A DNA stretch of 64,000 bases from Pseudoclavibacter chungangensis. GTDB lineage: Bacteria > Actinomycetota > Actinomycetes > Actinomycetales > Microbacteriaceae. Positions 1 through 64,000 of the stretch are shown here, in pieces. Each line of letters starts with the position of its first letter. Position 1 is the stretch's first letter. Under the pieces are notes generated by a model, which saw only the letters and a program-made list of their open reading frames with translations, had not been told where the DNA came from and ran no database searches. The position numbers were made by a program, and so were the translations under genes. Where the stretch lies: positions 1,240,001-1,304,000 of the forward strand of contig NZ_JACCFV010000001.1 in the NCBI RefSeq assembly GCF_013410545.1, given 5' to 3'.

Positions 1-5
1 CGCGG

Positions 6-1511
6 ATGCGTGACGCCGGACGGCTTCGCTCGATCGCGACGGTCGTGCGGCGGCGTGAGCGCGCTCGCGGGGGCAGCGACGTCGCCGTGACGGCCTACGG
101 CGCCGTGCTCGCCGCGCTCGTCGTCGGCGTTCCCGTCCTCCGAGCGGTCGTTCTCGCGCTCGCCGAGCAGCCCGTCGCGGCCTCGCTCGCGACGTCCGGC
201 GCGGCAGGTATCGTCGGCATCGTCACGATCGTGGTCCTCGCGGGCGCGGCCGCGCTCGGCCCCGTTCGCGGACCCGCCGTGACGACGCCCACGATCGCCT
301 GGATCGTCGCGAGCGGCCCGCTGCCGCGGCGGGCCGTCCTCGGACGCGCCGTCACGACCGCGGCCATCGCGCTCTCGGCTGCGCTCACCGTCGTCGTCGC
401 GCTCGTCGCCACGGCACTCGTGCTCGCCGGTGTCTGGACACCGAGCGGTGCGGCGACCGTGCTCGTCGGCACGCTCCTCGTCGGCGTCGTGGCCGCGGTC
501 ACGTGGCTCATCGGACAGCGACTTCCACCACGCGGCGCGCAACTCGCTCCGTGCGCGATCGCCGCGCTCGGACTGCTCGGCCTCGCGTTCGAGCCCGTCC
601 GGCGGCTCCTGCCGTGGGGAGCGCTGGAGACGCTGTGGCGCTCGGCCGGCGCGGCGGGTGAGCCCGCATGGCTCGACCCGACGATCGCGCTCGCCGTCGC
701 CGCCGTGATCGGTGCCGTCGCGATCCCGTGGCTGCTCGACGGCCTCGCCGGGCCGGAACTCGTTCGGCAGGCGGCGCGGTGGGAGCGGGTCGGTACGGCC
801 GTCGGCGCACTCGACGGAGCGGGCGCCGTCGGGGAACTCCGTGCGAGCCCGACCATCGGCCGCACCTGGCGGGCCGTTCTCCCGGTGCCGCGGCCGTTCG
901 TGATCCCGCTCGCGGATGCGATCGGGGCCGCGCGGCGGCCGGTCGTCGCGCTCACCGGTGTGCTCGTCCTCGTCGCGTCCGGGCTGCTGCTCGCGCTCGC
1001 ACCGGCCGGCCCGCCCGTCTGGATGCTCGTCGGGCTCGGCGCGCTGATCGGTCAGACGAGCCTCGCCACGGGCCTTCGGGATGCGGGCTCGACGCTGCTC
1101 GGGCCACCCGTGTTCGGCGGCCCACCGCTGCGGGCGCTCGCCGCACACGCCACCTGGCCGTTCGTCGCCGGCACGATCGTGATCGCGGCGACCGCCCTCG
1201 TCACGGGCGGCCCGTCGTGGCACCTCGTCGACGCGCTCGCCGTCGCCGCGTGCGCGACCGGTGCCATCGCGATGGAGAGCGTCAAGGGGCCGCTGCCGGT
1301 CGCGCTGCTCGCCCCCGTCCCGACCGCGTTCGGCGACGTGTCCGTGTTCGCGGTCGCCGCGTGGCAGCTCGACGGACCGATCCTCGTCCTCGCGAGCGGC
1401 GCGATCGGCGGCGCGCTCGCGACGTCCGACCCCCGGCTCGGGGCGTGCGCGATGCTCGCGGGCGCCCTCCTCACCGTCGCGGTCGTCGCCTGGCGGGTCC
1501 GTGTCCCGTGA
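6..1511 (+). CDS. Large multi-pass membrane protein, possibly an ABC-type export permease subunit
   Basis: The 501-residue product is a series of long hydrophobic segments rich in Ala, Val, Leu and Gly, separated by short Arg-rich loops, with roughly ten or more predicted membrane spans. The organisation resembles actinobacterial DUF6297-type membrane proteins, which are often encoded beside ABC transporter ATPases; that assignment is from memory and tentative. No ATP-binding motif is present, so a partner ATPase would have to lie upstream of the window. Only five bases precede the ATG, so the start cannot be judged and the reading frame might extend further upstream. The gene converges on the deformylase gene. 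Confidence 0.6.
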   Translation: MRDAGRLRSIATVVRRRERARGGSDVAVTAYGAVLAALVVGVPVLRAVVLALAEQPVAASLATSGAAGIVGIVTIVVLAGAAALGPVRGPAVTTPTIAWIVASGPLPRRAVLGRAVTTAAIALSAALTVVVALVATALVLAGVWTPSGAATVLVGTLLVGVVAAVTWLIGQRLPPRGAQLAPCAIAALGLLGLAFEPVRRLLPWGALETLWRSAGAAGEPAWLDPTIALAVAAVIGAVAIPWLLDGLAGPELVRQAARWERVGTAVGALDGAGAVGELRASPTIGRTWRAVLPVPRPFVIPLADAIGAARRPVVALTGVLVLVASGLLLALAPAGPPVWMLVGLGALIGQTSLATGLRDAGSTLLGPPVFGGPPLRALAAHATWPFVAGTIVIAATALVTGGPSWHLVDALAVAACATGAIAMESVKGPLPVALLAPVPTAFGDVSVFAVAAWQLDGPILVLASGAIGGALATSDPRLGACAMLAGALLTVAVVAWRVRVP

Positions 1512-1538
1512 GGACGCGGCGTCGTTCCGTGCTCGGGG

Positions 1539-2120
1539 TCACGCAACGCCGTCGAGCTCGTCCGCACCGGGCAGCCACGCCTTGCCGGGCCCGCCCCACG
1601 AGCGCTTGCGCATGATCTTGAACGCCTGCTTGTGATCGGGCCGGTCGAGCCGATCGACGTAGATGATGCCGTCGAGGTGGTCGTACTCGTGCTGCAGGAT
1701 GCGGGCGAACCAGCCCTCCGCGAGCAGCTCGTACGGTGCACCGTCGAGATCCCGCGCCCGAAGGAGAGCCCGGGGTGACCGACGCAGTGCGAAACGCTCG
1801 CCGGGGAACGACAGGCAGCCCTCCGCCTCCTCGTCCTCGTCGAGTTCCTCGAGTGACTCCGGCTCCGCGGGGGCGATCCAGAGCTCGGGATCGATCGCCA
1901 CACCACGACGCACCGTGCCGTCGTCCTCCGTGTAGCCGAACACGAACAGACGCTTCCCGACACCGACCTGGGGGCCCGCGAGTCCGACGCCCGGCGCGGC
2001 GTCCATCGTCTCGAACATGTCGGCCACGAGGGAGCGGATGTCGTCGGTCACCTCGCCGACCGGCGTCGCGACCTCGTGCAGAACGGGCTCACCGTAGATT
2101 CGGATGGGGAGTATCGACAT
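1539..2120 (-). CDS. def: Peptide deformylase
   Basis: This metalloenzyme removes the N-formyl group from the initiator methionine of nascent proteins. The 193-residue sequence shows all three family motifs: GVGLAGPQ at residues 44-51, EGCLS at 100-104 with metal ligand Cys102, and QHEYDH at 143-148 with ligands His144 and His148 and catalytic Glu145. An acidic insert (about residues 88-100) precedes motif II. The ATG at 2120 was chosen over an upstream in-frame start because the family begins at the SILPIRIYG strand and because the divergent transporter promoter lies just beyond. Only 33 bases separate it from the divergently transcribed DMT transporter. Confidence 0.95.
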   Translation of the reverse strand: MSILPIRIYGEPVLHEVATPVGEVTDDIRSLVADMFETMDAAPGVGLAGPQVGVGKRLFVFGYTEDDGTVRRGVAIDPELWIAPAEPESLEELDEDEEAEGCLSFPGERFALRRSPRALLRARDLDGAPYELLAEGWFARILQHEYDHLDGIIYVDRLDRPDHKQAFKIMRKRSWGGPGKAWLPGADELDGVA

Positions 2121-2140
2121 GTGCCAAGGGTATCCACGCG

Positions 2141-2146
2141 TAAAAT
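2141..2146 (+). promoter_or_regulatory. Candidate -10 hexamer TAAAAT for the DMT transporter
   Basis: TAAAAT stands seven bases before the GTG at 2154, a spacing that would place the transcript start on or next to the start codon. No convincing -35 box is visible. Confidence 0.45.
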
Positions 2147-2153
2147 CCCGAAC

Positions 2154-3125
2154 GTGCCCATCGACCTCCTGACCGCCGCCGACGCGGTATCCGGACTCAC
2201 GTCCCGACAGTGGATCGGAATTCCACTCGCGCTGTGCGGGGCGGTCATGATGTCGCTCGGTGCGCTCTATCAGCACCGCGGCGTCACGAAGGTCGAGGCC
2301 GCCACGAGCGACGCGGCCACGGGCCTCAGCATCCAGCAGATCGCCCGACTGTTCCGGCGGCCGTCGTGGGTCATCGGCACGCTCATGCTCGGTTGCGCCG
2401 TGGTCCTGCAGTTGGGCAGCCTTGCGTTCTCGCCGATCATCGTCGTGCAGCCGCTCGGCGTCGTCTCGCTCGTGCTCACGACCTTCCTCACGATGCGGGC
2501 GACCGGCATCCCGTTCAGTCGCGTGAAATGGCTCGGCCTCGCGATGTGCGTCGCGGGGGTCGGAAGCTTCGTGACGGTCGCGGCGTTCAATGCGCGCGAA
2601 CGGGTGATCACACAGGACGAGCTCCTGACCGTGTTCGGCGTCCTCGCCGTCATCGTGGTCGCGTACACGATCCTCTTCGCGATGCTCCGCCGGCGGTTCA
2701 AGGCGATCTTCTACATCGTCGGTGCGGGCGTCCTCTACGGCTTCGTGTCGACCCTCGCCAAGGTCACGATCAACCGTATCCAGAACGACAACTTCGAGTG
2801 GCTCACGCTCGTGTGCCTCGTCTCACTGCTCGCGGGGACCGTCGTGGGCGCGTACTTCGTGCAGACCGCATACGCGTCGGGGCCACCCGACATGGTCATC
2901 GCCGGGCTCACCGTCATCGACCCCATCGTCGCCGTCACGATCGGCGTCGTCGTGCTGCGCGAGGCCGACGGCGCCCCGTGGCCCGCCTTCGTCGCGTTCC
3001 TGCTGTGCGGCATCGTGGCGGTCATGGGCGTCTTCGTGCTCGAACGCGGGCAGACACCCGCCGAGATCGCCGCCTCGAAGCGAGCCGTGCTCGAGCCGGG
3101 CGACGCGTCGCCGCGGGGCCGCTAA
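2154..3125 (+). CDS. DMT-superfamily transporter (EamA/NIPA-like)
   Basis: The product is a hydrophobic protein of about 323 residues with nine to ten predicted membrane helices in the two-fold arrangement typical of drug/metabolite transporters; the substrate cannot be inferred. I prefer the GTG at 2154, because the in-frame ATG at 2076 would lie inside the divergent deformylase gene and because a TAAAAT hexamer sits seven bases before the GTG with no ribosome-binding site, as expected of a leaderless message. The C-terminal tail after the last helix is hydrophilic. A short GC-rich hairpin follows directly after the stop codon. Confidence 0.8.
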   Translation: MPIDLLTAADAVSGLTSRQWIGIPLALCGAVMMSLGALYQHRGVTKVEAATSDAATGLSIQQIARLFRRPSWVIGTLMLGCAVVLQLGSLAFSPIIVVQPLGVVSLVLTTFLTMRATGIPFSRVKWLGLAMCVAGVGSFVTVAAFNARERVITQDELLTVFGVLAVIVVAYTILFAMLRRRFKAIFYIVGAGVLYGFVSTLAKVTINRIQNDNFEWLTLVCLVSLLAGTVVGAYFVQTAYASGPPDMVIAGLTVIDPIVAVTIGVVVLREADGAPWPAFVAFLLCGIVAVMGVFVLERGQTPAEIAASKRAVLEPGDASPRGR

Positions 3126-3128
3126 ACT

Positions 3129-3153
3129 GTCGCGGGTGCATCGCGCCCGCGAC
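3129..3153 (+). terminator. Hairpin after the DMT transporter gene
   Basis: GTCGCGGG at 3129-3136 pairs perfectly with CCCGCGAC at 3146-3153 around a nine-base loop, starting four bases past the TAA stop. There is no T-tract, which is common for terminators in GC-rich actinobacteria. Confidence 0.45.
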
Positions 3154-3179
3154 CCGGGCGCCCGAGGCTGGAGACCACA

Positions 3180-4535
3180 CTGACTCACGAGGGCAACACC
3201 GACCCGGACCACAGAACCCCGTCCGACGACGACCCGACGCTCGAATCGTCGTCGCCGCTCCGGGTGCTCATCGCGGGTGACACGTTCCCGCCGGACGTGA
3301 ACGGCGCGGCGAAGTTCACCGAGAACCTCGCGTCCGGCATGGCCGGTCGCGGGCACGACGTGCACGTCGTCGTCCCGGCATCGAGCCGCCGCCACGGCAC
3401 GGGTTTCGAGGACTACGGCGGCCAACGCGTCACCGTCCATCGGCTCCCGTCGTACCGCTGGCCGCCGCACGACTGGCTGCGCTTCGTGCTGCCGTGGCGC
3501 GCACGCACGCACTGCACCCGCATCCTCGACCTCGTGAAGCCCGACGTCGTGCACTTCCAGTCGGCCGTCGTCATCGGGCGCGCCGTGGCCATCGAGGCGG
3601 AACGCCGCGGCATCCGCCTCATCGGCACGAATCACCTGATGATCGAGAACGTCATCGAGCACACGCTCCTCCCGAACGCGCTGCGGCCGCTGCTCGCGCG
3701 ACTCTGGTGGGCGGACGCGCGCAAGACCCTGCTCCGCGCATCGGCGGTCACGACGCCGACGCGACGGGCCGCCGAGTTCCTCATGGAGGTCGGTGGCCTC
3801 GAGAACGTCCTCGCCATCTCGTGCGGGATCCGCGTCGGTGACTACACGGCCGGCTTCGGCGAGAAGCCAGAGCGTCGGGTGCTGTTCGTCGGTCGCGTGA
3901 CCGGCGAGAAGCACATCGACGTGCTGCTGCAGGCGATGACGCGGCTCGGTGACATCGGCGCGCGTCTCGACGTCGCCGGCGGCGGCGATCTGCTCAAGCA
4001 CCTCGAGCACCAGGCCCGCTCGCTCGGACTCGCCAATCGCGCCACGTTCCACGGCTACGTGAGCGACGAGGAGCTGCGCCGCCTCTACACCGAGTCGTCG
4101 GTGTTCGCGATGCCCTCCATCGCCGAACTGCAGTCGATCGCGACGATGGAGGCCATGGCGTCGGGGCTCCCCGTCGTCGCGGCCAACGCGATGGCCCTGC
4201 CGCACCTCGTGCACAACGGCGAGAACGGCTACCTGTTCGAGCCCGGCGACGCCGACGACCTCGCGAACCGTTTGCGCCAGGTGCTGACGATGCCGCTCTC
4301 CGAGCGGAACGAGCTCGGGCGAGAGAGCCTCCGGCTGGTGCAGATGCACGACATCGATCGCACACTCGAGCTCTTCGAGCGGCTCTATCGCGGTGAGCCC
4401 GCGAGCGCGGTCGCGCGGGACTCCGTGAACGAGCAGGACCGATCGCTCGACGGGGCACCGCGGACCGGCACGATCCAGTTGCCGCGCCGAGACGACGAAT
4501 CCGGAACGGGAGCGCAGCGTGACCCCCATTCGTGA
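3180..4535 (+). CDS. GT-B glycosyltransferase, family 4
   Basis: The N-terminal half has the acceptor-domain opening RVLIAGDTFPPDVNGAA and the C-terminal half has the sugar-nucleotide domain (VLFVGRVTGEKHIDVLL) with the retaining E-x7-E motif in AELQSIATMEAMASGLPVV. Relatives include actinobacterial mannosyl- and glucosyl-transferases that act on diacylglycerol or phosphoinositol acceptors; the substrate is not determinable here. The start is problematic. The GTG at 3264 would cut the first beta-strand and has no ribosome-binding site, whereas a CTG at 3180 has GGAG six bases upstream and adds an acidic N-terminal extension. The 3' end overlaps proB by 17 bases, implying translational coupling. 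Confidence 0.8.
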   Translation: MTHEGNTDPDHRTPSDDDPTLESSSPLRVLIAGDTFPPDVNGAAKFTENLASGMAGRGHDVHVVVPASSRRHGTGFEDYGGQRVTVHRLPSYRWPPHDWLRFVLPWRARTHCTRILDLVKPDVVHFQSAVVIGRAVAIEAERRGIRLIGTNHLMIENVIEHTLLPNALRPLLARLWWADARKTLLRASAVTTPTRRAAEFLMEVGGLENVLAISCGIRVGDYTAGFGEKPERRVLFVGRVTGEKHIDVLLQAMTRLGDIGARLDVAGGGDLLKHLEHQARSLGLANRATFHGYVSDEELRRLYTESSVFAMPSIAELQSIATMEAMASGLPVVAANAMALPHLVHNGENGYLFEPGDADDLANRLRQVLTMPLSERNELGRESLRLVQMHDIDRTLELFERLYRGEPASAVARDSVNEQDRSLDGAPRTGTIQLPRRDDESGTGAQRDPHS

Positions 4536-5667
4536 ACGGCTCGAGCTCGTCGACGCCGCCAGACTCGTCGTCAAGGTCGGGTCGTCGTCGCTCACGGCAT
4601 CCGACGGCACCCTCGACGAGGAGGCGCTCGATGCACTCGTCGACGCGCTCGCGGAGAAGCGCAGGACGGGGACCGAGATCGTCCTCGTCACGTCGGGCGC
4701 GGTCGCGGCCGGGCTCGGCCCCCTCAGGCTCGTCGGGCGGTCCCGCATCGTCGCCGACTCGCAGGCGGCCGCCTCGGTCGGTATGGGTCTCCTCATCGCC
4801 CGGTACACGGCCGCGTTCGGTCGTCACGAGCTCCCGGTGGGGCAGATCCTCCTCACCTCGGAGGACACCGTCCGCCGGGGGCGCTATCGCAACGCGGCTC
4901 GCACGTTCGAGCGACTCCTCGCGCACGGCGCCGTCCCGATCGTGAACGAGAACGACGCACTCGTGACCGCCGAGCTCCGATTCGGTGACAACGACCGGCT
5001 CGCGGCGCTCGTCGCGCAACTCGTGCGCGCGGATGCGCTGCTGCTGTTCACCGACGTCGACGCCCTCTACGACGGACCGCCGTCAAGACCGGGGACGAAG
5101 CCCATCAGCGTCGTCGACTCGATCGACGAACTGGAGGGGGTCGAGGTCTCCGGGCGCGGCAGCGCGTTCGGGACGGGCGGCATGGTCACGAAGCTGCAGT
5201 CGGCGGACATGGCGACCTCGTCGGGGATCCCGGTCGTGCTCACCTCGACCTCGAACGTGCGCGCCGCGCTCGCCGGCGAGGACGTCGGAACCTGGTTCCG
5301 ACCGACGAGGAAGCGCGCGTCGAGACTGCAGGTGTGGCTCGAACACGCGGCCCAGGGACGCGGGCGCCTCGTGCTCGACGCGGGAGCGGTGCGAGCGATC
5401 GTCCGCGGGACGGCGTCCCTGCTGCCCGCGGGCATCGTGGGCGTCGAGGGTGACTTCGGCCCCGGCGAGCCGGTCGAACTCGTCGACGAGGAGGGGACGG
5501 TCGTGGCACGCGGCATCGTCGCGTTCGACTCGTCGGAGCTGCCCGACATGCTCGGTCGTTCGACCCGGGAACTCCGTGAGCGGCTCGGGGACCGGTTCGA
5601 GCGGGAGGTCGTGCACCGCGACGACCTGGCGCTCGTCGCGCCCGTCGGGCGGGAACAGGGATCCTGA
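4519..5667 (+). CDS. proB: Glutamate 5-kinase
   Basis: This enzyme catalyses the first step of proline synthesis, ATP-dependent phosphorylation of glutamate. The amino-acid-kinase domain shows VVKVGSSSLT near residues 17-26, VTSGAVAAG near 58-66 and the NENDAL substrate loop, followed by GRGSAFGTGGMVTKL. From about residue 275 a PUA domain follows, as in the long form of the family. The GTG start lies inside the end of the glycosyltransferase gene. proA follows after 23 bases, so the two consecutive steps of proline synthesis are adjacent. Confidence 0.96.
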   Translation: MTPIRERLELVDAARLVVKVGSSSLTASDGTLDEEALDALVDALAEKRRTGTEIVLVTSGAVAAGLGPLRLVGRSRIVADSQAAASVGMGLLIARYTAAFGRHELPVGQILLTSEDTVRRGRYRNAARTFERLLAHGAVPIVNENDALVTAELRFGDNDRLAALVAQLVRADALLLFTDVDALYDGPPSRPGTKPISVVDSIDELEGVEVSGRGSAFGTGGMVTKLQSADMATSSGIPVVLTSTSNVRAALAGEDVGTWFRPTRKRASRLQVWLEHAAQGRGRLVLDAGAVRAIVRGTASLLPAGIVGVEGDFGPGEPVELVDEEGTVVARGIVAFDSSELPDMLGRSTRELRERLGDRFEREVVHRDDLALVAPVGREQGS

Positions 5668-5678
5668 CGCGCCATCGA

Positions 5679-5684
5679 TAGACT
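5679..5684 (+). promoter_or_regulatory. Candidate -10 hexamer TAGACT before proA
   Basis: TAGACT lies six bases before the proA ATG at 5691, suggesting that besides read-through from proB there is a leaderless proA transcript. No good -35 element was found. Confidence 0.4.
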
Positions 5685-5690
5685 GCGCGC

Positions 5691-7025
5691 ATGACGTTGA
5701 GCTGTGACGCGGTGACCCAGGGGCAGACCGATCTCGATCGCGAGGCGATCGTTCCGGAGCCGCCCGTGGGTGATGTGACGCAGGCCGTGCTCGAGGTCGC
5801 GCGGCGAGCGAAACTCGCCGCCCGCTCCCTCGCGAACGCGACGCGTGCCACGAAGGACGCGGCCCTCGTCGCGATGGCCGACGCGCTCGTCGCGTCGGCC
5901 GACGAGATCGTCGCGGCCAACGCGCTCGACCTCGAACGGGGTCGCGACGGGGGCATGGCCGCGGGACTCCTCGACCGGCTCGCGCTCGACCCGGCCCGCA
6001 TCGCCTCCATTGCCGACGCGCTCCGCACGGTCGCCGGTCTCCCGGACCCCGTCGGTGAGGTCGTCCGCGGCTCGACGCTTCCCAACGGACTGCGACTGCG
6101 ACAGATCCGGGTGCCGATGGGGGTCGTCGGCATGATCTACGAGGCGCGCCCGAACGTGACGGTCGACGCGACGGGGCTCGCCATCAAGAGCGGCAACGCC
6201 GTCGTGCTCCGCGGCGGCTCGGCCGCCCAGTCGGGCAACGAGGTCATTGTCCGCGTGCTCGGGCGGGCACTCGAATCCCTCGATCTGCCCGCCGATCTCG
6301 TGCAGTCGATCGACGCGTACGGTCGTCCCGGCGCCGTGGCGCTCATGCACGCGCGCGGACTCGTCGACGTGCTCGTGCCTCGCGGCGGTGCCGACCTCAT
6401 CCGCACCGTGGTGCGTGAATCGACGGTTCCCGTCATCGAGACCGGGGTCGGCAACTGCCACGTCTACGTCGATGCGACGGCAGATCTCGAGGCGGCATTG
6501 CCGATCGTGCTCAATGCCAAGACGCAGCGCGTGGGGGTCTGCAATGCGGCCGAGACGCTGCTCGTGCACGAGGCCGTCGCCGACGCGTTCCTTCCGACGG
6601 CGCTCGCGGCGCTCGCGGCCGCCGAGGTGACCGTCCACGGGGACGAGCGCACGGTGGCGGCGGGCGACGGCGTGCTCGTCGCGACCGAGACCGACTGGGA
6701 GACGGAGTACCTCGCGCCCGAGATCGCCGTGCGCGTCGTCGCCGACCTCGACGAGGCGATCGACCACATCCGGACGTACTCGTCGGGGCACACGGAGGCG
6801 ATCCTCACGCGCGATCTCCCGTCGTCCGAGCGCTTCGCGGCGGAGATCGATTCCGCGGCCATCATGATCAATGCCTCGACGCGTTTCACCGACGGTGGCG
6901 AGTTCGGACTCGGCGCCGAGCTCGGCATCTCGACGCAGAAGCTTCACGCCCGCGGCCCGATGGGACTCGGCGAACTCACGACGACGAAGTGGATCGTGAA
7001 CGGCGACAATCACATTCGCCCCTGA
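5691..7025 (+). CDS. proA: Glutamate-5-semialdehyde dehydrogenase (gamma-glutamyl phosphate reductase)
   Basis: The 444-residue NADPH-dependent enzyme reduces glutamyl-5-phosphate made by ProB to the semialdehyde, which cyclises to pyrroline-5-carboxylate. Recognisable blocks are [18 protein letters not shown], the PRGGADLI segment, the active-site loop [14 protein letters not shown] with catalytic Cys284, and the C-terminal [18 protein letters not shown]. The first 30 residues are longer than in many homologues and a later start is possible, but the ATG is directly preceded by a -10-like TAGACT. The third pathway enzyme is represented by the ProC-like gene at 19.9 kb. Confidence 0.96.
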
Positions 7026-7039
7026 CCGTCGGAGCGCCC

Positions 7040-7894
7040 ATGCACCTTCCACCGAGATTCTGGAGTTCGACCGAGACGGACGTGGCCGACGCGTCCGGTC
7101 GGCATCTGACCCTGCGGATCTGGGGCTGGTCCGACGAGTCGGAGACGGAGGCGCGTTCGGTCGCCGCCGACCGGCTCCGCCGCTTGATCGACCGTGGGGG
7201 ACCGTCCCTCGGCCGGTCGAAGCGTGCGGAGTACTATCCGTTTTCGCCACTGCGGGAGGAACTGCTCGAGGTCCTGGGCGATCGCACCGATCCCGATGGA
7301 TTCGTGACCCGCAACGCGTACGGCGCGACCGTGCTCACGACCGAAGTCGTGCTCATCGCCGACGTCGACGCGACCGAGGAGCCCGTGGACGGTGGTGGGT
7401 TCTTCCGCGCGCTCTTCGGTCGTCCGAAGCCCGCTACGGAGGTGTCGCCCGACGAACGTCGGATCCGCGCCTTCGCCGACACGCACTCGTCGCTCGGGGT
7501 GCACGCGTACCGCACGGCGGGCGGCTTCCGAGTGTTCGTGACGGGCACGGGATTCGTCGCGACGGACGACGGCTCGAGGCAGCTGCTCGAGGAACTCGGG
7601 TCCGACCCGCTCTATATGCGGCTGTGCGATGTCCAGGGCACGTTCCGCGCGCGCCTCTCACCCAAGCCGTGGCGGGTCGGGGCCGGGCGGGCCCAGGAGC
7701 GGTGGCCGCGCGAATCGCCCGATGCCGCGGCACGGCACGAGCGGTGGCTCGGTGACTACGAACGGCGATCGAAGGGCGCGAAGGTCTGTGCCCCGCTGTT
7801 CCGATCGGGGCCACCGCCGAGTCCGGTAGAGCAGCGCGTACTCGATTTTCACGAACAGCGAACCGTCGGCGCGGCGAACGCACGTCTCGCGTGA
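7040..7894 (+). CDS. Conserved protein of unknown function with primase-like motif order
   Basis: The product is 284 residues. The ATG at 7040 was chosen because GGAG sits five bases upstream and the frame before it overlaps proA. The N-terminal part begins with an LRIWGWSDESE segment followed by a helix. The central part contains the hydrophobic strand VVLIADVDA, then a glycine-rich TAGGFRVFVTG strand, then RLCDVQGTFRARLSPKPWR and a basic, Cys-containing region. A hydrophobic strand ending in D-x-D followed by a glycine-rich strand and a basic segment recalls archaeo-eukaryotic primase folds, but this is pattern resemblance only. I recall similar uncharacterised bacterial proteins but know no function. 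Confidence 0.7.
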   Translation: MHLPPRFWSSTETDVADASGRHLTLRIWGWSDESETEARSVAADRLRRLIDRGGPSLGRSKRAEYYPFSPLREELLEVLGDRTDPDGFVTRNAYGATVLTTEVVLIADVDATEEPVDGGGFFRALFGRPKPATEVSPDERRIRAFADTHSSLGVHAYRTAGGFRVFVTGTGFVATDDGSRQLLEELGSDPLYMRLCDVQGTFRARLSPKPWRVGAGRAQERWPRESPDAAARHERWLGDYERRSKGAKVCAPLFRSGPPPSPVEQRVLDFHEQRTVGAANARLA

Positions 7895-7906
7895 CACCAA
7901 TTGGCG

Positions 7907-7950
7907 CCGGGCGGGCCCGTCCGCTGACCGCAGCGGACGGGCCCGCCCGG
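7907..7950. terminator. Strong bidirectional terminator hairpin
   Basis: Positions 7907-7926 pair with 7931-7950 without a mismatch, giving a 20-base-pair GC-rich stem with an ACCG loop. It lies between the converging ends of the unknown gene at 7894 and the VOC gene at 7965, so it can serve both directions. Confidence 0.8.
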
Positions 7951-7964
7951 GGCGCGGCGAAACG

Positions 7965-8393
7965 TCAGGCGCTCTCGGCCGAGGCGACCTCGATGTTGAA
8001 CATCCAGTTGATGCCGAAGCGGTCGACGACCGCACCGTAGATGTCGCCCCAGACCTGCTTGTCGAGCGGCATGATGACCGTGCCGCCATCGGCGAGCGCG
8101 TCGAAGTAGCCGCGGAACAGCTCTTCCTCCGGTCCGACGAACGACAGCGAGATGTTGTTGCCGTAGACGACCGGGGGGCCGAAGTTCTCGACGGCGTCGG
8201 CGGCCATGAGGGTCGCGCCACCACCGGTCAGTTGCGAGTGCATGATTGCGTCGTATGCGGGGTGCCCCTCCGGGGCCGCGTTGAACTCACCGTAGGTCGA
8301 GAAGCCGACCTCGCCACCGAAGACCGATGCGTAGAAGGTCATCGCCTCGCGGGTGGTGCCGGGGAAGTTGAGATAGGGGAGCAGCTGGGCCAT
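7965..8393 (-). CDS. VOC-family protein (PhnB / 3-demethylubiquinone methyltransferase-like fold)
   Basis: The 142-residue product has the glyoxalase/bleomycin-resistance repeat arrangement: MAQLLPYLNFPGTTREAM at the start, an FYASVFGGEV helix, and the C-terminal QVWGDIYGAVVDRFGINWMF that is characteristic of the PhnB subgroup. Despite frequent database names, members of this subgroup usually have no demonstrated methyltransferase or resistance activity. The ATG at 8393 matches the family length, and GAGGACC lies five bases upstream on this strand. It converges on the strong terminator at 7907-7950. Confidence 0.85.
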   Translation of the reverse strand: MAQLLPYLNFPGTTREAMTFYASVFGGEVGFSTYGEFNAAPEGHPAYDAIMHSQLTGGGATLMAADAVENFGPPVVYGNNISLSFVGPEEELFRGYFDALADGGTVIMPLDKQVWGDIYGAVVDRFGINWMFNIEVASAESA

Positions 8394-8603
8394 TGTGGTC
8401 CTCACGTTGGAGCGGAATGCGTCCGGACGTCCGTGCGGTCGCACGGACGGTGGCGCCGGGCGAAGCTGGTGCCTCGACCTCGGCGTCGCACCCAACGCTA
8501 GGGCGAGGGCCGGACACGGGCCAGCTCCGAGGGCCGACGTGCAGTGATCGTGGAGGAGCGCCGTGCGCCGGCAGGTCGCTCGCGCCTCTGCTTCGATGGG
8601 ACG

Positions 8604-9146
8604 ATGCTGGCCGAGGTGAACGTGGTCGACACGATGTCCGGCGCGGCCTGGTGGGGCCACGCACTCGGGTTCGGCACGCTCGCGGCGCTCGTGTGCGGAG
8701 CGTTTCTCCTCGCGATCGAGTTCCTCGCACCGTACGCGTTCATCGACGACTATCCCGACGACGTCAGGGAGGAGGCCCCGCAACCGACCCGGGCCGAGAA
8801 AGGGTCGGGGCTGATCGGGGGCATCGTGTTCGTGGTCGTCCTCTTCACGTGCGTCGCTGCGGTCGTCGTGGGCTGGGCCGCGCGCACCGACACGGCCGGG
8901 ATTCTGGAGCTCTCGCTCATGGCGCTCGTCGTGAGCACCCTGTTCGCGATCTTCGACATCGTCGTGATCGACTGGCTCGTCATCTGCACCTGGCGGCCAC
9001 GTCGGCTCGTCTATCCCGGCACGGAGGAGTGCGCCGGGTGGGGCGATTACCTGTTCCACGTCAGGGAACAGCTCCGACCGCGTGCGCTCGCCGTGCTCGT
9101 GCTCTCGAGCGCGGCCATCGGCGCGCTCGCATTGTGGCTCGTGTGA
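8604..9146 (+). CDS. Small membrane protein of unknown function, four predicted helices
   Basis: About 180 residues. Four hydrophobic stretches are clear, around GHALGFGTLAALVCGAFLL, GGIVFVVVLFTCVAAVVV, LSLMALVVSTLFAIFDIVV and LAVLVLSSAAIGALALWLV, with an acidic loop (DDYPDDVREE) between helices 1 and 2. No catalytic motif is visible. Start choice is uncertain: ATG 8604, GTG 8616 (preceded by GAGG) and ATG 8634 are all possible. It is transcribed divergently from the VOC gene and is followed by the paired proline-rich membrane proteins. Confidence 0.6.
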   Translation: MLAEVNVVDTMSGAAWWGHALGFGTLAALVCGAFLLAIEFLAPYAFIDDYPDDVREEAPQPTRAEKGSGLIGGIVFVVVLFTCVAAVVVGWAARTDTAGILELSLMALVVSTLFAIFDIVVIDWLVICTWRPRRLVYPGTEECAGWGDYLFHVREQLRPRALAVLVLSSAAIGALALWLV

Positions 9147-9238
9147 CGCGTCGGCGGGTGGAAGGACGGTCGACGGCCGTGGCTCGGGGTGCTGCGAGGG
9201 GCGGGCAACCGACGGTGCGTCTTCGAGGACCGCTCGGC

Positions 9239-9244
9239 TAGAGT
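9239..9244 (+). promoter_or_regulatory. Candidate -10 hexamer TAGAGT
   Basis: TAGAGT is eight bases before the ATG at 9253, the presumed start of the first of the paired proline-rich membrane proteins. Confidence 0.35.
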
Positions 9245-9252
9245 CACGGACC

Positions 9253-9995
9253 ATGCAGGACGATGTCCGAAGCGCCGACGAGTCATCGGACGAGCACGAG
9301 GTCGCGGGCCCTTCACGCCCCGAATCCGGCCCCGTGACCGGAAGCGCGACGGTGGCGGCGACGTCCGCCGCACCCCCGGGCACCGACACGTCGACCGAGA
9401 CACGGCGTTCGCCGTATCGCCCGGCGCCGAACGTGCGAGCGGACACGGCACAGCTGATCGACGGGGGACAGGGGCGAGCGTCCTCACGCCGAGTCCACCG
9501 ACGTCGGCACCGGGGGAGCGGGCGATGACGCCGGCGGCCTGCGCCCCGCCTCCTGCGCCTGCGTCAGCGGTTCCACCTCCCGCGCCTGCGGCGGGGGTTC
9601 CGTGGCCGATGTCCGTTCCGGGCACCTACCCGGTCGCCCGGCCCGCGTCCGGCACGGTTCCGGGCGCCGCCCGCGCGTCGCGGGTGCTGGGGTTCGTCGT
9701 CGGATCGCTCGGAGTCGTGATCGCCGCCGTGATAACGCTCTCCGAGCTCGTCGTCGCCGAGGTCGGCTCCGATCGGTTGCTCGGGACCGGCTTCCTCCTC
9801 GCGATACTCGGGCTGGTCCCACTGGTCCTCGCGATCGTGCTCGGGCACATCGGCTTGAGCCGGAGCCGTGCGCTGGGCGCCTCGACGGCCGCGGCGCGGA
9901 CGGGCCTCCTGCTCGGCTATCTGTCGCTCATCGCCCTACCGGCCGGGAGCATCGGCGCAGCATTCGTGTGCATCGCCGTCACGTCCACGAACTGA
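9253..9995 (+). pseudogene. DUF4190-like membrane protein, apparently frameshifted
   Basis: The C-terminal half encodes two membrane helices (LGFVVGSLGVVIAAVITL and a GFLLAILGLVPLVLAIVLGHIGL helix) ending in a GLLLGYLSLIALPAGSIG helix, and aligns by eye with the next gene. The N-terminal acidic, Ser/Pro-rich stretch beginning at ATG 9253 is in a different reading frame that stops at 9528; the switch must occur around 9465-9480, where the sequence has runs of five and four G. A shorter intact alternative would start at ATG 9525 after a G-rich ribosome-binding site. Either one base is missing (mutation or read error) or only the shorter form is translated. Confidence 0.5.
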
Positions 9996-10099
9996 CTTCG
10001 CACGGGTGGCTCCCTGGCCCGCACGAGACCGAGCGGTGCGTCGACCCGCGCAGCATCGGCGACGGACGACACACCCGAGCATCGCTCGGATCGAGGACC

Positions 10100-10105
10100 T
10101 ACACT
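10100..10105 (+). promoter_or_regulatory. Candidate -10 hexamer TACACT
   Basis: TACACT lies two bases before GTG 10108 and eight before GTG 10114, so it favours the second GTG as the start of a leaderless message. Confidence 0.35.
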
Positions 10106-10107
10106 CC

Positions 10108-10746
10108 GTGAGCGTGAACGACGAAGCCCTGCGACCTCGTGAACCGTCCGATGAGCGCGACGCCGCCCGGACGGGCTCACTCGAGCCCACGACCTCATCG
10201 GATGCGGCGGCCACCCCGACCGCGGCTCCCTCGGGGCCGGTTCCGTCCGGCACGGAGCCCGGCGCAGCGCACCCGCCACCCGTTTCGGTGCCCGACGCAG
10301 ATGCCGCAGCGGACGTATCGAGGCCGCTCGAGCAACCCCTCGCGCCCGAGTTCCAGGCTCCGGCACCCGCGTCAACGCCACTCGGGACGGCCACGGCGCA
10401 CGGGGCGGTGCCCGGGATCGCGTATGCGTCGTTCGTGATCGGCATCGTGGTCGCATCGCTCGGTGTCGTGATCGCTCTGCTGATGATCCTGTCCGGGTTC
10501 GCTTCGGCGGCGACGGGAGCCCGGCTCCCGGCCCAACTCGGATTCGTGCTGGCGATCGTCGGACTCGTCCCCCTGATCCTCGTGATCGTGTTCGGGCACA
10601 TCGGCATCCGTGCGAGCAACGAGGCGGGGGCATCGACGCGATTCGCGCGCACGGGACGCCGACTCGGATACCTGTCGCTCCTCGCACTGCCGGGAGGGAT
10701 ACTCATCGGCGCTTTCGGTGCGGGGATCGTCGCGGCAATCACCTGA
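10108..10746 (+). CDS. DUF4190-like membrane protein with long proline-rich N-terminus
   Basis: About 212 residues. The first 110 are acidic and Pro/Ala/Ser-rich, without predicted structure, like the cytoplasmic tails common in actinobacterial membrane proteins. Two long helices follow (SFVIGIVVASLGVVIALLMI and LGFVLAIVGLVPLILVIVFGHIGI) and then a third, GYLSLLALPGGILIGAFGAG. The helical core is clearly related to the preceding gene (shared GLVPLxLxIVxGHIG and LGYLSLxALPxG), so the two arose by tandem duplication. Start may be GTG 10108 (GAGG 11 bases upstream) or GTG 10114 (leaderless). Function unknown. Confidence 0.65.
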   Translation: MSVNDEALRPREPSDERDAARTGSLEPTTSSDAAATPTAAPSGPVPSGTEPGAAHPPPVSVPDADAAADVSRPLEQPLAPEFQAPAPASTPLGTATAHGAVPGIAYASFVIGIVVASLGVVIALLMILSGFASAATGARLPAQLGFVLAIVGLVPLILVIVFGHIGIRASNEAGASTRFARTGRRLGYLSLLALPGGILIGAFGAGIVAAIT

Positions 10747-10906
10747 CCGTCGCTCGCTCGGCCCGCCCGCGAGCGAGGGGCCGTCCCGATCGCCCGAGTG
10801 ATGGGGAGGTGCTACCGTGGTGTCGGGGCCGCACGGGTCGAGGCGGAACGCGTTCGACGCGCGGAACCCGTCCCACGACGAGTCCGAACGGTGAGGAACG
10901 ATCCGC

Positions 10907-11482
10907 ATGATGACGAAGCTCCGTCTCGCCACGGTGGTGCTGCTGCTCGGGGGTGCACTCGCCCTCACGGGCTGTGCGGATACTCCGGAGGTGCCCGTCG
11001 GGTCATCGCCGGCCCAGGACGGTCACGACGGGCACGGCGGGCACGGCGACATGGATCATCCGATGGACGGTGGCCCCGTTCCCGACGGCATGGTCGCGGC
11101 CACCGACCCCACCTATCCGGTGGGGACCGAGGTGATCCTGACGGCGGATCACATGGCGGGCATGAACGGCGCGACCGCAACCATCGTGGGCGCGTACGAC
11201 ACGTACACCTACGCCGTCGACTACACCGGCGCGGACGGCGAAGCCGTCGTCGATCACAAGTGGGTCGTGCAGGAGGAGATCGAGAACGCCGGCGACGAGC
11301 GCCTCCCCGACGGCAGCCAGGTCGTGCTGCTCGCCGACCACATGGACGGCATGGCGGGCGCAACCGCGACGATCGTCTCGTCCACCGACGAGACCGTGTA
11401 CGTCGTCGACTACGAGGCGGACGGCATGACCATGACGAACCACAAGTGGGTCGTCGAGAGCGAGATCCGACCGGCTGGGTGA
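10907..11482 (+). CDS. YdhK-family (DUF1541) lipoprotein with two repeats
   Basis: A signal peptide with lipobox LTGC (Cys23-24) predicts a lipid-anchored extracytoplasmic protein. After a His/Asp/Gly-rich linker there are two homologous repeats of about 60 residues. Each carries a V-x-L-x-ADHMxGMxGATATIV segment and ends in HKWVVxxEIxxAG, which is the DUF1541 signature. The His- and Met-rich linker and ADHM motifs invite a metal-related role, but that is not established. Its 3' end overlaps the convergent toxin reading frame by 73 bases. Confidence 0.85.
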   Translation: MMTKLRLATVVLLLGGALALTGCADTPEVPVGSSPAQDGHDGHGGHGDMDHPMDGGPVPDGMVAATDPTYPVGTEVILTADHMAGMNGATATIVGAYDTYTYAVDYTGADGEAVVDHKWVVQEEIENAGDERLPDGSQVVLLADHMDGMAGATATIVSSTDETVYVVDYEADGMTMTNHKWVVESEIRPAG

Positions 11483-11844
11483 CACAACCCCGGCCGCCCG
11501 GAAGCACGGCGAGGGTCTCGCGACGATCGTGGAGAGGCTCGGCGTGAGCCCCACGACCACGGAGGCGAAGACGCGCGCCCGGTGAGCGCGAGCCTGCGCG
11601 CTGACGACGGCAGGAGATCGAGCATCTGAGGCCGCGCCTTCATAGCGTGGATGATGAGTTCGTTTCCGCTGTCGAAGATCAGGACGACTGTTTCCAGCAT
11701 TCGTTCACGGGTGTCGAAGCCGAGACGAAGTTGCCTGGCCGGAGTGTCGTCGTCGAGTTCCTCGATCCAGGTCGCCCATGTTGCGGCCTGGATCGCGTCT
11801 TCGGCATCGATCCCGTGCTTGAGTGCCGATGGGTGGACCCTCAC
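11410..11844 (-). CDS. Putative toxin of a type II toxin-antitoxin pair, with unusual C-terminal extension
   Basis: The first 80 residues form a small alpha/beta protein (RVHPSALKHGIDAEDAIQAA, then RERMLETVVLIFDSGNELIIHAMKARPQMLDLLP) resembling small toxins encoded next to ribbon-helix-helix antitoxins. Its ATG overlaps the antitoxin stop by four bases (ATGA), a typical coupled arrangement. Such toxins normally end soon after the HAMKAR segment. Here the frame runs on for about 60 more residues of basic, Ser/Arg-rich sequence into the 3' end of the convergent YdhK gene, suggesting that the original stop was lost or the tail replaced. Confidence 0.6.
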   Translation of the reverse strand: MRVHPSALKHGIDAEDAIQAATWATWIEELDDDTPARQLRLGFDTRERMLETVVLIFDSGNELIIHAMKARPQMLDLLPSSARRLALTGRASSPPWSWGSRRASPRSSRDPRRASGRPGLCHPAGRISLSTTHLWFVMVMPSAS

Positions 11845-12098
11845 GCCGAGGCCAGAGCCTCACGAATCACTTCTGAGCGCGACTTGCCCTCCAGCTCCGC
11901 GCGCGCATCCAGAGCGCTGATCTCTTCTGCTGTGAGGCGCAGTGCGATGACATGCGACGGCTCCGCACCACGTCCCGGCCGTCCACGGCCTCGCTTCTTC
12001 AACGCCGCCACGTCGTAGCCGGCTTCCGCTTCCGTTGCCCAGGCTTCGATCTGCTCCTCCGAGACCGGGGTCCCGTTGATCGTCTCGCGCTCGTTCAT
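11841..12098 (-). CDS. Ribbon-helix-helix (CopG-like) antitoxin
   Basis: The product is 85 residues. The C-terminal part, VIALRLTAEEISALDARAEL followed by EGKSRSEVIREALAS, has the pattern of a ribbon-helix-helix DNA-binding domain: a short beta strand, then two helices with the conserved S-x-S-E-V-I turn. The N-terminal half contains an acidic helix expected to contact the toxin. It precedes and overlaps the toxin gene. Upstream are a TATAAC hexamer and a perfect eight-base palindrome, so autoregulation by the antitoxin or the complex is likely. Confidence 0.75.
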   Translation of the reverse strand: MNERETINGTPVSEEQIEAWATEAEAGYDVAALKKRGRGRPGRGAEPSHVIALRLTAEEISALDARAELEGKSRSEVIREALASA

Positions 12099-12100
12099 GT

Positions 12101-12114
12101 CATTAATGTTATAC
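12101..12114 (-). promoter_or_regulatory. Promoter and candidate operator of the toxin-antitoxin pair
   Basis: On the minus strand a TATAAC hexamer is followed after nine bases by the antitoxin ATG. Between them is CATTAATG (12101-12108), a perfect palindrome of the size ribbon-helix-helix dimers usually bind. Its AT-richness stands out from the surroundings. Confidence 0.5.
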
Positions 12115-12482
12115 GAAAAGGAGGCGGCGAATCGGACTGAGCCCGTCTCGTCTCAGGACGTGCCGAGTAGTGGGCAATGTCTGCCCGCGCCGCGCATGTC
12201 GCTGATCCGTCGGCAGGGAGAGTCTCGGCGCCCATGCTCTGGAACAGAGGAGGGGACGGAGGTCGCCGCGAGTGAGTAGGAGTTCGAGGGCGCAGTGACG
12301 TCTGCCGGTGAGGATCGAGGGGACTGCTGCGCGTACCGCTGAACACGGCACGCTGTCGGCGACCCAAGCGCTCACCAACGGCCTTGAGATCAACGAGCAC
12401 GAGAGACCGGTTCAGCCACTCGCCGCCCTCGCGCTGATGCCCGCGACTTCCGATATCAGCTGTTCTGGTACGTCCGAAACCG
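12115..12482. other. About 370 bases without a recognisable gene
   Basis: Short open frames exist on both strands but none has a ribosome-binding site with a convincing protein, and the composition is slightly less GC-rich than neighbouring coding DNA. No repeat or hairpin of note was seen. Confidence 0.5.
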
Positions 12483-12556
12483 TGGGGCGGACGGGACTTG
12501 AACCCGTGACCGAGCGATTATGAGTCGCCTGCTCTGACCAGCTGAGCTACCGCCCC
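12483..12556 (-). tRNA. tRNA with CAU anticodon, probably tRNA-Ile2 (lysidine-modified)
   Basis: On the minus strand the acceptor GGGGCGG pairs with the 3' CCGCCCC before discriminator A; D-arm, anticodon arm and T-arm (GGGTTCAAGTCCC) are all present. The anticodon loop reads CTCATAA, giving CAU. The arm GGCGA-loop-TCGCT matches the E. coli tRNA-Ile2 (ileX) anticodon arm as I remember it, rather than elongator tRNA-Met, so reading AUA after lysidine modification is favoured. CCA is not encoded. Confidence 0.85.
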
Positions 12557-12659
12557 GAACCGCGTCGAGTCTAGCCGCCCGTGCGGCGGCGTGACGCGTG
12601 ACGCGACGAGGATTCGGGGCCGCCGCACTCGGCTCGTCCGCGAGCGAGTCCCGGCGGCA

Positions 12660-13478
12660 TCACGTCGCCCGGCGCGGGCGATGACTCCGTGCATAGGCGC
12701 CGGGGCTCGTGCCCATCAGTGCCCGGAACGCGACGATGAAGGCCGAGGCCGTGGCGTAGCCGACCGCGCTCGCGGTTTCGTCGACGCTCGCACCGTCCTG
12801 CAGGTGGCCGAGCGCCGCGCCGAGGCGAGCACGCGCACGCCAGGCGCTGAACGTGAGTGACGTCTCCTCTCGGAACGCTCGTGCGAGGGTTCGCGTGCTG
12901 ACGCCGATCTCGTCGGCCCACTCGTGCAGGTCGCGGGCATCCGCTGGGTTGCCGAGAATCGAGCGCGCGACGATCTCCGCCCGTGGATCGTCCGGGACAG
13001 GCAGCGTGGACTCGCCGAGCGAGGACTCGTCGAGTAGATCCACGAGGACCGCCGCGCTGCGGGCGCGGCGCTCGTCGTCCAGCGCGGTGCCGTCGAGCCG
13101 GTGGATGATCGCGCCGAGTGTCGGCCCGACGGTGAGCGAGTGCGCGCACTCCCAGCGGGGGCCGGGTGGCGTGAGCGTGGGCACCAGATACAGCGTCCGG
13201 AACGAACCGGGCGGTGACATCGACATCGTGTGCGCCACACCTGCGGGCATCCAGAGCCCGCTGCCGGGCGCCACGAGCCAGGCGCCGAGTCGCGTCGTGA
13301 CGAGGGCACTCCCGGAGGTGACCCACATGAGCTGATGCTCGTCGTGATGGTGTTCGGGCAGCATGACGGGGAGCGAGATCTCCTGGGCGAACGACGAGAT
13401 CTCGGTCCATGTCCGTGTCTCGACACGGTCCTCGACGCTCGGGGGAACTGATGACGATGAATCGTCCTGAAGTGACAT
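12660..13478 (-). CDS. AraC-family transcriptional regulator with cupin sensor domain
   Basis: The 272-residue protein has an N-terminal cupin-like domain (LPEHHHDEHQLMWVTSGSAL ... LVAPGSGLWMPAGVAHTM) and two C-terminal helix-turn-helix motifs (LHEWADEIGVSTRTLARAF and VDETASAVGYATASAFIVAF) ending in the AraC signature around GTSPGAY. It is divergent from the iron-siderophore binding protein, with an iron box between, so a role in siderophore or iron uptake control is a reasonable inference; the ligand of the cupin domain is unknown. ATG at 13478. Confidence 0.85.
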   Translation of the reverse strand: MSLQDDSSSSVPPSVEDRVETRTWTEISSFAQEISLPVMLPEHHHDEHQLMWVTSGSALVTTRLGAWLVAPGSGLWMPAGVAHTMSMSPPGSFRTLYLVPTLTPPGPRWECAHSLTVGPTLGAIIHRLDGTALDDERRARSAAVLVDLLDESSLGESTLPVPDDPRAEIVARSILGNPADARDLHEWADEIGVSTRTLARAFREETSLTFSAWRARARLGAALGHLQDGASVDETASAVGYATASAFIVAFRALMGTSPGAYARSHRPRRAT

Positions 13479-13531
13479 CCAGTGTCCGTTCCTCGTGATC
13501 GTGCGTCTGCTCCGAACGATAGTCGATTCGG

Positions 13532-13550
13532 TTAGGTAACACTAAGTTGG
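13532..13550. promoter_or_regulatory. IdeR/DtxR-like iron box
   Basis: TTAGGTAACACTAAGTTGG matches about 12 of 19 positions of the DtxR/IdeR consensus, including the full TTAGGT left half and a central CTAA. It lies in the divergent interval between the AraC regulator and the siderophore-binding protein, so it could repress either or both when iron is sufficient. Confidence 0.55.
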
Positions 13551-13616
13551 CCCTACACCGGAGCCCCCGACGTCGGAGCGGCGGGCCGGACCCGAGTCGA
13601 AAGCGAACGGATCACC

Positions 13617-14642
13617 ATGCACGTCACTCGTCCCTGGCGCGCGACGCGCGGCCTCGTCGCCGTCCTCGCCGCCGCCGCGCTGTTCCCCACGGCTTGCACC
13701 GGTTCCGGCGACGCGGAACCGTCGGCGGGTGCCGACGACGGCACCGCGGTCACGACGAGCGGTGCATTCGGATCGAGCGAGATCACCGCGGTGCCGCAGC
13801 GAGTGTTCGCGCTCTCGCCCACCGATGCGGACATGCTCCTCAGCATCGGCGTCGAGCCGATCGCGATTCCGTACACGGCCCAGATCGACGCGGCGACCGG
13901 CGGCTCTGGCATGTACCCGTGGCAGAAGGCGATCTATCCGGCCGACACGCCTCGTGTCGAGGTCTCGACGGAGGAACTGAACGTCGAGGCCATCGCGGCG
14001 ACCGAGCCGGATCTGATCGTCGGCACCACCTTCTTCGGGCTGACACAGGAGACGTACGACAAGCTCAGTTCGATCGCGCCCGTGGTGCACTTCGACACCG
14101 AGCCGAACGCCGATGCATGGCAGGACTCCGTTGCCAAGATCGGTGAGGCGACCGGACACGGTGCCGAGGCGTCGGAGGCGGTCGCCGACGCCGAAGCGAG
14201 CCTCGCGGGCGTCCGCGAAGCGCACCCCGAACTCGAGGGCGTCACGTACAACGCGATCATCTCGCCCACGCAGGACGGCTTCGCGCTCCTGTGCTCGACC
14301 GACGACAACCTGGCGCGCGTCATGACCGAGTTCGGCATGGTGCTGAGCGACTACGCGACGGGCATCGATTGCGCGCAGGGAAAGGCGATGCTCGGGTGGG
14401 AGAACCTGGCGAACATGGACGCCGATGTGCTCTGGGCGATCCCCGACACGACCGAGCAGATGTCGGAGCTCGACGCGCAGGCCCTGTGGGCGGGGCTGCC
14501 CGCGGTGCAGCGTGATGCGGTCGTGGTCGTGCCGAAGACCGAGGGCGTCCCGTTCGCACTCGCCTTCCCGTCACCGCTCAGCCTCGTGTGGGCGGCCGAC
14601 CAGTTCGCTCCCCTCGTCTCGGCGGCGGTAGCGAAGAACTGA
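13617..14642 (+). CDS. Iron-siderophore ABC transporter substrate-binding lipoprotein
   Basis: 341 residues. A signal peptide ends in a lipobox-like PTAC around Cys23, predicting a lipid anchor. The mature part has the class III binding-protein layout: VPQRVFALSPTDADMLLSIGVEPIAIPY at the start, then AIAATEPDLIVGTT, a long connecting helix and a second lobe, as in FecB/FepB/FhuD-type proteins. The permease and ATPase are not in the window, so it probably works with components elsewhere. An iron box lies about 70 bases upstream of the ATG. Confidence 0.88.
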   Translation: MHVTRPWRATRGLVAVLAAAALFPTACTGSGDAEPSAGADDGTAVTTSGAFGSSEITAVPQRVFALSPTDADMLLSIGVEPIAIPYTAQIDAATGGSGMYPWQKAIYPADTPRVEVSTEELNVEAIAATEPDLIVGTTFFGLTQETYDKLSSIAPVVHFDTEPNADAWQDSVAKIGEATGHGAEASEAVADAEASLAGVREAHPELEGVTYNAIISPTQDGFALLCSTDDNLARVMTEFGMVLSDYATGIDCAQGKAMLGWENLANMDADVLWAIPDTTEQMSELDAQALWAGLPAVQRDAVVVVPKTEGVPFALAFPSPLSLVWAADQFAPLVSAAVAKN

Positions 14643-14741
14643 GCGTGGAGTGTGGGCCGGCGTGCCGTGTGGTTGCCTGCACCTGCGACAATCGGTCGAG
14701 CCGCGGCGGCCCGCCGCCCTCGCTCGATCCGGAGAGGTCTC

Positions 14742-15377
14742 GTGAGCCCGTCGCACCCCGTGGACCCGATGGAGCCGGAAGGCCTCGCAGGACGGCAGCG
14801 GCATCTGCTCCTGGAGCTCATCGGCTACGAGATCCGGATGCAGAACGCGATCGCGGCGTCCGGCCTGTCGAGCACGCAGGTCGTCGAGCTCGCGGTCCCG
14901 GTCCTCGCGATCGTCGAACGGGCGGCGGAGTACCGCTGGCGCCGGCCCGGGGTGCACGTGTGGGAGGAGGACGGGGCGACCATCGCTCGCTGCGGCACGT
15001 GTCTGCTCGAGAGTCCGCCGCTCGCGTCGAGGCAGGCGGCGGGGCCCTGGTTCGGCGAGCACCGGACGCTCCACGCGGACGCCGCGCCCGTGCTCGGGGC
15101 GCAGGGGGCGGACCCGGTGCCGAGTGCGGACCGTCCGCGTTCCGCGCCGTCGGATCGGATTCGCCATGTCCACGAGGGGGTGCAGGCGGACGATACGGGG
15201 GAGCGTCGAGCCCTGGACCGGCTGGAGGCCTCCGTCCGCACTGCGATCGACGAAGGAAACACCGGCCACGGGCTCGGACTGACGGCGAGCGAGATCGAAA
15301 CCATGGCGTGGGCGATCATGGTCGAGATCGATCATGCGTTCGCGCTCCGATGGCGCCACGCCGAGGGGAGAGCGTGA
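14742..15377 (+). CDS. Hypothetical protein
   Basis: About 211 residues. The GTG at 14742 is preceded by GGAGAGG at a five-base distance, which fixes the start. The N-terminal region predicts helices (RQRHLLLELIGYEIRMQNAI), the middle has a CGTC pair in a Trp-containing strand region, and the C-terminal part ends in a helix with IETMAWAIMVEIDHAF. No membrane span or known motif was recognised. It lies between the siderophore-binding protein and the thiamine-binding protein; nothing in the context indicates a role. Confidence 0.6.
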   Translation: MSPSHPVDPMEPEGLAGRQRHLLLELIGYEIRMQNAIAASGLSSTQVVELAVPVLAIVERAAEYRWRRPGVHVWEEDGATIARCGTCLLESPPLASRQAAGPWFGEHRTLHADAAPVLGAQGADPVPSADRPRSAPSDRIRHVHEGVQADDTGERRALDRLEASVRTAIDEGNTGHGLGLTASEIETMAWAIMVEIDHAFALRWRHAEGRA

Positions 15378-15513
15378 TCGGGGTGCGGCCGCGCCGTCGG
15401 CGGTGAGCGCCAGCACGCCGTCCCCTGGGAGTCGCTCGTGGCGATCGGCGGGAGGGGAGCGTGGTTCACTGTGGGGTGGAAGCACCAGATCCGTCCGAAC
15501 CAGGAGGTCCCTC

Positions 15514-15822
15514 ATGCTCGTAGCGTTCTCGGTCGCACCCAGCGGAACCGGTCGGAGCGACGGAAGCGTGCACGACGCCGTCGCCGCGGCTGTCAGGATC
15601 GTGCGCGACTCCGGGCTTCCGAACCGCACCGACGCGATGTTCACGACCATCGAGGGCACGTGGGACGAGGTCTTCGACGTCGTGAAGCGCGCCACGGAAG
15701 CGGTCGAGCCGTTCGGGTCGCGCGTCTCGCTCGTACTGAAGGCCGATATCCGTCCCGGCTTCCAGGGCGAACTCACCGGCAAGCTCGAACGCCTCGAGGC
15801 GGCGATCGACGCCGCGGACTGA
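15514..15822 (+). CDS. MTH1187-family thiamine-binding protein (DUF77)
   Basis: The 102-residue protein starts MLVAFSVAPSGTG and contains GSVHDAVAAAVRIVRDSGL, FTTIEGTWDEVFDVVKRATE and SRVSLVLKADIRPG, which is the ferredoxin-like repeat of the MTH1187/YkoF family. Members bind thiamine or related small molecules. AGGAGG lies seven bases before the ATG, making the start certain. No thiamine riboswitch was seen upstream. Confidence 0.85.
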   Translation: MLVAFSVAPSGTGRSDGSVHDAVAAAVRIVRDSGLPNRTDAMFTTIEGTWDEVFDVVKRATEAVEPFGSRVSLVLKADIRPGFQGELTGKLERLEAAIDAAD

Positions 15823-15939
15823 TCGGTGCGGCGGGGTGCACCGGCCGTGGACCGATGCGGGGCCGTGCCGGGCGTGTGAGATCGGCGCGATGACGCGGGC
15901 AACCGGTGGGATCGGTGCGAGCCCGGAGCGGTTGCGGCC

Positions 15940-16199
15940 ATGAGCCGCCCCGTCTCATGGGACGCACTGCGCGTGTTCCTCGCGGTCCACCGGGCCGGAT
16001 CCTTCTCGGCCGCCGCGGACGAGTTGGGTTCGGCCCAGTCGTCCGTCTCCGAACAGATCGCACGTCTCGAGCGGAACCTCGGCTATGTGCTCGTCGCACG
16101 GGATCGCACCGGTGTCCGGACCACGGACCGCGGGCTCGAACTCGCTGCGCGTGTCTCCGGCCCCGTCGATGCACTCGCGGCGGCGACCTCCCTCAATGC
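15940..16199 (+). pseudogene. LysR-family regulator, N-terminal fragment interrupted by an insertion sequence
   Basis: The first 86 residues encode a standard LysR helix-turn-helix (WDALRVFLAVHRAGSFSAAA followed by DELGSAQSSVSEQIARLE). The frame then enters the end of ISL3 copy 1 at 16200. The effector-binding domain is not found beyond the element at 17666, although the flanking octamers look like a target duplication. Either the gene was already truncated before insertion or a later deletion removed the rest. Confidence 0.85.
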
Positions 16200-17665
16200 G
16201 GCTCTTCGGACATCTGGTGGGGGTCATGGTGTGAGGCCTCCGGCGGCGAGGAGCATGCGGAGTCGGTAGTTGTGACGGTTGCGGAACCCTCTGGCGAGGC
16301 GGCGGTGGAGCTCGATGATCCCGTTGACGGCCTCGGTGCCGCCGTTCGATGATCTCCCGGTCGTGAAGTAGGCCAGGAACGCTGCCCGCCAACGGCGGAG
16401 GGTGCGGCCGGGCCTCGCGATCTCCGGGATCGGGCAGGTGTGAAACGAGTCGACGACCTTCTGGGCGATCCGCCGCCCGGCGGCGAGGTCCTTCTGGTGG
16501 TAGGCGGAGCGGAGTTGCTGGGCGCACTGCCATGCGACGAACACCTCGTCGTGCGCGGGATCGGCCTTGATCGTCGTCGCGAGCCTGTTCCGCTGTTTCT
16601 CGGTGAGGTTCTCTGCCCTGGCGCGGAGGATCGTCTGGATTCCGTAGAGCGGGTCGCCGGTCCGTCCGCGATGTCCGAGGGTGTCTTGCTGGACGCGGCG
16701 GCGGACCTCGTCCACAGCGGCGGTGCCGAGCTTGACGACGTGGAACGCGTCGAGCACCGTGGTGGCGTCTTCGAGCTTGTCGTCGATCGCGGTCTTGTAG
16801 CCGGCGAACGGGTCCAACGCCGCGACCTGCACGTTCTTCCGGAACGCATCGCCGCGGTCTGCGAGCCAGGACGCGTAGGCCTTCCCCGACCGGCCGGGCA
16901 CGAGATCGAGCAGTCTGGCCCGCGTCGTTCCGTGGTCGTCGCGGCTCAGGTCGACCATCCCGGTCAGCTCCTTCGGGCCGCGCTTGCGGGGATCGACGTG
17001 ATGGGGAGGCTCGGAGCGTGTGCTCATCCACGCCGAGCGTGGTCACGTTCTCGAACCGGGACTCATCGGCCGCCGACTTGACGAGCTCGGGCTCAACCGC
17101 GCGCCACACCGTCTTCCACGACGTGCCGAGCTGACGGGCCAGACCGTGAACGGTCGCGTGCTCGCGGCGTAGCTGCCCGATCGCCCATGCCACGGCGCGC
17201 TGGGTGATCGACCCGCGTCGGGCAACCAGATCCGGGAGCTGCTCCACGAACGTCTTCCGCACGCAATCCTCCTCGCCACACCGCCAGACCCGTTGCCGCC
17301 ACACGATCCGCACCCGTGTCGTCCCGGGCACGTCATGAAGCACGCGACGGCGCCGGCCGCGACTGGTCGCGATGACTCCACACGACAGGCACCCGATCGG
17401 AGCTGCCAGGCTCGAGACCGTCACGACCAGCAGCCCGTCACGGCGCTGGGCGTGCTCGACATAGACACCGGGAAGGCCGAGCAGAACGTCGCAGCGGGAA
17501 CACGGATCGGCGGAGCGCGCGTCAGCGCACCCAGAAGTAGGGTGAAGCACATCGAGGTCCTCGGAGTCGATCAGACAGTTAGCGCTACTGATCCTCCGGG
17601 ACCTCGACCCCTACCCGCCGACCATCACCCGGCGAGCCTCACCCCCACCAAATGTCCGAAGAGCC
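16200..17665 (-). mobile_element. ISL3-family insertion sequence, copy 1
   Basis: The element begins and ends with the inverted repeat GGCTCTTCGGACAT and is about 1466 bases long. Flanking octamers CTCAATGC (left) and CCCAATGC (right) match at seven of eight positions, as expected for the 8-bp duplication made by ISL3 elements. It is clearly diverged from copies 2 and 3. Confidence 0.9.
16224..17550 (-). pseudogene. ISL3 transposase of copy 1, reading frame broken
   Basis: The N-terminal part (GTG at 17550) has the zinc-finger pair CSRC and GCLSCGV, the helix-turn-helix region TVHGLARQLGTSWKTVW and the first catalytic Asp in LGVDEH. Immediately after this a 16-base segment replaces the six bases present in copy 3, shifting the frame. 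The rest (from an overlapping ATG at 17027) carries the remaining catalytic region, including VAALDPFAGYK, VLDAFHVVKLG and GTEAVNGIIELHRR. Without frameshifting, no complete DDE transposase is made. Confidence 0.85.
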
Positions 17666-17970
17666 CCCAATGCCCGGGACGTAAATACTCGACACGAGTG
17701 CGCCTGCCATGCTGCGTGCGACGCGATGCAGGGTGCCGTCCGGCCGCGAGAACGGGATCCTTCCTTCATGCAGGTTGCCCACCTGTCTTGTCCGGGCACG
17801 CTTGGATGCCCGCTCTCCGAGAAGTCGGTTGTTCGGCATCGGCTTCACTATTGCCTTGATCTGGGCCCATTGCTGTTGATCGCGTGTCCGACGTCCTGGA
17901 TAGAGTCGTCGGAGTGCCATGGCACGGTGGTGTCGAGGGTGAGCGGCGTGCGCGCAGAGGGGGAGTCACC
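17666..17970. other. Unassigned stretch next to IS copy 1
   Basis: This block is less GC-rich than its surroundings. A minus-strand frame from 17920 into the IS reads about 75 residues of plausible protein (an IKAIVKPMPNNRLLGER segment), but it has no recognisable family and runs into the element. It may be the remnant of a foreign gene cut by the insertion. Confidence 0.4.
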
Positions 17971-19276
17971 ATGTGGGAACTGGAGTGGGGCACTGACCCG
18001 GTCGCGAGGGCACTCGCGGCGATCATCGGGCGGTCCGAGACGACCGCGCTCTTCGATCGGTTCATGGACTACTCGAACTACCGGAACGTCATCGCGGGCA
18101 CGGCAAAGCGCCCCGCCGATCCTCCGCTCGAGACGGCCGCACTCCAGCTCTTCCGCGACCCGGCGCTCGCGCGCGACCTCGACATCGAAACAGACGACCC
18201 CGTGCGCAGCCGTCGCTTCGGCGCCATTCATTGGGGGCTCCTGACGCTCGCGGCGCGAGCCGACGCGAGCGTGCTCGACGCCCTGCCGGCGGAGGTCCGC
18301 GCCGAGAGCGACGACAAGATCCGGAAGATCGCGCGGGCCGCGAAGAAGCACGCGACCACACCCACGGCGACGGCGGCCGACGCTGCCGCTCCCGGTACGC
18401 CGTCGGACCTCCCCTCGAAGGTCTCCGAGGTGCGCACGTGGCTCAAGACACACCCCGACGCCGACCCCGAGGTGCTCGCCCCGTCGACCACGCAACGAGC
18501 GCCCGAGCGCCGAGCGGCCCTGCGAGCGCTCGGGCAGATCGGCACGCCCGCCGCGCTCGACGTGCTCGCGCGTTACGCACGTGCGAGGTGGAGCGCCGCC
18601 GAGCTCGACGAGTTGCACGCGATGTGGGGCCGGTTCGATCGACGAGCCTTCGCGTCGCGCATGTTCGTGCCCTCGTCGTGGCGGCTCGACCTCGGCAGCA
18701 CGACCGACCTGGACGGAATCGACGCCGTCGCCGGCCTCACGGGCCTGGCGGTCCGATTCGGGGGGACGGTCGACCTCGGTCCGCTCGCCGCGTGCACCGG
18801 TCTGCAGCGCCTCTGGGTATCGGCGAGCGACGATCCGGGCATGACGTCGCTCGAACCACTCACCCATCTGCCCGCGCTCACGGACCTGCATCTCAGGGGA
18901 GTCACGCGGAACGCCGATCTCGAAGCCCTCACCGACATACCGATCGCACGCCTTCCTGCTGCGCATGCCGCAGCTCCGCGTCACCGAGCTGTCCGCGGGC
19001 TGCGGCGTCGACGATCTCGTCGGCATCGAAGCGCCGGCCCGGGCCCCGTCTCCCGTTCCGGCGCACCCCGGCCTGGCGTCGGTCGTGCTCGCGCTCGTCC
19101 GATCCGGCGTCGAGGTCATCGTCCCGGTCGGTGAGGAGAGCTGGGTCGAGCCGCTGCGGCTCCTCGCGGAACGGGAGGACGACATCGCCGTCGTGGAGGC
19201 GCACCGAAAGCTCGGATTCGGCCGCGCCGATGCGTCGCAGGAGTCGCTCCGACGTCGCATGCACGTCGGCATCTGA
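17971..19276 (+). pseudogene. HEAT/leucine-rich-repeat-like protein, frameshifted
   Basis: The ATG at 17971 follows a G-rich ribosome-binding site. The N-terminal 200 residues are helical and repeat-like (RRAALRALGQIGTPAALDVL resembles a HEAT repeat), followed by a leucine-rich region (LDLGSTTDLDGIDAVAGL, LTHLPALTDLHLRGV). In the first frame this dissolves into Arg-rich sequence after about residue 328. A frame one base later resumes sensible sequence with AFLLRMPQLRVTELSAGCG and continues to a stop at 19276. One extra base around 18940-18952 would explain both halves. Confidence 0.65.
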
Positions 19277-19445
19277 GCCACGAGCGGCGTCGCGCATCCG
19301 CCCGCGGGACGCCGGCGGTGGACTCGTGCACTCGCTCATCATCGACACGCCGACGCCGGGTCCTGCGGGAAGACGGGGCAGTCGCGTCGTCGTCCCGGCG
19401 ACCTATGCTTGCCGACGACGAGCGCACCGACTCCGGAGGACCCGA

Positions 19446-19931
19446 ATGACCCACGACCCCTACGCCGACCCCAACCGCCAGTTCGCTCCCACGCCCCCGT
19501 CGGCGGCATCGATGCAGCCCGCGGGGTCCGCGGCGTCGCTGCAACCGCTCGCACTCCCGCCCGGAAACGGACAGACGGTCATGGTCGGCGACATCGCGTT
19601 CACCCCGAACGGCATCTCCTCGCCCCAGGGGCGCATCCCGCTCGCCGGTGCCGAGGTCTTCGTGACGAACATGACCCGCTCGGTGAGCCGCACGCCGACG
19701 TGGGCGATCGTCGTCGCCATCATCGGTGCGTGGTTCCTGCTCCTCAGTCTCCTGCTCCTGCTCGTGAAGGAGACCCGGGTGGAGGGCGGCTACGAGATTC
19801 GCGTGACGTCACCGAACGGCCAGCAGCTCTGGTGCAACGTCCCCGTGTCGAGTGCGACCGCGGGATGGATCTGGAACGACCTCCAGCAACGGGCCGTCGC
19901 CGCTCGGAACCTGGTCGCGACCGCACGCTGA
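19446..19931 (+). CDS. Small single-span membrane protein, unknown function
   Basis: 161 residues. The ATG follows GGAGGA at a five-base distance. A Pro/Ala-rich N-terminal tail is followed by a compact region (DIAFTPNGISSPQGRIPLAG), one strong membrane helix (WAIVVAIIGAWFLLLSLLLL), and a C-terminal domain with YEIRVTSPNGQQLWCNVPV. The final stop overlaps the GTG start region of the ProC-like gene, so the two are probably cotranscribed. No family recognised. Confidence 0.65.
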   Translation: MTHDPYADPNRQFAPTPPSAASMQPAGSAASLQPLALPPGNGQTVMVGDIAFTPNGISSPQGRIPLAGAEVFVTNMTRSVSRTPTWAIVVAIIGAWFLLLSLLLLLVKETRVEGGYEIRVTSPNGQQLWCNVPVSSATAGWIWNDLQQRAVAARNLVATAR

Positions 19932-20801
19932 GTGCACGATGTCGGCCCGAACGGACGTGGCGACGTGACCGAGGCAGGTGCGCATGATCACGATCCCTCG
20001 TCCCGAGGATCCGGCGGATCGACGCTCGACGTGATCGGCGCAGTCGGCCTCATCGGCGTCGGCGAGATCGCGAGCGCGATCGTCGACGGGCTGTGCGAGG
20101 GGCGGGACGAGGCGCCGCCCGTGTACCTCTCGCCGCGCAACGCCGAGACCGCCGCGGCGCTCGCGGCGAGGTACCCCTCGGTGCGCGTGTGCCGCGACAA
20201 CCAGGAGGTCGTCGACGCGTCCGCGACCGTGATCCTCTCGGTGCGTCCCGATATCGCGGTGCACGTTCTCGACGAGCTCCGCATCCCGGAGGGCCGACTT
20301 CTCGTGAGCGCGGTCGCCGGGCTCACACACGAGTCGGTGCGACAGTCGACCGGTGAGCACGTCACGGTCGTCCGCGCGATCCCGCTACCGTCCGTGCGAC
20401 AGCGCGAGGGCGTCACGGCGATCTTCGCGCCCGATGCGCGCGCGAGCGAACTGTTCGACGGCCTCGGCGGGACGCTCGCCGTCGACGAAGCGGCGGCGTT
20501 CGACGCGATCCAGGCGACGACGGCGACCCTCCCGACGCACCTCGCGTACCTCTCGGCCATCGCCGTGTGGCTCGACTCCCACGGCGTGCGCGGCCCCGCG
20601 GCGGAGGGCTACGTCCGAAGCATGTTCCGTGGTCTCGCCGGTGCGCTCGACGACGGTTCACGCAGCCTCTCCGAACTGGCGCTCGCGCACGAGACGCCCG
20701 CGGGGATCAACGAGCAGCTGCGCAGCGCCTGGTTCACGAACACGAACCGCGACGAGCTCGCGCACACCCTCGACGACGTCCTCGCACGCTTGCGTCCGTG
20801 A
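19932..20801 (+). CDS. Pyrroline-5-carboxylate reductase-like oxidoreductase
   Basis: The N-terminal Rossmann motif GLIGVGEIASAIVDGL, the conserved VILSVRPD and LLVSAVAGLTHESV strands, and the C-terminal all-helical dimerisation region (GPAAEGYVRSMFRGLAGAL ... ETPAGINEQL) fit the ProC family, which completes proline synthesis with NAD(P)H. Several residues differ from the classical ProC core (IPLPSVRQREG in place of MPNTP-type sequences), so it could also be a paralogue acting on another imine. GTG 19932 abuts the previous stop; GTG 19965 is an alternative that gives a more usual N-terminus. Confidence 0.75.
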   Translation: MHDVGPNGRGDVTEAGAHDHDPSSRGSGGSTLDVIGAVGLIGVGEIASAIVDGLCEGRDEAPPVYLSPRNAETAAALAARYPSVRVCRDNQEVVDASATVILSVRPDIAVHVLDELRIPEGRLLVSAVAGLTHESVRQSTGEHVTVVRAIPLPSVRQREGVTAIFAPDARASELFDGLGGTLAVDEAAAFDAIQATTATLPTHLAYLSAIAVWLDSHGVRGPAAEGYVRSMFRGLAGALDDGSRSLSELALAHETPAGINEQLRSAWFTNTNRDELAHTLDDVLARLRP

Positions 20802-20839
20802 CATGAACCGAGCCGCACCCCTCGGTCACGTGCCCGCCG

Positions 20840-21589
20840 TCACCCGCCGGACGTGAGCGATGCGAGTCCGGCCACGCCCGCCTCGGTGACGTCGACGCCT
20901 CGTGGCACTCGGGTGCGACGCACCCAGTCGAGCTCGAAGCACCTGTCCGCGATCGCCGTCCCGAGCGGCCCCGCGAGGTGGTGTGCCGGCTCGGTCCAGT
21001 CGACGCAATAGCGAAGCGGTCTCGCCGTGGACAACAGCTCGTCACCGATGCCCCACGCCCCGAGACTCTCGGCGCCCGCCGGTGTGAGCCGGTACCGCCG
21101 CCCCTTCCCGGGGGACGAGGGCGTGTCGCCCGCGAGCGCCGGATCGTGCCGGCCGTCGCCACCCACGATCGAACCGGCGTCGATGAGCCCGCGGAACAGC
21201 TCGACCCCGACCCGACCGGCCAGGTGCCGGTAGCAGGTGCGACCGAGCCGGAGTGCGTGCTGCCTCGTGTGGGTGCGCAATGACGTGATGGGTGTCTTCG
21301 GCGCGACGACGGCGAGCGCCTCGAGCACCGTCTCGACCTCGTGCGACGCGAGTCGGTAGTAGCGGTACCTGCCCTGGCGCTCGGCGAGGACGAGTCCGCT
21401 CGCGAGGAGCACCGCCAGATGGTTGCTGATCGTGGACGCCGCGACGCCCGCCTCCTCGGCGAGGCGACCGGCCGGGAGCGCGCGCCCGTCGGCGAGCGAC
21501 ATCAGCACGCGCGCACGTCTCGGGTCGGCGAACGCCGACGCGATCGCCGCGATATCGGGCTCGCCGTCGGTCACCGCTCGCTCGTCCAT
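20840..21589 (-). CDS. ArsR-family winged-helix regulator
   Basis: 249 residues. The N-terminal third is an ArsR/SmtB winged helix (IASAFADPRRARVLMSLADG, LAEEAGVAASTISNHLAVL and the wing ERQGRYRYYRLAS). The C-terminal region is longer than in metal-sensing ArsR proteins and resembles the DUF2087-less extended regulators found next to MFS exporters; it contains scattered cysteines, but no clear metal-binding set. The ATG at 21589 is preferred over upstream in-frame starts, because the latter would lie inside the divergent MFS gene. It probably controls that exporter. Confidence 0.8.
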   Translation of the reverse strand: MDERAVTDGEPDIAAIASAFADPRRARVLMSLADGRALPAGRLAEEAGVAASTISNHLAVLLASGLVLAERQGRYRYYRLASHEVETVLEALAVVAPKTPITSLRTHTRQHALRLGRTCYRHLAGRVGVELFRGLIDAGSIVGGDGRHDPALAGDTPSSPGKGRRYRLTPAGAESLGAWGIGDELLSTARPLRYCVDWTEPAHHLAGPLGTAIADRCFELDWVRRTRVPRGVDVTEAGVAGLASLTSGG

Positions 21590-21647
21590 GGCCCGAGCGT
21601 AGGCGCGAAACACTTCGAGCCCGGCTGAAACGTCCCGGGTCGAGGCG

Positions 21648-23012
21648 ATGTTCATGACCGCGAACCGCGCACCGACGCTGCTCACGCCCGCACTGTGCGG
21701 TGCGTACTTCCTGGTGCTCCTCGACGTGACCGTCGTGAACGTCGCCCTCCCGCGCATCGCGCTCGACCTGACCGCGGACTCGGCTGCACTCGCGTGGATC
21801 GTCGACGCCTACGCGCTGCCGCTCGCGTCGCTCCTGCTGGTGTCCGGCGCGATCGGCGACCACGTGGGGCACCGACGTGTCGTGCTCGCGGGCATAGTGT
21901 GCTTCTGGGGCGCGTCGGCCGCGTGTGCGTGTGCGCCGACCGTCGCGTGGCTCATCGCGCCACGGGCCGTCCAGGGCATCGGTGCAGCGCTCATGCTGCC
22001 CGGGACGCTCGCGCTGCTCGTCGGGACGATCCGCGACGAACGAGCGCGGAACCGACTCGTCGGCACCTGGGCGGCGGTCGGGGGTGCCGCGCTGCCGGCC
22101 GGGCCGCTCATCGGCGGACTCCTCGTCGAGGCCGCCGGTTGGCGGAGCGTGTTCTGGCTGTCCGTTCCCCTGATCGCCGCCGCCATCATCCCGGTCCTCC
22201 GACTCCCGCGCGAGCCGCACGCGTCCGGGTCCGCACGCATCGATCGGGCCGGGGCCGTCGCGCTCACGGTCTGCCTCGTCGCGTTCGTCGCCGCGATCAT
22301 CGAGACGCCCGGATCGATCGTTGCCGGGGGAGTCCTCGCGGGAGTCGCGATCTGCTCCGTGATCGCGTGCGTCCGGATCGAGCGACACGCGCCGCAGCCG
22401 CTCCTGCGGGTTCCGCCGTCGGGGCGGGGCATGCTCGCGCTCGCCGCCCTCGTCGCGGGCCTCATGAACCTCTGTGCGCTCGGCGTCCTGTTCGTCCTCA
22501 CGCGGGTGTTCCAGGACGTCCACCTGCTCGGTCCGCTCGGTGCGGGGCTCCTTACGCTGCCGGCCATGCTGCCGCTCCCACTGCTCGCGCGCCCATCGGC
22601 CGCGCTCGCGAGTCGCATCGGCGTGTGGTGGACGTGTGCGATCGGCGCGGCTCTCGCGGCGGGTCTCGCGTTCGTCGCGGCGACCTCGGCGGACGTCACC
22701 GATGGCCTCGGCCCGTTGGTCGTGGCACTGGCCCTGTGGTGCACCGGGCTCGGCGTGCTCACGCCGGCGGTCGTCGCCGCGGCACTCCGAGCCGCCCCCG
22801 AGGTGCCCGGCCTGGCCTCCGGCGTCAGCAACACGGCCCGGCAGACGGGCGGTGCGCTCGGCGTCGCCCTGTTCTCGGCCGTCGCGGGCGGCGTCGATGA
22901 TCCGGGATTCGCCATGCGGTGCGCGTACCTGCTCGCGGGCGCCGCATGCGTGTTCGTCGTCTCCGCCGGACTGTGCGCGTTCGCCGCGCGTTCCCGGGGC
23001 CGACAGGGCTGA
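21648..23012 (+). CDS. MFS multidrug exporter, DHA2 type
   Basis: 454 residues with 12-14 hydrophobic spans. The opening LLDVTVVNVALPRIALDL is the motif found in helix 1 of DHA2 (14-span) drug:proton antiporters, followed by SGAIGDHVGHRRV (motif A region) and RAVQGIGAALMLPGTLALL (motif B/C). Divergent from an ArsR regulator 58 bases away, which makes induction by an exported compound likely. Substrate not predictable. Confidence 0.88.
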   Translation: MFMTANRAPTLLTPALCGAYFLVLLDVTVVNVALPRIALDLTADSAALAWIVDAYALPLASLLLVSGAIGDHVGHRRVVLAGIVCFWGASAACACAPTVAWLIAPRAVQGIGAALMLPGTLALLVGTIRDERARNRLVGTWAAVGGAALPAGPLIGGLLVEAAGWRSVFWLSVPLIAAAIIPVLRLPREPHASGSARIDRAGAVALTVCLVAFVAAIIETPGSIVAGGVLAGVAICSVIACVRIERHAPQPLLRVPPSGRGMLALAALVAGLMNLCALGVLFVLTRVFQDVHLLGPLGAGLLTLPAMLPLPLLARPSAALASRIGVWWTCAIGAALAAGLAFVAATSADVTDGLGPLVVALALWCTGLGVLTPAVVAAALRAAPEVPGLASGVSNTARQTGGALGVALFSAVAGGVDDPGFAMRCAYLLAGAACVFVVSAGLCAFAARSRGRQG

Positions 23013-23259
23013 ACGGCGCCCGATTCGCGCCCGGGTCGGTTCTCGTCGGACGTTTCGAAGTCGGCGGCGCCGCGAGCGCTACCGTCCTTGCTGCCGTCGC
23101 TGTCGACGCCCTCGGCACCGAGCGAATCCGTCCCATCGACCCGATGAGGCAGCCGCGTTCCGCGAACATCGGGTGAACCTCTCGGGACCCCGGACGGAGC
23201 CCGCGGCGACCGCTCGAGGGCGGTTCGAGGAATGGTCATGACATGGCCCTCCGTGGAAG

Positions 23260-23265
23260 TACGCT
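23260..23265 (+). promoter_or_regulatory. Candidate -10 hexamer TACGCT before glgP
   Basis: TACGCT ends seven bases before the GTG at 23273, the start favoured by family comparison. There is no ribosome-binding site, consistent with a leaderless message. Confidence 0.4.
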
Positions 23266-23272
23266 TGGGCGC

Positions 23273-25828
23273 GTGAAGGCCTACGAAACGCTGACCATTG
23301 CGGCCACGCTGCCCACCGTCCTCGAACCGCTCCGCACGCTCGCCAAGAACCTTCGGTGGTCCTGGCGCTCGGAGGCGGAGCGGTTGTTCGAGTCGATCGA
23401 TCCGGAGCTGTTCGACCGCTCCGGTCGCAACCCCGTCGTGCTCCTCGACTCTCTGCCCGCCTCGCGCGTCGCGGAGCTCGAGGCGGACGCCGAGTTCCTC
23501 GCACGCATGCACCACGAGCTCGAGGACCTCGAGTCCTACCTCTCGGTCGAGCGTTGGTTCGCGCGCACGACCCGCGATTCGGCCGACGCGAAGACGTCCA
23601 TCGCGTACTTCTCCATGGAGTTCGGCATCACCCAGGCACTGCCCGTCTACTCGGGCGGCCTCGGTGTGCTCGCGGGCGACCACATGAAGAGCGCCTCCGA
23701 CCTCGGTGTCCCGATCGTCGGCATCGGCCTGCTCTACACGTACGGATACTTCACCCAGTCGCTCTCCCGCGAGGGCTGGCAGCAGGAGCACTACCGCGCG
23801 CACCCGCCGAGCGAGCTGCCGATCGACCCCGTGGTCGACGCGGACGGGAACCAGGTGCACGTCAGCCTCCAGTTCCCCGACGACAAGACCGTCGACATCG
23901 CCCTGTGGAAGGCCCAGGTCGGCCGCGTGCCGCTCCTGCTCCTCGACACCGACCTGCCGACGAACCCCGAGGAGTTCCGCGCGATCACCGACCGCCTCTA
24001 CGGCGGCGACGTCGAGCACCGCATCAAGCAGGAGCTCGTGCTCGGCGTCGGCGGTGTGCGCGCCGTGCAGGAGTACGCGCGCGTCACCGGCACGCCGGCA
24101 CCCGACGTGTTCCACATGAACGAGGGCCATGCGGGCTTCTCCGGCATCGAGCGCATCGGCCAGCTCATGGCGGCGGGGGAGACCTTCGAGACCGCACTCG
24201 CGAGCGTGCGGGCGAGCACCGTCTTCACGACGCACACGCCCGTCCCGGCCGGCATCGACCGGTTCGACGTGCAGCTCGCCCACCGCTACCTCGCGGTCGA
24301 CGAGCACGGCGAGAGCCGCCTCGTCCCCAAGATCCCGGTCGACCGCGTCATCGCGCTCGGTGCCGAGGACGACCCGAGCCGCTTCAACATGGCCCACCTC
24401 GGCCTCCGCCTCGCGCAGTCGGCGAACGGCGTCGCGAAGCTCCACGGCGTCGTCTCGCGCGAGATGTTCAAGGGCCTCTACCCGAACTTCGAGGCCGACG
24501 AGGTGCCTATCACCTCGATCACGAACGGCGTCCACATCCCGACCTGGACACGTCCCGCGATGAAGCCCGCGATCCTCGCGATGAGCGGCAACCGCGACCT
24601 CTCGACCGCGGCACGCTGGACCGAGGCGAACGCCGTCGGCACCGACGAGCTGTGGCGCATCCGCAACGAGCTGCGCGGCGACCTCGTCGAGGCGGCGCGA
24701 CGCTCGGTGCACGACTCGTGGATCGCGCGCGGTGCGCAGGACGCCGAGCTCTCGTGGGTGCGCGACATCCTCGACCCCGAGCGCCTCACGGTCGGCTTCG
24801 CACGTCGCGTGTCGACGTACAAGCGCCTCACCCTCATGCTCCAGGACGCCGATCGCCTCGCGCGCATCCTGCAGAACGAGGACCGCCCCGTCCAGTTCGT
24901 CATCGCGGGCAAGGCCCACCCGGCCGACATGGGCGGCAAGCAGCTCCTGCAGGAGATCGTGCGCTTCGCCGACGAGGCCGGCGTGCGCGACCGCTTCGTG
25001 TTCCTGCCGGACTACAACGTGACGATCGCCGAGCTGCTCTGCGCGGGGTCGGACGTGTGGCTGAACAACCCCATCCGCCCGCAGGAGGCCTCGGGGACCT
25101 CGGGCATGAAGGCGGTCCTGAACGGCTGCCTCACGTTCTCCATCTCGGACGGCTGGTGGGACGAGTTCGACGACGACCGCTTCGGCTGGACGATCCCGAA
25201 CGCCGTGCACGGCGACGCACGCACGCGCGACCGCATGGAGTCGGCCTCGCTGTACGACCTGCTCGAGCACTCGATCGCCCCGATGTTCTACGACCGCGAC
25301 GAGCGGGGTGTCCCGCAGGAGTGGCTCGGCAAGGTGCGCGACTCGATCTCGATCCTCGGGCCGCAGATCAGCGCCGAGCGCATGGTGCGCGACTACGTCA
25401 CGGAGCTCTACCTGCCCGCCGGGCGCGCCGCCGTCGCGGTCGCCGACGCGGCGGCGCCCCGTGCGTTCGCCGAGTGGCAGCGGACCGTGGAGCGCGCGTG
25501 GCCGGCCGTGCAGGTGACGCAGGTCGCGAGCGAGACGCCCGCGCCGGTCGCCGGTGGCGAGGTCCGCATCCGCGCGACCGTCGAGCTGGGTGAGCTGAGC
25601 GACGACGACGTCCGCGTCGAGGTCGTCGTCGGCACGCGCGGGGAGCACGGCGACCTCGTCGACACCGCGACCGTGCCGATGCACGCGGACGCCGGCACGC
25701 CCGACGTGTACACCGCCGTCGTGCCCGTCGACCGCCCGGGCGAGTTCGCCTACACCGTGCGGGCGGTGCCGCGGCACGAGCTGCTGAAGTCGCCCGCCGA
25801 GCTCGGACTGGTGCGCCTGCCCCGCTGA
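23273..25828 (+). CDS. glgP: Alpha-glucan (glycogen) phosphorylase
   Basis: 851 residues, the usual length of the actinobacterial/Thermotoga-type alpha-glucan phosphorylase. It releases glucose-1-phosphate from alpha-1,4-glucans. Visible landmarks are NLRWSWRSEAE at the N-terminus, IAYFSMEFGI, the DVFHMNEGHAGF segment, GFARRVSTYKR, and the pyridoxal-phosphate site EASGTSGMKAVLNG with the Schiff-base lysine at about residue 613. A C-terminal beta-rich region with VEVVVGTRGEHG is usual in this subfamily. GTG 23273 is preferred to the upstream ATG because the family begins KAYETLTI. A hairpin follows. Confidence 0.95.
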   Translation: MKAYETLTIAATLPTVLEPLRTLAKNLRWSWRSEAERLFESIDPELFDRSGRNPVVLLDSLPASRVAELEADAEFLARMHHELEDLESYLSVERWFARTTRDSADAKTSIAYFSMEFGITQALPVYSGGLGVLAGDHMKSASDLGVPIVGIGLLYTYGYFTQSLSREGWQQEHYRAHPPSELPIDPVVDADGNQVHVSLQFPDDKTVDIALWKAQVGRVPLLLLDTDLPTNPEEFRAITDRLYGGDVEHRIKQELVLGVGGVRAVQEYARVTGTPAPDVFHMNEGHAGFSGIERIGQLMAAGETFETALASVRASTVFTTHTPVPAGIDRFDVQLAHRYLAVDEHGESRLVPKIPVDRVIALGAEDDPSRFNMAHLGLRLAQSANGVAKLHGVVSREMFKGLYPNFEADEVPITSITNGVHIPTWTRPAMKPAILAMSGNRDLSTAARWTEANAVGTDELWRIRNELRGDLVEAARRSVHDSWIARGAQDAELSWVRDILDPERLTVGFARRVSTYKRLTLMLQDADRLARILQNEDRPVQFVIAGKAHPADMGGKQLLQEIVRFADEAGVRDRFVFLPDYNVTIAELLCAGSDVWLNNPIRPQEASGTSGMKAVLNGCLTFSISDGWWDEFDDDRFGWTIPNAVHGDARTRDRMESASLYDLLEHSIAPMFYDRDERGVPQEWLGKVRDSISILGPQISAERMVRDYVTELYLPAGRAAVAVADAAAPRAFAEWQRTVERAWPAVQVTQVASETPAPVAGGEVRIRATVELGELSDDDVRVEVVVGTRGEHGDLVDTATVPMHADAGTPDVYTAVVPVDRPGEFAYTVRAVPRHELLKSPAELGLVRLPR

Positions 25829-25841
25829 GCGAGGGGGTGTT

Positions 25842-25890
25842 CGCGACGCCCGTCGCGCGTGACCGCAAGGTCCGTGCGGCGGGCGTCGCG
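25842..25890 (+). terminator. Hairpin after glgP
   Basis: CGCGACGCCCG (25842-25852) pairs perfectly with CGGGCGTCGCG (25880-25890) around a 27-base loop, starting 14 bases after the glgP stop. Confidence 0.5.
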
Positions 25891-26072
25891 GCGTTCGTGG
25901 GAACCCGCTGTGACACGCCGGTCCGCCTGAATCACAGTGTTGTCATTCCCGGCTACAGTCGTGCATAATTCCAGTGACGACAGCAATGTCAACATTTGAA
26001 TACCGGGATGCCGGCAGGGCAACCATCCACCTGGTCGTTGGGGAAGACGTACCGAAGTGGATGGAGGATCAC

Positions 26073-26576
26073 ATGTCAGCACAGGCCGTCCGAGGTGTGC
26101 TTTACGTGCACTCCTCACCGCGCGCACTTTGTTCCCACGTCGAGTGGGGCATCGGGCGAGCACTGCAACGCGCGGTCCACCTTCCGTGGATCGAGCAGCC
26201 GGTCATTCCCGGCTCCCAGCGAGCGGAGTACGAGTGGGAGGGTGAGCCCGGCATGGGCGCAGCCATCGCCTCGCAGCTGCGTGGGTGGGAGCACTTGCGT
26301 TTCGAGGTGACCGAGGAAGCGAGTGCAGGCAATGACGCGAGTCGTTGGATGCACACGCCCGATCTCGGGATCTTCTACGCGCAGATCGATGCAGCCGGGA
26401 ACACGCTGGTCCCGGAGGACCGCATCCGCTACGCGATGGAAGTCGCCGGCGGGAACGCCTCCGAGCTCCAGCGGGAGCTTCGGCTCGCGCTCGGACAGAA
26501 CTGGGACGACGAACTCGAGGTGTTCCGCCACGCGGGTGACTCGAGCCCGGTCGTCTGGATGCACCGCGTGAGCTAG
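26073..26576 (+). CDS. DUF3145 family protein
   Basis: 167 residues, start MSAQAVRGVLYVHSSPRALC, with GGAGG nine bases before the ATG. Conserved blocks HVEWGIGRALQRAVHLPW, EYEWEGEPGMGA and a C-terminal acidic DDELEVFRHAG match the actinobacterial DUF3145 family as I remember it. Function is unknown; the gene is widespread in the group and lies, as commonly, beside the fatty-acid synthesis genes with which it converges. Confidence 0.9.
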   Translation: MSAQAVRGVLYVHSSPRALCSHVEWGIGRALQRAVHLPWIEQPVIPGSQRAEYEWEGEPGMGAAIASQLRGWEHLRFEVTEEASAGNDASRWMHTPDLGIFYAQIDAAGNTLVPEDRIRYAMEVAGGNASELQRELRLALGQNWDDELEVFRHAGDSSPVVWMHRVS

Positions 26577-26590
26577 GTCACGCAGTCGGC

Positions 26591-26663
26591 CGTCGCCGTT
26601 CGCGGCGACGGACACGGCCCGGCTGCGAAGGCGTGAGGGGCGGGGATCTTCGATCCCCGCCCC
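26591..26663. terminator. Tandem terminator hairpins between DUF3145 gene and fabF
   Basis: Two perfect stem-loops occur in series: CGTCGCCG-TTCG-CGGCGACG at 26591-26610, and a 12-base-pair stem at 26637-26648 / 26652-26663 with a TTC loop. Both lie between converging genes and can act on each strand. Confidence 0.75.
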
Positions 26664-26692
26664 TTCGTCGTCCGCCCGAGGCGGATGGTCGA

Positions 26693-27934
26693 TCAGACGC
26701 CGCGGAACGCGACGACCGCGTTGTGCCCGCCGAACCCGAACGAGTTCGAGATCGCGATCTTCCCCGAGCCGTCGAACGCGCGCGGCGTCGTGACGACGTC
26801 GAGCGGGATCTCGGGGTCCTGGTGGTCGAGGTTGATCGTGGGCGGGAGCGTGCCCTCGTGGAGCGCGAGCACCGTGAAGATCGCCTCGATCGCCCCTGCG
26901 CCGCCGAGGAGGTGGCCCGTGGCCGCCTTCGTGGCCGAGGTGGGGATCTCGTGCACGCGCTCGCCGAACACGCGGTGGAGCGCGTTGTACTCGGCGATGT
27001 CGCCGACGGGCGTCGACGTGGCGTGTGCGTTGATGTGGGCGACGTCGTCCGGCGTGGCGCCCGCTTCCGCGAGTGCCTCGAGCACGGCACGTGCCGCACC
27101 GGTGCCCTCGGGGTCGGGGGCGGTGATGTGGTACGCGTCCGCCGTGACGCCGCTGCCGACGACCTCGGCGTAGATGCGGGCTCCGCGGGCGAGTGCGTGC
27201 TCCTCGGTCTCGAGCACGAGGGCGGCCGCGCCCTCGCCGAGCACGAAGCCGTCACGGTCGACGTCGTATGGGCGGCTCGCGTGTACGGGGTCGTCGTTGC
27301 GCTTCGAGAGGGCTTGCATCGCGGCGAACGCGGCGACGGGCAGCGGGTGGATGGCTGCCTCGGAGCCACCGGCGATGACGACGTCGGCGAGGCCGGCGCG
27401 CAGGTGCTCGACTGCGTTCCCGACCGACTCGGTGCTCGAGGCGCACGCCGAGACGGCGGTACGGACGCCGGCGCGGGCACCGAGGTCCATGCCGATCGCC
27501 GCACCGGGCGCGTTGGGCATGAGCATCGGGACGGTGAGCGGCATGACGCGGCGCGGGCCGCGCTCGCGCAGCGTGTCCCACGCGTCGAGGAGCGACCAGA
27601 CACCACCGATGCCGGTGGCCCAGTCAACGAGGAGGCGCTCGGGCGGGACGTCACCCACCGCGAGTCCGGCGTCGGCGAACGCCTCGCGACCCGCGATGAG
27701 GGCGAACTGGCTCGACGGATCGAGGCGCTTGCGTTCGACGCGCTCGAGCTGCTCGCCCGGGTCGACCTTGATGGTGCCGGCGAACGTGACGGGGATCTCG
27801 TACTTCGAGACCCACTCGGCCCCGATGGGGCGGGCGCCGGACTCCCCGGCGAGGAGGGCGTTCCAGCTGTCGCGCGCGGTTCCGCCGAGCGGGGTCGTGG
27901 CGCCGATGCCGGTGACGACGATCTTGGTGGTCAT
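26693..27934 (-). CDS. fabF: Beta-ketoacyl-ACP synthase II
   Basis: Condenses malonyl-ACP with a growing acyl-ACP in type II fatty-acid elongation. The 413-residue thiolase-fold enzyme has nucleophile Cys164 in VSACASSTES, the first catalytic His in NAHATSTPVGD and the second in KAATGHLLGGAGA, and the C-terminal NSFGFGGHNA signature. It is the last gene of the fab series; two strong hairpins separate it from acpP, which may let its expression differ from that of ACP. Confidence 0.96.
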   Translation of the reverse strand: MTTKIVVTGIGATTPLGGTARDSWNALLAGESGARPIGAEWVSKYEIPVTFAGTIKVDPGEQLERVERKRLDPSSQFALIAGREAFADAGLAVGDVPPERLLVDWATGIGGVWSLLDAWDTLRERGPRRVMPLTVPMLMPNAPGAAIGMDLGARAGVRTAVSACASSTESVGNAVEHLRAGLADVVIAGGSEAAIHPLPVAAFAAMQALSKRNDDPVHASRPYDVDRDGFVLGEGAAALVLETEEHALARGARIYAEVVGSGVTADAYHITAPDPEGTGAARAVLEALAEAGATPDDVAHINAHATSTPVGDIAEYNALHRVFGERVHEIPTSATKAATGHLLGGAGAIEAIFTVLALHEGTLPPTINLDHQDPEIPLDVVTTPRAFDGSGKIAISNSFGFGGHNAVVAFRGV

Positions 27935-27961
27935 GACGTGGTGTGCTCCCTGGATTCGAGA

Positions 27962-27987
27962 ACGGCGCGGGCTCGAGCCCGCGCCGT
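27962..27987 (-). terminator. Perfect 26-base palindrome between acpP and fabF
   Basis: Positions 27962-27974 and 27975-27987 are exact reverse complements centred on CTCGAG. In RNA this forms a very stable hairpin a few dozen bases past the acpP stop. It could act as a partial terminator or protect the acpP message 3' end. Confidence 0.6.
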
Positions 27988-27990
27988 GTG

Positions 27991-28014
27991 CGGGCGGCCC
28001 CGGAGGGCCGCCCG
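27991..28014 (-). terminator. Second hairpin between acpP and fabF
   Basis: CGGGCGGCCC (27991-28000) pairs with GGGCCGCCCG (28005-28014) around a CGGA loop, seven bases from the acpP stop codon. With the neighbouring palindrome it forms a tandem structure. Confidence 0.6.
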
Positions 28015-28020
28015 TGCCGA

Positions 28021-28272
28021 CTACTCGGCCGATGCCTTGACGATGTAGTTCACGGCGTCACCGACGGTCTTGAGGTTCGCGACCTCGTCGTCCGGGATCT
28101 TCACGTCGAACTTCTCCTCGGCGTTCACGACGATCGTCATCATCGAGATCGAGTCGATGTCGAGGTCGTCCGTGAACGACTTCTCGGTCGTGACGGTGTC
28201 CTGTGCGATTCCGGTCTCCTCGTTGACCAGCTCGGCCAGCCCGGCGAGGACCTCTTCGTTGGAAAGTGCCAT
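28021..28272 (-). CDS. acpP: Acyl carrier protein
   Basis: 83 residues, acidic and helical. Carries the acyl chain on phosphopantetheine attached to Ser41 in DLDIDSISMM, the expected D-S-I/L motif. The order fabD-fabH-acpP-fabF is the standard actinobacterial arrangement. A ribosome-binding site AAGGAG precedes the ATG, and a possible internal promoter lies about 35 bases upstream. Stem-loops after the stop suggest independent control of this usually very abundant protein. Confidence 0.97.
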   Translation of the reverse strand: MALSNEEVLAGLAELVNEETGIAQDTVTTEKSFTDDLDIDSISMMTIVVNAEEKFDVKIPDDEVANLKTVGDAVNYIVKASAE

Positions 28273-28307
28273 GTGCGTTACTCCTTGGGTGTCGATGACC
28301 GCGAACC

Positions 28308-28313
28308 AGTGTA
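28308..28313 (-). promoter_or_regulatory. Possible internal -10 hexamer for acpP
   Basis: TACACT on the minus strand lies 35 bases before the acpP ATG in the 90-base gap after fabH. The -35 region is weak (CACGCA or CGTCAC). Confidence 0.3.
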
Positions 28314-28362
28314 TTGGTGCCGCGGGGTGGTGCGTGACGAGTTCGGGTGAAGCTCGTCTGAT

Positions 28363-29376
28363 CTAGGGCAGGACGACGACCTGGGCGCCGTACACGAGAC
28401 CGGCACCGAAGCCGATCTGGAGGGCGAGGCCGCCGGACAGTTCGGGGTGCTCCTCGAGCAGTCGGTGGGCGGCGAGGGGGATCGAGGCGGCCGAGGTGTT
28501 GCCGGTCGTCTCGATGTCGCGCCCGACGACGACGGACTCGGGCAGCCCGAGCTGCTTCGCGAACTCGTCGATGATGCGCATGTTCGCCTGGTGGGGGATG
28601 AACGCGGCGAGGTCGCCGGGCTCGATGCCCGCCTCGTCGAGCGTGCGTCGAGCGACCTTCGCCATCTCCCACACGGCCCAGCGGAAGACACTCGGGCCGT
28701 CCTGTCGGAGCGTCGGCCACGGCACTTCGCCGCGGCGGAACTCCTGCAGGGTCGCGTTCATCGAGACGGCGTGCCAGCGCGATCCGTCCGAGCCGAGGAC
28801 GGACGCCGAGATGCCGGGCGTCTCGCTCGGCCCGACGATCGCGGCACCGGCACCGTCGCCGAGGAGGAACGAGATGGAGCGGTCGGTCGGGTCGATGACC
28901 TCGGACAGCTTCTCGGCGCCCACGACGAGCACGTACTCGGCGACGCCCGCGCGGATGAGGGCGTCGGCCTGTGCGATGCCGTAGCAGTAGCCCGCGCACG
29001 CCGCGTTCGAGTCGTACGCGGCCGCGGGGGTCGCGCCGACCTCGTCGGCGAGCCGAGCGGCGATCGAGGGCGTCTGCATCATGTTGCTGATCGACGCGAC
29101 GATGACGGCGCCGATGCGCTCGGGGGCGATGCCCGAGCGCTCGATCGCCTCGAGCGAGGCGGCGCGGGCGAGGTCGAGCGCGTTCGTGTCGTCGCCGGCG
29201 CGCGTGCGGGTGACGATGCCCGTGCGCTGACGGATCCACTCGTCCGACGAGTTGATCGGCTCGACGATGTCGTCGTTCGTGACGACGAGCTCGCCGCGAG
29301 CGGCGCCCATCGCGAGGATTCGCGTGTACTGCGGGCCGGTGGCCTGGCGCAGCGTCGCCGTGGGTCCTGCGGTCAT
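28363..29376 (-). CDS. fabH: Beta-ketoacyl-ACP synthase III
   Basis: Starts fatty-acid synthesis by condensing an acyl-CoA with malonyl-ACP. 337 residues with catalytic Cys127 in NAACAGYCYG, His in IPHQANMRI and Asn in GNTSAASIPLA. The ATG at 29376 gives the usual length; the N-terminus TRILAMGAARGELVVTNDDI is typical. Follows fabD closely on the minus strand. In actinobacteria this enzyme often sets the branched-chain primer preference, which cannot be read from sequence here. Confidence 0.96.
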   Translation of the reverse strand: MTAGPTATLRQATGPQYTRILAMGAARGELVVTNDDIVEPINSSDEWIRQRTGIVTRTRAGDDTNALDLARAASLEAIERSGIAPERIGAVIVASISNMMQTPSIAARLADEVGATPAAAYDSNAACAGYCYGIAQADALIRAGVAEYVLVVGAEKLSEVIDPTDRSISFLLGDGAGAAIVGPSETPGISASVLGSDGSRWHAVSMNATLQEFRRGEVPWPTLRQDGPSVFRWAVWEMAKVARRTLDEAGIEPGDLAAFIPHQANMRIIDEFAKQLGLPESVVVGRDIETTGNTSAASIPLAAHRLLEEHPELSGGLALQIGFGAGLVYGAQVVVLP

Positions 29377-29443
29377 GTGGCTGGGTTCTCCTTGTGTGCG
29401 GGTGCGTCGAGGCTCGGCGGACCGAGCGGATCGGAGCCGGGCG

Positions 29444-30364
29444 TCAGTGTCCGGCGAGGAGCTGGGCGGCGACGTCGAGGTCGTCCGGGGTCTTGACGGC
29501 GACCGCGGGGGTGCCCTTGAGGCCGCGCTTTGCGAGGCCGACGAGGGTGCCCGCCGGAGTGAGCTCGATGAGCCCCGTGATGCCCGCGTCGGCGAACGAC
29601 GCCATGCAGGCGTCCCAGCGCACGGGACGAGCGACCTGCTGCACCATGAGGTCGACGAACTCGTCGCCGCGTTCGACGGGCTCGCCCGCGTGGTTCGACC
29701 AGATCGTCCGGACCGGATCGGCCGTGGTGAACTCGGCGCGACGGGCCGCGAGCGCGTCGCGGGCGTCGGCCATGTACGCGGTGTGGAACGCACCGGCGAC
29801 CTGGAGGGGGATGACGCGCGTGCCGCGCGGCGCGTTCTCGCGCAGCCGCTCGAGGTTCTCGGGTGTCCCGGCCGCGACGATCTGTCCGCCGCCGTTGAAG
29901 TTCGCGGGGCTGAGGTCGTTCTCCTCGAGCGCGGCGAGCACGTCGGCCTCGACCCCGCCGACGACGGCGCTCATGCTCGTGACGATCTTCGCGGCGTCCT
30001 CGGCCATGAGCCGCGAGCGCAGACCGACGAACGCGCCGGCCGTCCGGGCGTCGAAGATGCCGGCCGTGTAGGCGGCCGTGATCTCACCGACGGAGTGCCC
30101 CGCGACGCCACCGACGAGCGCGGCGCGCTCGGGGGAGTCGACGAGCGCGTTCCAGGCGAGGATGCCCGCGGCCACGATGAGCGGCTGCGCGACGGCCGTG
30201 TCGCGGATGGTGTCGGCGTCGGACACGGTGCCGTGCAGCACGAGGTCGACGCCGGCCGCCTCACCGAGCTCGCCGAGGAGCGTGCGGTTCGCCTCGTCCT
30301 CGATCCAGGGGGACAGGAATCCCGGGGTCTGGGAGCCCTGTCCCGGGCAGGAGATGACGATCAT
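29444..30364 (-). CDS. fabD: Malonyl-CoA:ACP transacylase
   Basis: Moves malonyl from CoA to ACP. 306 residues with N-terminal MIVISCPGQGSQTPGF, active-site Ser91 in GHSVGE, and the catalytic His in VAGAFHTAYM. ATG 30364 was preferred over ATG 30373 because GAAAGGA lies eight bases upstream of the former and the family starts at this strand. The gap to fasR (30445) is 80 bases. Confidence 0.96.
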   Translation of the reverse strand: MIVISCPGQGSQTPGFLSPWIEDEANRTLLGELGEAAGVDLVLHGTVSDADTIRDTAVAQPLIVAAGILAWNALVDSPERAALVGGVAGHSVGEITAAYTAGIFDARTAGAFVGLRSRLMAEDAAKIVTSMSAVVGGVEADVLAALEENDLSPANFNGGGQIVAAGTPENLERLRENAPRGTRVIPLQVAGAFHTAYMADARDALAARRAEFTTADPVRTIWSNHAGEPVERGDEFVDLMVQQVARPVRWDACMASFADAGITGLIELTPAGTLVGLAKRGLKGTPAVAVKTPDDLDVAAQLLAGH

Positions 30365-30444
30365 GTGTTCCATCCTTTCAGGCGTCGACGCCTGGGCACT
30401 GTCGGTCGTTGCTGAAGAACCCGCGGTTGCGTTGGTGGGTTCCA

Positions 30445-31665
30445 CTAACTCTTGCGCTTCGCGCCGCGCACGGGCGTGCGCTTCGGCTCGCGCGAGACGG
30501 GGTCGGCGATCTGCCCGAGAATGAGCGCGCACTGCATGATGAGCGCCTCGCGCGGGCCCGTCGCGTCCCACCCCACGACCTCGCTCACCCGCTTGAGCCG
30601 GTAGCGCACCGTGTTCGGGTGGACGAACAGCTCGCGCGCGGTCGCCTCGAGCGAGCGGCCGTTGTCGAGGTAGCACCACAGCGTCGCGAGCAGGTCGCTC
30701 GAGTGGTCGGCGAGGGGGCGGAAGACGCGCGAGACGAGCGTCTGGCGCGCGAGCGGGTCACCCGCGAGGGCGCGTTCCGGCAGTAGTTCGTCGGCGAGGA
30801 CGGGCGGTGTCGCCCGCCGCCACGCGCCCGCGACCGCGAAGCCCGCGAGTGCGGCGCGGGCACTGCGGGACGCGTCGACGACGCTCGGGACGGGCGGCCC
30901 GAGCACGAGCCGCCCCGAGCCGAAGTACGGCTCGAGCCGCTTGGCGATCTCGATGAACGGGATCGAGGGCTCCTCGTCGTCGTCCGCATCCGGCTTCGCG
31001 CGGCCGATGACGAGCACGAGGCGATTGCCCTGCACGCCCACGAGCAGGTCGGCGTTGCTGTGCCGGGCCGTGCGACGGATGTGGTCGATCTCGAGGATCC
31101 TGGGGGTCGTGCCGACGAGCACGCTCACCTCACCGTGCCCGTGCCAGCCGAGCGCGGCGATGCGGCTCGGCAGCTCGTCGTCGTGCTCGCCCGTGAGGAT
31201 CGAGTCGACGACGAGCGCCTCGAGGCGCGCGTCCCACAGGCCGCGCGCCTCGGCCGCTCTCGCGTACACGTCCGCCGCGGCGAACGCGATGTCGCGCGAG
31301 TAGCGCAGGATCGCCTCGCGCACGTCGGGGTCGTTCGACGACTTCACCCGGTCTTCCACGACCCCGACGACGACCCGGATGAGCTGCAGCGTCTGCTGCA
31401 GACTCACCGAGCGGAGCAGCTCCCGGGGGGCCGCGTCGAAGACGTCGGCGGCCACCCAGGGGGTCGCGTCGGGGTTCTCGAACCAGGCGATGAACGAGGA
31501 GATGCCGGACTGCGCGACGAGACCGACGGCGGAGCGCCGCCCCGGTGGCATGTCGCCGTACCAGGGCAGCGTCTCCTCCAATCGCTTCGTGGTCGCGGTC
31601 GCGAGCTCACCCGAGATCGTCTTGAGCCAGGCGAGCGTCTGCTCCTTCGTGCGCGTGCGTGTCAT
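30445..31665 (-). CDS. fasR: FasR-type PucR-family activator of fatty-acid synthesis
   Basis: 406 residues. The C-terminal helix-turn-helix (LEATARELFVHPNTVRYRLKRVSEVVGW) is the PucR/CdaR signature, and the central region is the GGDEF-like PucR domain. In Streptomyces coelicolor a protein of this class, FasR, encoded just upstream of fabDHPF, activates that operon; the same gene order here makes the assignment strong. It begins 12 bases after the aceE stop on the same strand, so pyruvate dehydrogenase and fatty-acid synthesis may be read together. Confidence 0.88.
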   Translation of the reverse strand: MTRTRTKEQTLAWLKTISGELATATTKRLEETLPWYGDMPPGRRSAVGLVAQSGISSFIAWFENPDATPWVAADVFDAAPRELLRSVSLQQTLQLIRVVVGVVEDRVKSSNDPDVREAILRYSRDIAFAAADVYARAAEARGLWDARLEALVVDSILTGEHDDELPSRIAALGWHGHGEVSVLVGTTPRILEIDHIRRTARHSNADLLVGVQGNRLVLVIGRAKPDADDDEEPSIPFIEIAKRLEPYFGSGRLVLGPPVPSVVDASRSARAALAGFAVAGAWRRATPPVLADELLPERALAGDPLARQTLVSRVFRPLADHSSDLLATLWCYLDNGRSLEATARELFVHPNTVRYRLKRVSEVVGWDATGPREALIMQCALILGQIADPVSREPKRTPVRGAKRKS

Positions 31666-31677
31666 CGAGCGGTTCGC

Positions 31678-34407
31678 CTACGCGTCCCCGCCCGCGGTCC
31701 CGCTCGTTCCCGCCTTGGGGTTGTGCAGGTCGTACGCCTCGATCGCCTTCGCCACGACCGAGCGGTCGATCTCGCCGCGCACCGCGAGCTGCTGGAGCGC
31801 GCGGACCACGATCGAGTGGCTGTCGATCTTGTAGAACCGGCGCGCGGCGGGGCGCGTGTCCGAGATACCGAAGTCGTCGGCACCGAGCGTCGCGTAGTCG
31901 CCGGGCACGAACTGGCGGATGAGGTCGGGCAGCGTGTGGGTGTAGTCGCTCACACCGAGCACGGGGCCGCCGGTCGACTCGGCGAGGCGCTTCGTGACGA
32001 ACGGGGTGAGCGGCTCCTCCTCCGGGTTCGTCCAGTTGTGCTCGTCGGCGGCGAGGCCGTCGCGGCGCAGCTCGGTCCACGAGGTGACCGACCAGACGTC
32101 GGCCGCGACGTTCCACTCCCGCTCGAGGATCTCCTGCGCCTCGAGCGCCCACGGCACCGCGACGCCCGATGCGAGCAGCTGCACGCGGGGGCCGGACGCG
32201 CTCGTGCCGCGCAGCAGGTAGATGCCCTTGAGGAGGCCCTCTACGTCGAGCCCCTCGGGCTCGGCGGGCTGCACGATCGGCTCGTTGTACATCGTGATGT
32301 AGTACATGACGTCGGGGTTCGGGTGCTCGCCGCCGTACATGCGCTCGATGCCGTCGCGCACGATGTGCCCGATCTCGTAGCCGTAGGCCGGGTCGTAGGC
32401 GACGACCGCGGGGTTCGTCGACGCGATGACGTGCGAGTGGCCGTCCATGTGCTGCAGACCTTCGCCCGCGAGCGTCGTGCGGCCGGCCGTGGCGCCGATG
32501 AAGAAGCCGCGCGCGAGCTGGTCGGCCGCTGCCCAGATCGAGTCGGCGGTGCGCTGGAAGCCGAACATCGAGTAGAACATGTAGATCGGCACGGTGAACT
32601 CGCCGTGCGTGGAGTACGAGCTGCCGAGCGCCGTGAACGAACCCACGGCGCCGGCCTCGTTGATGCCGACGTGGTTGATGACGCCCTGCGCCGACTCCTT
32701 GTACGCGAGGAGCAGTTCGCGGTCGACCGACAGGTAGTGCTGCCCGTTCGGGTTGTAGATCTTCGACGTCGGGAAGAACGCGTCGACACCGAACGTGCGG
32801 GCCTCGTCGGGGATGATCGGCACGATGCGTGCGCCGAAGTCCTTCGAGCGGATGAGGTCCTTGAGCAGTCGGACGAACGCCATCGTCGTGGCGACGGGCT
32901 GCGTGCCCGAGCCCTTCTTCGTGATGTCGTACGTCTTCGCCTCGGGGAGCGCGATCTGCGTGTACTTCGAGCGACGCTCGGGCACGTAGCCGCCGAGCGC
33001 GCGGCGGCGCTCGACCATGTACTGGATCGCCTCGTCGTCGGCACCGGGGTGGTAGTAGGGCGCCTGGTAGATGTTCTCCTCGAGCTGCGCGTCCGTGATC
33101 GGCACGTGCATCTGGTCGCGGAAGTTCTTGAGGTCCTCGAGCGTGAGCTTCTTCATCTGGTGGGTCGCGTTGCGGCCCTCGAAGTGCGGCCCGAGGCCGT
33201 AGCCCTTGATGGTCTGGGCGAGGATGACGGTCGGCTGGCCCTTGTGCTCGATCGCGGCCTTGTAGGCGGCGTACACCTTGAGGTAGTCGTGGCCGCCGCG
33301 CTTGAGGCCCCAGATCTGCTCGTCCGTGTAGTCCTTGACGAGTTCGAGGGCCTTCGGGTCGCGGCCGAAGAAGTTCTCGCGGACGAATCCGCCGTTCTCG
33401 GCCTTGTAGGTCTGGAAGTCGCCGTCGGGGGTGACGTTCATGAGGTTCAGCAGGGCGCCGGACTCGTCGCGGGCGAACAGGTCGTCCCACTCGCGTCCCC
33501 AGACGAGCTTGATGACGTTCCAGCCCGCGCCGCGGAAGTAGCTCTCGAGCTCCTGGACGATCTTGCCGTTACCGCGCACGGGGCCGTCGAGGCGCTGCAG
33601 GTTGCAGTTGACGACGAAGGTGAGGTTGTCGAGGTTCTGGTTCGCGGCGAACTGCAGCTGGCCGCGCGACTCGACCTCGTCCATCTCGCCGTCGCCGAGG
33701 AACGCCCAGACGTGCGAGCCGGAGGTGTCCTTGATGCCGCGGTTCTCGAGGTACTTGTTCGCCTGCGCCTGCCAGATCGCGTTGAGTGGTCCGAGGCCCA
33801 TCGACACGGTCGGGAACTGCCAGAACTCGCGCAGCTGGCGCGGGTGCGGGTAGGAGGGGAGGCCGTGGGGTGCGGCCGACTGCTGCTGGCGGAAGCCGTC
33901 GAGGTCCTCGGCGCCGAGCTGGCCGAGGAGGAAGGCGCGGGCGTAGTTGCCGGGTGAGGCGTGGCCCTGGAAGAACACCTGGTCGCCACCCTCGGGGTGG
34001 TCGTAGCCCTTGAAGAAGTGGTTGAGGCCGACCTCGTAGAGGGTCGCCTGCGATGCGTAGGACGAGATGTGGCCGCCGACGCCGACGCCCTCGCGCTGCG
34101 CGCGCTGCACGAGCATCGCCGCGTTCCAGCGGATCCAGGCGCGGTAGCGGCGTTCGATCTGCTCGTCGCCCGGGAACTCCGGCTCGTCCTCGGGGGCGAT
34201 CGTGTTGACGTAGTCGGTGAGCGGGATCATCGGCACGCCGAGGTGCCGCTCCTTGGACCGCTTGAGGAGGTTGAGCATGATCTCCCGACCGCGCTCGCGT
34301 CCTCGCTCGTCGATGACGGCGTCGAGTGAATCGCTCCACTCCTGCGTCTCCGCGGGGTCTGCGTCCACGTAGTTCGTGGAGTAGGGATCCTGGTCGTGTA
34401 CGGCCAC
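31678..34407 (-). CDS. aceE: Pyruvate dehydrogenase E1 component, homodimeric type
   Basis: 909 residues, the length of the single-chain thiamine-diphosphate E1. Decarboxylates pyruvate and acetylates the lipoyl domain of E2, which is not in this window. The thiamine-diphosphate motif GDGEMDE starts near residue 237; other landmarks are [20 protein letters not shown] near the N-terminus and [20 protein letters not shown] in the pyrimidine-binding half. The GTG at 34407 was chosen because AGAGG precedes it and the family starts at this point; the frame stays open much further upstream by chance in GC-rich DNA. Confidence 0.96.
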
Positions 34408-34684
34408 GTCGACCTCTTTCTCAGCGTTGTGGGTGTTGCCAAGTCGGGGCGCGGCACAGGTTGGTCCCCGCCCTCCTGCACAGCTTACTGGGGAACCTCC
34501 ACAAGGAAAGTCCACTTTCTCGCGCGAAGTCCGCCATACGGAACAAAAGGCTGTCCGCAGGGTGAGAGGGACGTCGATCGCATGGACATCGGGTGACCGC
34601 GGGGTGCCCGGACGCGTCCTCGACGGCTCCCGTGGCCGCGCTGCTGGGCGTGCGCAGATGCCACGGCGACCATAGGCTGCGTGT

Positions 34685-34891
34685 GTGTCCACGCTGCTCG
34701 TGTGCCTCGTTCCTGTCGCCGTGTACGTGGTGGTCCAGGGGTGGCGGGATCGTGCTGCGCTGCGTGCGGCGCTCGGGCGCGTCGGCCTCGGATCGTTCGG
34801 GCGGGCGTGGCCGCTCGCGGCGCTCGTGTTCCTGGGGCTGCTCGTCGCGTCGAATCTGCTCGCGGGGGTCGTCGTCGGCCTCGTGGCGTGA
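34685..34891 (+). CDS. Possible small two-span membrane protein
   Basis: 68 residues from a GTG: two hydrophobic helices ([14 protein letters not shown] and [20 protein letters not shown]) around a basic loop. No clear ribosome-binding site. It lies between the divergent aceE and the peroxiredoxin. The codon pattern is consistent with coding, but the evidence is modest. Confidence 0.4.
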
Positions 34892-35029
34892 GCGATCGTG
34901 GGGCGACGACGGCGAACCGGGCTCGTAGTGGCCCACCATGTCGGCGTCGGGCCCGTCGGGTCTCGTCGTAGGCTGACGACACGACGCGCGACGGTGCGCG
35001 ACGTGATCGTGGCGTGAGCGGGAGGCGGC

Positions 35030-35506
35030 ATGGGGTATTCGGTGGAGGCGCTCGAGGGCATCGAGCTGCCCACGCACCGGGGCGGGCGGATCCTCGTCGG
35101 CGGTCGGCCGCCGCGCCCGCAGCTCGTGTGCTTCGTGCCCTATGCGTACACGCCCGTGTGCGGTGTCGAGATCGACGGCCTCGTCGACCTCGCACCCGAT
35201 GCCGAGCAGGAGGGCATCGACCTCGTGGTCGTCTCGTGCGACTCGGACGCCGTGCTCGCCGCCTGGCTGGGGGAGCACATCGAGATCGACTCGTCGGCGA
35301 TCCACGGGGCGAGCGACTTCTGGCCCCACGGCCACGCGGCGCGCGCCTTTGGCGTGTTCGACGAGGAGCGCGGCGTGCCGGACCGCGTGAGCGTCGCGAT
35401 CAACCGCGACGGTGCCGTGCGGCTCGTCGCCGAAGCGCTGCCGGGCGAGGCGAGGCCGCACCGCGCGCACGTGCGGGCACTCGACTGGCTCGCGGGTGGT
35501 CGCTGA
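35030..35506 (+). CDS. Peroxiredoxin (AhpC/TSA, AhpE-like)
   Basis: 158 residues with thioredoxin fold. Peroxidatic Cys44 lies in [11 protein letters not shown], the P-x3-T-x2-C motif, with a second nearby Cys34. Reduces hydroperoxides. In Mycobacterium tuberculosis ahpE lies close to aceE; the same neighbourhood is seen here. A G-rich ribosome-binding site (GGGAGG) precedes the ATG at 35030. Confidence 0.85.
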
Positions 35507-35606
35507 CGTCTCGTGATGGTGGTCGTGTTCGGCCGAGCCGAGCTTGCGTGCGCGTCGGTTCGAGCGTGCCTCGGTGCCCGATAGGATGGGCGGCGCCTCC
35601 GCGTGA

Positions 35607-35679
35607 GGGCCTGTAGCTCAGTTGGTAGAGCGCCACGTTTACACCGTGGATGTCGTCGGTTCGAGCCCGGCCGGGCCCA
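35607..35679 (+). tRNA. tRNA-Val (UAC anticodon)
   Basis: GGGCCTG acceptor pairs with CGGGCCC (one G-T pair), discriminator A at 35679; D-arm TAGCTCAGTTGGTAGAGC, anticodon stem CCACG/CGTGG with loop TTTACAC giving UAC, and T-arm GTCGG-TTCGAGC-CCGGC. CCA is not precisely encoded (ACCCA follows). It borders the variable region, and tRNA 3' ends are common integration sites. Confidence 0.95.
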
Positions 35680-35877
35680 CCCAATGATGTTGACGCCCGT
35701 ACGCACGATTGTGAGGGCTGCGGCCACGACTCGAAAGTCTGAGGTCGGGTGACCAAATGCGGATCACACCAAATCGACACAGGGTGCGGGTCGTTTCGTG
35801 GTCTCATTGGCTAATCGAACCCCTGGTCCGGCTCGAATTGCGAATCAGCTGGTCAGTGGCGGGATGGAAGGCTCCGA

Positions 35878-37149
35878 ATGGTTGACGGCGTGTTTGGTTC
35901 GCTTTGCAGTGACTGCTTTGAGGCAGGCGATCGGTGGCTTTGGGTGCTCCGTAGGCAACCGAGCCTGGATTGGCCGGGTCAAGGTGACGAGTTCATGTCT
36001 CTCATTGAGGGCGAGATGCTCAATCGAATGATCTCTCACCCTTTACAGACTGGCTTCACAACCATTGATTTCGAGCACAATGGGCGAGTGTATTCTTATC
36101 GGCGGTATTCACTGGATGACTCGGCGCGTGGGAACTTGGCGCTCCTGCCGGTTGCTAATGATGAATGGATCGTATGTCTTGAGTCCCAGATAGGCCATTT
36201 TCCGCTGGGTGAAATTGTAAATCTAGAGTCAGTAGTGGTCCTGGCGGGGGCTAGACTGGGCGAATTGTCGGAGTATGTTTGGCAGTCGATCATCGCGCCG
36301 GTAAAATTCACCTCCGGCTCCTTGAGGCTTAGTCATGATTTGCAACTGAATGACCTTAATATTCGGGCCTCCGTCACTTCCTACGAGCGCTATCAGTGGA
36401 GTTTCCGCAATCGTAGCTTCGGCGGTGGAGGGATGATCGAGACTCTTCACCCAAGTTTGGTGACCGGAAGAGTCGTTGGAAGTGACGGCGTGACGCGCCA
36501 GAGTGAAAGCAACAGGACTGTACTTGAACTTGCTGCAGCGCTCACCCTGCTCACGGGAGTGTATTGGGAGGTTCTCATTCCTCCCCGAGGGTCGACGATC
36601 GACTTGAATCAACTGCCCACTCGCGAAATGGGGTTGCCACTATTGGGTGAGTCTTCGGGGTCGGCAATCGCCGGTGTGAATATCGAGCAAAAATCCCTTG
36701 GGGTCATTATTGAATCGATGAGGGTGAATAAGAGGAATAATGCTCTCATGGCTGGGTTCTACCACGGATACGAAATTGAACAGATTGGTCCATCGATGGC
36801 CTGTGTTGCCTATGTTGCCATCATAGAGGCAATTGGAAAACGACTTGCGTCGATGAATAAGTCAGAGGACTGGGGGAGTAAAAGGGCGTACAAGGAAGCG
36901 CTTAAATTGGTGCTATCGGCAGACGAGGCGAAACGTCTTGGGGCCCTATATGGGCTGCGGTCGAGCACTGCGCACGAAATGAAACTGCATTCGACCGAAT
37001 TTCGATTGGGTGCGGTGGTGAACACTTTCCGACGAGATGAGCCGGGTAGTTTCTTGTACTCTCAAGTTTGGCATTTGAGGGAGGCGGCTCGAAGGCTGCT
37101 CGAACTCACCTTATTGGACAGACTTCCGGGCTTTGAAAGCTCCAGCTAG
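35878..37149 (+). CDS. Large protein with C-terminal HEPN-like domain (candidate defence RNase)
   Basis: 423 residues, in DNA visibly poorer in GC than everything around it, directly after tRNA-Val. GGAAGG precedes the ATG. The N-terminal two thirds are beta-rich without a recognised domain. The C-terminal 140 residues are helical, with CVAYVAIIEAIGKRL, a second helix (AYKEALKLVLSADEAKRLGAL), then GLRSSTAHEMKLH containing Arg361-x4-His366, then a final helix VWHLREAARRLLELTLL. Helix-RxxxxH-helix is the hallmark of HEPN ribonuclease domains, including the ApeA-like ones of antiphage systems. The family assignment is inference; no partner antitoxin is adjacent. Confidence 0.7.
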   Translation: MVDGVFGSLCSDCFEAGDRWLWVLRRQPSLDWPGQGDEFMSLIEGEMLNRMISHPLQTGFTTIDFEHNGRVYSYRRYSLDDSARGNLALLPVANDEWIVCLESQIGHFPLGEIVNLESVVVLAGARLGELSEYVWQSIIAPVKFTSGSLRLSHDLQLNDLNIRASVTSYERYQWSFRNRSFGGGGMIETLHPSLVTGRVVGSDGVTRQSESNRTVLELAAALTLLTGVYWEVLIPPRGSTIDLNQLPTREMGLPLLGESSGSAIAGVNIEQKSLGVIIESMRVNKRNNALMAGFYHGYEIEQIGPSMACVAYVAIIEAIGKRLASMNKSEDWGSKRAYKEALKLVLSADEAKRLGALYGLRSSTAHEMKLHSTEFRLGAVVNTFRRDEPGSFLYSQVWHLREAARRLLELTLLDRLPGFESSS

Positions 37150-37230
37150 GGAATGTTGAGTTTGTAAGTAGCGGAGAGCTTCTAGTTCAGGGCAAACTAC
37201 TGACGGTCGAATGTGTTGGGCAGGGCGGGT

Positions 37231-37500
37231 TCAGCCGGTCGTTGCAACGCCGGTTTGTCGAAGCGAGCGGAGATGCTCTTCGTACACGTCGGTGAGTGCG
37301 TGCCGGGCAAGGCTCACGTGAGGCCGGTCGTCGATCGCGAGAGCGTCGGCCTCGAGATCCTCGGCGCACCACCCGGAGACGTGCGCGCTTCCCGGGAAAC
37401 ATCGACGCAACAGCCCGTGGGCGTTCTCGCTGGTCGGTCGCCGCCAGGGGAGTGGCGCGACGAAGAACTCCTTCGTGCCGGGCTCGAGCGTGAACCGCAC
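37231..37500 (-). CDS. Hypothetical protein
   Basis: A GTG-started frame of 89 residues: MRFTLEPGTKEFFVAPLPW, then RCFPGSAHVSGWCAEDLEAD and DDRPHVSLARHALTDVYEEH. The composition is balanced and unlike the Arg/Ser-rich shadows common here, so it is probably a real or recently real gene. High GC returns at this gene, just after the AT-richer HEPN gene. No family recognised. Confidence 0.45.
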   Translation of the reverse strand: MRFTLEPGTKEFFVAPLPWRRPTSENAHGLLRRCFPGSAHVSGWCAEDLEADALAIDDRPHVSLARHALTDVYEEHLRSLRQTGVATTG

Positions 37501-37753
37501 GTGCGACGAGGGTCGTTCGTCGCGGTCCCGGGTGTGTGTGGGTGCGGGGCTGTTCGGGGAGCGGCGTCATCGACGCGCGCAGTGCGGCGACCGAAGCTCC
37601 TCCCGGGCTCCGCCAGGTGTCCGACGTCCGAAGGCCGGAGTTCGGTCGGGGTGTTCGTCCGTGATCAGTCTCGCTCGGCCGTCGGTGTGGGGTGGGGTGA
37701 CAGAGGCACTCGACGGCTCGTGAGCGGGACGGAGTCGGTGCACGCGGTTTTCG

Positions 37754-39220
37754 GGCTCTTCGGACATTCGGTGGGGGTGAGGCTCGCCGGGTGATGGTCG
37801 GCGGGTAGGGGTCGAGGTCCCCGAGGATCAGTAGCGCCAACTGCTGCTCCAACCGAGGACCTCGACGTGTCTCACGATAGTTCGGGGTGCGCTGACGCGT
37901 GCTCCGCCGCCTGCCCGTGTTCCCGCTGCGACTTGCTGCTCGGCCTCGATGGGGTCCATGTCGAGGACGTTGACCGCCGTGACGGGCTGCTGATCGTGAC
38001 CGTCTCGAGCCCGGCGGCACCGACCGGCTGCCCGTCGTGCGGGGTCGTCGCGACCGGCCGCGGACGTCGCCGACGGGTGCTTCATGATGTGCCCGGCGTG
38101 ACGCGGGTGCGGATCGTGTGGCGGCAGCGGGTCTGGCGGTGCGACGAGGTGGGATGCGTGCGACGGACGTTCGTGGAGCAGCTCCCGGGTCTGGTGGCCC
38201 GGCGCGGGTCGATCACCACGCGCGCCGTCGGCTGGGCGATCGGGCAGCTGCGCCGCGAGCACGCCACCGTGCACGGTATCGCCCGTCAGCTCGGAACGTC
38301 GTGGAAGACGGTGTGGCGGGCCGTCGAGCCCGAGCTGGTCAAACTGGCTGAGGACGAGTCCCGGTTCGAGAACGTCACCACCCTCGGCGTCGATGAGCAC
38401 ACGCTCCGAGCCTCCCCATCACGTCGACCCCCGAAAGCGCGGCCCGAAGGAACTGACCGGGATGGTCGATCTCAGCCGCGACAGCACCGGAAAGACGCGG
38501 GCCAGACTGCTCGACCTCGTGCCCGGCCGCTCCGGGAAGGCCTACGCGTCCTGGCTCGCAGACCGCGGCGAAGCGTTCCGGCAGAACGTGAAGGTCGCAG
38601 CTCTTGACCCGTTCGCCGGCTACAAGACCGCGATCGACGACAAGCTCGAAGACGCCACGGCCGTGCTGGACGCGTTCCACGTCGTCAAGCTCGGCACCGC
38701 CGCTGTGGACGAGGTCCGCCGCCGCGTCCAGCAAGACACCCTCGGGCATCGCGGTCGGACCGGCGACCCGCTCTACGGGATCCAGACCATCCTCCGCGCC
38801 GGCGCCGAGAACCTCACCGAGAAGCAGCGGACCAGGCTCGCGGCAGCGATCGAGGCCGACCCCGCGCACGACGAGGTGTTCGTCGCATGGCAGTGCGCCC
38901 AGCAACTGCGTTCCGCCTACCACCAGAAGGACCTCGTCGAGGGGCGGCGGATCGCCGAGAAGGTCGTCGACACATTCCACACCTGCCCGATCCCCGAGAT
39001 CGCCCGCCTCGGCCGCACCCTCCGCCGCTGGCAGGCAGCGTTCCTGGCCTACTTCACGACCGGACGATCATCGAACGGCGGCACCGAGGCCGTCAACGGG
39101 ATCATCGAGCTCCACCGCCGCCTCGCCCGCGGCTTCCGCAACCGCGACAACTACCGACTCCGCATGCTCCTCGCCGCCGGCGGACTCACCCCATGACCCC
39201 CACCGAATGTCCGAAGAGCC
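37754..39220 (+). mobile_element. ISL3-family insertion sequence, copy 2
   Basis: 1467 bases bounded by GGCTCTTCGG inverted repeats. Nearly identical to copy 3 except for a 16-for-6 base replacement, scattered changes and the 3' end. Flanking octamers GGTTTTCG and TCATTACC do not match, so it was not left by a simple insertion at this site or it has since recombined. Confidence 0.9.
37867..39196 (+). pseudogene. ISL3 transposase of copy 2, reading frame broken
   Basis: The first part carries the zinc-finger cysteines (CSRC, CPSCGV), the helix-turn-helix and LGVDEH with the first catalytic Asp. At 38401-38416 the sequence ACGCTCCGAGCCTCCC replaces the six bases ATCTGG of copy 3, a net gain of ten bases. 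The rest of the enzyme, in the next frame, can be read from ATG 38393 (MSTRSEPPHHVDPRKRG) to 39196 and holds GTEAVNGIIELHRR. The two frames overlap at the ATG, so coupled or frameshifted synthesis cannot be excluded. Confidence 0.85.
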
Positions 39221-39680
39221 TCATTACCGCGCACCCCGCGCACACTGTTCCGCACCCCGCTGGCGACCGACTACTCCCGCGGTGGGGAGACCCTGGAACG
39301 GGTCCGGGCGCGACGGGGCACGATCGCACTCAGCCACCAGATCATCGACCTCGCCCTTCACGGACCGAATGGCTCACCGAACAGGCTGAACGAGTCGGAG
39401 ACGCTGTGGCCCCTGATCGACGAGCTGTTCGCCGCTGGGGACGATACGCCGACGCCATCGCCCGATGGGAACACATCACCGGACGCCCGGCACCGGCCCC
39501 CGCGATCCTGAACGAATCGAAGGGGCCGCGGCCCGCTCCCGAGTTCGTGGAATGGCTCATGGGCCTGCCCGTCGGCTGGATCACCGACCCCGCCTGCGGC
39601 CTGACCGCGAACCAGCAGAACATCGCACTCGGCAACGGCGTCCTCCCGCTCCAAGCAGCCGCCGCGATCGATGCTCTTCA
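39221..39680 (+). pseudogene. C-terminal remnant of a phage-type DNA methyltransferase
   Basis: Begins exactly at the end of IS copy 2 with SLPRTPRTLFRTPLATDYSR in one frame; around 39435 the sensible reading switches to the next frame with RRWGRYADAIARWEHITGRP, then EFVEWLMGLPVGWITDPACG and IALGNGVLPLQAAAAI. The sequence TDPACGLTxNxQxIALGNGVxPxQAAAAI is typical of C-termini of actinophage cytosine-type methyltransferases. The catalytic part is missing and the frame is broken, so it is a relic. Confidence 0.65.
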
Positions 39681-39861
39681 GTCGGCTCCGAGATTACGTC
39701 GTGCGCCGACGGCACTGCCGGTCAGACAGCGACGGACTGAGCCTTGTCCATTGGCGCGCGGGACCCATGCCACCTCGGCGTCAGTCACCCCCATGGCCCC
39801 TGGGGGCAGCAAAGCCGAGAGCATATTCATGGCTTGATGTCAGGTGCTTTATTCTGGTGAG

Positions 39862-40389
39862 GTGACTGATACTGATGCTTCGTCGTTCTGCCTGCCGACT
39901 CCTCGCCGCGGTGAGGAGGAGTTCTTGGAGGACTCTTCGGCGCGTCTGGGGTCACATATCAAGGCGGCGGAGCAGGCGATGATCCAGGCGAAGACGGAGG
40001 CGTTGCGTCCGTTCGGGCTGACGGTCGCGCAGTATGCGGCGCTGATGTCGCTGCACTACGTGCCCGAGCAGTCCTCGGCGCAGCTGGCGCGGGTCGCGGC
40101 GGTGACGGCGCAGACGATGGGCCAGACGCTCGACAAGCTGGAGGCCAAGGGGCTGGTGACCCGCAAGCCGTCCAAGGTACATCGCAAGGTGTTGGTCGTG
40201 TCGTTGACTCCGGCGGGCGAGGCGTTGGTCCTGCGTGCGGACGAGGCGCCGCGGGCGATCGAGCAGCGCCTCGGCGAGGCGTTCACCGATACCGAGCGCG
40301 CTCAGCTGCGCGACCTGTTACAGCGGGCCACCGCCTCACTGCGCGGAGAGCCCACCGCGGACGCCGAGGCGCAGGCCCCCGCTCAGTAG
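39862..40389 (+). CDS. MarR-family transcriptional regulator
   Basis: About 175 residues from GTG 39862. Winged-helix MarR core: LTVAQYAALMSLHYVPEQSS, AQLARVAAVTAQTMGQTLDKLEAKGLVTR and the wing RKVLVVSLTPAGEAL. The gene heads the detoxification cassette and likely binds the short inverted repeat between the two oxidoreductase genes that follow. A cysteine near residue 10 (SSFCLPTP) could be a redox switch, as in some quinone-sensing MarR proteins, but this is speculative. Confidence 0.88.
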   Translation: MTDTDASSFCLPTPRRGEEEFLEDSSARLGSHIKAAEQAMIQAKTEALRPFGLTVAQYAALMSLHYVPEQSSAQLARVAAVTAQTMGQTLDKLEAKGLVTRKPSKVHRKVLVVSLTPAGEALVLRADEAPRAIEQRLGEAFTDTERAQLRDLLQRATASLRGEPTADAEAQAPAQ

Positions 40390-41396
40390 CGGGAGCCATA
40401 CGCCGTAGGGAGCCGGTCGAGGCGCAGCCGCTCGTCCTCGGTGAGTTCCAGCTGTGTCGCGGCGAGGTTCTCGACCAGGTGGGTGCCACTGCGGGTGCCG
40501 GGGATCGGGATGATGTTCGGTGAGAGTCGGAGCAGCCAGGCCAGGGAGACCTGCGCCGGTGTCGCATTGTGGTCGGTGGCGATGCGTGCGACCTCGCCAG
40601 TGATCGCCTGGTTCCTGTCGAAGGCGTCGGCGGCGAAGCGCGGGTTGGTGGCGCGGAAGTCGCCGTCCTCAAACCCGTCGGCAGTGAGGGTGCCGGTGAG
40701 GTAGCCGCGGCCGAGCGGCGCGAACGGCACGAACGCGACGCCCTGATCCCGTGTCCAGGCGAGTAGGTCGCCGCCGGCGTCGGTGCCTGCGCCAGCAATG
40801 CCTCCGCCTGATGCGTCGGTTGTCTGGTCACCGAGGGGGTCGCGGGTCCAGAGGGAGAGCTCGGACTGGATCGCCGCGATCGGGTGGATCGCGTGCGCGG
40901 CCTCGGCCTGCGCGATCGAGACCTCGGAGAGGCCGAGCCGGTCAATCTTGCCCTCGGCGGCGAGGCCAGCGAGGGCGCCCCAGCTCTCCTCGATGGGCAC
41001 GTTCGGGTCGACGCGGTGGAGGTAGTACAGGTCGATGCGGTCGACGCCGAGGTGACGCAGGCTGTCCTCGACCTGGCTGCGCAGGGTCTCGGGACGGCCG
41101 TCGCGGTGCATCTGCTTGGTGGCGAGATCATCGACCACGAGCCCGCCCTTGGTCGCCACGACCACCTCATCGAGTCGGCCGGCGATGGCGCGACCCACCA
41201 GGCGCTCGTTGTGACCGTCGCCATAGACGGCGGCGGTGTCGAGCAGGTCGACGCCGGCGTCGAGGGCACGGCGGATGACCTCGATCGAGGTGTCGTCGTC
41301 GCGGCGGCTTTCCGTGTAGCCCCAGCTCATGCCCATGCAGCCCAGGCCGATCGGCGTCACCTGGGGTCCGCCGATGCCGAGTTCGCGCTTGTCCAT
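40383..41396 (-). CDS. Aldo/keto reductase
   Basis: 337 residues, TIM-barrel NADPH-dependent carbonyl reductase. The catalytic tetrad is visible: Asp53, Tyr58 (DTAAVYGDGHNE), Lys83 (VVATKGGLVV) and His127 (LYYLHRVD). The C-terminal coenzyme region includes IIPIPGTRSGTHLVEN. The ATG at 41396 follows GGAGGAG. Its 3' end overlaps the MarR gene by seven bases. Divergent from the quinone oxidoreductase gene across a promoter carrying an inverted repeat. Confidence 0.92.
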   Translation of the reverse strand: MDKRELGIGGPQVTPIGLGCMGMSWGYTESRRDDDTSIEVIRRALDAGVDLLDTAAVYGDGHNERLVGRAIAGRLDEVVVATKGGLVVDDLATKQMHRDGRPETLRSQVEDSLRHLGVDRIDLYYLHRVDPNVPIEESWGALAGLAAEGKIDRLGLSEVSIAQAEAAHAIHPIAAIQSELSLWTRDPLGDQTTDASGGGIAGAGTDAGGDLLAWTRDQGVAFVPFAPLGRGYLTGTLTADGFEDGDFRATNPRFAADAFDRNQAITGEVARIATDHNATPAQVSLAWLLRLSPNIIPIPGTRSGTHLVENLAATQLELTEDERLRLDRLPTAYGSRY

Positions 41397-41416
41397 AGTC
41401 TCCTCCACTCGAGATA

Positions 41417-41430
41417 ATAAGTAGGCTTAT
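41417..41430. promoter_or_regulatory. Candidate MarR operator in the divergent promoter
   Basis: ATAAG-TAGG-CTTAT is a perfect five-base inverted repeat with a four-base spacer, in an AT-rich island between two divergent detoxification genes. A TATACT-like hexamer overlaps its right edge. The size and AT content fit MarR-family operators. Confidence 0.5.
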
Positions 41431-41462
41431 ACTATACAGGTTGCTGATACAACGAGGGAAGG

Positions 41463-42440
41463 ATGCAGCGCATGAAGGCTGTGCAGATCACCAGCTATGA
41501 CGGCCCCGACGGGCTGAGCTACGACGAGATTCCCGCGCCCGAGCCGGGTCCGGGCCAGGTCGCGCTCGACGTGGAGTACGCGGGCGCGAACTATGTGGAG
41601 GCTCTGTTTGCGGGCGGGTTCGTGCCGAACCCGCTACCCTGGGTGCCCGGCATCGAGGCCTCCGGCCGCGTGCGTGCGCTCGGCGAGGGCGTCACCGGAT
41701 TCACGCCTGGCGATCGGGTCGCGGCGCTGACCATCAACGGCGGGGGCGGGTACGGACAGGTCGCCGTCACCCACGCCGGGCTCGTCGCGCCGATGCCCGC
41801 CGGGATGGACCCGGCGCTCGCGTCGGTGGTGCCGTCGAACACGACGACCGCGCTCATCGCGCTCGAACGGATTGCGCACCTGATGCCGGGTGAGCATGTG
41901 CTGGTGCACGCCGCTGCGGGCGGCCTGGGCTCGCAATTCGGGCAGATCGCCCGTCGCCTCGGTGCCGGCCGCGTCGTCGGGGTCGTCGGCAGCGAGGCGA
42001 AGCGTCAGGCCGCGCTCGATCTCGGCTACGACGAGGTGTGGCTGCGCGCCGACCTCGACAGCGCTACACAGGGGCAGTTCGACGTGATCGCCGATCCGGT
42101 CTCCGGGCCGGGCCGACAGACCAGCCTCGGCCTGTTGCGCCTGGGCGGTCGGTTACTCGCGGTCGGTGACGCGGCTCAGGCCGGTGACCAGCAGATCAAC
42201 AGCAATACGCTGTGGTTCGGCGGCATCGGCGTGCTCGGCTTCAACCTCGGTGCCCTCTCCGCCGCGGAGCCGGCCCTGGTCGGCACCTACCTGCGGCGCG
42301 CGCTGGCGCTCGTTGCGGCAGGCGAGGTCGCCGTGCACGTGGCAGAGCGGGCCCCCATCCAGGATGCGCCCCGGGTGCTCGCCGCGCTGCGCGAGGGCGC
42401 CACGGTCGGCAAGACCGTCCTCGTCCACGAGACAGCCTGA
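41463..42440 (+). CDS. Zinc-independent quinone oxidoreductase (medium-chain dehydrogenase family)
   Basis: 325 residues. GroES-like N-terminal half (SYDGPDGLSYDEIPAPEPGP), then the Rossmann half with HAAAGGLGSQFGQIARRLGA. The structural zinc cysteines are absent, matching NADPH:quinone reductases of the QOR subgroup. ATG 41463 or ATG 41472 could be used; purine-rich sequence lies upstream of both. Probably detoxifies quinones or enones together with the adjacent aldo/keto reductase. Confidence 0.9.
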   Translation: MQRMKAVQITSYDGPDGLSYDEIPAPEPGPGQVALDVEYAGANYVEALFAGGFVPNPLPWVPGIEASGRVRALGEGVTGFTPGDRVAALTINGGGGYGQVAVTHAGLVAPMPAGMDPALASVVPSNTTTALIALERIAHLMPGEHVLVHAAAGGLGSQFGQIARRLGAGRVVGVVGSEAKRQAALDLGYDEVWLRADLDSATQGQFDVIADPVSGPGRQTSLGLLRLGGRLLAVGDAAQAGDQQINSNTLWFGGIGVLGFNLGALSAAEPALVGTYLRRALALVAAGEVAVHVAERAPIQDAPRVLAALREGATVGKTVLVHETA

Positions 42441-42524
42441 TCGCGCCACTTCTCACAGCTACGTCTGCGCGGTGCGGGTTGTGCCCAGGCGACTCGCACC
42501 GCCCTATCCCGAGAAAGACCCTTC

Positions 42525-43970
42525 ATGCCTGATTCCTCTGACTCCCGCCTCTCCCGCGCTGAGCGGTGGAAGCTCGTCGTTCTGCTGAGCGCGAGCTTCC
42601 TGCTCGCGGTCGATTTCTCCGTCCTGAATGTCGCGCTGCCTGAGATCGGCCGTGATGTCGGCATCGGCGTAGCCGGGCTGCAGTGGATCATCACCGCGTT
42701 CGCGCTGCCCGCCGCCGGCCTCGGCCTGCTCTTCGGACGGCTCGGCGACCTCGTCGGCAGGCGCCTGCTGTTCCTGATTGGCATTGCCCTTCTCGGCGTC
42801 GGTTCCCTCATGGGCGGACTGTCGGACACCGCGTGGTTCCTCATCGTCGGCCGGGTGATCCAGGGCCTCGGCGCGGCAGCAGTCGCCCCGACCGCGCTGT
42901 CGCTGCTGACCACCTCGTTCGAAGAGGGCCCCCGTCGTGCCCGTGCGTTGGGCATCAATGGGGCGCTCATCTCCGCCGGCTTCACCACCGGCGCCCTGCT
43001 CGGTGGATTGCTGACAGCGGGCCTGTCGTGGCGGGCCGCGTTCCTCATCAACGTGCCCATCGCGATCGTCGTGCTGATCCTCGCCCCGATCCTGTTCACC
43101 GAGACCCGTCCGGCCACCAGACCGCGCCTCGATCTGCCCGGTGCGCTGCTCATCAGCGGCGGGCTCACCTGCCTCGTGTTCGGGCTGACCGTCGCCGGAG
43201 AGACCGGCCTCGCCCACCCCGACGCCTACCCGTGGCTCGCCGGAGCGCTTGTGCTGCTGGTCGTCTTCTTCATCATCGAGTCCCGCACAAAGGAACCGCT
43301 GGTCGCCGTCGCGGTGCTGCGGCGCCGCACGGTCGCGTTCGGGAACCTCGCCGGGCTCACCACCTTCTCGATGATGTCGTCGCTGACCTACCTGCTCACG
43401 CTCTACCTCCAAGACGTGCTGCTGATGGGGGCCGTCCTCACTGGCGCCATGATCGCCGTCATCGGCGCCGTGTCGGTCGTCGCGGCGAACTTCACCCCGA
43501 AGATCATCGGCCGCTACGGGCAGAAAGCTCTCGTGGTCACCGCGCTCGTGTTCCAAGGCGTCGGCACGCTCGTGATCGCCGTCGCAGGCTCCCACGGTGC
43601 TTCCTGGGCGATCGTGCTGGTCGGGATCGTGATCGGCGCGCTCGGGCACATCGGCACGATCGTCGGCTACACCGTGACCGCGACCTCTGGCCTGCCCGAC
43701 AGCGAGCAGGGCCTCGCGACCGGCCTGACGACTACCAGCCAGCAGGTCGGACTCGCGCTCGGCACCCCACTGATCGCTTCCGTCCTCGCCGCCGCCCTCG
43801 CAGACAACGGCACCGGCTCCACGGGGCTGCTCACCGGGCTCACCATCGCCATCGCCGTCAACGGTGTGCTCGTCCTCGCCGCTGCGGTCGCCGTCTCGAT
43901 CTTCCTCCCCGGACATCGCCGGTCGGCTGAAACCCCGAAGGAGACGGAACCTGCCGAGGCTCACGCATGA
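42525..43970 (+). CDS. MFS exporter, DHA2 family
   Basis: 481 residues, 14 predicted spans. Motif LAVDFSVLNVALPEIGRDV in helix 1, GRLGDLVGRRLLFLIG (motif A) and GRVIQGLGAAAVAPTALSLL (motif C region) assign it to the DHA2 drug:proton antiporters. Position between two oxidoreductases suggests export of the same toxic compounds or their products. 84 bases after the quinone oxidoreductase. Confidence 0.92.
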   Translation: MPDSSDSRLSRAERWKLVVLLSASFLLAVDFSVLNVALPEIGRDVGIGVAGLQWIITAFALPAAGLGLLFGRLGDLVGRRLLFLIGIALLGVGSLMGGLSDTAWFLIVGRVIQGLGAAAVAPTALSLLTTSFEEGPRRARALGINGALISAGFTTGALLGGLLTAGLSWRAAFLINVPIAIVVLILAPILFTETRPATRPRLDLPGALLISGGLTCLVFGLTVAGETGLAHPDAYPWLAGALVLLVVFFIIESRTKEPLVAVAVLRRRTVAFGNLAGLTTFSMMSSLTYLLTLYLQDVLLMGAVLTGAMIAVIGAVSVVAANFTPKIIGRYGQKALVVTALVFQGVGTLVIAVAGSHGASWAIVLVGIVIGALGHIGTIVGYTVTATSGLPDSEQGLATGLTTTSQQVGLALGTPLIASVLAAALADNGTGSTGLLTGLTIAIAVNGVLVLAAAVAVSIFLPGHRRSAETPKETEPAEAHA

Positions 43971-43995
43971 CCCCGTCACGAAAGGAACTGTGACC

Positions 43996-44649
43996 ATGAC
44001 TGATTTAGGAATCATCGGAGCCGGACGCATCGGCTCCGCTGTGGCCCGCGTCGCCACCGCAGCCGGATGCACCGTCACCCTCGGCAGCCGTCGCGGGCCC
44101 GACGGTCTGCGACCGCTGACCGAGGAGCTCGGCGCGACCCCCGGCACGCCCGAGGGCGCAGCGACCGAAGGCCAGCTGGTGCTGGTAGCGGTGCCGTTCA
44201 GCGCTATCGCCGATCTGCCCCGCGAAGCACTGGCCGGGAAGATCCTCATCGATGCGACGAATTACGTGCCCTGGCGCGACGGCAGCGTCGATGCGCTGGA
44301 GCACGATCGCGTCGCGACCTCGGCCTATGTGCAGAACTTGTACCCGGATAGCCGGGTCGTCAAGGCGTTCAACCACATCGTCTGGTCAGACATCCCCGCT
44401 GACGCCAGGCCCGCAGGAGCGGTGGATCGGCGCGGGATCGTGGTCGCCGGCGACCACGCCGAGAGCACTGAGGTCGTCGCGGCTCTGGTCGACCGGCTCG
44501 GCTTCGACCCGGTGAACGTCGGACGGCTCGATCGGAGCTGGCGCATCCAGATCGGCAGCCCCGGCTGGATCACCAACTACGGCGCCGACGAACTCGCCGA
44601 AAAGGTCCGCGAAGCCGACACCTGGCACTCCCATCCCATCAACTACTGA
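43996..44649 (+). CDS. NADPH-dependent F420 reductase-like Rossmann protein
   Basis: 217 residues. N-terminal GIIGAGRIGSAVARVATAAG nucleotide-binding motif followed by LGSRRG, as in the NADPH binding of F420H2:NADP oxidoreductase-like proteins. DATNYVPWRDG and VKAFNHIVWSDIP are family landmarks (NYxxxxDG, KAFN). The enzyme type may use F420 or act as an NADPH reductase on small molecules. The ATG is preceded by AAAGGA. Confidence 0.85.
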   Translation: MTDLGIIGAGRIGSAVARVATAAGCTVTLGSRRGPDGLRPLTEELGATPGTPEGAATEGQLVLVAVPFSAIADLPREALAGKILIDATNYVPWRDGSVDALEHDRVATSAYVQNLYPDSRVVKAFNHIVWSDIPADARPAGAVDRRGIVVAGDHAESTEVVAALVDRLGFDPVNVGRLDRSWRIQIGSPGWITNYGADELAEKVREADTWHSHPINY

Positions 44650-44673
44650 CCCGGACCCCGAAGGAAACCCACG

Positions 44674-45096
44674 ATGGACGACCTCACCCTGGACCACGCG
44701 CAAGAACTCCTCAACGCCGCGCTGTCGTCAGCAGGCGAGCATGATTGGCTCATCAGCGCCGCGGTCATCGACCGGCACGGCAACCTCATCGCGTTCGCGA
44801 GACAGGACGGCAGCACCCTCGCCAGCGGCCTGTCCGCGCAGGCCAAGGCCTGGACCGCCGCCGCGATCGGCGCGTCGACCAGCGACCTCCAACCCCTCAC
44901 CGCTCCAGGCCAGCCGATCCACGGGCTCCCGCATGCCGCAGGCCCAAATCGCCCGATCACACCCGTTCCGGGAGGCATCCCGATCCACGCCACCGACGGA
45001 ACGCTTCTGGGCGGGATCGGAATTGGCGGGGCACCCCTACCAGGCGACGATCACCTCGTCGCCGAGAGTGCCATGCACCCCCACAAGACCGCCTGA
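44674..45096 (+). CDS. GlcG/HbpS-family heme-binding-like protein
   Basis: 140 residues: MDDLTLDHAQELLNAALSSA, then ISAAVIDRHGNLIAFARQDG, and VPGGIPIHATDGTLLGGIGIGG near the C-terminus, all diagnostic of the GlcG/HbpS fold. HbpS of Streptomyces is a secreted heme-binding redox sensor partner; this protein has no signal peptide, so it is more likely cytoplasmic. It begins 24 bases after the F420-reductase-like gene. Confidence 0.88.
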   Translation: MDDLTLDHAQELLNAALSSAGEHDWLISAAVIDRHGNLIAFARQDGSTLASGLSAQAKAWTAAAIGASTSDLQPLTAPGQPIHGLPHAAGPNRPITPVPGGIPIHATDGTLLGGIGIGGAPLPGDDHLVAESAMHPHKTA

Positions 45097-45215
45097 TCTG
45101 ACTGAGTTCCCACGGAATGAGCGTGTCCGATGCGAGGCATCAGTTTCAGGCGCAGCCAGCTGCCACGTTGCGTCGATGCGGGAGGAGCCCGGCTCATTTC
45201 CCCGGTGCCTCATAG

Positions 45216-45947
45216 TTGAGCGGCTCGGATGCCCTCCAGCCCGAGTGCCCGGCAGTTTTCCACGCTACCGGGCGCTCCCCTCGTGCGAGCGGGCTTGTTC
45301 CTCTGGTTGCTCGGACACGCTCGATCCATCGGCCTATCGGCCCGGTGGTCTACGACTGCCTCAAGTTCGTGTTCGTCAGGTCGGGTTCTGCCATCGTCTT
45401 CAGTGAGTTCGGCCGCCAAGTCGTCAGCGTCGGCGATGCGATCATGCTCGGCCCGAACGTGCTGTTCAGCAACGAACCAGAGGGCCATGTCACGGTCACG
45501 GCGATCTACGTTGATACCGACTTCGCCCTCGATCAGTTCTTCTGGCAGCATTCCGCGATCCTGCACGACCGGCTCGACGCGATGGGTTTTGCGGAGAAGG
45601 TCTACTCCGAGCCTGCACAGATCCTGCGGCTCGGGAAGGACCGCGCCGGTTTGCTGATGCCGTGGCTCGATGAGATGGTCGCGCTGAGTATCGAGAACCG
45701 GTTCCCGCAACGGTTCAACAGGTTGCAGGCACTCTGGTTCGAGATCATGGACGTGCTCGCACCCTTCATCCGCGTCTCCGGTGTTCGCTTGACTCCTCTG
45801 CAGCATGCACGCTCCCGCCCGGTGCTGCCGCGCAGCCGCCGGTTCGCGCCGCTGCGTCGCGAAGCACTGCTTGCCCGAGAAGCGCTCCACGGTGACATCG
45901 CGCATCAGTGGACGCTGCGCGAGCTGGCCGAGATCGCGCGATTATCC
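45216..45947 (+). pseudogene. AraC-family regulator truncated by IS copy 3
   Basis: From TTG 45216 the protein has a cupin-like N-terminal domain (FVRSGSAIVFSEFGRQVVSVGDAIML) and, near the C-terminus, the beginning of the DNA-binding domain (HGDIAHQWTLRELAEIARLS). The IS begins within the first helix-turn-helix, so the second is lost and the protein should not bind DNA normally. The remainder is not visible on the other side of the element. Confidence 0.8.
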
Positions 45948-47404
45948 GGCTCTTCGGACATTCGGTGGGGGTGAGGCTCGCCGGGTGATGGTCGGCGGGT
46001 AGGGGTCGAGGTCCCCGAGGATCAGTAGCGCCAACTGCTGCTCCAACCGAGGACCTCGACGTGTCTCACGATAGTTCGGGGTGCGCTGACGCGTGCTCCG
46101 CCGCCTGCCCGTGTTCCCGCTGCGACTTGCTGCTCGGCCTCGATGGGGTCCATGTCGAGGACGTTGACCGCCGTGACGGGCTGCTGATCGTGACCGTCTC
46201 GAGCCCGGCGGCACCGACCGGCTGCCCGTCGTGCGGGGTCGTCGCGACCGGCCGCGGACGTCGCCGACGGGTGCTTCATGATGTGCCCGGCGTGACGCGG
46301 GTGCGGATCGTGTGGCGGCAGCGGGTCTGGCGGTGCGACGAGGTGGGATGCGTGCGACGGACGTTCGTGGAGCAGCTCCCGGGTCTGGTGGCCCGGCGCG
46401 GGTCGATCACCACGCGCGCCGTCGGCTGGGCGATCGGGCAGCTGCGCCGCGAGCACGCCACCGTGCACGGTATCGCCCGTCAGCTCGGAACGTCGTGGAA
46501 GACGGTGTGGCGGGCCGTCGAGCCCGAGCTGGTCAAACTGGCTGAGGACGAGTCCCGGTTCGAGAACGTCACCACCCTCGGCGTCGATGAGCACATCTGG
46601 CATCACGTCGACCCCCGAAAGCGCGGCCCGAAGGAACTGACCGGGATGGTCGATCTCAGCCGCGACAGCACCGGAAAGACGCGGGCCAGGCTGCTCGACC
46701 TCGTGCCCGGCCGCTCCGGGAAGGCCTACGCGTCCTGGCTCGCCGAACGCGGCGAAGCGTTCCGGCAGAACGTGAAGGTCGCAGCTCTTGACCCGTTCGC
46801 CGGCTACAAGACCGCGATCGACGACAAGCTCGAAGACGCCACGGCCGTGCTGGACGCGTTCCACGTCGTCAAGCTCGGCACCGCCGCTGTGGACGAGGTC
46901 CGCCGCCGCGTCCAGCAAGACACCCTCGGGCATCGCGGACGGACCGGCGACCCGCTCTACGGGATCCAGACCATCCTCCGCGCCGGCGCCGAGAACCTCA
47001 CCGAGAAGCAGCGGACCAGGCTCGCGGCAGCGATCGAGGCCGACCCCGCGCACGACGAGGTGTTCGTCGCATGGCAGTGCGCCCAGCAACTGCGTTCCGC
47101 CTACCACCAGAAGGACCTCGTCGAGGGGCGGCGGATCGCCGAGAAGGTCGTCGACACATTCCACACCTGCCCGATCCCCGAGATCGCCCGCCTCGGCCGC
47201 ACCCTCCGCCGCTGGCAGGCAGCGTTCCTGGCCTACTTCACGACCGGACGATCATCGAACGGCGGCACCGAGGCCGTCAACGGGATCATCGAGCTCCACC
47301 GCCGCCTCGCCAGAGGGTTCCGCAACCGTCACAACTACCGACTCCGCATGCTCCTCGCCGCCGGCGGACTCACCCCATGACCCCCACCAGATGTCCGAAG
47401 AGCC
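45948..47404 (+). mobile_element. ISL3-family insertion sequence, copy 3 (intact)
   Basis: 1457 bases between GGCTCTTCGG inverted repeats, in direct orientation to copy 2. Flanking octamers GATTATCC and CGTCGTCG do not match. Its body follows copy 2, but its last 100 or so bases (for example CGCCAGAGGGTTCCGCAACC and the terminal CCAGATG) follow copy 1. Confidence 0.92.
46061..47380 (+). CDS. ISL3-family transposase, complete
   Basis: 439 residues, uninterrupted. Zinc-finger cysteines (CSRC, CPSCGV), a helix-turn-helix (TVHGIARQLGTSWKTVW), first catalytic Asp in LGVDEHIWHHVDPRKRG, further conserved KELTGMVDLSRD, VAALDPFAGYK and VLDAFHVVKLG, and the catalytic Glu in GTEAVNGIIELHRR. As the only copy with one open frame, it is the likely source of transposase for all three elements in the window. 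Confidence 0.93.
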   Translation: MSHDSSGCADACSAACPCSRCDLLLGLDGVHVEDVDRRDGLLIVTVSSPAAPTGCPSCGVVATGRGRRRRVLHDVPGVTRVRIVWRQRVWRCDEVGCVRRTFVEQLPGLVARRGSITTRAVGWAIGQLRREHATVHGIARQLGTSWKTVWRAVEPELVKLAEDESRFENVTTLGVDEHIWHHVDPRKRGPKELTGMVDLSRDSTGKTRARLLDLVPGRSGKAYASWLAERGEAFRQNVKVAALDPFAGYKTAIDDKLEDATAVLDAFHVVKLGTAAVDEVRRRVQQDTLGHRGRTGDPLYGIQTILRAGAENLTEKQRTRLAAAIEADPAHDEVFVAWQCAQQLRSAYHQKDLVEGRRIAEKVVDTFHTCPIPEIARLGRTLRRWQAAFLAYFTTGRSSNGGTEAVNGIIELHRRLARGFRNRHNYRLRMLLAAGGLTP

Positions 47405-47816
47405 CGTCGTCGCCGCGTTCCGCGGGGCCGGCTTCGACGACCTCACCGTCGTGGCGCGCAACGCCGAAGCGGGTGAGTCGCTCGCCGCGGCCTACGGCTA
47501 CGGGTGGGTCTCACACGACCCCGCTCCCGGCGCCTCGATCATCGTCAACGTGACACCGCTCGGCATGAACGGGCCGGACGCCGGGGCCCTCTCGTTCGGC
47601 GCCGACCACATCGCCGCGGCGCGGACCGTGTTCGACGTCGTCGCGTTCCCGGCCGAGACGCCGCTGATCCGCGGGGCGCGGGAGGCGGACAAAGTGGTCA
47701 TCACGGGCGCGGAGGTGATCGCCCTGCAGGCCGCCGCACAGTTCGAGAGCTACACGGGTGTGACCCCGACGGTGCAGCAGATCGCCGACGCGTCGGCCCA
47801 CTCGCGGTCGGTCTGA
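47405..47816 (+). pseudogene. aroE: Shikimate dehydrogenase, C-terminal fragment
   Basis: Immediately after IS copy 3 the sequence encodes the NADP-binding half of AroE: VVAAFRGAGFDDLTVVARNA, SIIVNVTPLGMNGPDAG, VFDVVAFPAETPLIRGAREA and ALQAAAQFESYTGV. About 140 N-terminal residues, including the shikimate-binding lysine and aspartate, are missing and were not found elsewhere in the window. The insertion or a later IS-mediated deletion destroyed the gene; another shikimate dehydrogenase must exist if the pathway is intact. Confidence 0.88.
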
Positions 47817-47829
47817 GTCGGAATGGCCC

Positions 47830-48065
47830 CGGCCCGCGAGCACGGGATGCACGATGAACTCGTACTCGTCGATCAGACCCAGGTCCGCGAGCGCGCGAGG
47901 CAGCGCCACGCCGCACCCGCGACAGCCGCCTGAACAGCCCCAGGTCCGCGAGCGCGCGAGGCAGCGTCACGCCGCCCACCCACAGGCGTTCGCCGGCTTG
48001 CTGGTTGAGGCGTCGAACGGCCCCGCCGAGCTCGCCGCGCACAAGGCGGGCATTCAATCGACGCC
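47830..48065 (-). pseudogene. Remnant of a dihydrofolate-reductase-family (RibD C-terminal) gene with internal duplication
   Basis: On the minus strand LVRGELGGAVRRLNQQAGER and LWVGGVTLPRALADLGL, then again VALPRALADLGLIDEYEFIV and HPVLAGRG, match the C-terminal half of RibD/DHFR-like proteins. The ALPRALADLGL segment is present twice because of a 61-base offset duplication (37-base units at 47878 and 47939). The frame ends at the junction with the aroE fragment. Confidence 0.6.
47878..47975. repeat. Two near-identical 37-base direct repeats
   Basis: Units 47878-47914 and 47939-47975 differ at one position (C/T at the base before CACGCCGC). They lie inside the DHFR-family remnant and duplicate its GGV-LPRALADLGL coding segment. 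Confidence 0.85.
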
Positions 48066-48926
48066 CCGGAGCGTGGTGGCGGTATTCCTGGACGTGCTGT
48101 AGTGTCGCACCGGTTGACGACAGGCCTGTTTTCTGCGTGAGCGTTCTCCGGACCGAGCTGTGGCGTCGAACACCGACCGGCAGGCGATCCGTCAACATGG
48201 GTTCGCCTTCCGGGAACTCACCGCAACGAATGCGGCTCATGCACTTCTTGATTGGTTTTCGTATCTTTTCTCGCGCTCCATCCGTGGCGAATTCGAGCAC
48301 CGAGTGGCGGCAGGCTGCCGATGATGTGGCCGTCGCCACCAGGCGCGGTGAGTTCGCGGGCTTCATCGCCGTATCCGGTGACCGCTTCACCGCGTACGAC
48401 GCTCTCGCTCGCCCCCTCGTGACGACGCGATCGGTCGACGACGCCCGCACAGCCGTGGAGATGCGCGATGCGGTGCTCGACACGTCGACCGGAGGCCGTG
48501 GCGACACACACACGCACCTTCGACCACCCGCCGCTGCCGCGCCCACACGGATCGCTCGGAAGGTCCCCGACGACGGCGAAACGACATCGTGGCGAGCAGC
48601 ACCGTCAACTGATTCGACACCGGGAGCGGATTCGGATGTACCGCGCCGTCTGTCTGATGCCGCCGAGCTGTTCGCGCCGTTCGATGTGATAGCCGGGGGC
48701 GGGGTGGACGGCGTCGCGGCGAAGCCCGAAGGTCTCCGTCGATTCGGAGCGCGGCCCGAAGGGCACGCGCGTGAACGAGATCCGGCCGCGGTCCCTGCAA
48801 GCTGGAGTTCACGTGGGATTCGCGTCGTCGTCCGTTCGGCCAATTCTCGCGAGCGCATGACACAATGCATGCGCCGGGTGGAAATAACCGATCGGCTCAG
48901 CGGCAGATTTCTCGAATCCCCGGTGA
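48066..48926. other. About 860 bases of decayed sequence
   Basis: No convincing complete gene. A plus-strand frame from ATG 48230 reads plausible protein for about 80 residues (EWRQAADDVAVATRRGEFAG, FIAVSGDRFTAYDALARPLV) and then turns into low-complexity sequence, so it may be the start of a small unknown gene whose end was replaced. The rest is less GC-rich and without motifs. Confidence 0.45.
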
Positions 48927-49064
48927 TCATCGATTCAGAGATCAGGTGCGCTCATCTCCTTCACGACGGCTGACACGCTCGGCACCCGCGGCCAGATCCG
49001 CCAGACCTACGCCCGCAACGGCGATTTCCCGCCGATCGCGGCCGCATACACGCGGCTGGCGGCC

Positions 49065-50063
49065 GTGATCCGGGAACGTGGGCTGCTTCGCCGCAGTCCT
49101 GTGTTCTACCTCGTCGTCGGCATCGCGATCGCCATGGGCTTCGGGGGAGCGGTCACCGGCTTCGTGCTGCTCGGTGACAGCTGGTTCCAGTTGCTCATCG
49201 CCGGGGCGCTCGGGATCGTCTTCACCCAGGTCGCATTCCTCGCCCACGAGGCAGGACACCGGCAGATCCTCTCCACGGGACCCGCCAACGATCGCCTGGC
49301 GCGAGTGCTCGCCGCCATCGCGGGCATGAGCTATTCGTGGTGGGATGCGAAGCACAGCCGCCACCACGCGAATCCCAACAAGGTCGGTAAGGATCCGGAC
49401 ATCGAGGTCGACACCATCTCGTTCCTCGACGTCGACGCGGCGCGAGCGCGTGGCGTACGCCGACTCATCACGCGGAAGCAGGGGTGGTTCTTCTTCCCAT
49501 TGCTGACCTTCGAGGGCCTCAACCTCCACGTGCACAGTTTCGCCTACCTCGTCGGTCGCGGCAGCGTGAAGTCTCGTTGGCTGGAACTCGGCTTGATCCT
49601 CACCCGCACCGCGGTCGTGTTCGTGCCCCTCTTCGTGCTCCTTCCCTTCGGCATGGCGTGGGCGTTCACGGGCGTGATGCTGGCCGTGTTCGGTGTCTAC
49701 ATGGGCGCCTCGTTCGCTCCGAACCACAAAGGCATGCCCGTCATCGCACCGGACGCGAAACTGGACTTCTTCTCGAAGCAGGTGCGCACCTCCCGGAACA
49801 TCCGTGGCGGCTGGTGGGTGACCGCACTGATGGGCGGGCTGAACTACCAGGTCGAACATCACCTCTTCCCGAGTATGGCTCGGCCGCAACTCGCGCAGAC
49901 CCGGATCATCGTCAAGGAATACTGCGAGACGCTCGGCGTGCCCTACACCGAGACCTCGCTCTGGCGCTCCTACGCGATCGTGATCGAGTATCTCAACCGG
50001 GTCGGACTCGCTGCACGGGATCCGTTCGAGTGCCCCATGGTCGCGGAGTTCCGACGCGGCTGA
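49065..50063 (+). CDS. Membrane fatty-acid desaturase
   Basis: 332 residues from GTG 49065. All three histidine boxes of acyl-lipid desaturases are present: HEAGH (61-65), HSRHH (97-101) and QVEHH (262-266), with four membrane segments between. QxxHH in the third box is typical of the DesA3/front-end type group. The coding frame is open for about 46 further residues upstream (ADTLGTRGQIRQTYARNGDF resembles the usual N-terminus), but no ATG, GTG or TTG is found there before a stop at 48924. The original start was probably removed by a rearrangement; whether the GTG-started form works is unknown. Confidence 0.85.
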   Translation: MIRERGLLRRSPVFYLVVGIAIAMGFGGAVTGFVLLGDSWFQLLIAGALGIVFTQVAFLAHEAGHRQILSTGPANDRLARVLAAIAGMSYSWWDAKHSRHHANPNKVGKDPDIEVDTISFLDVDAARARGVRRLITRKQGWFFFPLLTFEGLNLHVHSFAYLVGRGSVKSRWLELGLILTRTAVVFVPLFVLLPFGMAWAFTGVMLAVFGVYMGASFAPNHKGMPVIAPDAKLDFFSKQVRTSRNIRGGWWVTALMGGLNYQVEHHLFPSMARPQLAQTRIIVKEYCETLGVPYTETSLWRSYAIVIEYLNRVGLAARDPFECPMVAEFRRG

Positions 50064-51062
50064 CGCTGCTCACGCGTCCGCGCCACTCGGCTGCGAGCCA
50101 ACAGTGGCCCGGGTGCTGGCGAGGGGTCGCCGGTGCCCGCGCGCTCCGACTCACGCGTCCCGTACGGCGATCGCCACGATCCCGATGGATGGCAACCTGC
50201 CCCTCGATGATCGAGTGCACGTGGCCCCGGTCGACCGCGCCCACTCGCCGAACGGATCGGCTCGAATGCACCTGAGCCGACCGGTCGGCAGGCGAATCAC
50301 CACCCTGGACGCGCCTTCACCGACCGTTCTGTTGCACGATTCTGCGGCGTGTCGGCGGGGCTACGTCGTTTCGTGGTCCTGAAGGCACATGCGCTCACTG
50401 CCCGTCGCGAATGGTGGGACCGTCGGACCGGATCCCCGACGTGGCGCCGAAACGCGTGCTTCGCGGCATGCCGCGTCTGAACGACTGCGAATGTACACGG
50501 ACACCCGGGTCCGCCCTGCCATGGCTTTCAGCCGCGTGCGCCCCCAATCCGCGAAGCCACGTCTGAACTCGCCGCTGCGCTGCATCGTGAGCCGAAGCGG
50601 GCCGGCGCGCCGTCGTCGCCTCTCCCGTGCGAGTCGCTGTCAGGCCGCCCCGGTCGCACCGCTATGGGGACTCGGGACCATGCGGTCGCCGAACCTCCGG
50701 ACCGAGCGTGCGACGCGTCTCCTCGAACTCCTGTGCGCGGGAACGATCGAATGCTGCGCGCCCTGTCCGCCGAACGAGCCCACCGACGTCGCCCGTCGAC
50801 ACGGCACCGACGTCCGCACAGGGCCGCGAACGCGCGCGGACGGAATGTTGAGTCACTCGAGCCGGGCGCGCCGTGCTCGTCCATCGATTGACCCCGGATC
50901 GGTGACAGCCTACGCTCGGTGAGGTGAACCTAAGTTCACGCTCACGTGTCGTCTCGATCACGGCGCCGCCGGGCCGAGTGGGATGACTGCGGCCGCGTCG
51001 AGTGGTTCTGCTCGATGCGGCCGTTCCCGCCACGAGGCGAATCCGCAGCAAGGAATCCCAGC
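50064..51062. other. About 1 kb without an assignable gene, holding the promoter of the siderophore-interacting protein
   Basis: Many overlapping frames occur on both strands, but all read as Arg/Ser-rich shadow sequence without motifs. The only clear element is the iron box near 50921. The stretch may be what remains of genes lost at the edge of the variable region. Confidence 0.5.
50921..50939. promoter_or_regulatory. IdeR/DtxR-like iron box upstream of the siderophore-interacting protein
   Basis: TGAGGTGAACCTAAGTTCA agrees with about 13 of 19 positions of the DtxR/IdeR consensus (AGGT and CCTAA are intact). It is 120-140 bases before the ATG of the flavin-type ferric-siderophore reductase. 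Confidence 0.55.
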
Positions 51063-51860
51063 ATGCCCAACATCACGGTCACCCACTCCGACTCGGGGCT
51101 CGTTCTCACGAACGTCGTGCGCAGTGAACGGGTCAGTCCGCACATCGTCCGGGTGACGTTCGCGGGAGGCGACCTCGACCGCTTCGAGTACAAGGGGTTC
51201 GACCAGTGGTTCCGGCTCGCGATCCCCGTGCACGCCGAGGACCGGTTCGACAACCTCCCCTCGAAGTTCGGGTTCGGTGGCCTCCTGAAGTTCCTGACCC
51301 TGCCCAAGGGCACGCGGCCGGTGATCCGCAACTACACGATCCGGCAGTTCGACGCGGCCTCCCGTGAACTGGACGTCGACTTCGTCGTCCACGGCACGGA
51401 GGGCATCGCGGGCCCCTGGGCGACCACGGTCGAGGCCGGCGCACCCGTCGCCCTCATCGACCAGGGGTGTGGCTGGGCGCCCGTCCCCGCCGCACGGTCC
51501 GTCATCGTCGCCGACGAGAGCGCGATGCCGGCGGCGCTCGGCATCCTGCGGGACATGCCCCGCGACAGCGTCGGTGACGCGATCATCGAACTCTTCGACG
51601 AGCGCGACAGGCAGGACGTTGACGCGCCCGCGGGGGTGACGGTGCAGTGGCTCGTGCGTGACCCGGCCGATGCGCCGGGCTCACGAGCACTGCCCGCGCT
51701 GCGCGAACTCGAGCTCGGCCCGGATGTGTACGGGTTCGCGGTGGGGGAGTCGGCGCTCGCGACCGGCGCACGCCGCCACCTCGTGGGCGAGCGGGGGGTG
51801 CCGAAGGCGAACGTCACGTTCTGCGGCTACTGGCGCGTCGGACGCGCCTCGCCGGGCTGA
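51063..51860 (+). CDS. Siderophore-interacting protein (FAD-dependent ferric-siderophore reductase, ViuB/YqjH type)
   Basis: 265 residues. N-terminal FAD-binding barrel with the RNYTIRQFD motif (R89-x-Y-T), then VDFVVHGTEGIAGPWA and an NAD(P)H-binding half with VIVADESAMPAALGILRDMP; the C-terminus VTFCGYWRVGRA is characteristic. Releases iron from siderophores in the cytoplasm. AAGGA precedes the ATG. An iron box upstream and the siderophore-binding protein at 13.6 kb make the two part of the same iron response. Confidence 0.93.
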   Translation: MPNITVTHSDSGLVLTNVVRSERVSPHIVRVTFAGGDLDRFEYKGFDQWFRLAIPVHAEDRFDNLPSKFGFGGLLKFLTLPKGTRPVIRNYTIRQFDAASRELDVDFVVHGTEGIAGPWATTVEAGAPVALIDQGCGWAPVPAARSVIVADESAMPAALGILRDMPRDSVGDAIIELFDERDRQDVDAPAGVTVQWLVRDPADAPGSRALPALRELELGPDVYGFAVGESALATGARRHLVGERGVPKANVTFCGYWRVGRASPG

Positions 51861-51923
51861 TCGGCGGCGCCCGTCACCGCTCGGCGCGTCGTATCCGAAG
51901 CAGGACGTGCGCGCCGCCTGGCG

Positions 51924-52805
51924 TCAGCATGCGAGCCCTGCCAGGAACCCCCGGACCTCCCGGGTGAACAGCTCGTGCGCTTCGAGTTGTGCCCAGTGCC
52001 CCGTTGCGGGCACGACGACGGCGCGGGCGTCCGGCATGCGCGCCGCCGCCTCGACCGAACCGGACGGGGCGACCAGTGGATCGAGTTCGCCGTGGAAGAA
52101 GAGCGTCGGTGCCGTGATCTCGTGCACCCAGGGGAGCACGTCGTTCCGCAGGCGCGTGCGTCCGAGCGTCGCCTGGTTGTAGCGGCCGTAGGCGATGCCC
52201 GCGTCGGGTGCACGCGCCTCGCGTACGAACTCCTCGACGACCTCGCTCGGGAGCGTCGCGGGATCGTGCACGATCGCGCGCAGGGCCGAGCGCGTGAAGC
52301 GGTTCGCGAACCGGGCGAGGGGGAGCAGCAGCGCATCCGGCAGGCGCGCACTCGCCCATGCGAGTCGGTGCGTGACGGGGCCGCCCACGCGCTCGGCGAG
52401 TCCACCGGGTGCGATCAGGACGAGCCCGGCCACCAACGAAGGATGTCGGAGCGCGACGTTCAGGGCGACGTCCCCGCCCATCGAGACGCCGAACACGACC
52501 GCGCGGTCGATGCCGAGCGCCTCGGCGACCCGCACGACGACGTCGGCCAGCGGGCCGGGGCCGCCGACCGGGGCGATCCCGCGAGAGCCACCGAAACCGG
52601 GCAGGTCGAGTGCGACGACGTGGTGCTCGCGCCCGAGGGTCTCGATCGTGCGGAACCAGGAGATCCCGGCACTGTCGGTCCCGCCGCCGTGCACGAGGAC
52701 GAGGGGAGGTGTCGCGTCGGGTGGCCCGCCCGTCAGCACGCGGACCCTGCCCTCGGGAAGCTCGACGACGCGCTCGGTCGCTCCCGGTGGGACGAGATGC
52801 GGCAT
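51924..52805 (-). CDS. Alpha/beta hydrolase
   Basis: 293 residues. Nucleophile Ser in GVSMGGD, oxyanion-region LVLVHGGGTDSAG, acid Asp in FFHGELDPLVAP and His in PATGHWAQLE complete a catalytic triad. Related to meta-cleavage-product hydrolases and lactonases in overall pattern (LDLPGFGGS), but substrate unknown. ATG 52805 is taken; longer starts enter the gap to the MFS gene. Confidence 0.88.
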   Translation of the reverse strand: MPHLVPPGATERVVELPEGRVRVLTGGPPDATPPLVLVHGGGTDSAGISWFRTIETLGREHHVVALDLPGFGGSRGIAPVGGPGPLADVVVRVAEALGIDRAVVFGVSMGGDVALNVALRHPSLVAGLVLIAPGGLAERVGGPVTHRLAWASARLPDALLLPLARFANRFTRSALRAIVHDPATLPSEVVEEFVREARAPDAGIAYGRYNQATLGRTRLRNDVLPWVHEITAPTLFFHGELDPLVAPSGSVEAAARMPDARAVVVPATGHWAQLEAHELFTREVRGFLAGLAC

Positions 52806-52953
52806 GTGGACTCCTCGCTCGGATCCGGCCCGACGGGCACCGACGACCGAGCCGAACGATCGGGCGATGCCGGGACGAAATCGGCCGCCGTCGGCGGCTC
52901 GCGTCGGTCCCGTCCCGGCGAACGCGGTGCGATTCAACCGTATCCGCCGCGCC

Positions 52954-54228
52954 TCACTTCACCGATCTGATCGGGAGCACCGCGAGGCCGCCGAGCACAC
53001 CGAACACGATCGCGCCCGCGAAGAGGGCGGTGTAGTTCGCGCCGGAGCCGCCGATCGCGAGCAGCGGGACCGCGATGATCGGCGAGACGAGCTGAGGCAC
53101 CTGGTAGGAGAGCGCGACGATGCCGAGGTCCTTGCCGGCGTCGCGATGGTGCGGCAGGACCTCGGTCTTGAGTGCGATGTCGACCGACACGTACGCGCCC
53201 TGCGCCGCGCCGACGAGTGCGAGGCCCACGAGGAAGATGCTCGTGTCCGGCGCGAACATCGCCACGAGGAGGCCCGCGACCGAGCACGCGCACGAGATCC
53301 ACACGATCGTCTTGCGCCGCCCGGTTCGGTCCGAGATCCAACCGAACAGCACGTTCGTCAGCAGCCCGCCGATCGTGAAGACGACGAGCGCGGTCGCCTG
53401 CACACCGGACGCCTCCTCCTTCGGGACGCCGAGTCGGTCGATGATGAAGAACAGCAGGTACGTCGCGACCGTGAACACGGACATCGTGACGAACATCCGG
53501 CACAGGAAGGCCCACAGGAAGTCGGGACTGTCGCGTGGACTGAGCCAGTAGGTCGACACGATCGCGCGCCAGTCCAACGAGGGCGGCCGAGTCGTCCGCA
53601 CGATGTCGCGCAGGCCGAACGCGAGCGCTCCGGTCAGCACGGCGCCGATCGTCCCGGGCACCATGAACCACAACCACCGTGCGTCGTTCGGCAGGGCCGC
53701 GATGATCTGCGTCCCGGCGATGAGCGCCACGCTCCCGCTCGCGCTCGCGAGCCCCGCGACGCGTGCCCGGATGCGAGTCGGGATCTGCTCGGCGAGCAGC
53801 GCGTGAACGGCCGCGTTGGCCGCACCGAATCCCGCCTGGACGATCGCCCAGCCGAGCACGATCGGCCACAGCGTCGACGAGAACGCGAGCACGACGACGC
53901 CGACGAAGCCGATGACGGCTCCCGCGACGATCCAGGGTCGACGCATGCCGAACCGCGACATCGTGCGATCACTCAGACGGCCGAACAGCGGCGTGATCAC
54001 GATGACGACGATGCCGCCGATCGCGGTCACGATCGAGAGGTCGACCTCCTTCGTCGCATCGCCGAGGAACGCGAACGTCTTCGGGATCGCCGCGCCGACG
54101 ACGGCGCTCGTGGCGATGTTGATGCCGAACCAGGCCGCGATGAACATCGGCAGGAACAGTCGTCCCTGACGGGGCGTCGGGGGAGCGGGCGTCGGTGTGG
54201 CGATCGGGGTCGCGGGAGGGAGGGACAT
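52954..54228 (-). CDS. MFS transporter (sugar/GPH-like, 12 spans)
   Basis: 424 residues with twelve predicted helices after a Pro/Thr-rich N-terminal tail. Features such as FGRLSDRTMSRFGMRRPWIV and LLTNVLFGWISDRTGRRKTI (motif A in both halves) and PNDARWLWFMVPG place it in the major facilitator superfamily close to sodium/glycoside-cation or sugar-type carriers. It follows two hydrolase genes on the same strand and probably imports the compound they hydrolyse, or a hydrolysis product. Confidence 0.88.
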   Translation of the reverse strand: MSLPPATPIATPTPAPPTPRQGRLFLPMFIAAWFGINIATSAVVGAAIPKTFAFLGDATKEVDLSIVTAIGGIVVIVITPLFGRLSDRTMSRFGMRRPWIVAGAVIGFVGVVVLAFSSTLWPIVLGWAIVQAGFGAANAAVHALLAEQIPTRIRARVAGLASASGSVALIAGTQIIAALPNDARWLWFMVPGTIGAVLTGALAFGLRDIVRTTRPPSLDWRAIVSTYWLSPRDSPDFLWAFLCRMFVTMSVFTVATYLLFFIIDRLGVPKEEASGVQATALVVFTIGGLLTNVLFGWISDRTGRRKTIVWISCACSVAGLLVAMFAPDTSIFLVGLALVGAAQGAYVSVDIALKTEVLPHHRDAGKDLGIVALSYQVPQLVSPIIAVPLLAIGGSGANYTALFAGAIVFGVLGGLAVLPIRSVK

Positions 54229-54252
54229 CGTCGTCCTTTCGATGGGATCGGA

Positions 54253-55206
54253 TCAGGTCGTTCGGTAGGCGAGCGCGAGCTCCGCCGCGAACGTCGACTG
54301 CCAGCGGCGGGCGCGGTCGAAGCCCGCCGTCAGGCCGGGTGAGGCGTGCACGTGGCCGGCCCCGAGACGGACTTCCGTCGCGACCCCGACGGCGCAAAGG
54401 GCGTCCGCGTACGCGAGAGCGCCGTCGCGGAGCGGGTCGAACTGGGCGACGAGCAGGAGCGCTGGCGCCACGTCGCGGTGGTCGGAATGATCGAGGGGCG
54501 AGACCTCGGAGACCGGTGCTGCGCCGCGGTAGAGGGCGGCGACCTCCCAGGCGTCGTCGAGCCCGAAACCGATCGCGTACCGACGCGACGACTCGCCCAC
54601 GTCGCGGAGCGTCGCGGGCGGCACCTCGAGCGCCTGGTGCCGGAGGGGACGTCCCCCGTCGCGCTCCCGGAGCGCCGCGGTCGCCGCCACGAGCGCACCC
54701 GCCGAATTGCCCCCGACACCGAGACGGTCGGCGTCCACGTCGAGCTCGTCGGCACGCGCGCGCAGATCGGCGAGCGCGGCGACGACGTCGTCCACGGCCG
54801 CCGGGTAGGGGTGCTCCGGTGCGAGCCGGTACTCGAGCGACACGATCTGCAGGTTCGCGTCGCGGGCGCGGTCCGCCGTGAGGCGATCGCCCAGGATCTC
54901 GTCGATCGTTCCCGCGACGAAGCCGCCACCGTGACACCAGAGTTGCGTCGGCATCGCGGTGCCCGTCCGGCCGGCCGGCCGATATCGCCTGGCGCGCAGC
55001 TGGCCCGAGCCGCCCGCGATCGTGAACTCGTCGACCGACACATCGCCCCGCGCCGGGGCGGTGAACTCGAGCGCGAGCGCGAGCGCGTCGCTCAGGCGCC
55101 TCGCGAGCTCCCGTCGCTCGGGCCACTCGGTCGCACCGTCGAGCGCGAGGTCCGCACGCAGGGCACGCGCGCGTGACGCCCACGCCGTGATCTCGGGCGC
55201 GAGCAT
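54253..55206 (-). CDS. Hormone-sensitive-lipase-type alpha/beta hydrolase
   Basis: 317 residues. The HSL signature HGGGF with a following GTIDE, nucleophile Ser in GNSAGALVA, Asp in FDPLRDGAL and His in GAGHVHASPG are all present. Acts on ester bonds of small acyl or aryl esters. The ATG at 55206 overlaps the expected stop of the preceding hydrolase as TGATG, so the two form a coupled pair under the divergent LacI regulator. Confidence 0.9.
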   Translation of the reverse strand: MLAPEITAWASRARALRADLALDGATEWPERRELARRLSDALALALEFTAPARGDVSVDEFTIAGGSGQLRARRYRPAGRTGTAMPTQLWCHGGGFVAGTIDEILGDRLTADRARDANLQIVSLEYRLAPEHPYPAAVDDVVAALADLRARADELDVDADRLGVGGNSAGALVAATAALRERDGGRPLRHQALEVPPATLRDVGESSRRYAIGFGLDDAWEVAALYRGAAPVSEVSPLDHSDHRDVAPALLLVAQFDPLRDGALAYADALCAVGVATEVRLGAGHVHASPGLTAGFDRARRWQSTFAAELALAYRTT

Positions 55207-56218
55207 CACGCGTTCCGTCCCGGCGCGAGCACGGGGCCTCGTGCAGGGTCCGGAGCTGTGCGACGAGGTCGCGGTGGAACGCCGCGGCGGCGGGGACGTC
55301 GCCGGTGGCGCCGAGGGAGGTGTGCGTCTGACCGATGTAGCGAACCGCGGTCGTCGGCACGCCCGCGGACGAGAGCGCACGCGCGTACGCTTCCCCGTCA
55401 CCCCGCAGCGGATCGAGTTCGCACGTACAGATCCATGCGGGCGGAAGGCCCGAGTGGGACGCCGCGAGCAGCGGCGACGCGATCGGATTCCGCGCGGTGC
55501 GACGCGCATCGCCGAGGTACTGACGGACCAGTCGGCGACCCATCGAGCGCAGGATGACGCTCGGCACGCTGCGACCGATGCCCCGCGCATCGGCATGGCC
55601 CATCGTCAGGTCGAGCGCGGGGTTCTCGAGGATCTGCAGTCGGACGGGACGCCGTGAGCGTTCGCGGTTCAGAAGCGTCACGGCCGCCGCGAGATTGCCG
55701 CCCGAGGACGCGCCGCCGATCGCGATCCGGTCCGGGTCGACACCGAGCTCGTGCGCGCGCTCGAACGTCCACTCGAAGGCCGCCCAGCACTGTTCCGGCT
55801 GGGTCGGGAACCGGTGCTCCGGCGCGTGCGCGTAGTCGACCGCGACGACCACGATGTCGGCGTCGCGGGCGCGCTCGCGGAACAGGGCGTCCCACGAGAC
55901 CCAGTCGATCCCGGCGATCGTGAACGCGCCGCCGTAGTTGTAGACGAGCGCGGGAAGGCCCGCACCCGGGTCCGCCCGGTGCGCCGACGGCCAGCACACC
56001 CGCACGCGCACGTCGGGATGCCCCTCGACTGGGACGACGTGCTCCTCGTCGGCCGTGTCGAGCGGGGTGATCCCGAGCGCCTCGCTCACGACGTCGTCGT
56101 TGCGACGGGCGACGCGGCGACGACCCGCGGGATCGTCCGGTTCGACCGCACGGAGCGGTTTCACGCGGGACTCGAACGCCTCGACAGCGGCATCCAGCCG
56201 CAGGCTGCGGAACGACAT
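55206..56218 (-). pseudogene. Second HSL-type alpha/beta hydrolase, C-terminal frameshift
   Basis: The protein begins MSFRSLRLDAAVEAFESRVK and has a variant oxyanion motif NYGGAF (HGGG replaced), nucleophile Ser in GGASSGGNLAAA, Asp in ELDPLRGDGE and His in IGQTHTSLGATG. After LRTLHEAP the frame runs on through the next gene without a stop. If the run of four C (plus-strand GGGG at 55233-55236) had a fifth base, the protein would end PVLAPGRNA at a TGA overlapping the next ATG. The NYGGAF change and Ser residue suggest altered rather than absent activity. Lesion or read error cannot be told apart here. Confidence 0.75.
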
Positions 56219-56253
56219 CGTGACCTCCTCGTCGGATGCGACGATGGTGCACG

Positions 56254-56269
56254 ATCGAAGAACTTCGAT
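56254..56269. promoter_or_regulatory. Candidate LacI-family operator
   Basis: ATCGAAG-AA-CTTCGAT is a perfect seven-base inverted repeat in the 64-base gap between the divergent hydrolase and LacI-type regulator genes, 14 bases before the regulator ATG. Confidence 0.6.
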
Positions 56270-56282
56270 GAAGGGGCGGACG

Positions 56283-57278
56283 ATGCGAGCCGGGCCGGGA
56301 CGCGCGACGATCTACGACGTCGCGGCGCGCGCGGGCGTGAGCATCTCGACCGTCTCCCTCGTCGTCAACGCGCCGCACCGGGTTCGCGCCGAGACGCGGG
56401 AACGGGTCGTCGTGGCCGCGGGCGAGCTCGGCTACCGCATGCGCGGGGGCCGGCAGCGGGGCGTGCCGAGCATCGCCGTCGCCGCGCCCTTCACGAGCTA
56501 CCCCTCGTACCTGCGACGCCTCTCCGGCATGCTCTCGGCCGCGCGCGGCGCGGCCGTCGACATCGTCCCCTACGACCTCGACTCGGCGGCCGCGGCGGTG
56601 TCCCCGCTCGTCGAGACGCTCCCCATGCGCTCGGGCGCCTCCGGGCTCGTCGTCATGGGGGTCCCGCTCGGCAACACCGCGCGCCGTGCCGCCCGGGTCG
56701 CGGGCTTCCCCGTCGGATACGTCGACATCGAGCCCGGCCGACACGCGCCGCGCGGGCCGGTCGTCCTCGTCGACGATCGCCACGGCGGCGCGCGGATCGG
56801 CGCACACCTCGCCTCCCTCGGGCACCGCCGGGTGGCGTTCCTGCACGAACCGCAACGATCGGGCGCCTACGTCTCGGCGGGCATGCTGCGCGCGGAGGGG
56901 CTCGGGGAGCACGTCGAGGTGCGCGCACACGCCGCGCGTGATCCCGTGACGGTCGACGCGGACACCGTCCGAGCGGTGCTCGCGGACGGTGCGACGGCGA
57001 TCGTCGCGAGCCACGACTCCCTCGCCGCCGCAGCGGTCACCACGTGTCGGACGGTCGAGGGAGCGGCGCGACTCGCCGTCGTCGGCTACGACGACGGCGA
57101 ACTCGCGCGCGCACTCGATCTCACGACCGTGCGCCAGCCGTTCGAGGAGTCGGGGCGAGTGGCGCTCCACCACCTCCTCATGATGGTCGCCGACCCGGCG
57201 CCGGCCCCGGAAACGGTCGTACTCGAGCCGGAACTGATCGTCCGGTCGAGCTCGCGTCCTCCCGAACCGGCGGCGTGA
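56283..57278 (+). CDS. LacI-family transcriptional regulator
   Basis: 331 residues. N-terminal helix-turn-helix TIYDVAARAGVSISTVSLVV followed by the hinge NAPHRVRAETRERVV, then a periplasmic-binding-protein-like sensor domain (GLVVMGVPLGN, GHRRVAFLHEPQ, AVVGYDDGELARALDLTTV). AAGGGG precedes the ATG. Divergent from the hydrolase-hydrolase-MFS operon with a good operator in between; autoregulation likely. Its stop is seven bases from the end of the converging acyl-CoA ligase gene. Confidence 0.92.
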   Translation: MRAGPGRATIYDVAARAGVSISTVSLVVNAPHRVRAETRERVVVAAGELGYRMRGGRQRGVPSIAVAAPFTSYPSYLRRLSGMLSAARGAAVDIVPYDLDSAAAAVSPLVETLPMRSGASGLVVMGVPLGNTARRAARVAGFPVGYVDIEPGRHAPRGPVVLVDDRHGGARIGAHLASLGHRRVAFLHEPQRSGAYVSAGMLRAEGLGEHVEVRAHAARDPVTVDADTVRAVLADGATAIVASHDSLAAAAVTTCRTVEGAARLAVVGYDDGELARALDLTTVRQPFEESGRVALHHLLMMVADPAPAPETVVLEPELIVRSSSRPPEPAA

Positions 57279-57285
57279 GTCGCCC

Positions 57286-58884
57286 TCACTCCACGGCGGC
57301 AGCCTCCGGCTCGACCGCGCGCAGGTCCTTGCGCAGGATCTTCGCCGAACCGGACTTCGGGATCGCGTCGACGAACGCGACCCGGCGCACCTTCTTGTGC
57401 GGCGCGACGCGATCCGCGACGAACGCGATCACCTCGTCGGCGTCGAGCGAATCCTCCGCGCGCACGACGAACGCCTTCGGCACCTCCTCGCGGTCGTCGT
57501 CGAGGACGCCGATGACGGCCGCATCGGCGATCTTCGGGTGCGACAGCAGCAGCGCCTCGAGCTCGGCCGGGGCGATCTGGTAGCCCTTGTACTTGATGAG
57601 CTCCTTGAGGCGATCGACGATCGTGAAGTACCCCGCCTCGTGGTGCACGGCGATGTCACCGGTGTGCAGATACCCGTCCGCGTCGATCGTCGCGGCCGTC
57701 TCCTCGGGTCGTCCGAGATAGCCGGCCATGACGTTCGGCCCCTGCACCCACAGTTCGCCCGGCGGGGTCGCACCGTCCGCGCCGTGCGCCACGATCTCCT
57801 CGCCCGTGGCGGGGTCGACGAGTTTGCTGCGCACATTCGGCACCGGGATCCCGATCGAGTCGAGGGGGATGTCCGGACGGTCGGCGGGGATGACGTGCGA
57901 CACCGGGCTCAGCTCCGTCATGCCGTAGCCCTGGAGCATGCGCGCACCGATCCGCTCCGCCGCTCGGCGCCCAGTCTCGCCGTCGAGCGATGCGGCGCCG
58001 GAGAGGAGCGTGTGGACCGAGGAGATGTCGAACTGATCCACGACGGGGTGCTTCGCGAGCGCGACCGCGATGGGTGGCGCGATGAACACGTACGTGCAGC
58101 GGCGTTCCTCGATCGTCGTGAGGAAATCGACGAGGTCGAAGCGCGGCATGGGGACGAGCGCCGCCCGGCGCCGGAGCGCGAGGTTGAGGAGCACCGTCAT
58201 GCCGTAGATGTGGAAGAATGGGAGCACCGCGAGCACACGGTCCGACGGTTCGACGCGCACCGTCTCGATGCACTGCGCGACGTTCGCCACGAGGTTCCGG
58301 TGGGTGAGCATGACGCCCTTCGGCGTGCCCGTCGTCCCCGACGAGTACGGCAGGACGGCGAGGTGCGTGGCGGGGTCGATCTCGACCTCGGGTGCCGGGC
58401 GCCCCTCGGCGAGCAGATCGCGCAGCGAGGGGTGCCCGTCGGCGCCGTCGAGCACGATGACCCGTTCGTCGGGGATACCGACCTCGGCGGCCGCCGCCGC
58501 GCCCTGCGGGAGGAGCGGCGAGACCGTGACGAGCCACGTCGCTCGCGCGTCGCGCAACTGCTTCGCGATCTCGTCCGCCGTGAACAGCGCATTGATCGTC
58601 GTCGCCGTCGCGCCGGCTCGGAGCACGCCGTGGAACGCGGTCACGAAGGCGGGCACGTTCGGGCTCAGCAGACCCACGACCGTTCCGGGGCCGACACCGC
58701 GCTCGGCCAGGGCGCCCGCGAACGCGTCGATCTGTGCGACGAGCGACGCGTAGCTCGTCTCCGCGCCGTCCGCCTGCGCGATGAACGCAGGACGATCGCG
58801 ATCCGCGTCGTCGAGGTCACCGAAGAGATAGTCGTACACGGTGAGGTCGGGGATCTCGACGTCGGGGTACGGGCTGTCGATCAT
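57286..58884 (-). CDS. Acyl-CoA synthetase, 4-coumarate:CoA ligase-like
   Basis: 532-residue AMP-forming ligase. P-loop YSSGTTGTPKGVMLTHRN, the ATP/AMP motif QGYGMTELSPVSHVI, TGDIAVHHEAGYFTIVDRLK and the C-terminal catalytic lysine in PKSGSAKILRKDL are all present. Activates a carboxylic acid as its CoA thioester. Third gene of a minus-strand series after an aldehyde dehydrogenase-like and a GMC oxidoreductase gene, so the acid is probably produced by them. Confidence 0.93.
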   Translation of the reverse strand: MIDSPYPDVEIPDLTVYDYLFGDLDDADRDRPAFIAQADGAETSYASLVAQIDAFAGALAERGVGPGTVVGLLSPNVPAFVTAFHGVLRAGATATTINALFTADEIAKQLRDARATWLVTVSPLLPQGAAAAAEVGIPDERVIVLDGADGHPSLRDLLAEGRPAPEVEIDPATHLAVLPYSSGTTGTPKGVMLTHRNLVANVAQCIETVRVEPSDRVLAVLPFFHIYGMTVLLNLALRRRAALVPMPRFDLVDFLTTIEERRCTYVFIAPPIAVALAKHPVVDQFDISSVHTLLSGAASLDGETGRRAAERIGARMLQGYGMTELSPVSHVIPADRPDIPLDSIGIPVPNVRSKLVDPATGEEIVAHGADGATPPGELWVQGPNVMAGYLGRPEETAATIDADGYLHTGDIAVHHEAGYFTIVDRLKELIKYKGYQIAPAELEALLLSHPKIADAAVIGVLDDDREEVPKAFVVRAEDSLDADEVIAFVADRVAPHKKVRRVAFVDAIPKSGSAKILRKDLRAVEPEAAAVE

Positions 58885-58947
58885 GGGCGCTCCTTCGCGT
58901 CGGGTTCGGATCGGATTCGGGACGACCGCGGCGTGCGGGCGCCGTCG

Positions 58948-60540
58948 TCAGGCACGGTGGGCGAGTGACGCGGGGTCGGTGTCGAGCACGAGCCGCGCGG
59001 CCTGCTCGCCGATCACGACGCTCGGTGCGTGCGTGTGACCGCGGATGATCTCGGGCATGACGGACGCGTCCGCGACGCGGAGCCCCGTGACCCCACGCAC
59101 CCGCAGCTCGGGGTCGACGACCGACGCGGCGTCGGACCCCATCCGGGCGGTCGACGTCGGGTGGTAGAGCGTGTGCGAGCACTGGTCGAGCGCGGCCACG
59201 AGCCGGTCCTCGGGGGACAGTCGTTCGCCGCCGTCCGGTGCGATGTAGCCGGGACGCAGCGAGCCCGCGAGCACGGGAGAGCTCAGGATCCGATCGACGA
59301 TGCCGAGGCCCGCGAGCATGCGGGCGCGGTCCGCCCCCGCCTCGTCCGAGAGGTACGCGGGATCGATGACGGGGTGTTCGACCGGATCGGCGCTTGCGAG
59401 GGTGATGCTCCCGCGGCTCTCGGGCTGGAGGAGGACGGTGCCGACGCTGAGCCCGTGACCCGGGATCCCGTGGAGTCCCTCGCGGGTGTAGGCGGCGGGT
59501 GCCACGAGGATCTCGAGGTCGGGCTCCGCGAGCGACGCGTCGGAGCGGACGAACCCGTAGCCCTCGGCGACGTTCGAGGTGAGCATGCCCTTGCGCGCGA
59601 GGAGGTAGCGCGCCAGTTGTGCCGGTGTCTCGGCCGAGTAGAGCGTGCCGGGCTCCGAGTGACGGACGAGCAGTGAAGCGAGGTGATCGCGCAGGTTGCG
59701 GCCGACCTCGGGCGAGGCCGCGACGACGGGGATCCCGAGCGCAGCGAGCTGCTCGGGGTCGCCGATGCCCGAGAGCAGCAGGAGTTGCGGGGTGTTCACG
59801 GCGCCGCCCGCGAGGATCACCTCGGCGCTCGCGTGCGCGATGCGCGTCCGGCCGCCGTGGCGGTACTCGACACCGACGGCCCTCGTGCCGTCGAAGCGGA
59901 TGCGCGTGACGTGCGCATCGGTGCGGACGTCGAGGTTCGGTCGGGAGGCGAGCACGGGCTGGACGTAGGAGCGGTGTGCGTTCCACCGATCGCCCTTGCG
60001 CTGCGTGACGCGCGTGCGCGTGAATCCGTCGGAGGCGGGGAGATTCGGCTCCTCGAGCCGGTAGCCCGCTTCCTGGACCGCCTCGAGGAGCGTGCCCGTC
60101 TGCGGACGGGGGTCGCGCTGCTCCGAGACGGGAACGAGCGTGTCGCGGAACAGCGGTTCGAGCGACGACCAGGACCACCGTGGCCCGGCGAGCTCGGCCC
60201 CCCGGTCGTAGTCGGCGGCGAATCCGATGACCCACATCATCGCGTTGAGCGACGAGGAGCCGCCGAGCACCTTGCCCCGGGGCCAGAAGATCGTCCGGCC
60301 GTCGAGGCCCGGTTGCGGCTCGGTGCGGTAGTTCCAGTCGACGTCGGTCGTGAACAGTTTCGAGAACGCCGCGGGGATCGTGATCTCCTTGCGGCGGTCG
60401 CTCCCGCCGGCCTCGAGGACGAGGACCTGGCGGGTGGGGTCGGCGCTGAGGCGGTTGGCGAGGACCGAGCCCGCCGAACCGGAGCCGACCACGATGTAGT
60501 CGACGCGTTCGCCCGCGGATCCGTCTGTGGAGGTGTGCAT
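58948..60540 (-). CDS. GMC-family FAD oxidoreductase (choline/alcohol dehydrogenase-like)
   Basis: 530 residues. FAD-binding motif YIVVGSGSAGSVLANRLS (residues 15-32), GMC signature 1 WPRGKVLGGSSSLNAMMWVI, signature 2 GGAVNTPQLLLLSGIG, and the C-terminal catalytic His region HTLYHPTSTARMG. Oxidises a primary alcohol to the aldehyde. Named choline dehydrogenase in many annotations, but substrates vary widely and no choline transport or betaine genes are near. Confidence 0.93.
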   Translation of the reverse strand: MHTSTDGSAGERVDYIVVGSGSAGSVLANRLSADPTRQVLVLEAGGSDRRKEITIPAAFSKLFTTDVDWNYRTEPQPGLDGRTIFWPRGKVLGGSSSLNAMMWVIGFAADYDRGAELAGPRWSWSSLEPLFRDTLVPVSEQRDPRPQTGTLLEAVQEAGYRLEEPNLPASDGFTRTRVTQRKGDRWNAHRSYVQPVLASRPNLDVRTDAHVTRIRFDGTRAVGVEYRHGGRTRIAHASAEVILAGGAVNTPQLLLLSGIGDPEQLAALGIPVVAASPEVGRNLRDHLASLLVRHSEPGTLYSAETPAQLARYLLARKGMLTSNVAEGYGFVRSDASLAEPDLEILVAPAAYTREGLHGIPGHGLSVGTVLLQPESRGSITLASADPVEHPVIDPAYLSDEAGADRARMLAGLGIVDRILSSPVLAGSLRPGYIAPDGGERLSPEDRLVAALDQCSHTLYHPTSTARMGSDAASVVDPELRVRGVTGLRVADASVMPEIIRGHTHAPSVVIGEQAARLVLDTDPASLAHRA

Positions 60541-60582
60541 CGTCGCTCTCCTTCGAGCAGGTGGGTGGAACCGATGGGTGCG

Positions 60583-62373
60583 TCAGGCGCGGAACGCGGA
60601 CGCGAAGATCGCGGGCAGCTTCTGCCAGGCGGGCTTCGTCGCGAAGCCGCTCAGCAGACGGCCCGTGCGGGCCGCCGAGCGTGCGGTGACGAACCACGGC
60701 GGCTTCGGGAACAGCGAGAACTCGCCGCCGGCGACGGAACGCGGGAACGGGCGGAACGGGCCGCGCACGACGGTGCGTTCGACGTCGTCGAGGAGCAGCG
60801 CGTTGTGCACGACACCGACGCCGCTTCCGACATCGGCGAGGCTCCCGCCGGGGAAGGCACCCCAGGAGGCGCGCGAAGTGAGGAAGCCGAGGCCGGTCCA
60901 GGCGTTGACGGCGATCGTGCCGTAGCGCAGCGCGGTGAGGGCACGGCCGAACCTCGCCGCTCCGATGCGTCGGAGGGTCGCGGGGTCGATGACGATGTTC
61001 GCACCGAGCGTGCCCGCCAGGCGATCGTTCGCGGCGGACACCGCGGCATCGAGGAACGTCGCGTCGACGCCGGGGAGTTCGACGACGCCGAGCACGGGAG
61101 CGAACAGCTCGGTGCGCTCGAGCCACTCGAGCGTCGCGGGGTCGTCGGTATCGATGAGGACGCGCGGACTCGTCGCGGGGCCGAGTGACGCCGCACCGTC
61201 CCGCCGGGCGCTCGCGGTGACACGTTCGGCCGCGCCCGGGTACCAGACCGGTCGGGCCGGCGCACGGTCGATCGCGGTGCGCAACTCACGGAGGAACGCC
61301 TCGCGCTGGGGCCAATCGGCGGAGACGACGACGACCTGGCCCGCGATGCAGTTGTGGCCCGCGTTGTGGAGCCGCATCGTCGCGATGTGCTCCGCCTGGA
61401 ACCGGAGGTCGGCGTGCGACCAGCGACCCGGCACGACGATCACGGGGGAGACGCCGCCGAGCTCGCTCGAGATGGGAACGCGCAGGCGAGGAGTGCCCTC
61501 CGCCCGTCGGCGCACCGCCTCCTCGCCACTTCCCCACACGATCGCGTCGTGGGTCGCGGCGCTCCCCGTGATGTGCACGTGGTCGATGCCGTCGTGTTCG
61601 ACGAGCGCGGCACCGACGTCGGCGCCACCCGAGACGAAGCGCAGCACCCCCGCGGCGACGAGTGGTTCGAGGCCGGCCTCGAGGACGGGGCGGAGTCGTT
61701 CGAGCGTCGGATTGAGCTTGAGGACGACGCCGCGTCCGCGTGCGACGAGTTCCCACAGCACGTCGAGCGGGGCGATGGAGGTGATGTTGCCGGCACCGAG
61801 CACCACGCCGACCCCGGGCGTCGGATCGACGGCGCCGAGGCCGGCGCGACGGACCACCTCGTCGGCGCTCACGTGCGGCGTCGTCCACACCTCGCCCGAG
61901 AACCCGTGCAACAGCACGCCCTCGATCGCGGCGTGGGGGAGGACGCGGATGCGGGAGCGTCCGTCGGGCCCCGGTCGGATCCGTGCGTCGGCCGCGGGAC
62001 TGCGACAGGCGGCGAGCTCGGCGAGGGAGTGCGCGAGCGCACCGGCACCTGAGATCGTCGCGTACGGGCCCGAGATCCACTCCTCGCCGACGAGCGGCGA
62101 GTCCGCCTCGATGCCCTTGATGTCGCACGCGATCTCGACCCATCGTCGCGCGACCGAACCGAGCGAACGGTGCACCGCCGCGATGATGCTCGCGCGCGCC
62201 TCGAGCGAGAGCGTCGCCCAGCGCTCGGACCCGGCCCGGACGCGGGTGATGGCGGCATCCATCGACGCGTGCACGTCGGCGTCGAGCTCCGGCGGTGCGG
62301 TGTGCCCGATCGGCGATGTGCGTCGGTCCGATGTGGACCGGTCGAGGGACGAGGGTGCGTTCGAGTTGCTCAC
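60583..62373 (-). CDS. Aldehyde dehydrogenase family protein, long form
   Basis: 596 residues from GTG 62373 (GGAGAT upstream). The Rossmann region GVVLGAGNITSIAPLDVLWE, HVHITGSAATHDAIV, catalytic Glu in ISSELGGVSPVIV and catalytic Cys in NAGHNCIAGQVVVV identify the ALDH superfamily, but the sequence is divergent, with a longer C-terminal tail of about 60 residues (FVTARSAARTGRLLSGFATK). Likely converts the aldehyde made by the GMC enzyme to the acid. First gene of the three-gene series, divergent from a PucR-type regulator. Confidence 0.85.
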   Translation of the reverse strand: MSNSNAPSSLDRSTSDRRTSPIGHTAPPELDADVHASMDAAITRVRAGSERWATLSLEARASIIAAVHRSLGSVARRWVEIACDIKGIEADSPLVGEEWISGPYATISGAGALAHSLAELAACRSPAADARIRPGPDGRSRIRVLPHAAIEGVLLHGFSGEVWTTPHVSADEVVRRAGLGAVDPTPGVGVVLGAGNITSIAPLDVLWELVARGRGVVLKLNPTLERLRPVLEAGLEPLVAAGVLRFVSGGADVGAALVEHDGIDHVHITGSAATHDAIVWGSGEEAVRRRAEGTPRLRVPISSELGGVSPVIVVPGRWSHADLRFQAEHIATMRLHNAGHNCIAGQVVVVSADWPQREAFLRELRTAIDRAPARPVWYPGAAERVTASARRDGAASLGPATSPRVLIDTDDPATLEWLERTELFAPVLGVVELPGVDATFLDAAVSAANDRLAGTLGANIVIDPATLRRIGAARFGRALTALRYGTIAVNAWTGLGFLTSRASWGAFPGGSLADVGSGVGVVHNALLLDDVERTVVRGPFRPFPRSVAGGEFSLFPKPPWFVTARSAARTGRLLSGFATKPAWQKLPAIFASAFRA

Positions 62374-62475
62374 GGGATCTCCATCGATCGGTGGGCCGGT
62401 CGACGGGTGGGCGAGGTCGTCCGCACAGTCTGCGGGATCCAGCCGACGTGCGACACGGACCCCGGCTCGGGATCG

Positions 62476-62493
62476 TTTGTGCCACGGTACAAA
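62476..62493. promoter_or_regulatory. Dyad symmetry in the divergent promoter, candidate regulator site
   Basis: TTTGTGCCACGGTACAAA has matching arms TTTGT-x-CC and GG-x-ACAAA. It stands out as AT-richer than the surroundings and lies between the aldehyde dehydrogenase and PucR-type regulator genes. Confidence 0.5.
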
Positions 62494-62600
62494 TCGGCGG
62501 CGCGGCCGCGTATCGTGGGCGCAAGACGACGACGTCTTCCGCACTGCGCGCCACGGTTCCGCGAGCGACGCTCCAACGCGTCCGCGATCGCTCGGAGAGC

Positions 62601-63689
62601 ATGTCGGCCCGCATCGTCGACCAGATCGTGGAGCAGGAGCACGCGTACGCGACGTCGCCGCTCGCGGCCGATGCGCTCGGTGAGATCGTGCGCGAGAACG
62701 TCGAGGCCCTCCGCCACGAACTCGGCGGCGGCCGGGGGAGTCTCGAGCCGGCTCGGCGCGCGGGCCGGATGAAGGCCGAGGCCGGGATTCCCGTCGCGAG
62801 TCTGCTGCACGCCTAGCGACTCGCCGGTCTCAAGGCGCTCCGGACCGTCACCGACGAGGCGGCGAGGTTCGGCGAGACGGCGATCGTGCTCGATACGGTC
62901 GAGTCGCTGTGGGCGATCCTCGACCGGTTCTCGAACGCCGCGTCCGACGAGTACCGTGCGGTCGTGGAGGCGCTCCGGCGGCGGCAGGACGAGTCCCGTC
63001 GCGCCGCCCTGCTCGCCCTGCTCGAGGGCAGCGACGCGGCCGGTAACGCCGCCCGGCTCGACCTCCCGCCCACGGGCGCGTTCGTCGTCGTGGCCGCGCG
63101 CGTCGCCGCGAGCGCCGAGAGCGGTGATCCTGTCGCACCGGCCGTCCTCCGTTCGTGCGGTGCGGGTGCCGTGTGGGCGTCGTCGCCCGCGGGTCGCATC
63201 GGCCTCGTCAATGCGCACGCGACCGCAGATCTCGAGGCGCTGCTCGTGCGGCTCGACGCCGACCCGGGGACGGCGATCGGCATCAGCCGGGTCTTCGACC
63301 GTCCCGCGGGCGCCGTCACCGCCGGCCGCCAGGCCCGCCTCGCCCTCCTCGCGCTCGGCGGTGGCGGCGGGGTGCGCAGGTTCGAGAGCCGGCCGGTCGA
63401 CGTGTTGCTCGTGTCGGAGCCCGCATCGGCCACGGTACTGCGCGATCTCGTGCTCGGGAACGTGCTCCGCTTGCGGGACGACGACGCCGAGAAGCTCCTG
63501 TCGACCTTCGAGGCGTGGATCGCGTCGGACGGCTCCGCGGCGGCCGCGGGGGAGGCGCTGCACTGTCATCGCAATTCGGTGCTGTACCGCCTGCAGCGGC
63601 TCGAGTCGCTCTCGGGTCGTCGCGTCCGCAGCCCCCTCGAGCTGGCGGAACTCGTCGCCGCGGTGCGCGCCCATCGCCTCGTCGGCTGA
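62601..63689 (+). pseudogene. PucR-type transcriptional regulator with one in-frame amber stop
   Basis: One frame reads MSARIVDQIVEQEHAYATSP, then KAEAGIPVASLLHA, a TAG at 62814-62816, then RLAGLKALRTVTDEAARFG and on to the C-terminal helix-turn-helix AGEALHCHRNSVLYRLQRLE. In relatives the block reads SLL-x-AYRLG, so TAG sits where Tyr (TAC/TAT) is expected: a single-base nonsense change. GGAGAG precedes the ATG. The regulator of the alcohol-catabolism genes is therefore probably inactive, unless the base is a read error or the stop is suppressed. Confidence 0.8.
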
Positions 63690-63693
63690 TCGT

Positions 63694-63724
<31 letters not shown>

Positions 63725-63849
63725 TCCACGTCCCGATCCCGGCCACGTCCACGGCGTGATCACCGTGCCGCACCCCGTGCCCCGTCGTCCGCGGAAGAAT
63801 GGTCGCGTCCGCACGAGGGCGGATTCCGGGACGAACGAGGCGGTGGACG

Positions 63850-64000
63850 GTGGTCGTGGCCTGGATGGAGCGGTACCAACTCCCGCTCTACGTCGGCGCC
63901 CTGCTGCTCGGCGCGGTCGTCGGCCTCGTCGTGCCGGCCGCCGGTGCCGTGGCCGTGCACGCGGTCGAGCCGTGCCTCGCGCTGCTCCTGTACGTCACGT
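63850..64000 (+). CDS. Arsenite / bile-acid-symporter-fold permease, N-terminal part only
   Basis: The frame from GTG 63850 (alternatives GTG 63856, ATG 63865) reads VVAWMERYQLPLYVGALLLG, then AVVGLVVPAAGAVAVHAVEP and CLALLLYVT before the window ends. The MERxQxPLY opening, first helix and LLLYVT segment match the actinobacterial arsenic-resistance proteins of the ACR3/bile acid:Na+ symporter fold. GAGG lies nine bases upstream of GTG 63850. Confidence 0.7.
   Translation, partial: MVVAWMERYQLPLYVGALLLGAVVGLVVPAAGAVAVHAVEPCLALLLYVT

Follow-up and report, generated by a model that had tools for sequence, protein, structure and literature searches.

What does a lone AT-rich gene encode that lies just behind a tRNA gene in an otherwise G+C-rich stretch of actinobacterial DNA, and how did it come to be there? 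The window, i.e., the whole stretch analysed, comprises 64 kb of the Pseudoclavibacter chungangensis genome and has a median G+C content of 0.70 (0.701), while that of the open reading frame (ORF) at 35878–37149 on the plus strand is 0.525, the lowest value among 1255 segments of 1272 bp, the minimum elsewhere in the 64 kb being 0.644. The low-G+C dip extends from ca. 35700, just past tRNA-Val, up to the remnant of an IS30-family element at ca. 37230. The first-pass annotation described the gene as poorer in G+C than all its neighbours and as starting about 200 bases past tRNA-Val, and both statements were borne out (the gap is 196 bases). The locus comprises the following features:

35607..35681, plus strand: tRNA-Val(tac), by an Rfam tRNA match; directly followed by DNA that differs from congener to congener
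35878..37149, plus strand: AT-rich intact gene, 423 aa from ATG 35878, or 384 aa from the alternative ATG 35995
37231..37500, minus strand: IS30-family transposase remnant (C-terminal end) abutting the gene, by eight listed plasmid places
37736..39238, plus strand: insertion sequence of the ISL3 family; inverted repeats of 43 nt, transposase split over two frames, 37867–38607 and 38393–39196

The ORF is uninterrupted, with no internal stops. Of its two candidate starts, ATG 35878 is preceded by GGAAGG and ATG 35995 by AAGG; the database entry represents the 384-aa form, and which of the two is the true start codon is uncertain. Residues 1–60 are similar to the N-terminus of L084, a remote relative described below (13 of 1000 shuffles matched it as well as the real sequence did), but for the relatives L081 and L089 the respective numbers were 251 and 80 of 1000. 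A promoter and terminator scan was uninformative. Computation shows an intact gene of foreign composition.

No convincing second ORF is present in the AT-rich insert, and the ORFs flanking the gene code for a peroxiredoxin, IS remnants, a MarR protein, and an aldo/keto reductase. The 37231–37500 segment matches 94 plasmid records, of which the eight listed places are 53–57% identical to it and three are annotated as IS30 family transposase. The ISL3-family copy is probably inactive, judging from its transposase gene being split over two frames. No attachment-site repeat was found; the sole partial repeat of the tRNA 3′ end, 21 nt at 81%, was judged to be due to chance. Eight tRNA-Val loci from nine congeners were read for comparison. 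They have aceE in seven cases and the peroxiredoxin gene also in seven (that of L079 lies across the tRNA from where it is elsewhere), and the AT-rich gene in none; a single-sequence search, which detects close relatives only, revealed no close copy in any of the nine congeners. In the first 1500 bases behind tRNA-Val, just 3 of 36 locus pairs, the window included, share any sequence, namely 36–93 bases adjoining the tRNA. Within 8 kb of it, L073, L075, L076, and L077 share blocks of 0.5–3.8 kb at differing distances, none of which is found in the window. Such variability is what repeated insertion behind tRNA-Val would leave, although neither an integrase nor an attachment repeat could be confirmed. 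The dip in G+C content, the lone ORF, and the congener-variable DNA at this site support the earlier description of a single AT-rich insert after tRNA-Val. Behind the same tRNA-Val of one congener (L072:2648-3656) two ORFs resemble, by eye, an excisionase and an integrase N-terminus; the second had no tblastn match among plasmids, and this integrase identity, based on eye reading only, was not used.

The protein has few recognizable relatives. A search of 5.8 billion proteins with its full sequence returned only the protein itself among the 8000 candidates sharing most words, while the C-terminal 149 residues used as a query retrieved P0002 (415 aa, E 6.6e-5, 35% identity over the C-terminus). 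Profiles built from these two led to L081 (E 3.6e-18), L084 (E 2.4e-54), and L089 (E 6.3e-41), so that the family, grown stepwise, consists of the window protein and four remote relatives, which are 24–26% identical to it overall and 28–33% in the C-terminus. L084 as a query found only itself among proteins. Profile searches of actinobacterial genomes, the genome of origin aside, gave matches in 1 of 394, 2 of 297, 2 of 220, 1 of 119, and 1 of 106 genomes; these sets overlap, and three distinct genomes were matched in all. No match was found by tblastn in plasmids and phages, and none of the pattern matches in viral contigs (46, 99, 46, and 10) or in genome contigs (8 and 40) was confirmed. 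Apart from the gene, a first, single-sequence search of the phylum yielded only places with E-values of 0.006–0.7, the best of which (L003) lies in an ORF that we take to code for chorismate synthase. The family is real, yet sparse in the genomes and proteins searched.

Neither Pfam, PADLOC, NCBIfam nor PHROGs contains a match to the protein at family cut-off. DUF6054 and Sda for the protein, BioB and NrdG2 for L081, and two PHROGs families, each matched by a single member of the family described here (E 0.014 and 0.2), all fell far below cut-off and were rejected. Nothing met with in the literature could be tied to this family, but nameless families cannot be searched for by text. Proteins with a HEPN fold, which the C-terminus resembles as described below, are familiar as a kind; none of the libraries searched covers this family or its N-terminal region. 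Two of the relatives (L081:904-2214 and L084:1378-2637) carry a Cys-rich insert (CPECCQYC; CKTC) between HEPN helices 2 and 3 that is absent from the window protein and is perhaps a zinc knuckle.

The first-pass annotation assigned the C-terminus to the HEPN-like proteins on the basis of R361 and H366 lying in a helical region. R361SSTAH366 is indeed the sole R-x4-6-H motif of the protein, but 88% of its shuffled versions contain such a motif, so by itself it is uninformative and independent support was needed. The protein features discussed below are:

35878..36696, plus strand: N-terminal region, residues 1–273, putative sensor or regulator; strands only in a model with pLDDT 34; no family named
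36697..37113, plus strand: predicted HEPN domain, residues 274–412, from the first to the last helix of AlphaFold2 model m1cac7c493708
36826..36828, plus strand: codon of E317, invariant acidic residue of helix 2 (E-x3-K in this protein), from the five-member alignment; role after PMC3710099
36958..36975, plus strand: RSSTAH motif, R361–H366, predicted RNase active site, from sequence, model, and alignment
36991..37026, plus strand: predicted beta-hairpin shortly past the motif, residues 372–383, from the AlphaFold2 model

One line of support comes from conservation. In the alignment of the five family members R361, S362, and H366 are invariant in all five, as is E317, with K or R at +4 from the latter only in the window protein. 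Sixteen of the 25 invariant columns lie at or past residue 297 (423-aa numbering), E317, Y358, R361, S362, and H366 among them, while the N-terminal regions align poorly. The other line is the predicted structure. The AlphaFold2 model of the C-terminus, built from the five-sequence alignment, has a pLDDT of 78.6, and its helix 90–100 contains R94 and H99, corresponding to R361 and H366. HEPN proteins occupy the first 18 rows of the Foldseek search with this model, at weak E-values, and the best 24 rows of the VIA search, with middling Z. The features of a HEPN domain can be recognized in the prediction: a four-helix bundle of two alpha-hairpins (for which the above E-values and Z apply), an R-x4-6-H that closes helix 3 and has a polar residue after R (RSSTAH, in which S362 is polar, yet outside the usual N, D, or H at that position), and an acidic residue in helix 2, often as E-x3-[KR], here E317. 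Computation thus shows the motif to be conserved in the family and the predicted fold of the C-terminus to be HEPN-like; the earlier assignment gains support from the invariant R-S-x3-H and from a model that resembles HEPN proteins best, and the outcome named beforehand as speaking against it, a prediction devoid of a HEPN bundle, was not obtained. Structure matches to SUGP1, talin, vinculin, and designed bundles were taken as generic helical ones. Foldseek of the model against viral models gave no E-value ≤0.001, a PDB sequence search with the protein produced chance matches only, and one with a four-member profile gave four matches, all to proteins other than HEPN and with E-values no better than 0.28. 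The N-terminal part of the earlier description, a beta-rich sensor of ca. 280 residues, is weakly supported: strands appear there only in the single-sequence AlphaFold2 model of the full protein, the one model covering this part, whose pLDDT of 34 precluded its use for any claim about the fold.

A HEPN fold could also serve a nucleotide- or RNA-binding regulator devoid of nuclease activity, as some HEPN groups described in PMC3710099 have no motif and may be substrate-binding domains. Retention of both R and H in all five members at 24–26% overall identity points rather to catalysis and makes such a regulator improbable.

The protein was also compared with ApeA (HEPN_Apea, PF18739). A profile check against the Pfam HEPN and ApeA families, proposed earlier, did not place the protein in PF18739: with HMMER filters on, no Pfam match to this family was found in it up to E 10, and no match to PF18739 exists in its own genome, whereas the family has matches in 33 of the 396 members of the order (above cut-off in 31). 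HHalign of the family C-terminus against two groups of PF18739 members gave scores of 20.7 and 25.5, with probabilities of 2% and 10%, which none of 150 column-shuffled and 120 block-reversed controls reached (the highest control scored 19.1 for the first group and 17.5 for the second). Against all PF18739 members together P was 0.06 and the probability 0.9%. The alignment scoring 25.5 spans helices 1–2 and that scoring 20.7 stops before the ApeA motif, so no alignment pairs the motif of the family with that of ApeA. A distant tie of the family to ApeA is possible. The unpaired motifs, the frequency of R-x4-6-H in shuffled sequences, and Foldseek E-values and Z that are middling for a helical bundle would also suit a helical domain unrelated to HEPN in which R-x4-H arose by chance; with HEPN proteins in the best structural rows throughout and an invariant motif placed as in HEPN proteins, this explanation is as improbable as that of a regulator devoid of nuclease activity.

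The surroundings of the relatives bear on the role of the gene. In all four loci with context (the window, L082, L085, and L090) its G+C content is below that of the surrounding stretch, the contrast being smallest in L090, where nearby bins reach 0.65. No neighbour gene is conserved among the four within 8-kb flanks on each side: L090 and the window share only a similarity of the size of an MFS-type transporter, and L082 and L085 a 49-residue stretch opposite their regulators. The neighbours, read by eye in L082, comprise GntR, an XRE-like protein, HAD, FMN reductase, and a luciferase-like protein; in L085 tRNA-Pro, HTH_31, a flavoprotein, NUDIX, and a DNA cytosine methyltransferase; and in L090 MFS, PfkB, and DUF4304. 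Relatives in L082:7193-8548 and L085:3461-4933 lie 0.9 and 1.7 kb downstream of genes for helix-turn-helix-type regulators, of which only that in L085 has an HTH_31 match, the one in L082 being an eye reading. The methyltransferase (L085:9372-10829; PADLOC MTase_II, E 1.9e-84) is encoded ca. 1.5 kb downstream of the relative, with no restriction enzyme identified next to it, and PADLOC gave no match for six ORFs of the other two relatives' loci. The abortive-infection role put forward in the first-pass annotation is putative on this evidence. The context favours mobility more than defence, since a defence-type gene is found near one relative in three only.

A HEPN RNase of this kind might act in another conflict or in stress, e.g., in plasmid or mobile-element exclusion or in stress-activated RNA decay, and not against phages. 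Most relatives lie beside ordinary accessory genes, two near helix-turn-helix regulators, and no copy was confirmed in the viral contigs searched. The sporadic occurrence of a lone low-G+C gene with no close copy in nine congeners by single-sequence search fits a mobile conflict gene better than a host regulator, and we regard this other role as unlikely.

The reading preferred here, with a probability of roughly 0.6, is a stand-alone HEPN RNase effector with an N-terminal sensor or regulator, acting in the manner of Tha or ApeA and carried as mobile lone cargo. The N-terminal region (ca. 270 residues) would precede, in one polypeptide, a C-terminal HEPN RNase domain whose active site comprises R361 and H366 and whose supporting acidic residue is E317 in helix 2. 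In an uninfected cell the N-terminal region would keep the HEPN domain, probably dimeric, inactive; an encounter with a phage component would set the RNase free to cut cellular RNA, and both growth and the production of phages would cease, following the description of Tha. In PMC3710099 an N-terminal domain that both senses and restrains a toxic C-terminal domain is proposed for AbiJ-type proteins. RNase activity, dimerisation, autoinhibition, the trigger, and the role in defence are what we infer here. The gene itself would travel alone as cargo, entering accessory sites of which the DNA behind tRNA-Val is an example.

A five-member alignment sufficed to reveal a HEPN-like domain, although searches of 5.8 billion proteins had given one relative. 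Should the preferred reading be true, actinobacteria have more single-gene HEPN effectors than present counts suggest, and infection sensing can be tested directly by way of R361, H366, E317, and a separable N-terminal region. The broader proposal of undescribed actinobacterial single-gene HEPN RNase immune effectors, with a new N-terminal phage sensor, carried as lone AT-rich cargo and too divergent for current family models, is tentative and falls a little short of an even chance.

Among known HEPN systems, the toxins of HEPN-MNT pairs (PDB 7ae2, 8xeh, and 6m6u) are small, single-domain proteins accompanied by an MNT antitoxin. They are among the best structural matches, and a toxin whose antitoxin is missing or encoded elsewhere is conceivable; however, the insert contains no convincing companion gene, an adjacent MNT antitoxin gene included, the four loci have no conserved neighbour, and HEPN-MNT toxins, with chains of 129–147 residues, reach only about a third of the protein's size. 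This is the least probable of the alternatives. Csm6 and Csx1, RNases of type III CRISPR systems, have CARF before HEPN; no CARF family match to the protein was found in Pfam. ApeA (with ApeA-NTD1, as described in PMC3710099) likewise consists of a long N-terminal region followed by a C-terminal HEPN domain. Its N-terminal domain, of ca. 300 aa, is mostly beta; in the N-terminal region described here strands are predicted at low confidence, in the pLDDT 34 model. Most PF18739 members of the order have RNxxxH in place of RSxxxH, and the predicted beta-hairpin past the motif is a further difference from ApeA. By description the protein can also be likened to Tha (PMC11087260), a tail-activated HEPN protein that acts against phages and is encoded by prophages of Staphylococcus aureus. 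Tha is shorter (301 versus 423 aa), and its prophages also encode an inhibitor, Ith, whereas no inhibitor gene is seen beside the gene described here. According to the same source, Tha has a C-terminal HEPN RNase domain with R-x4-H and does not slow growth when expressed alone, and its activation by a phage protein leads to RNA being cut and the cell coming to a stop; by analogy, this scheme is the most likely mechanism of the protein encoded behind tRNA-Val.
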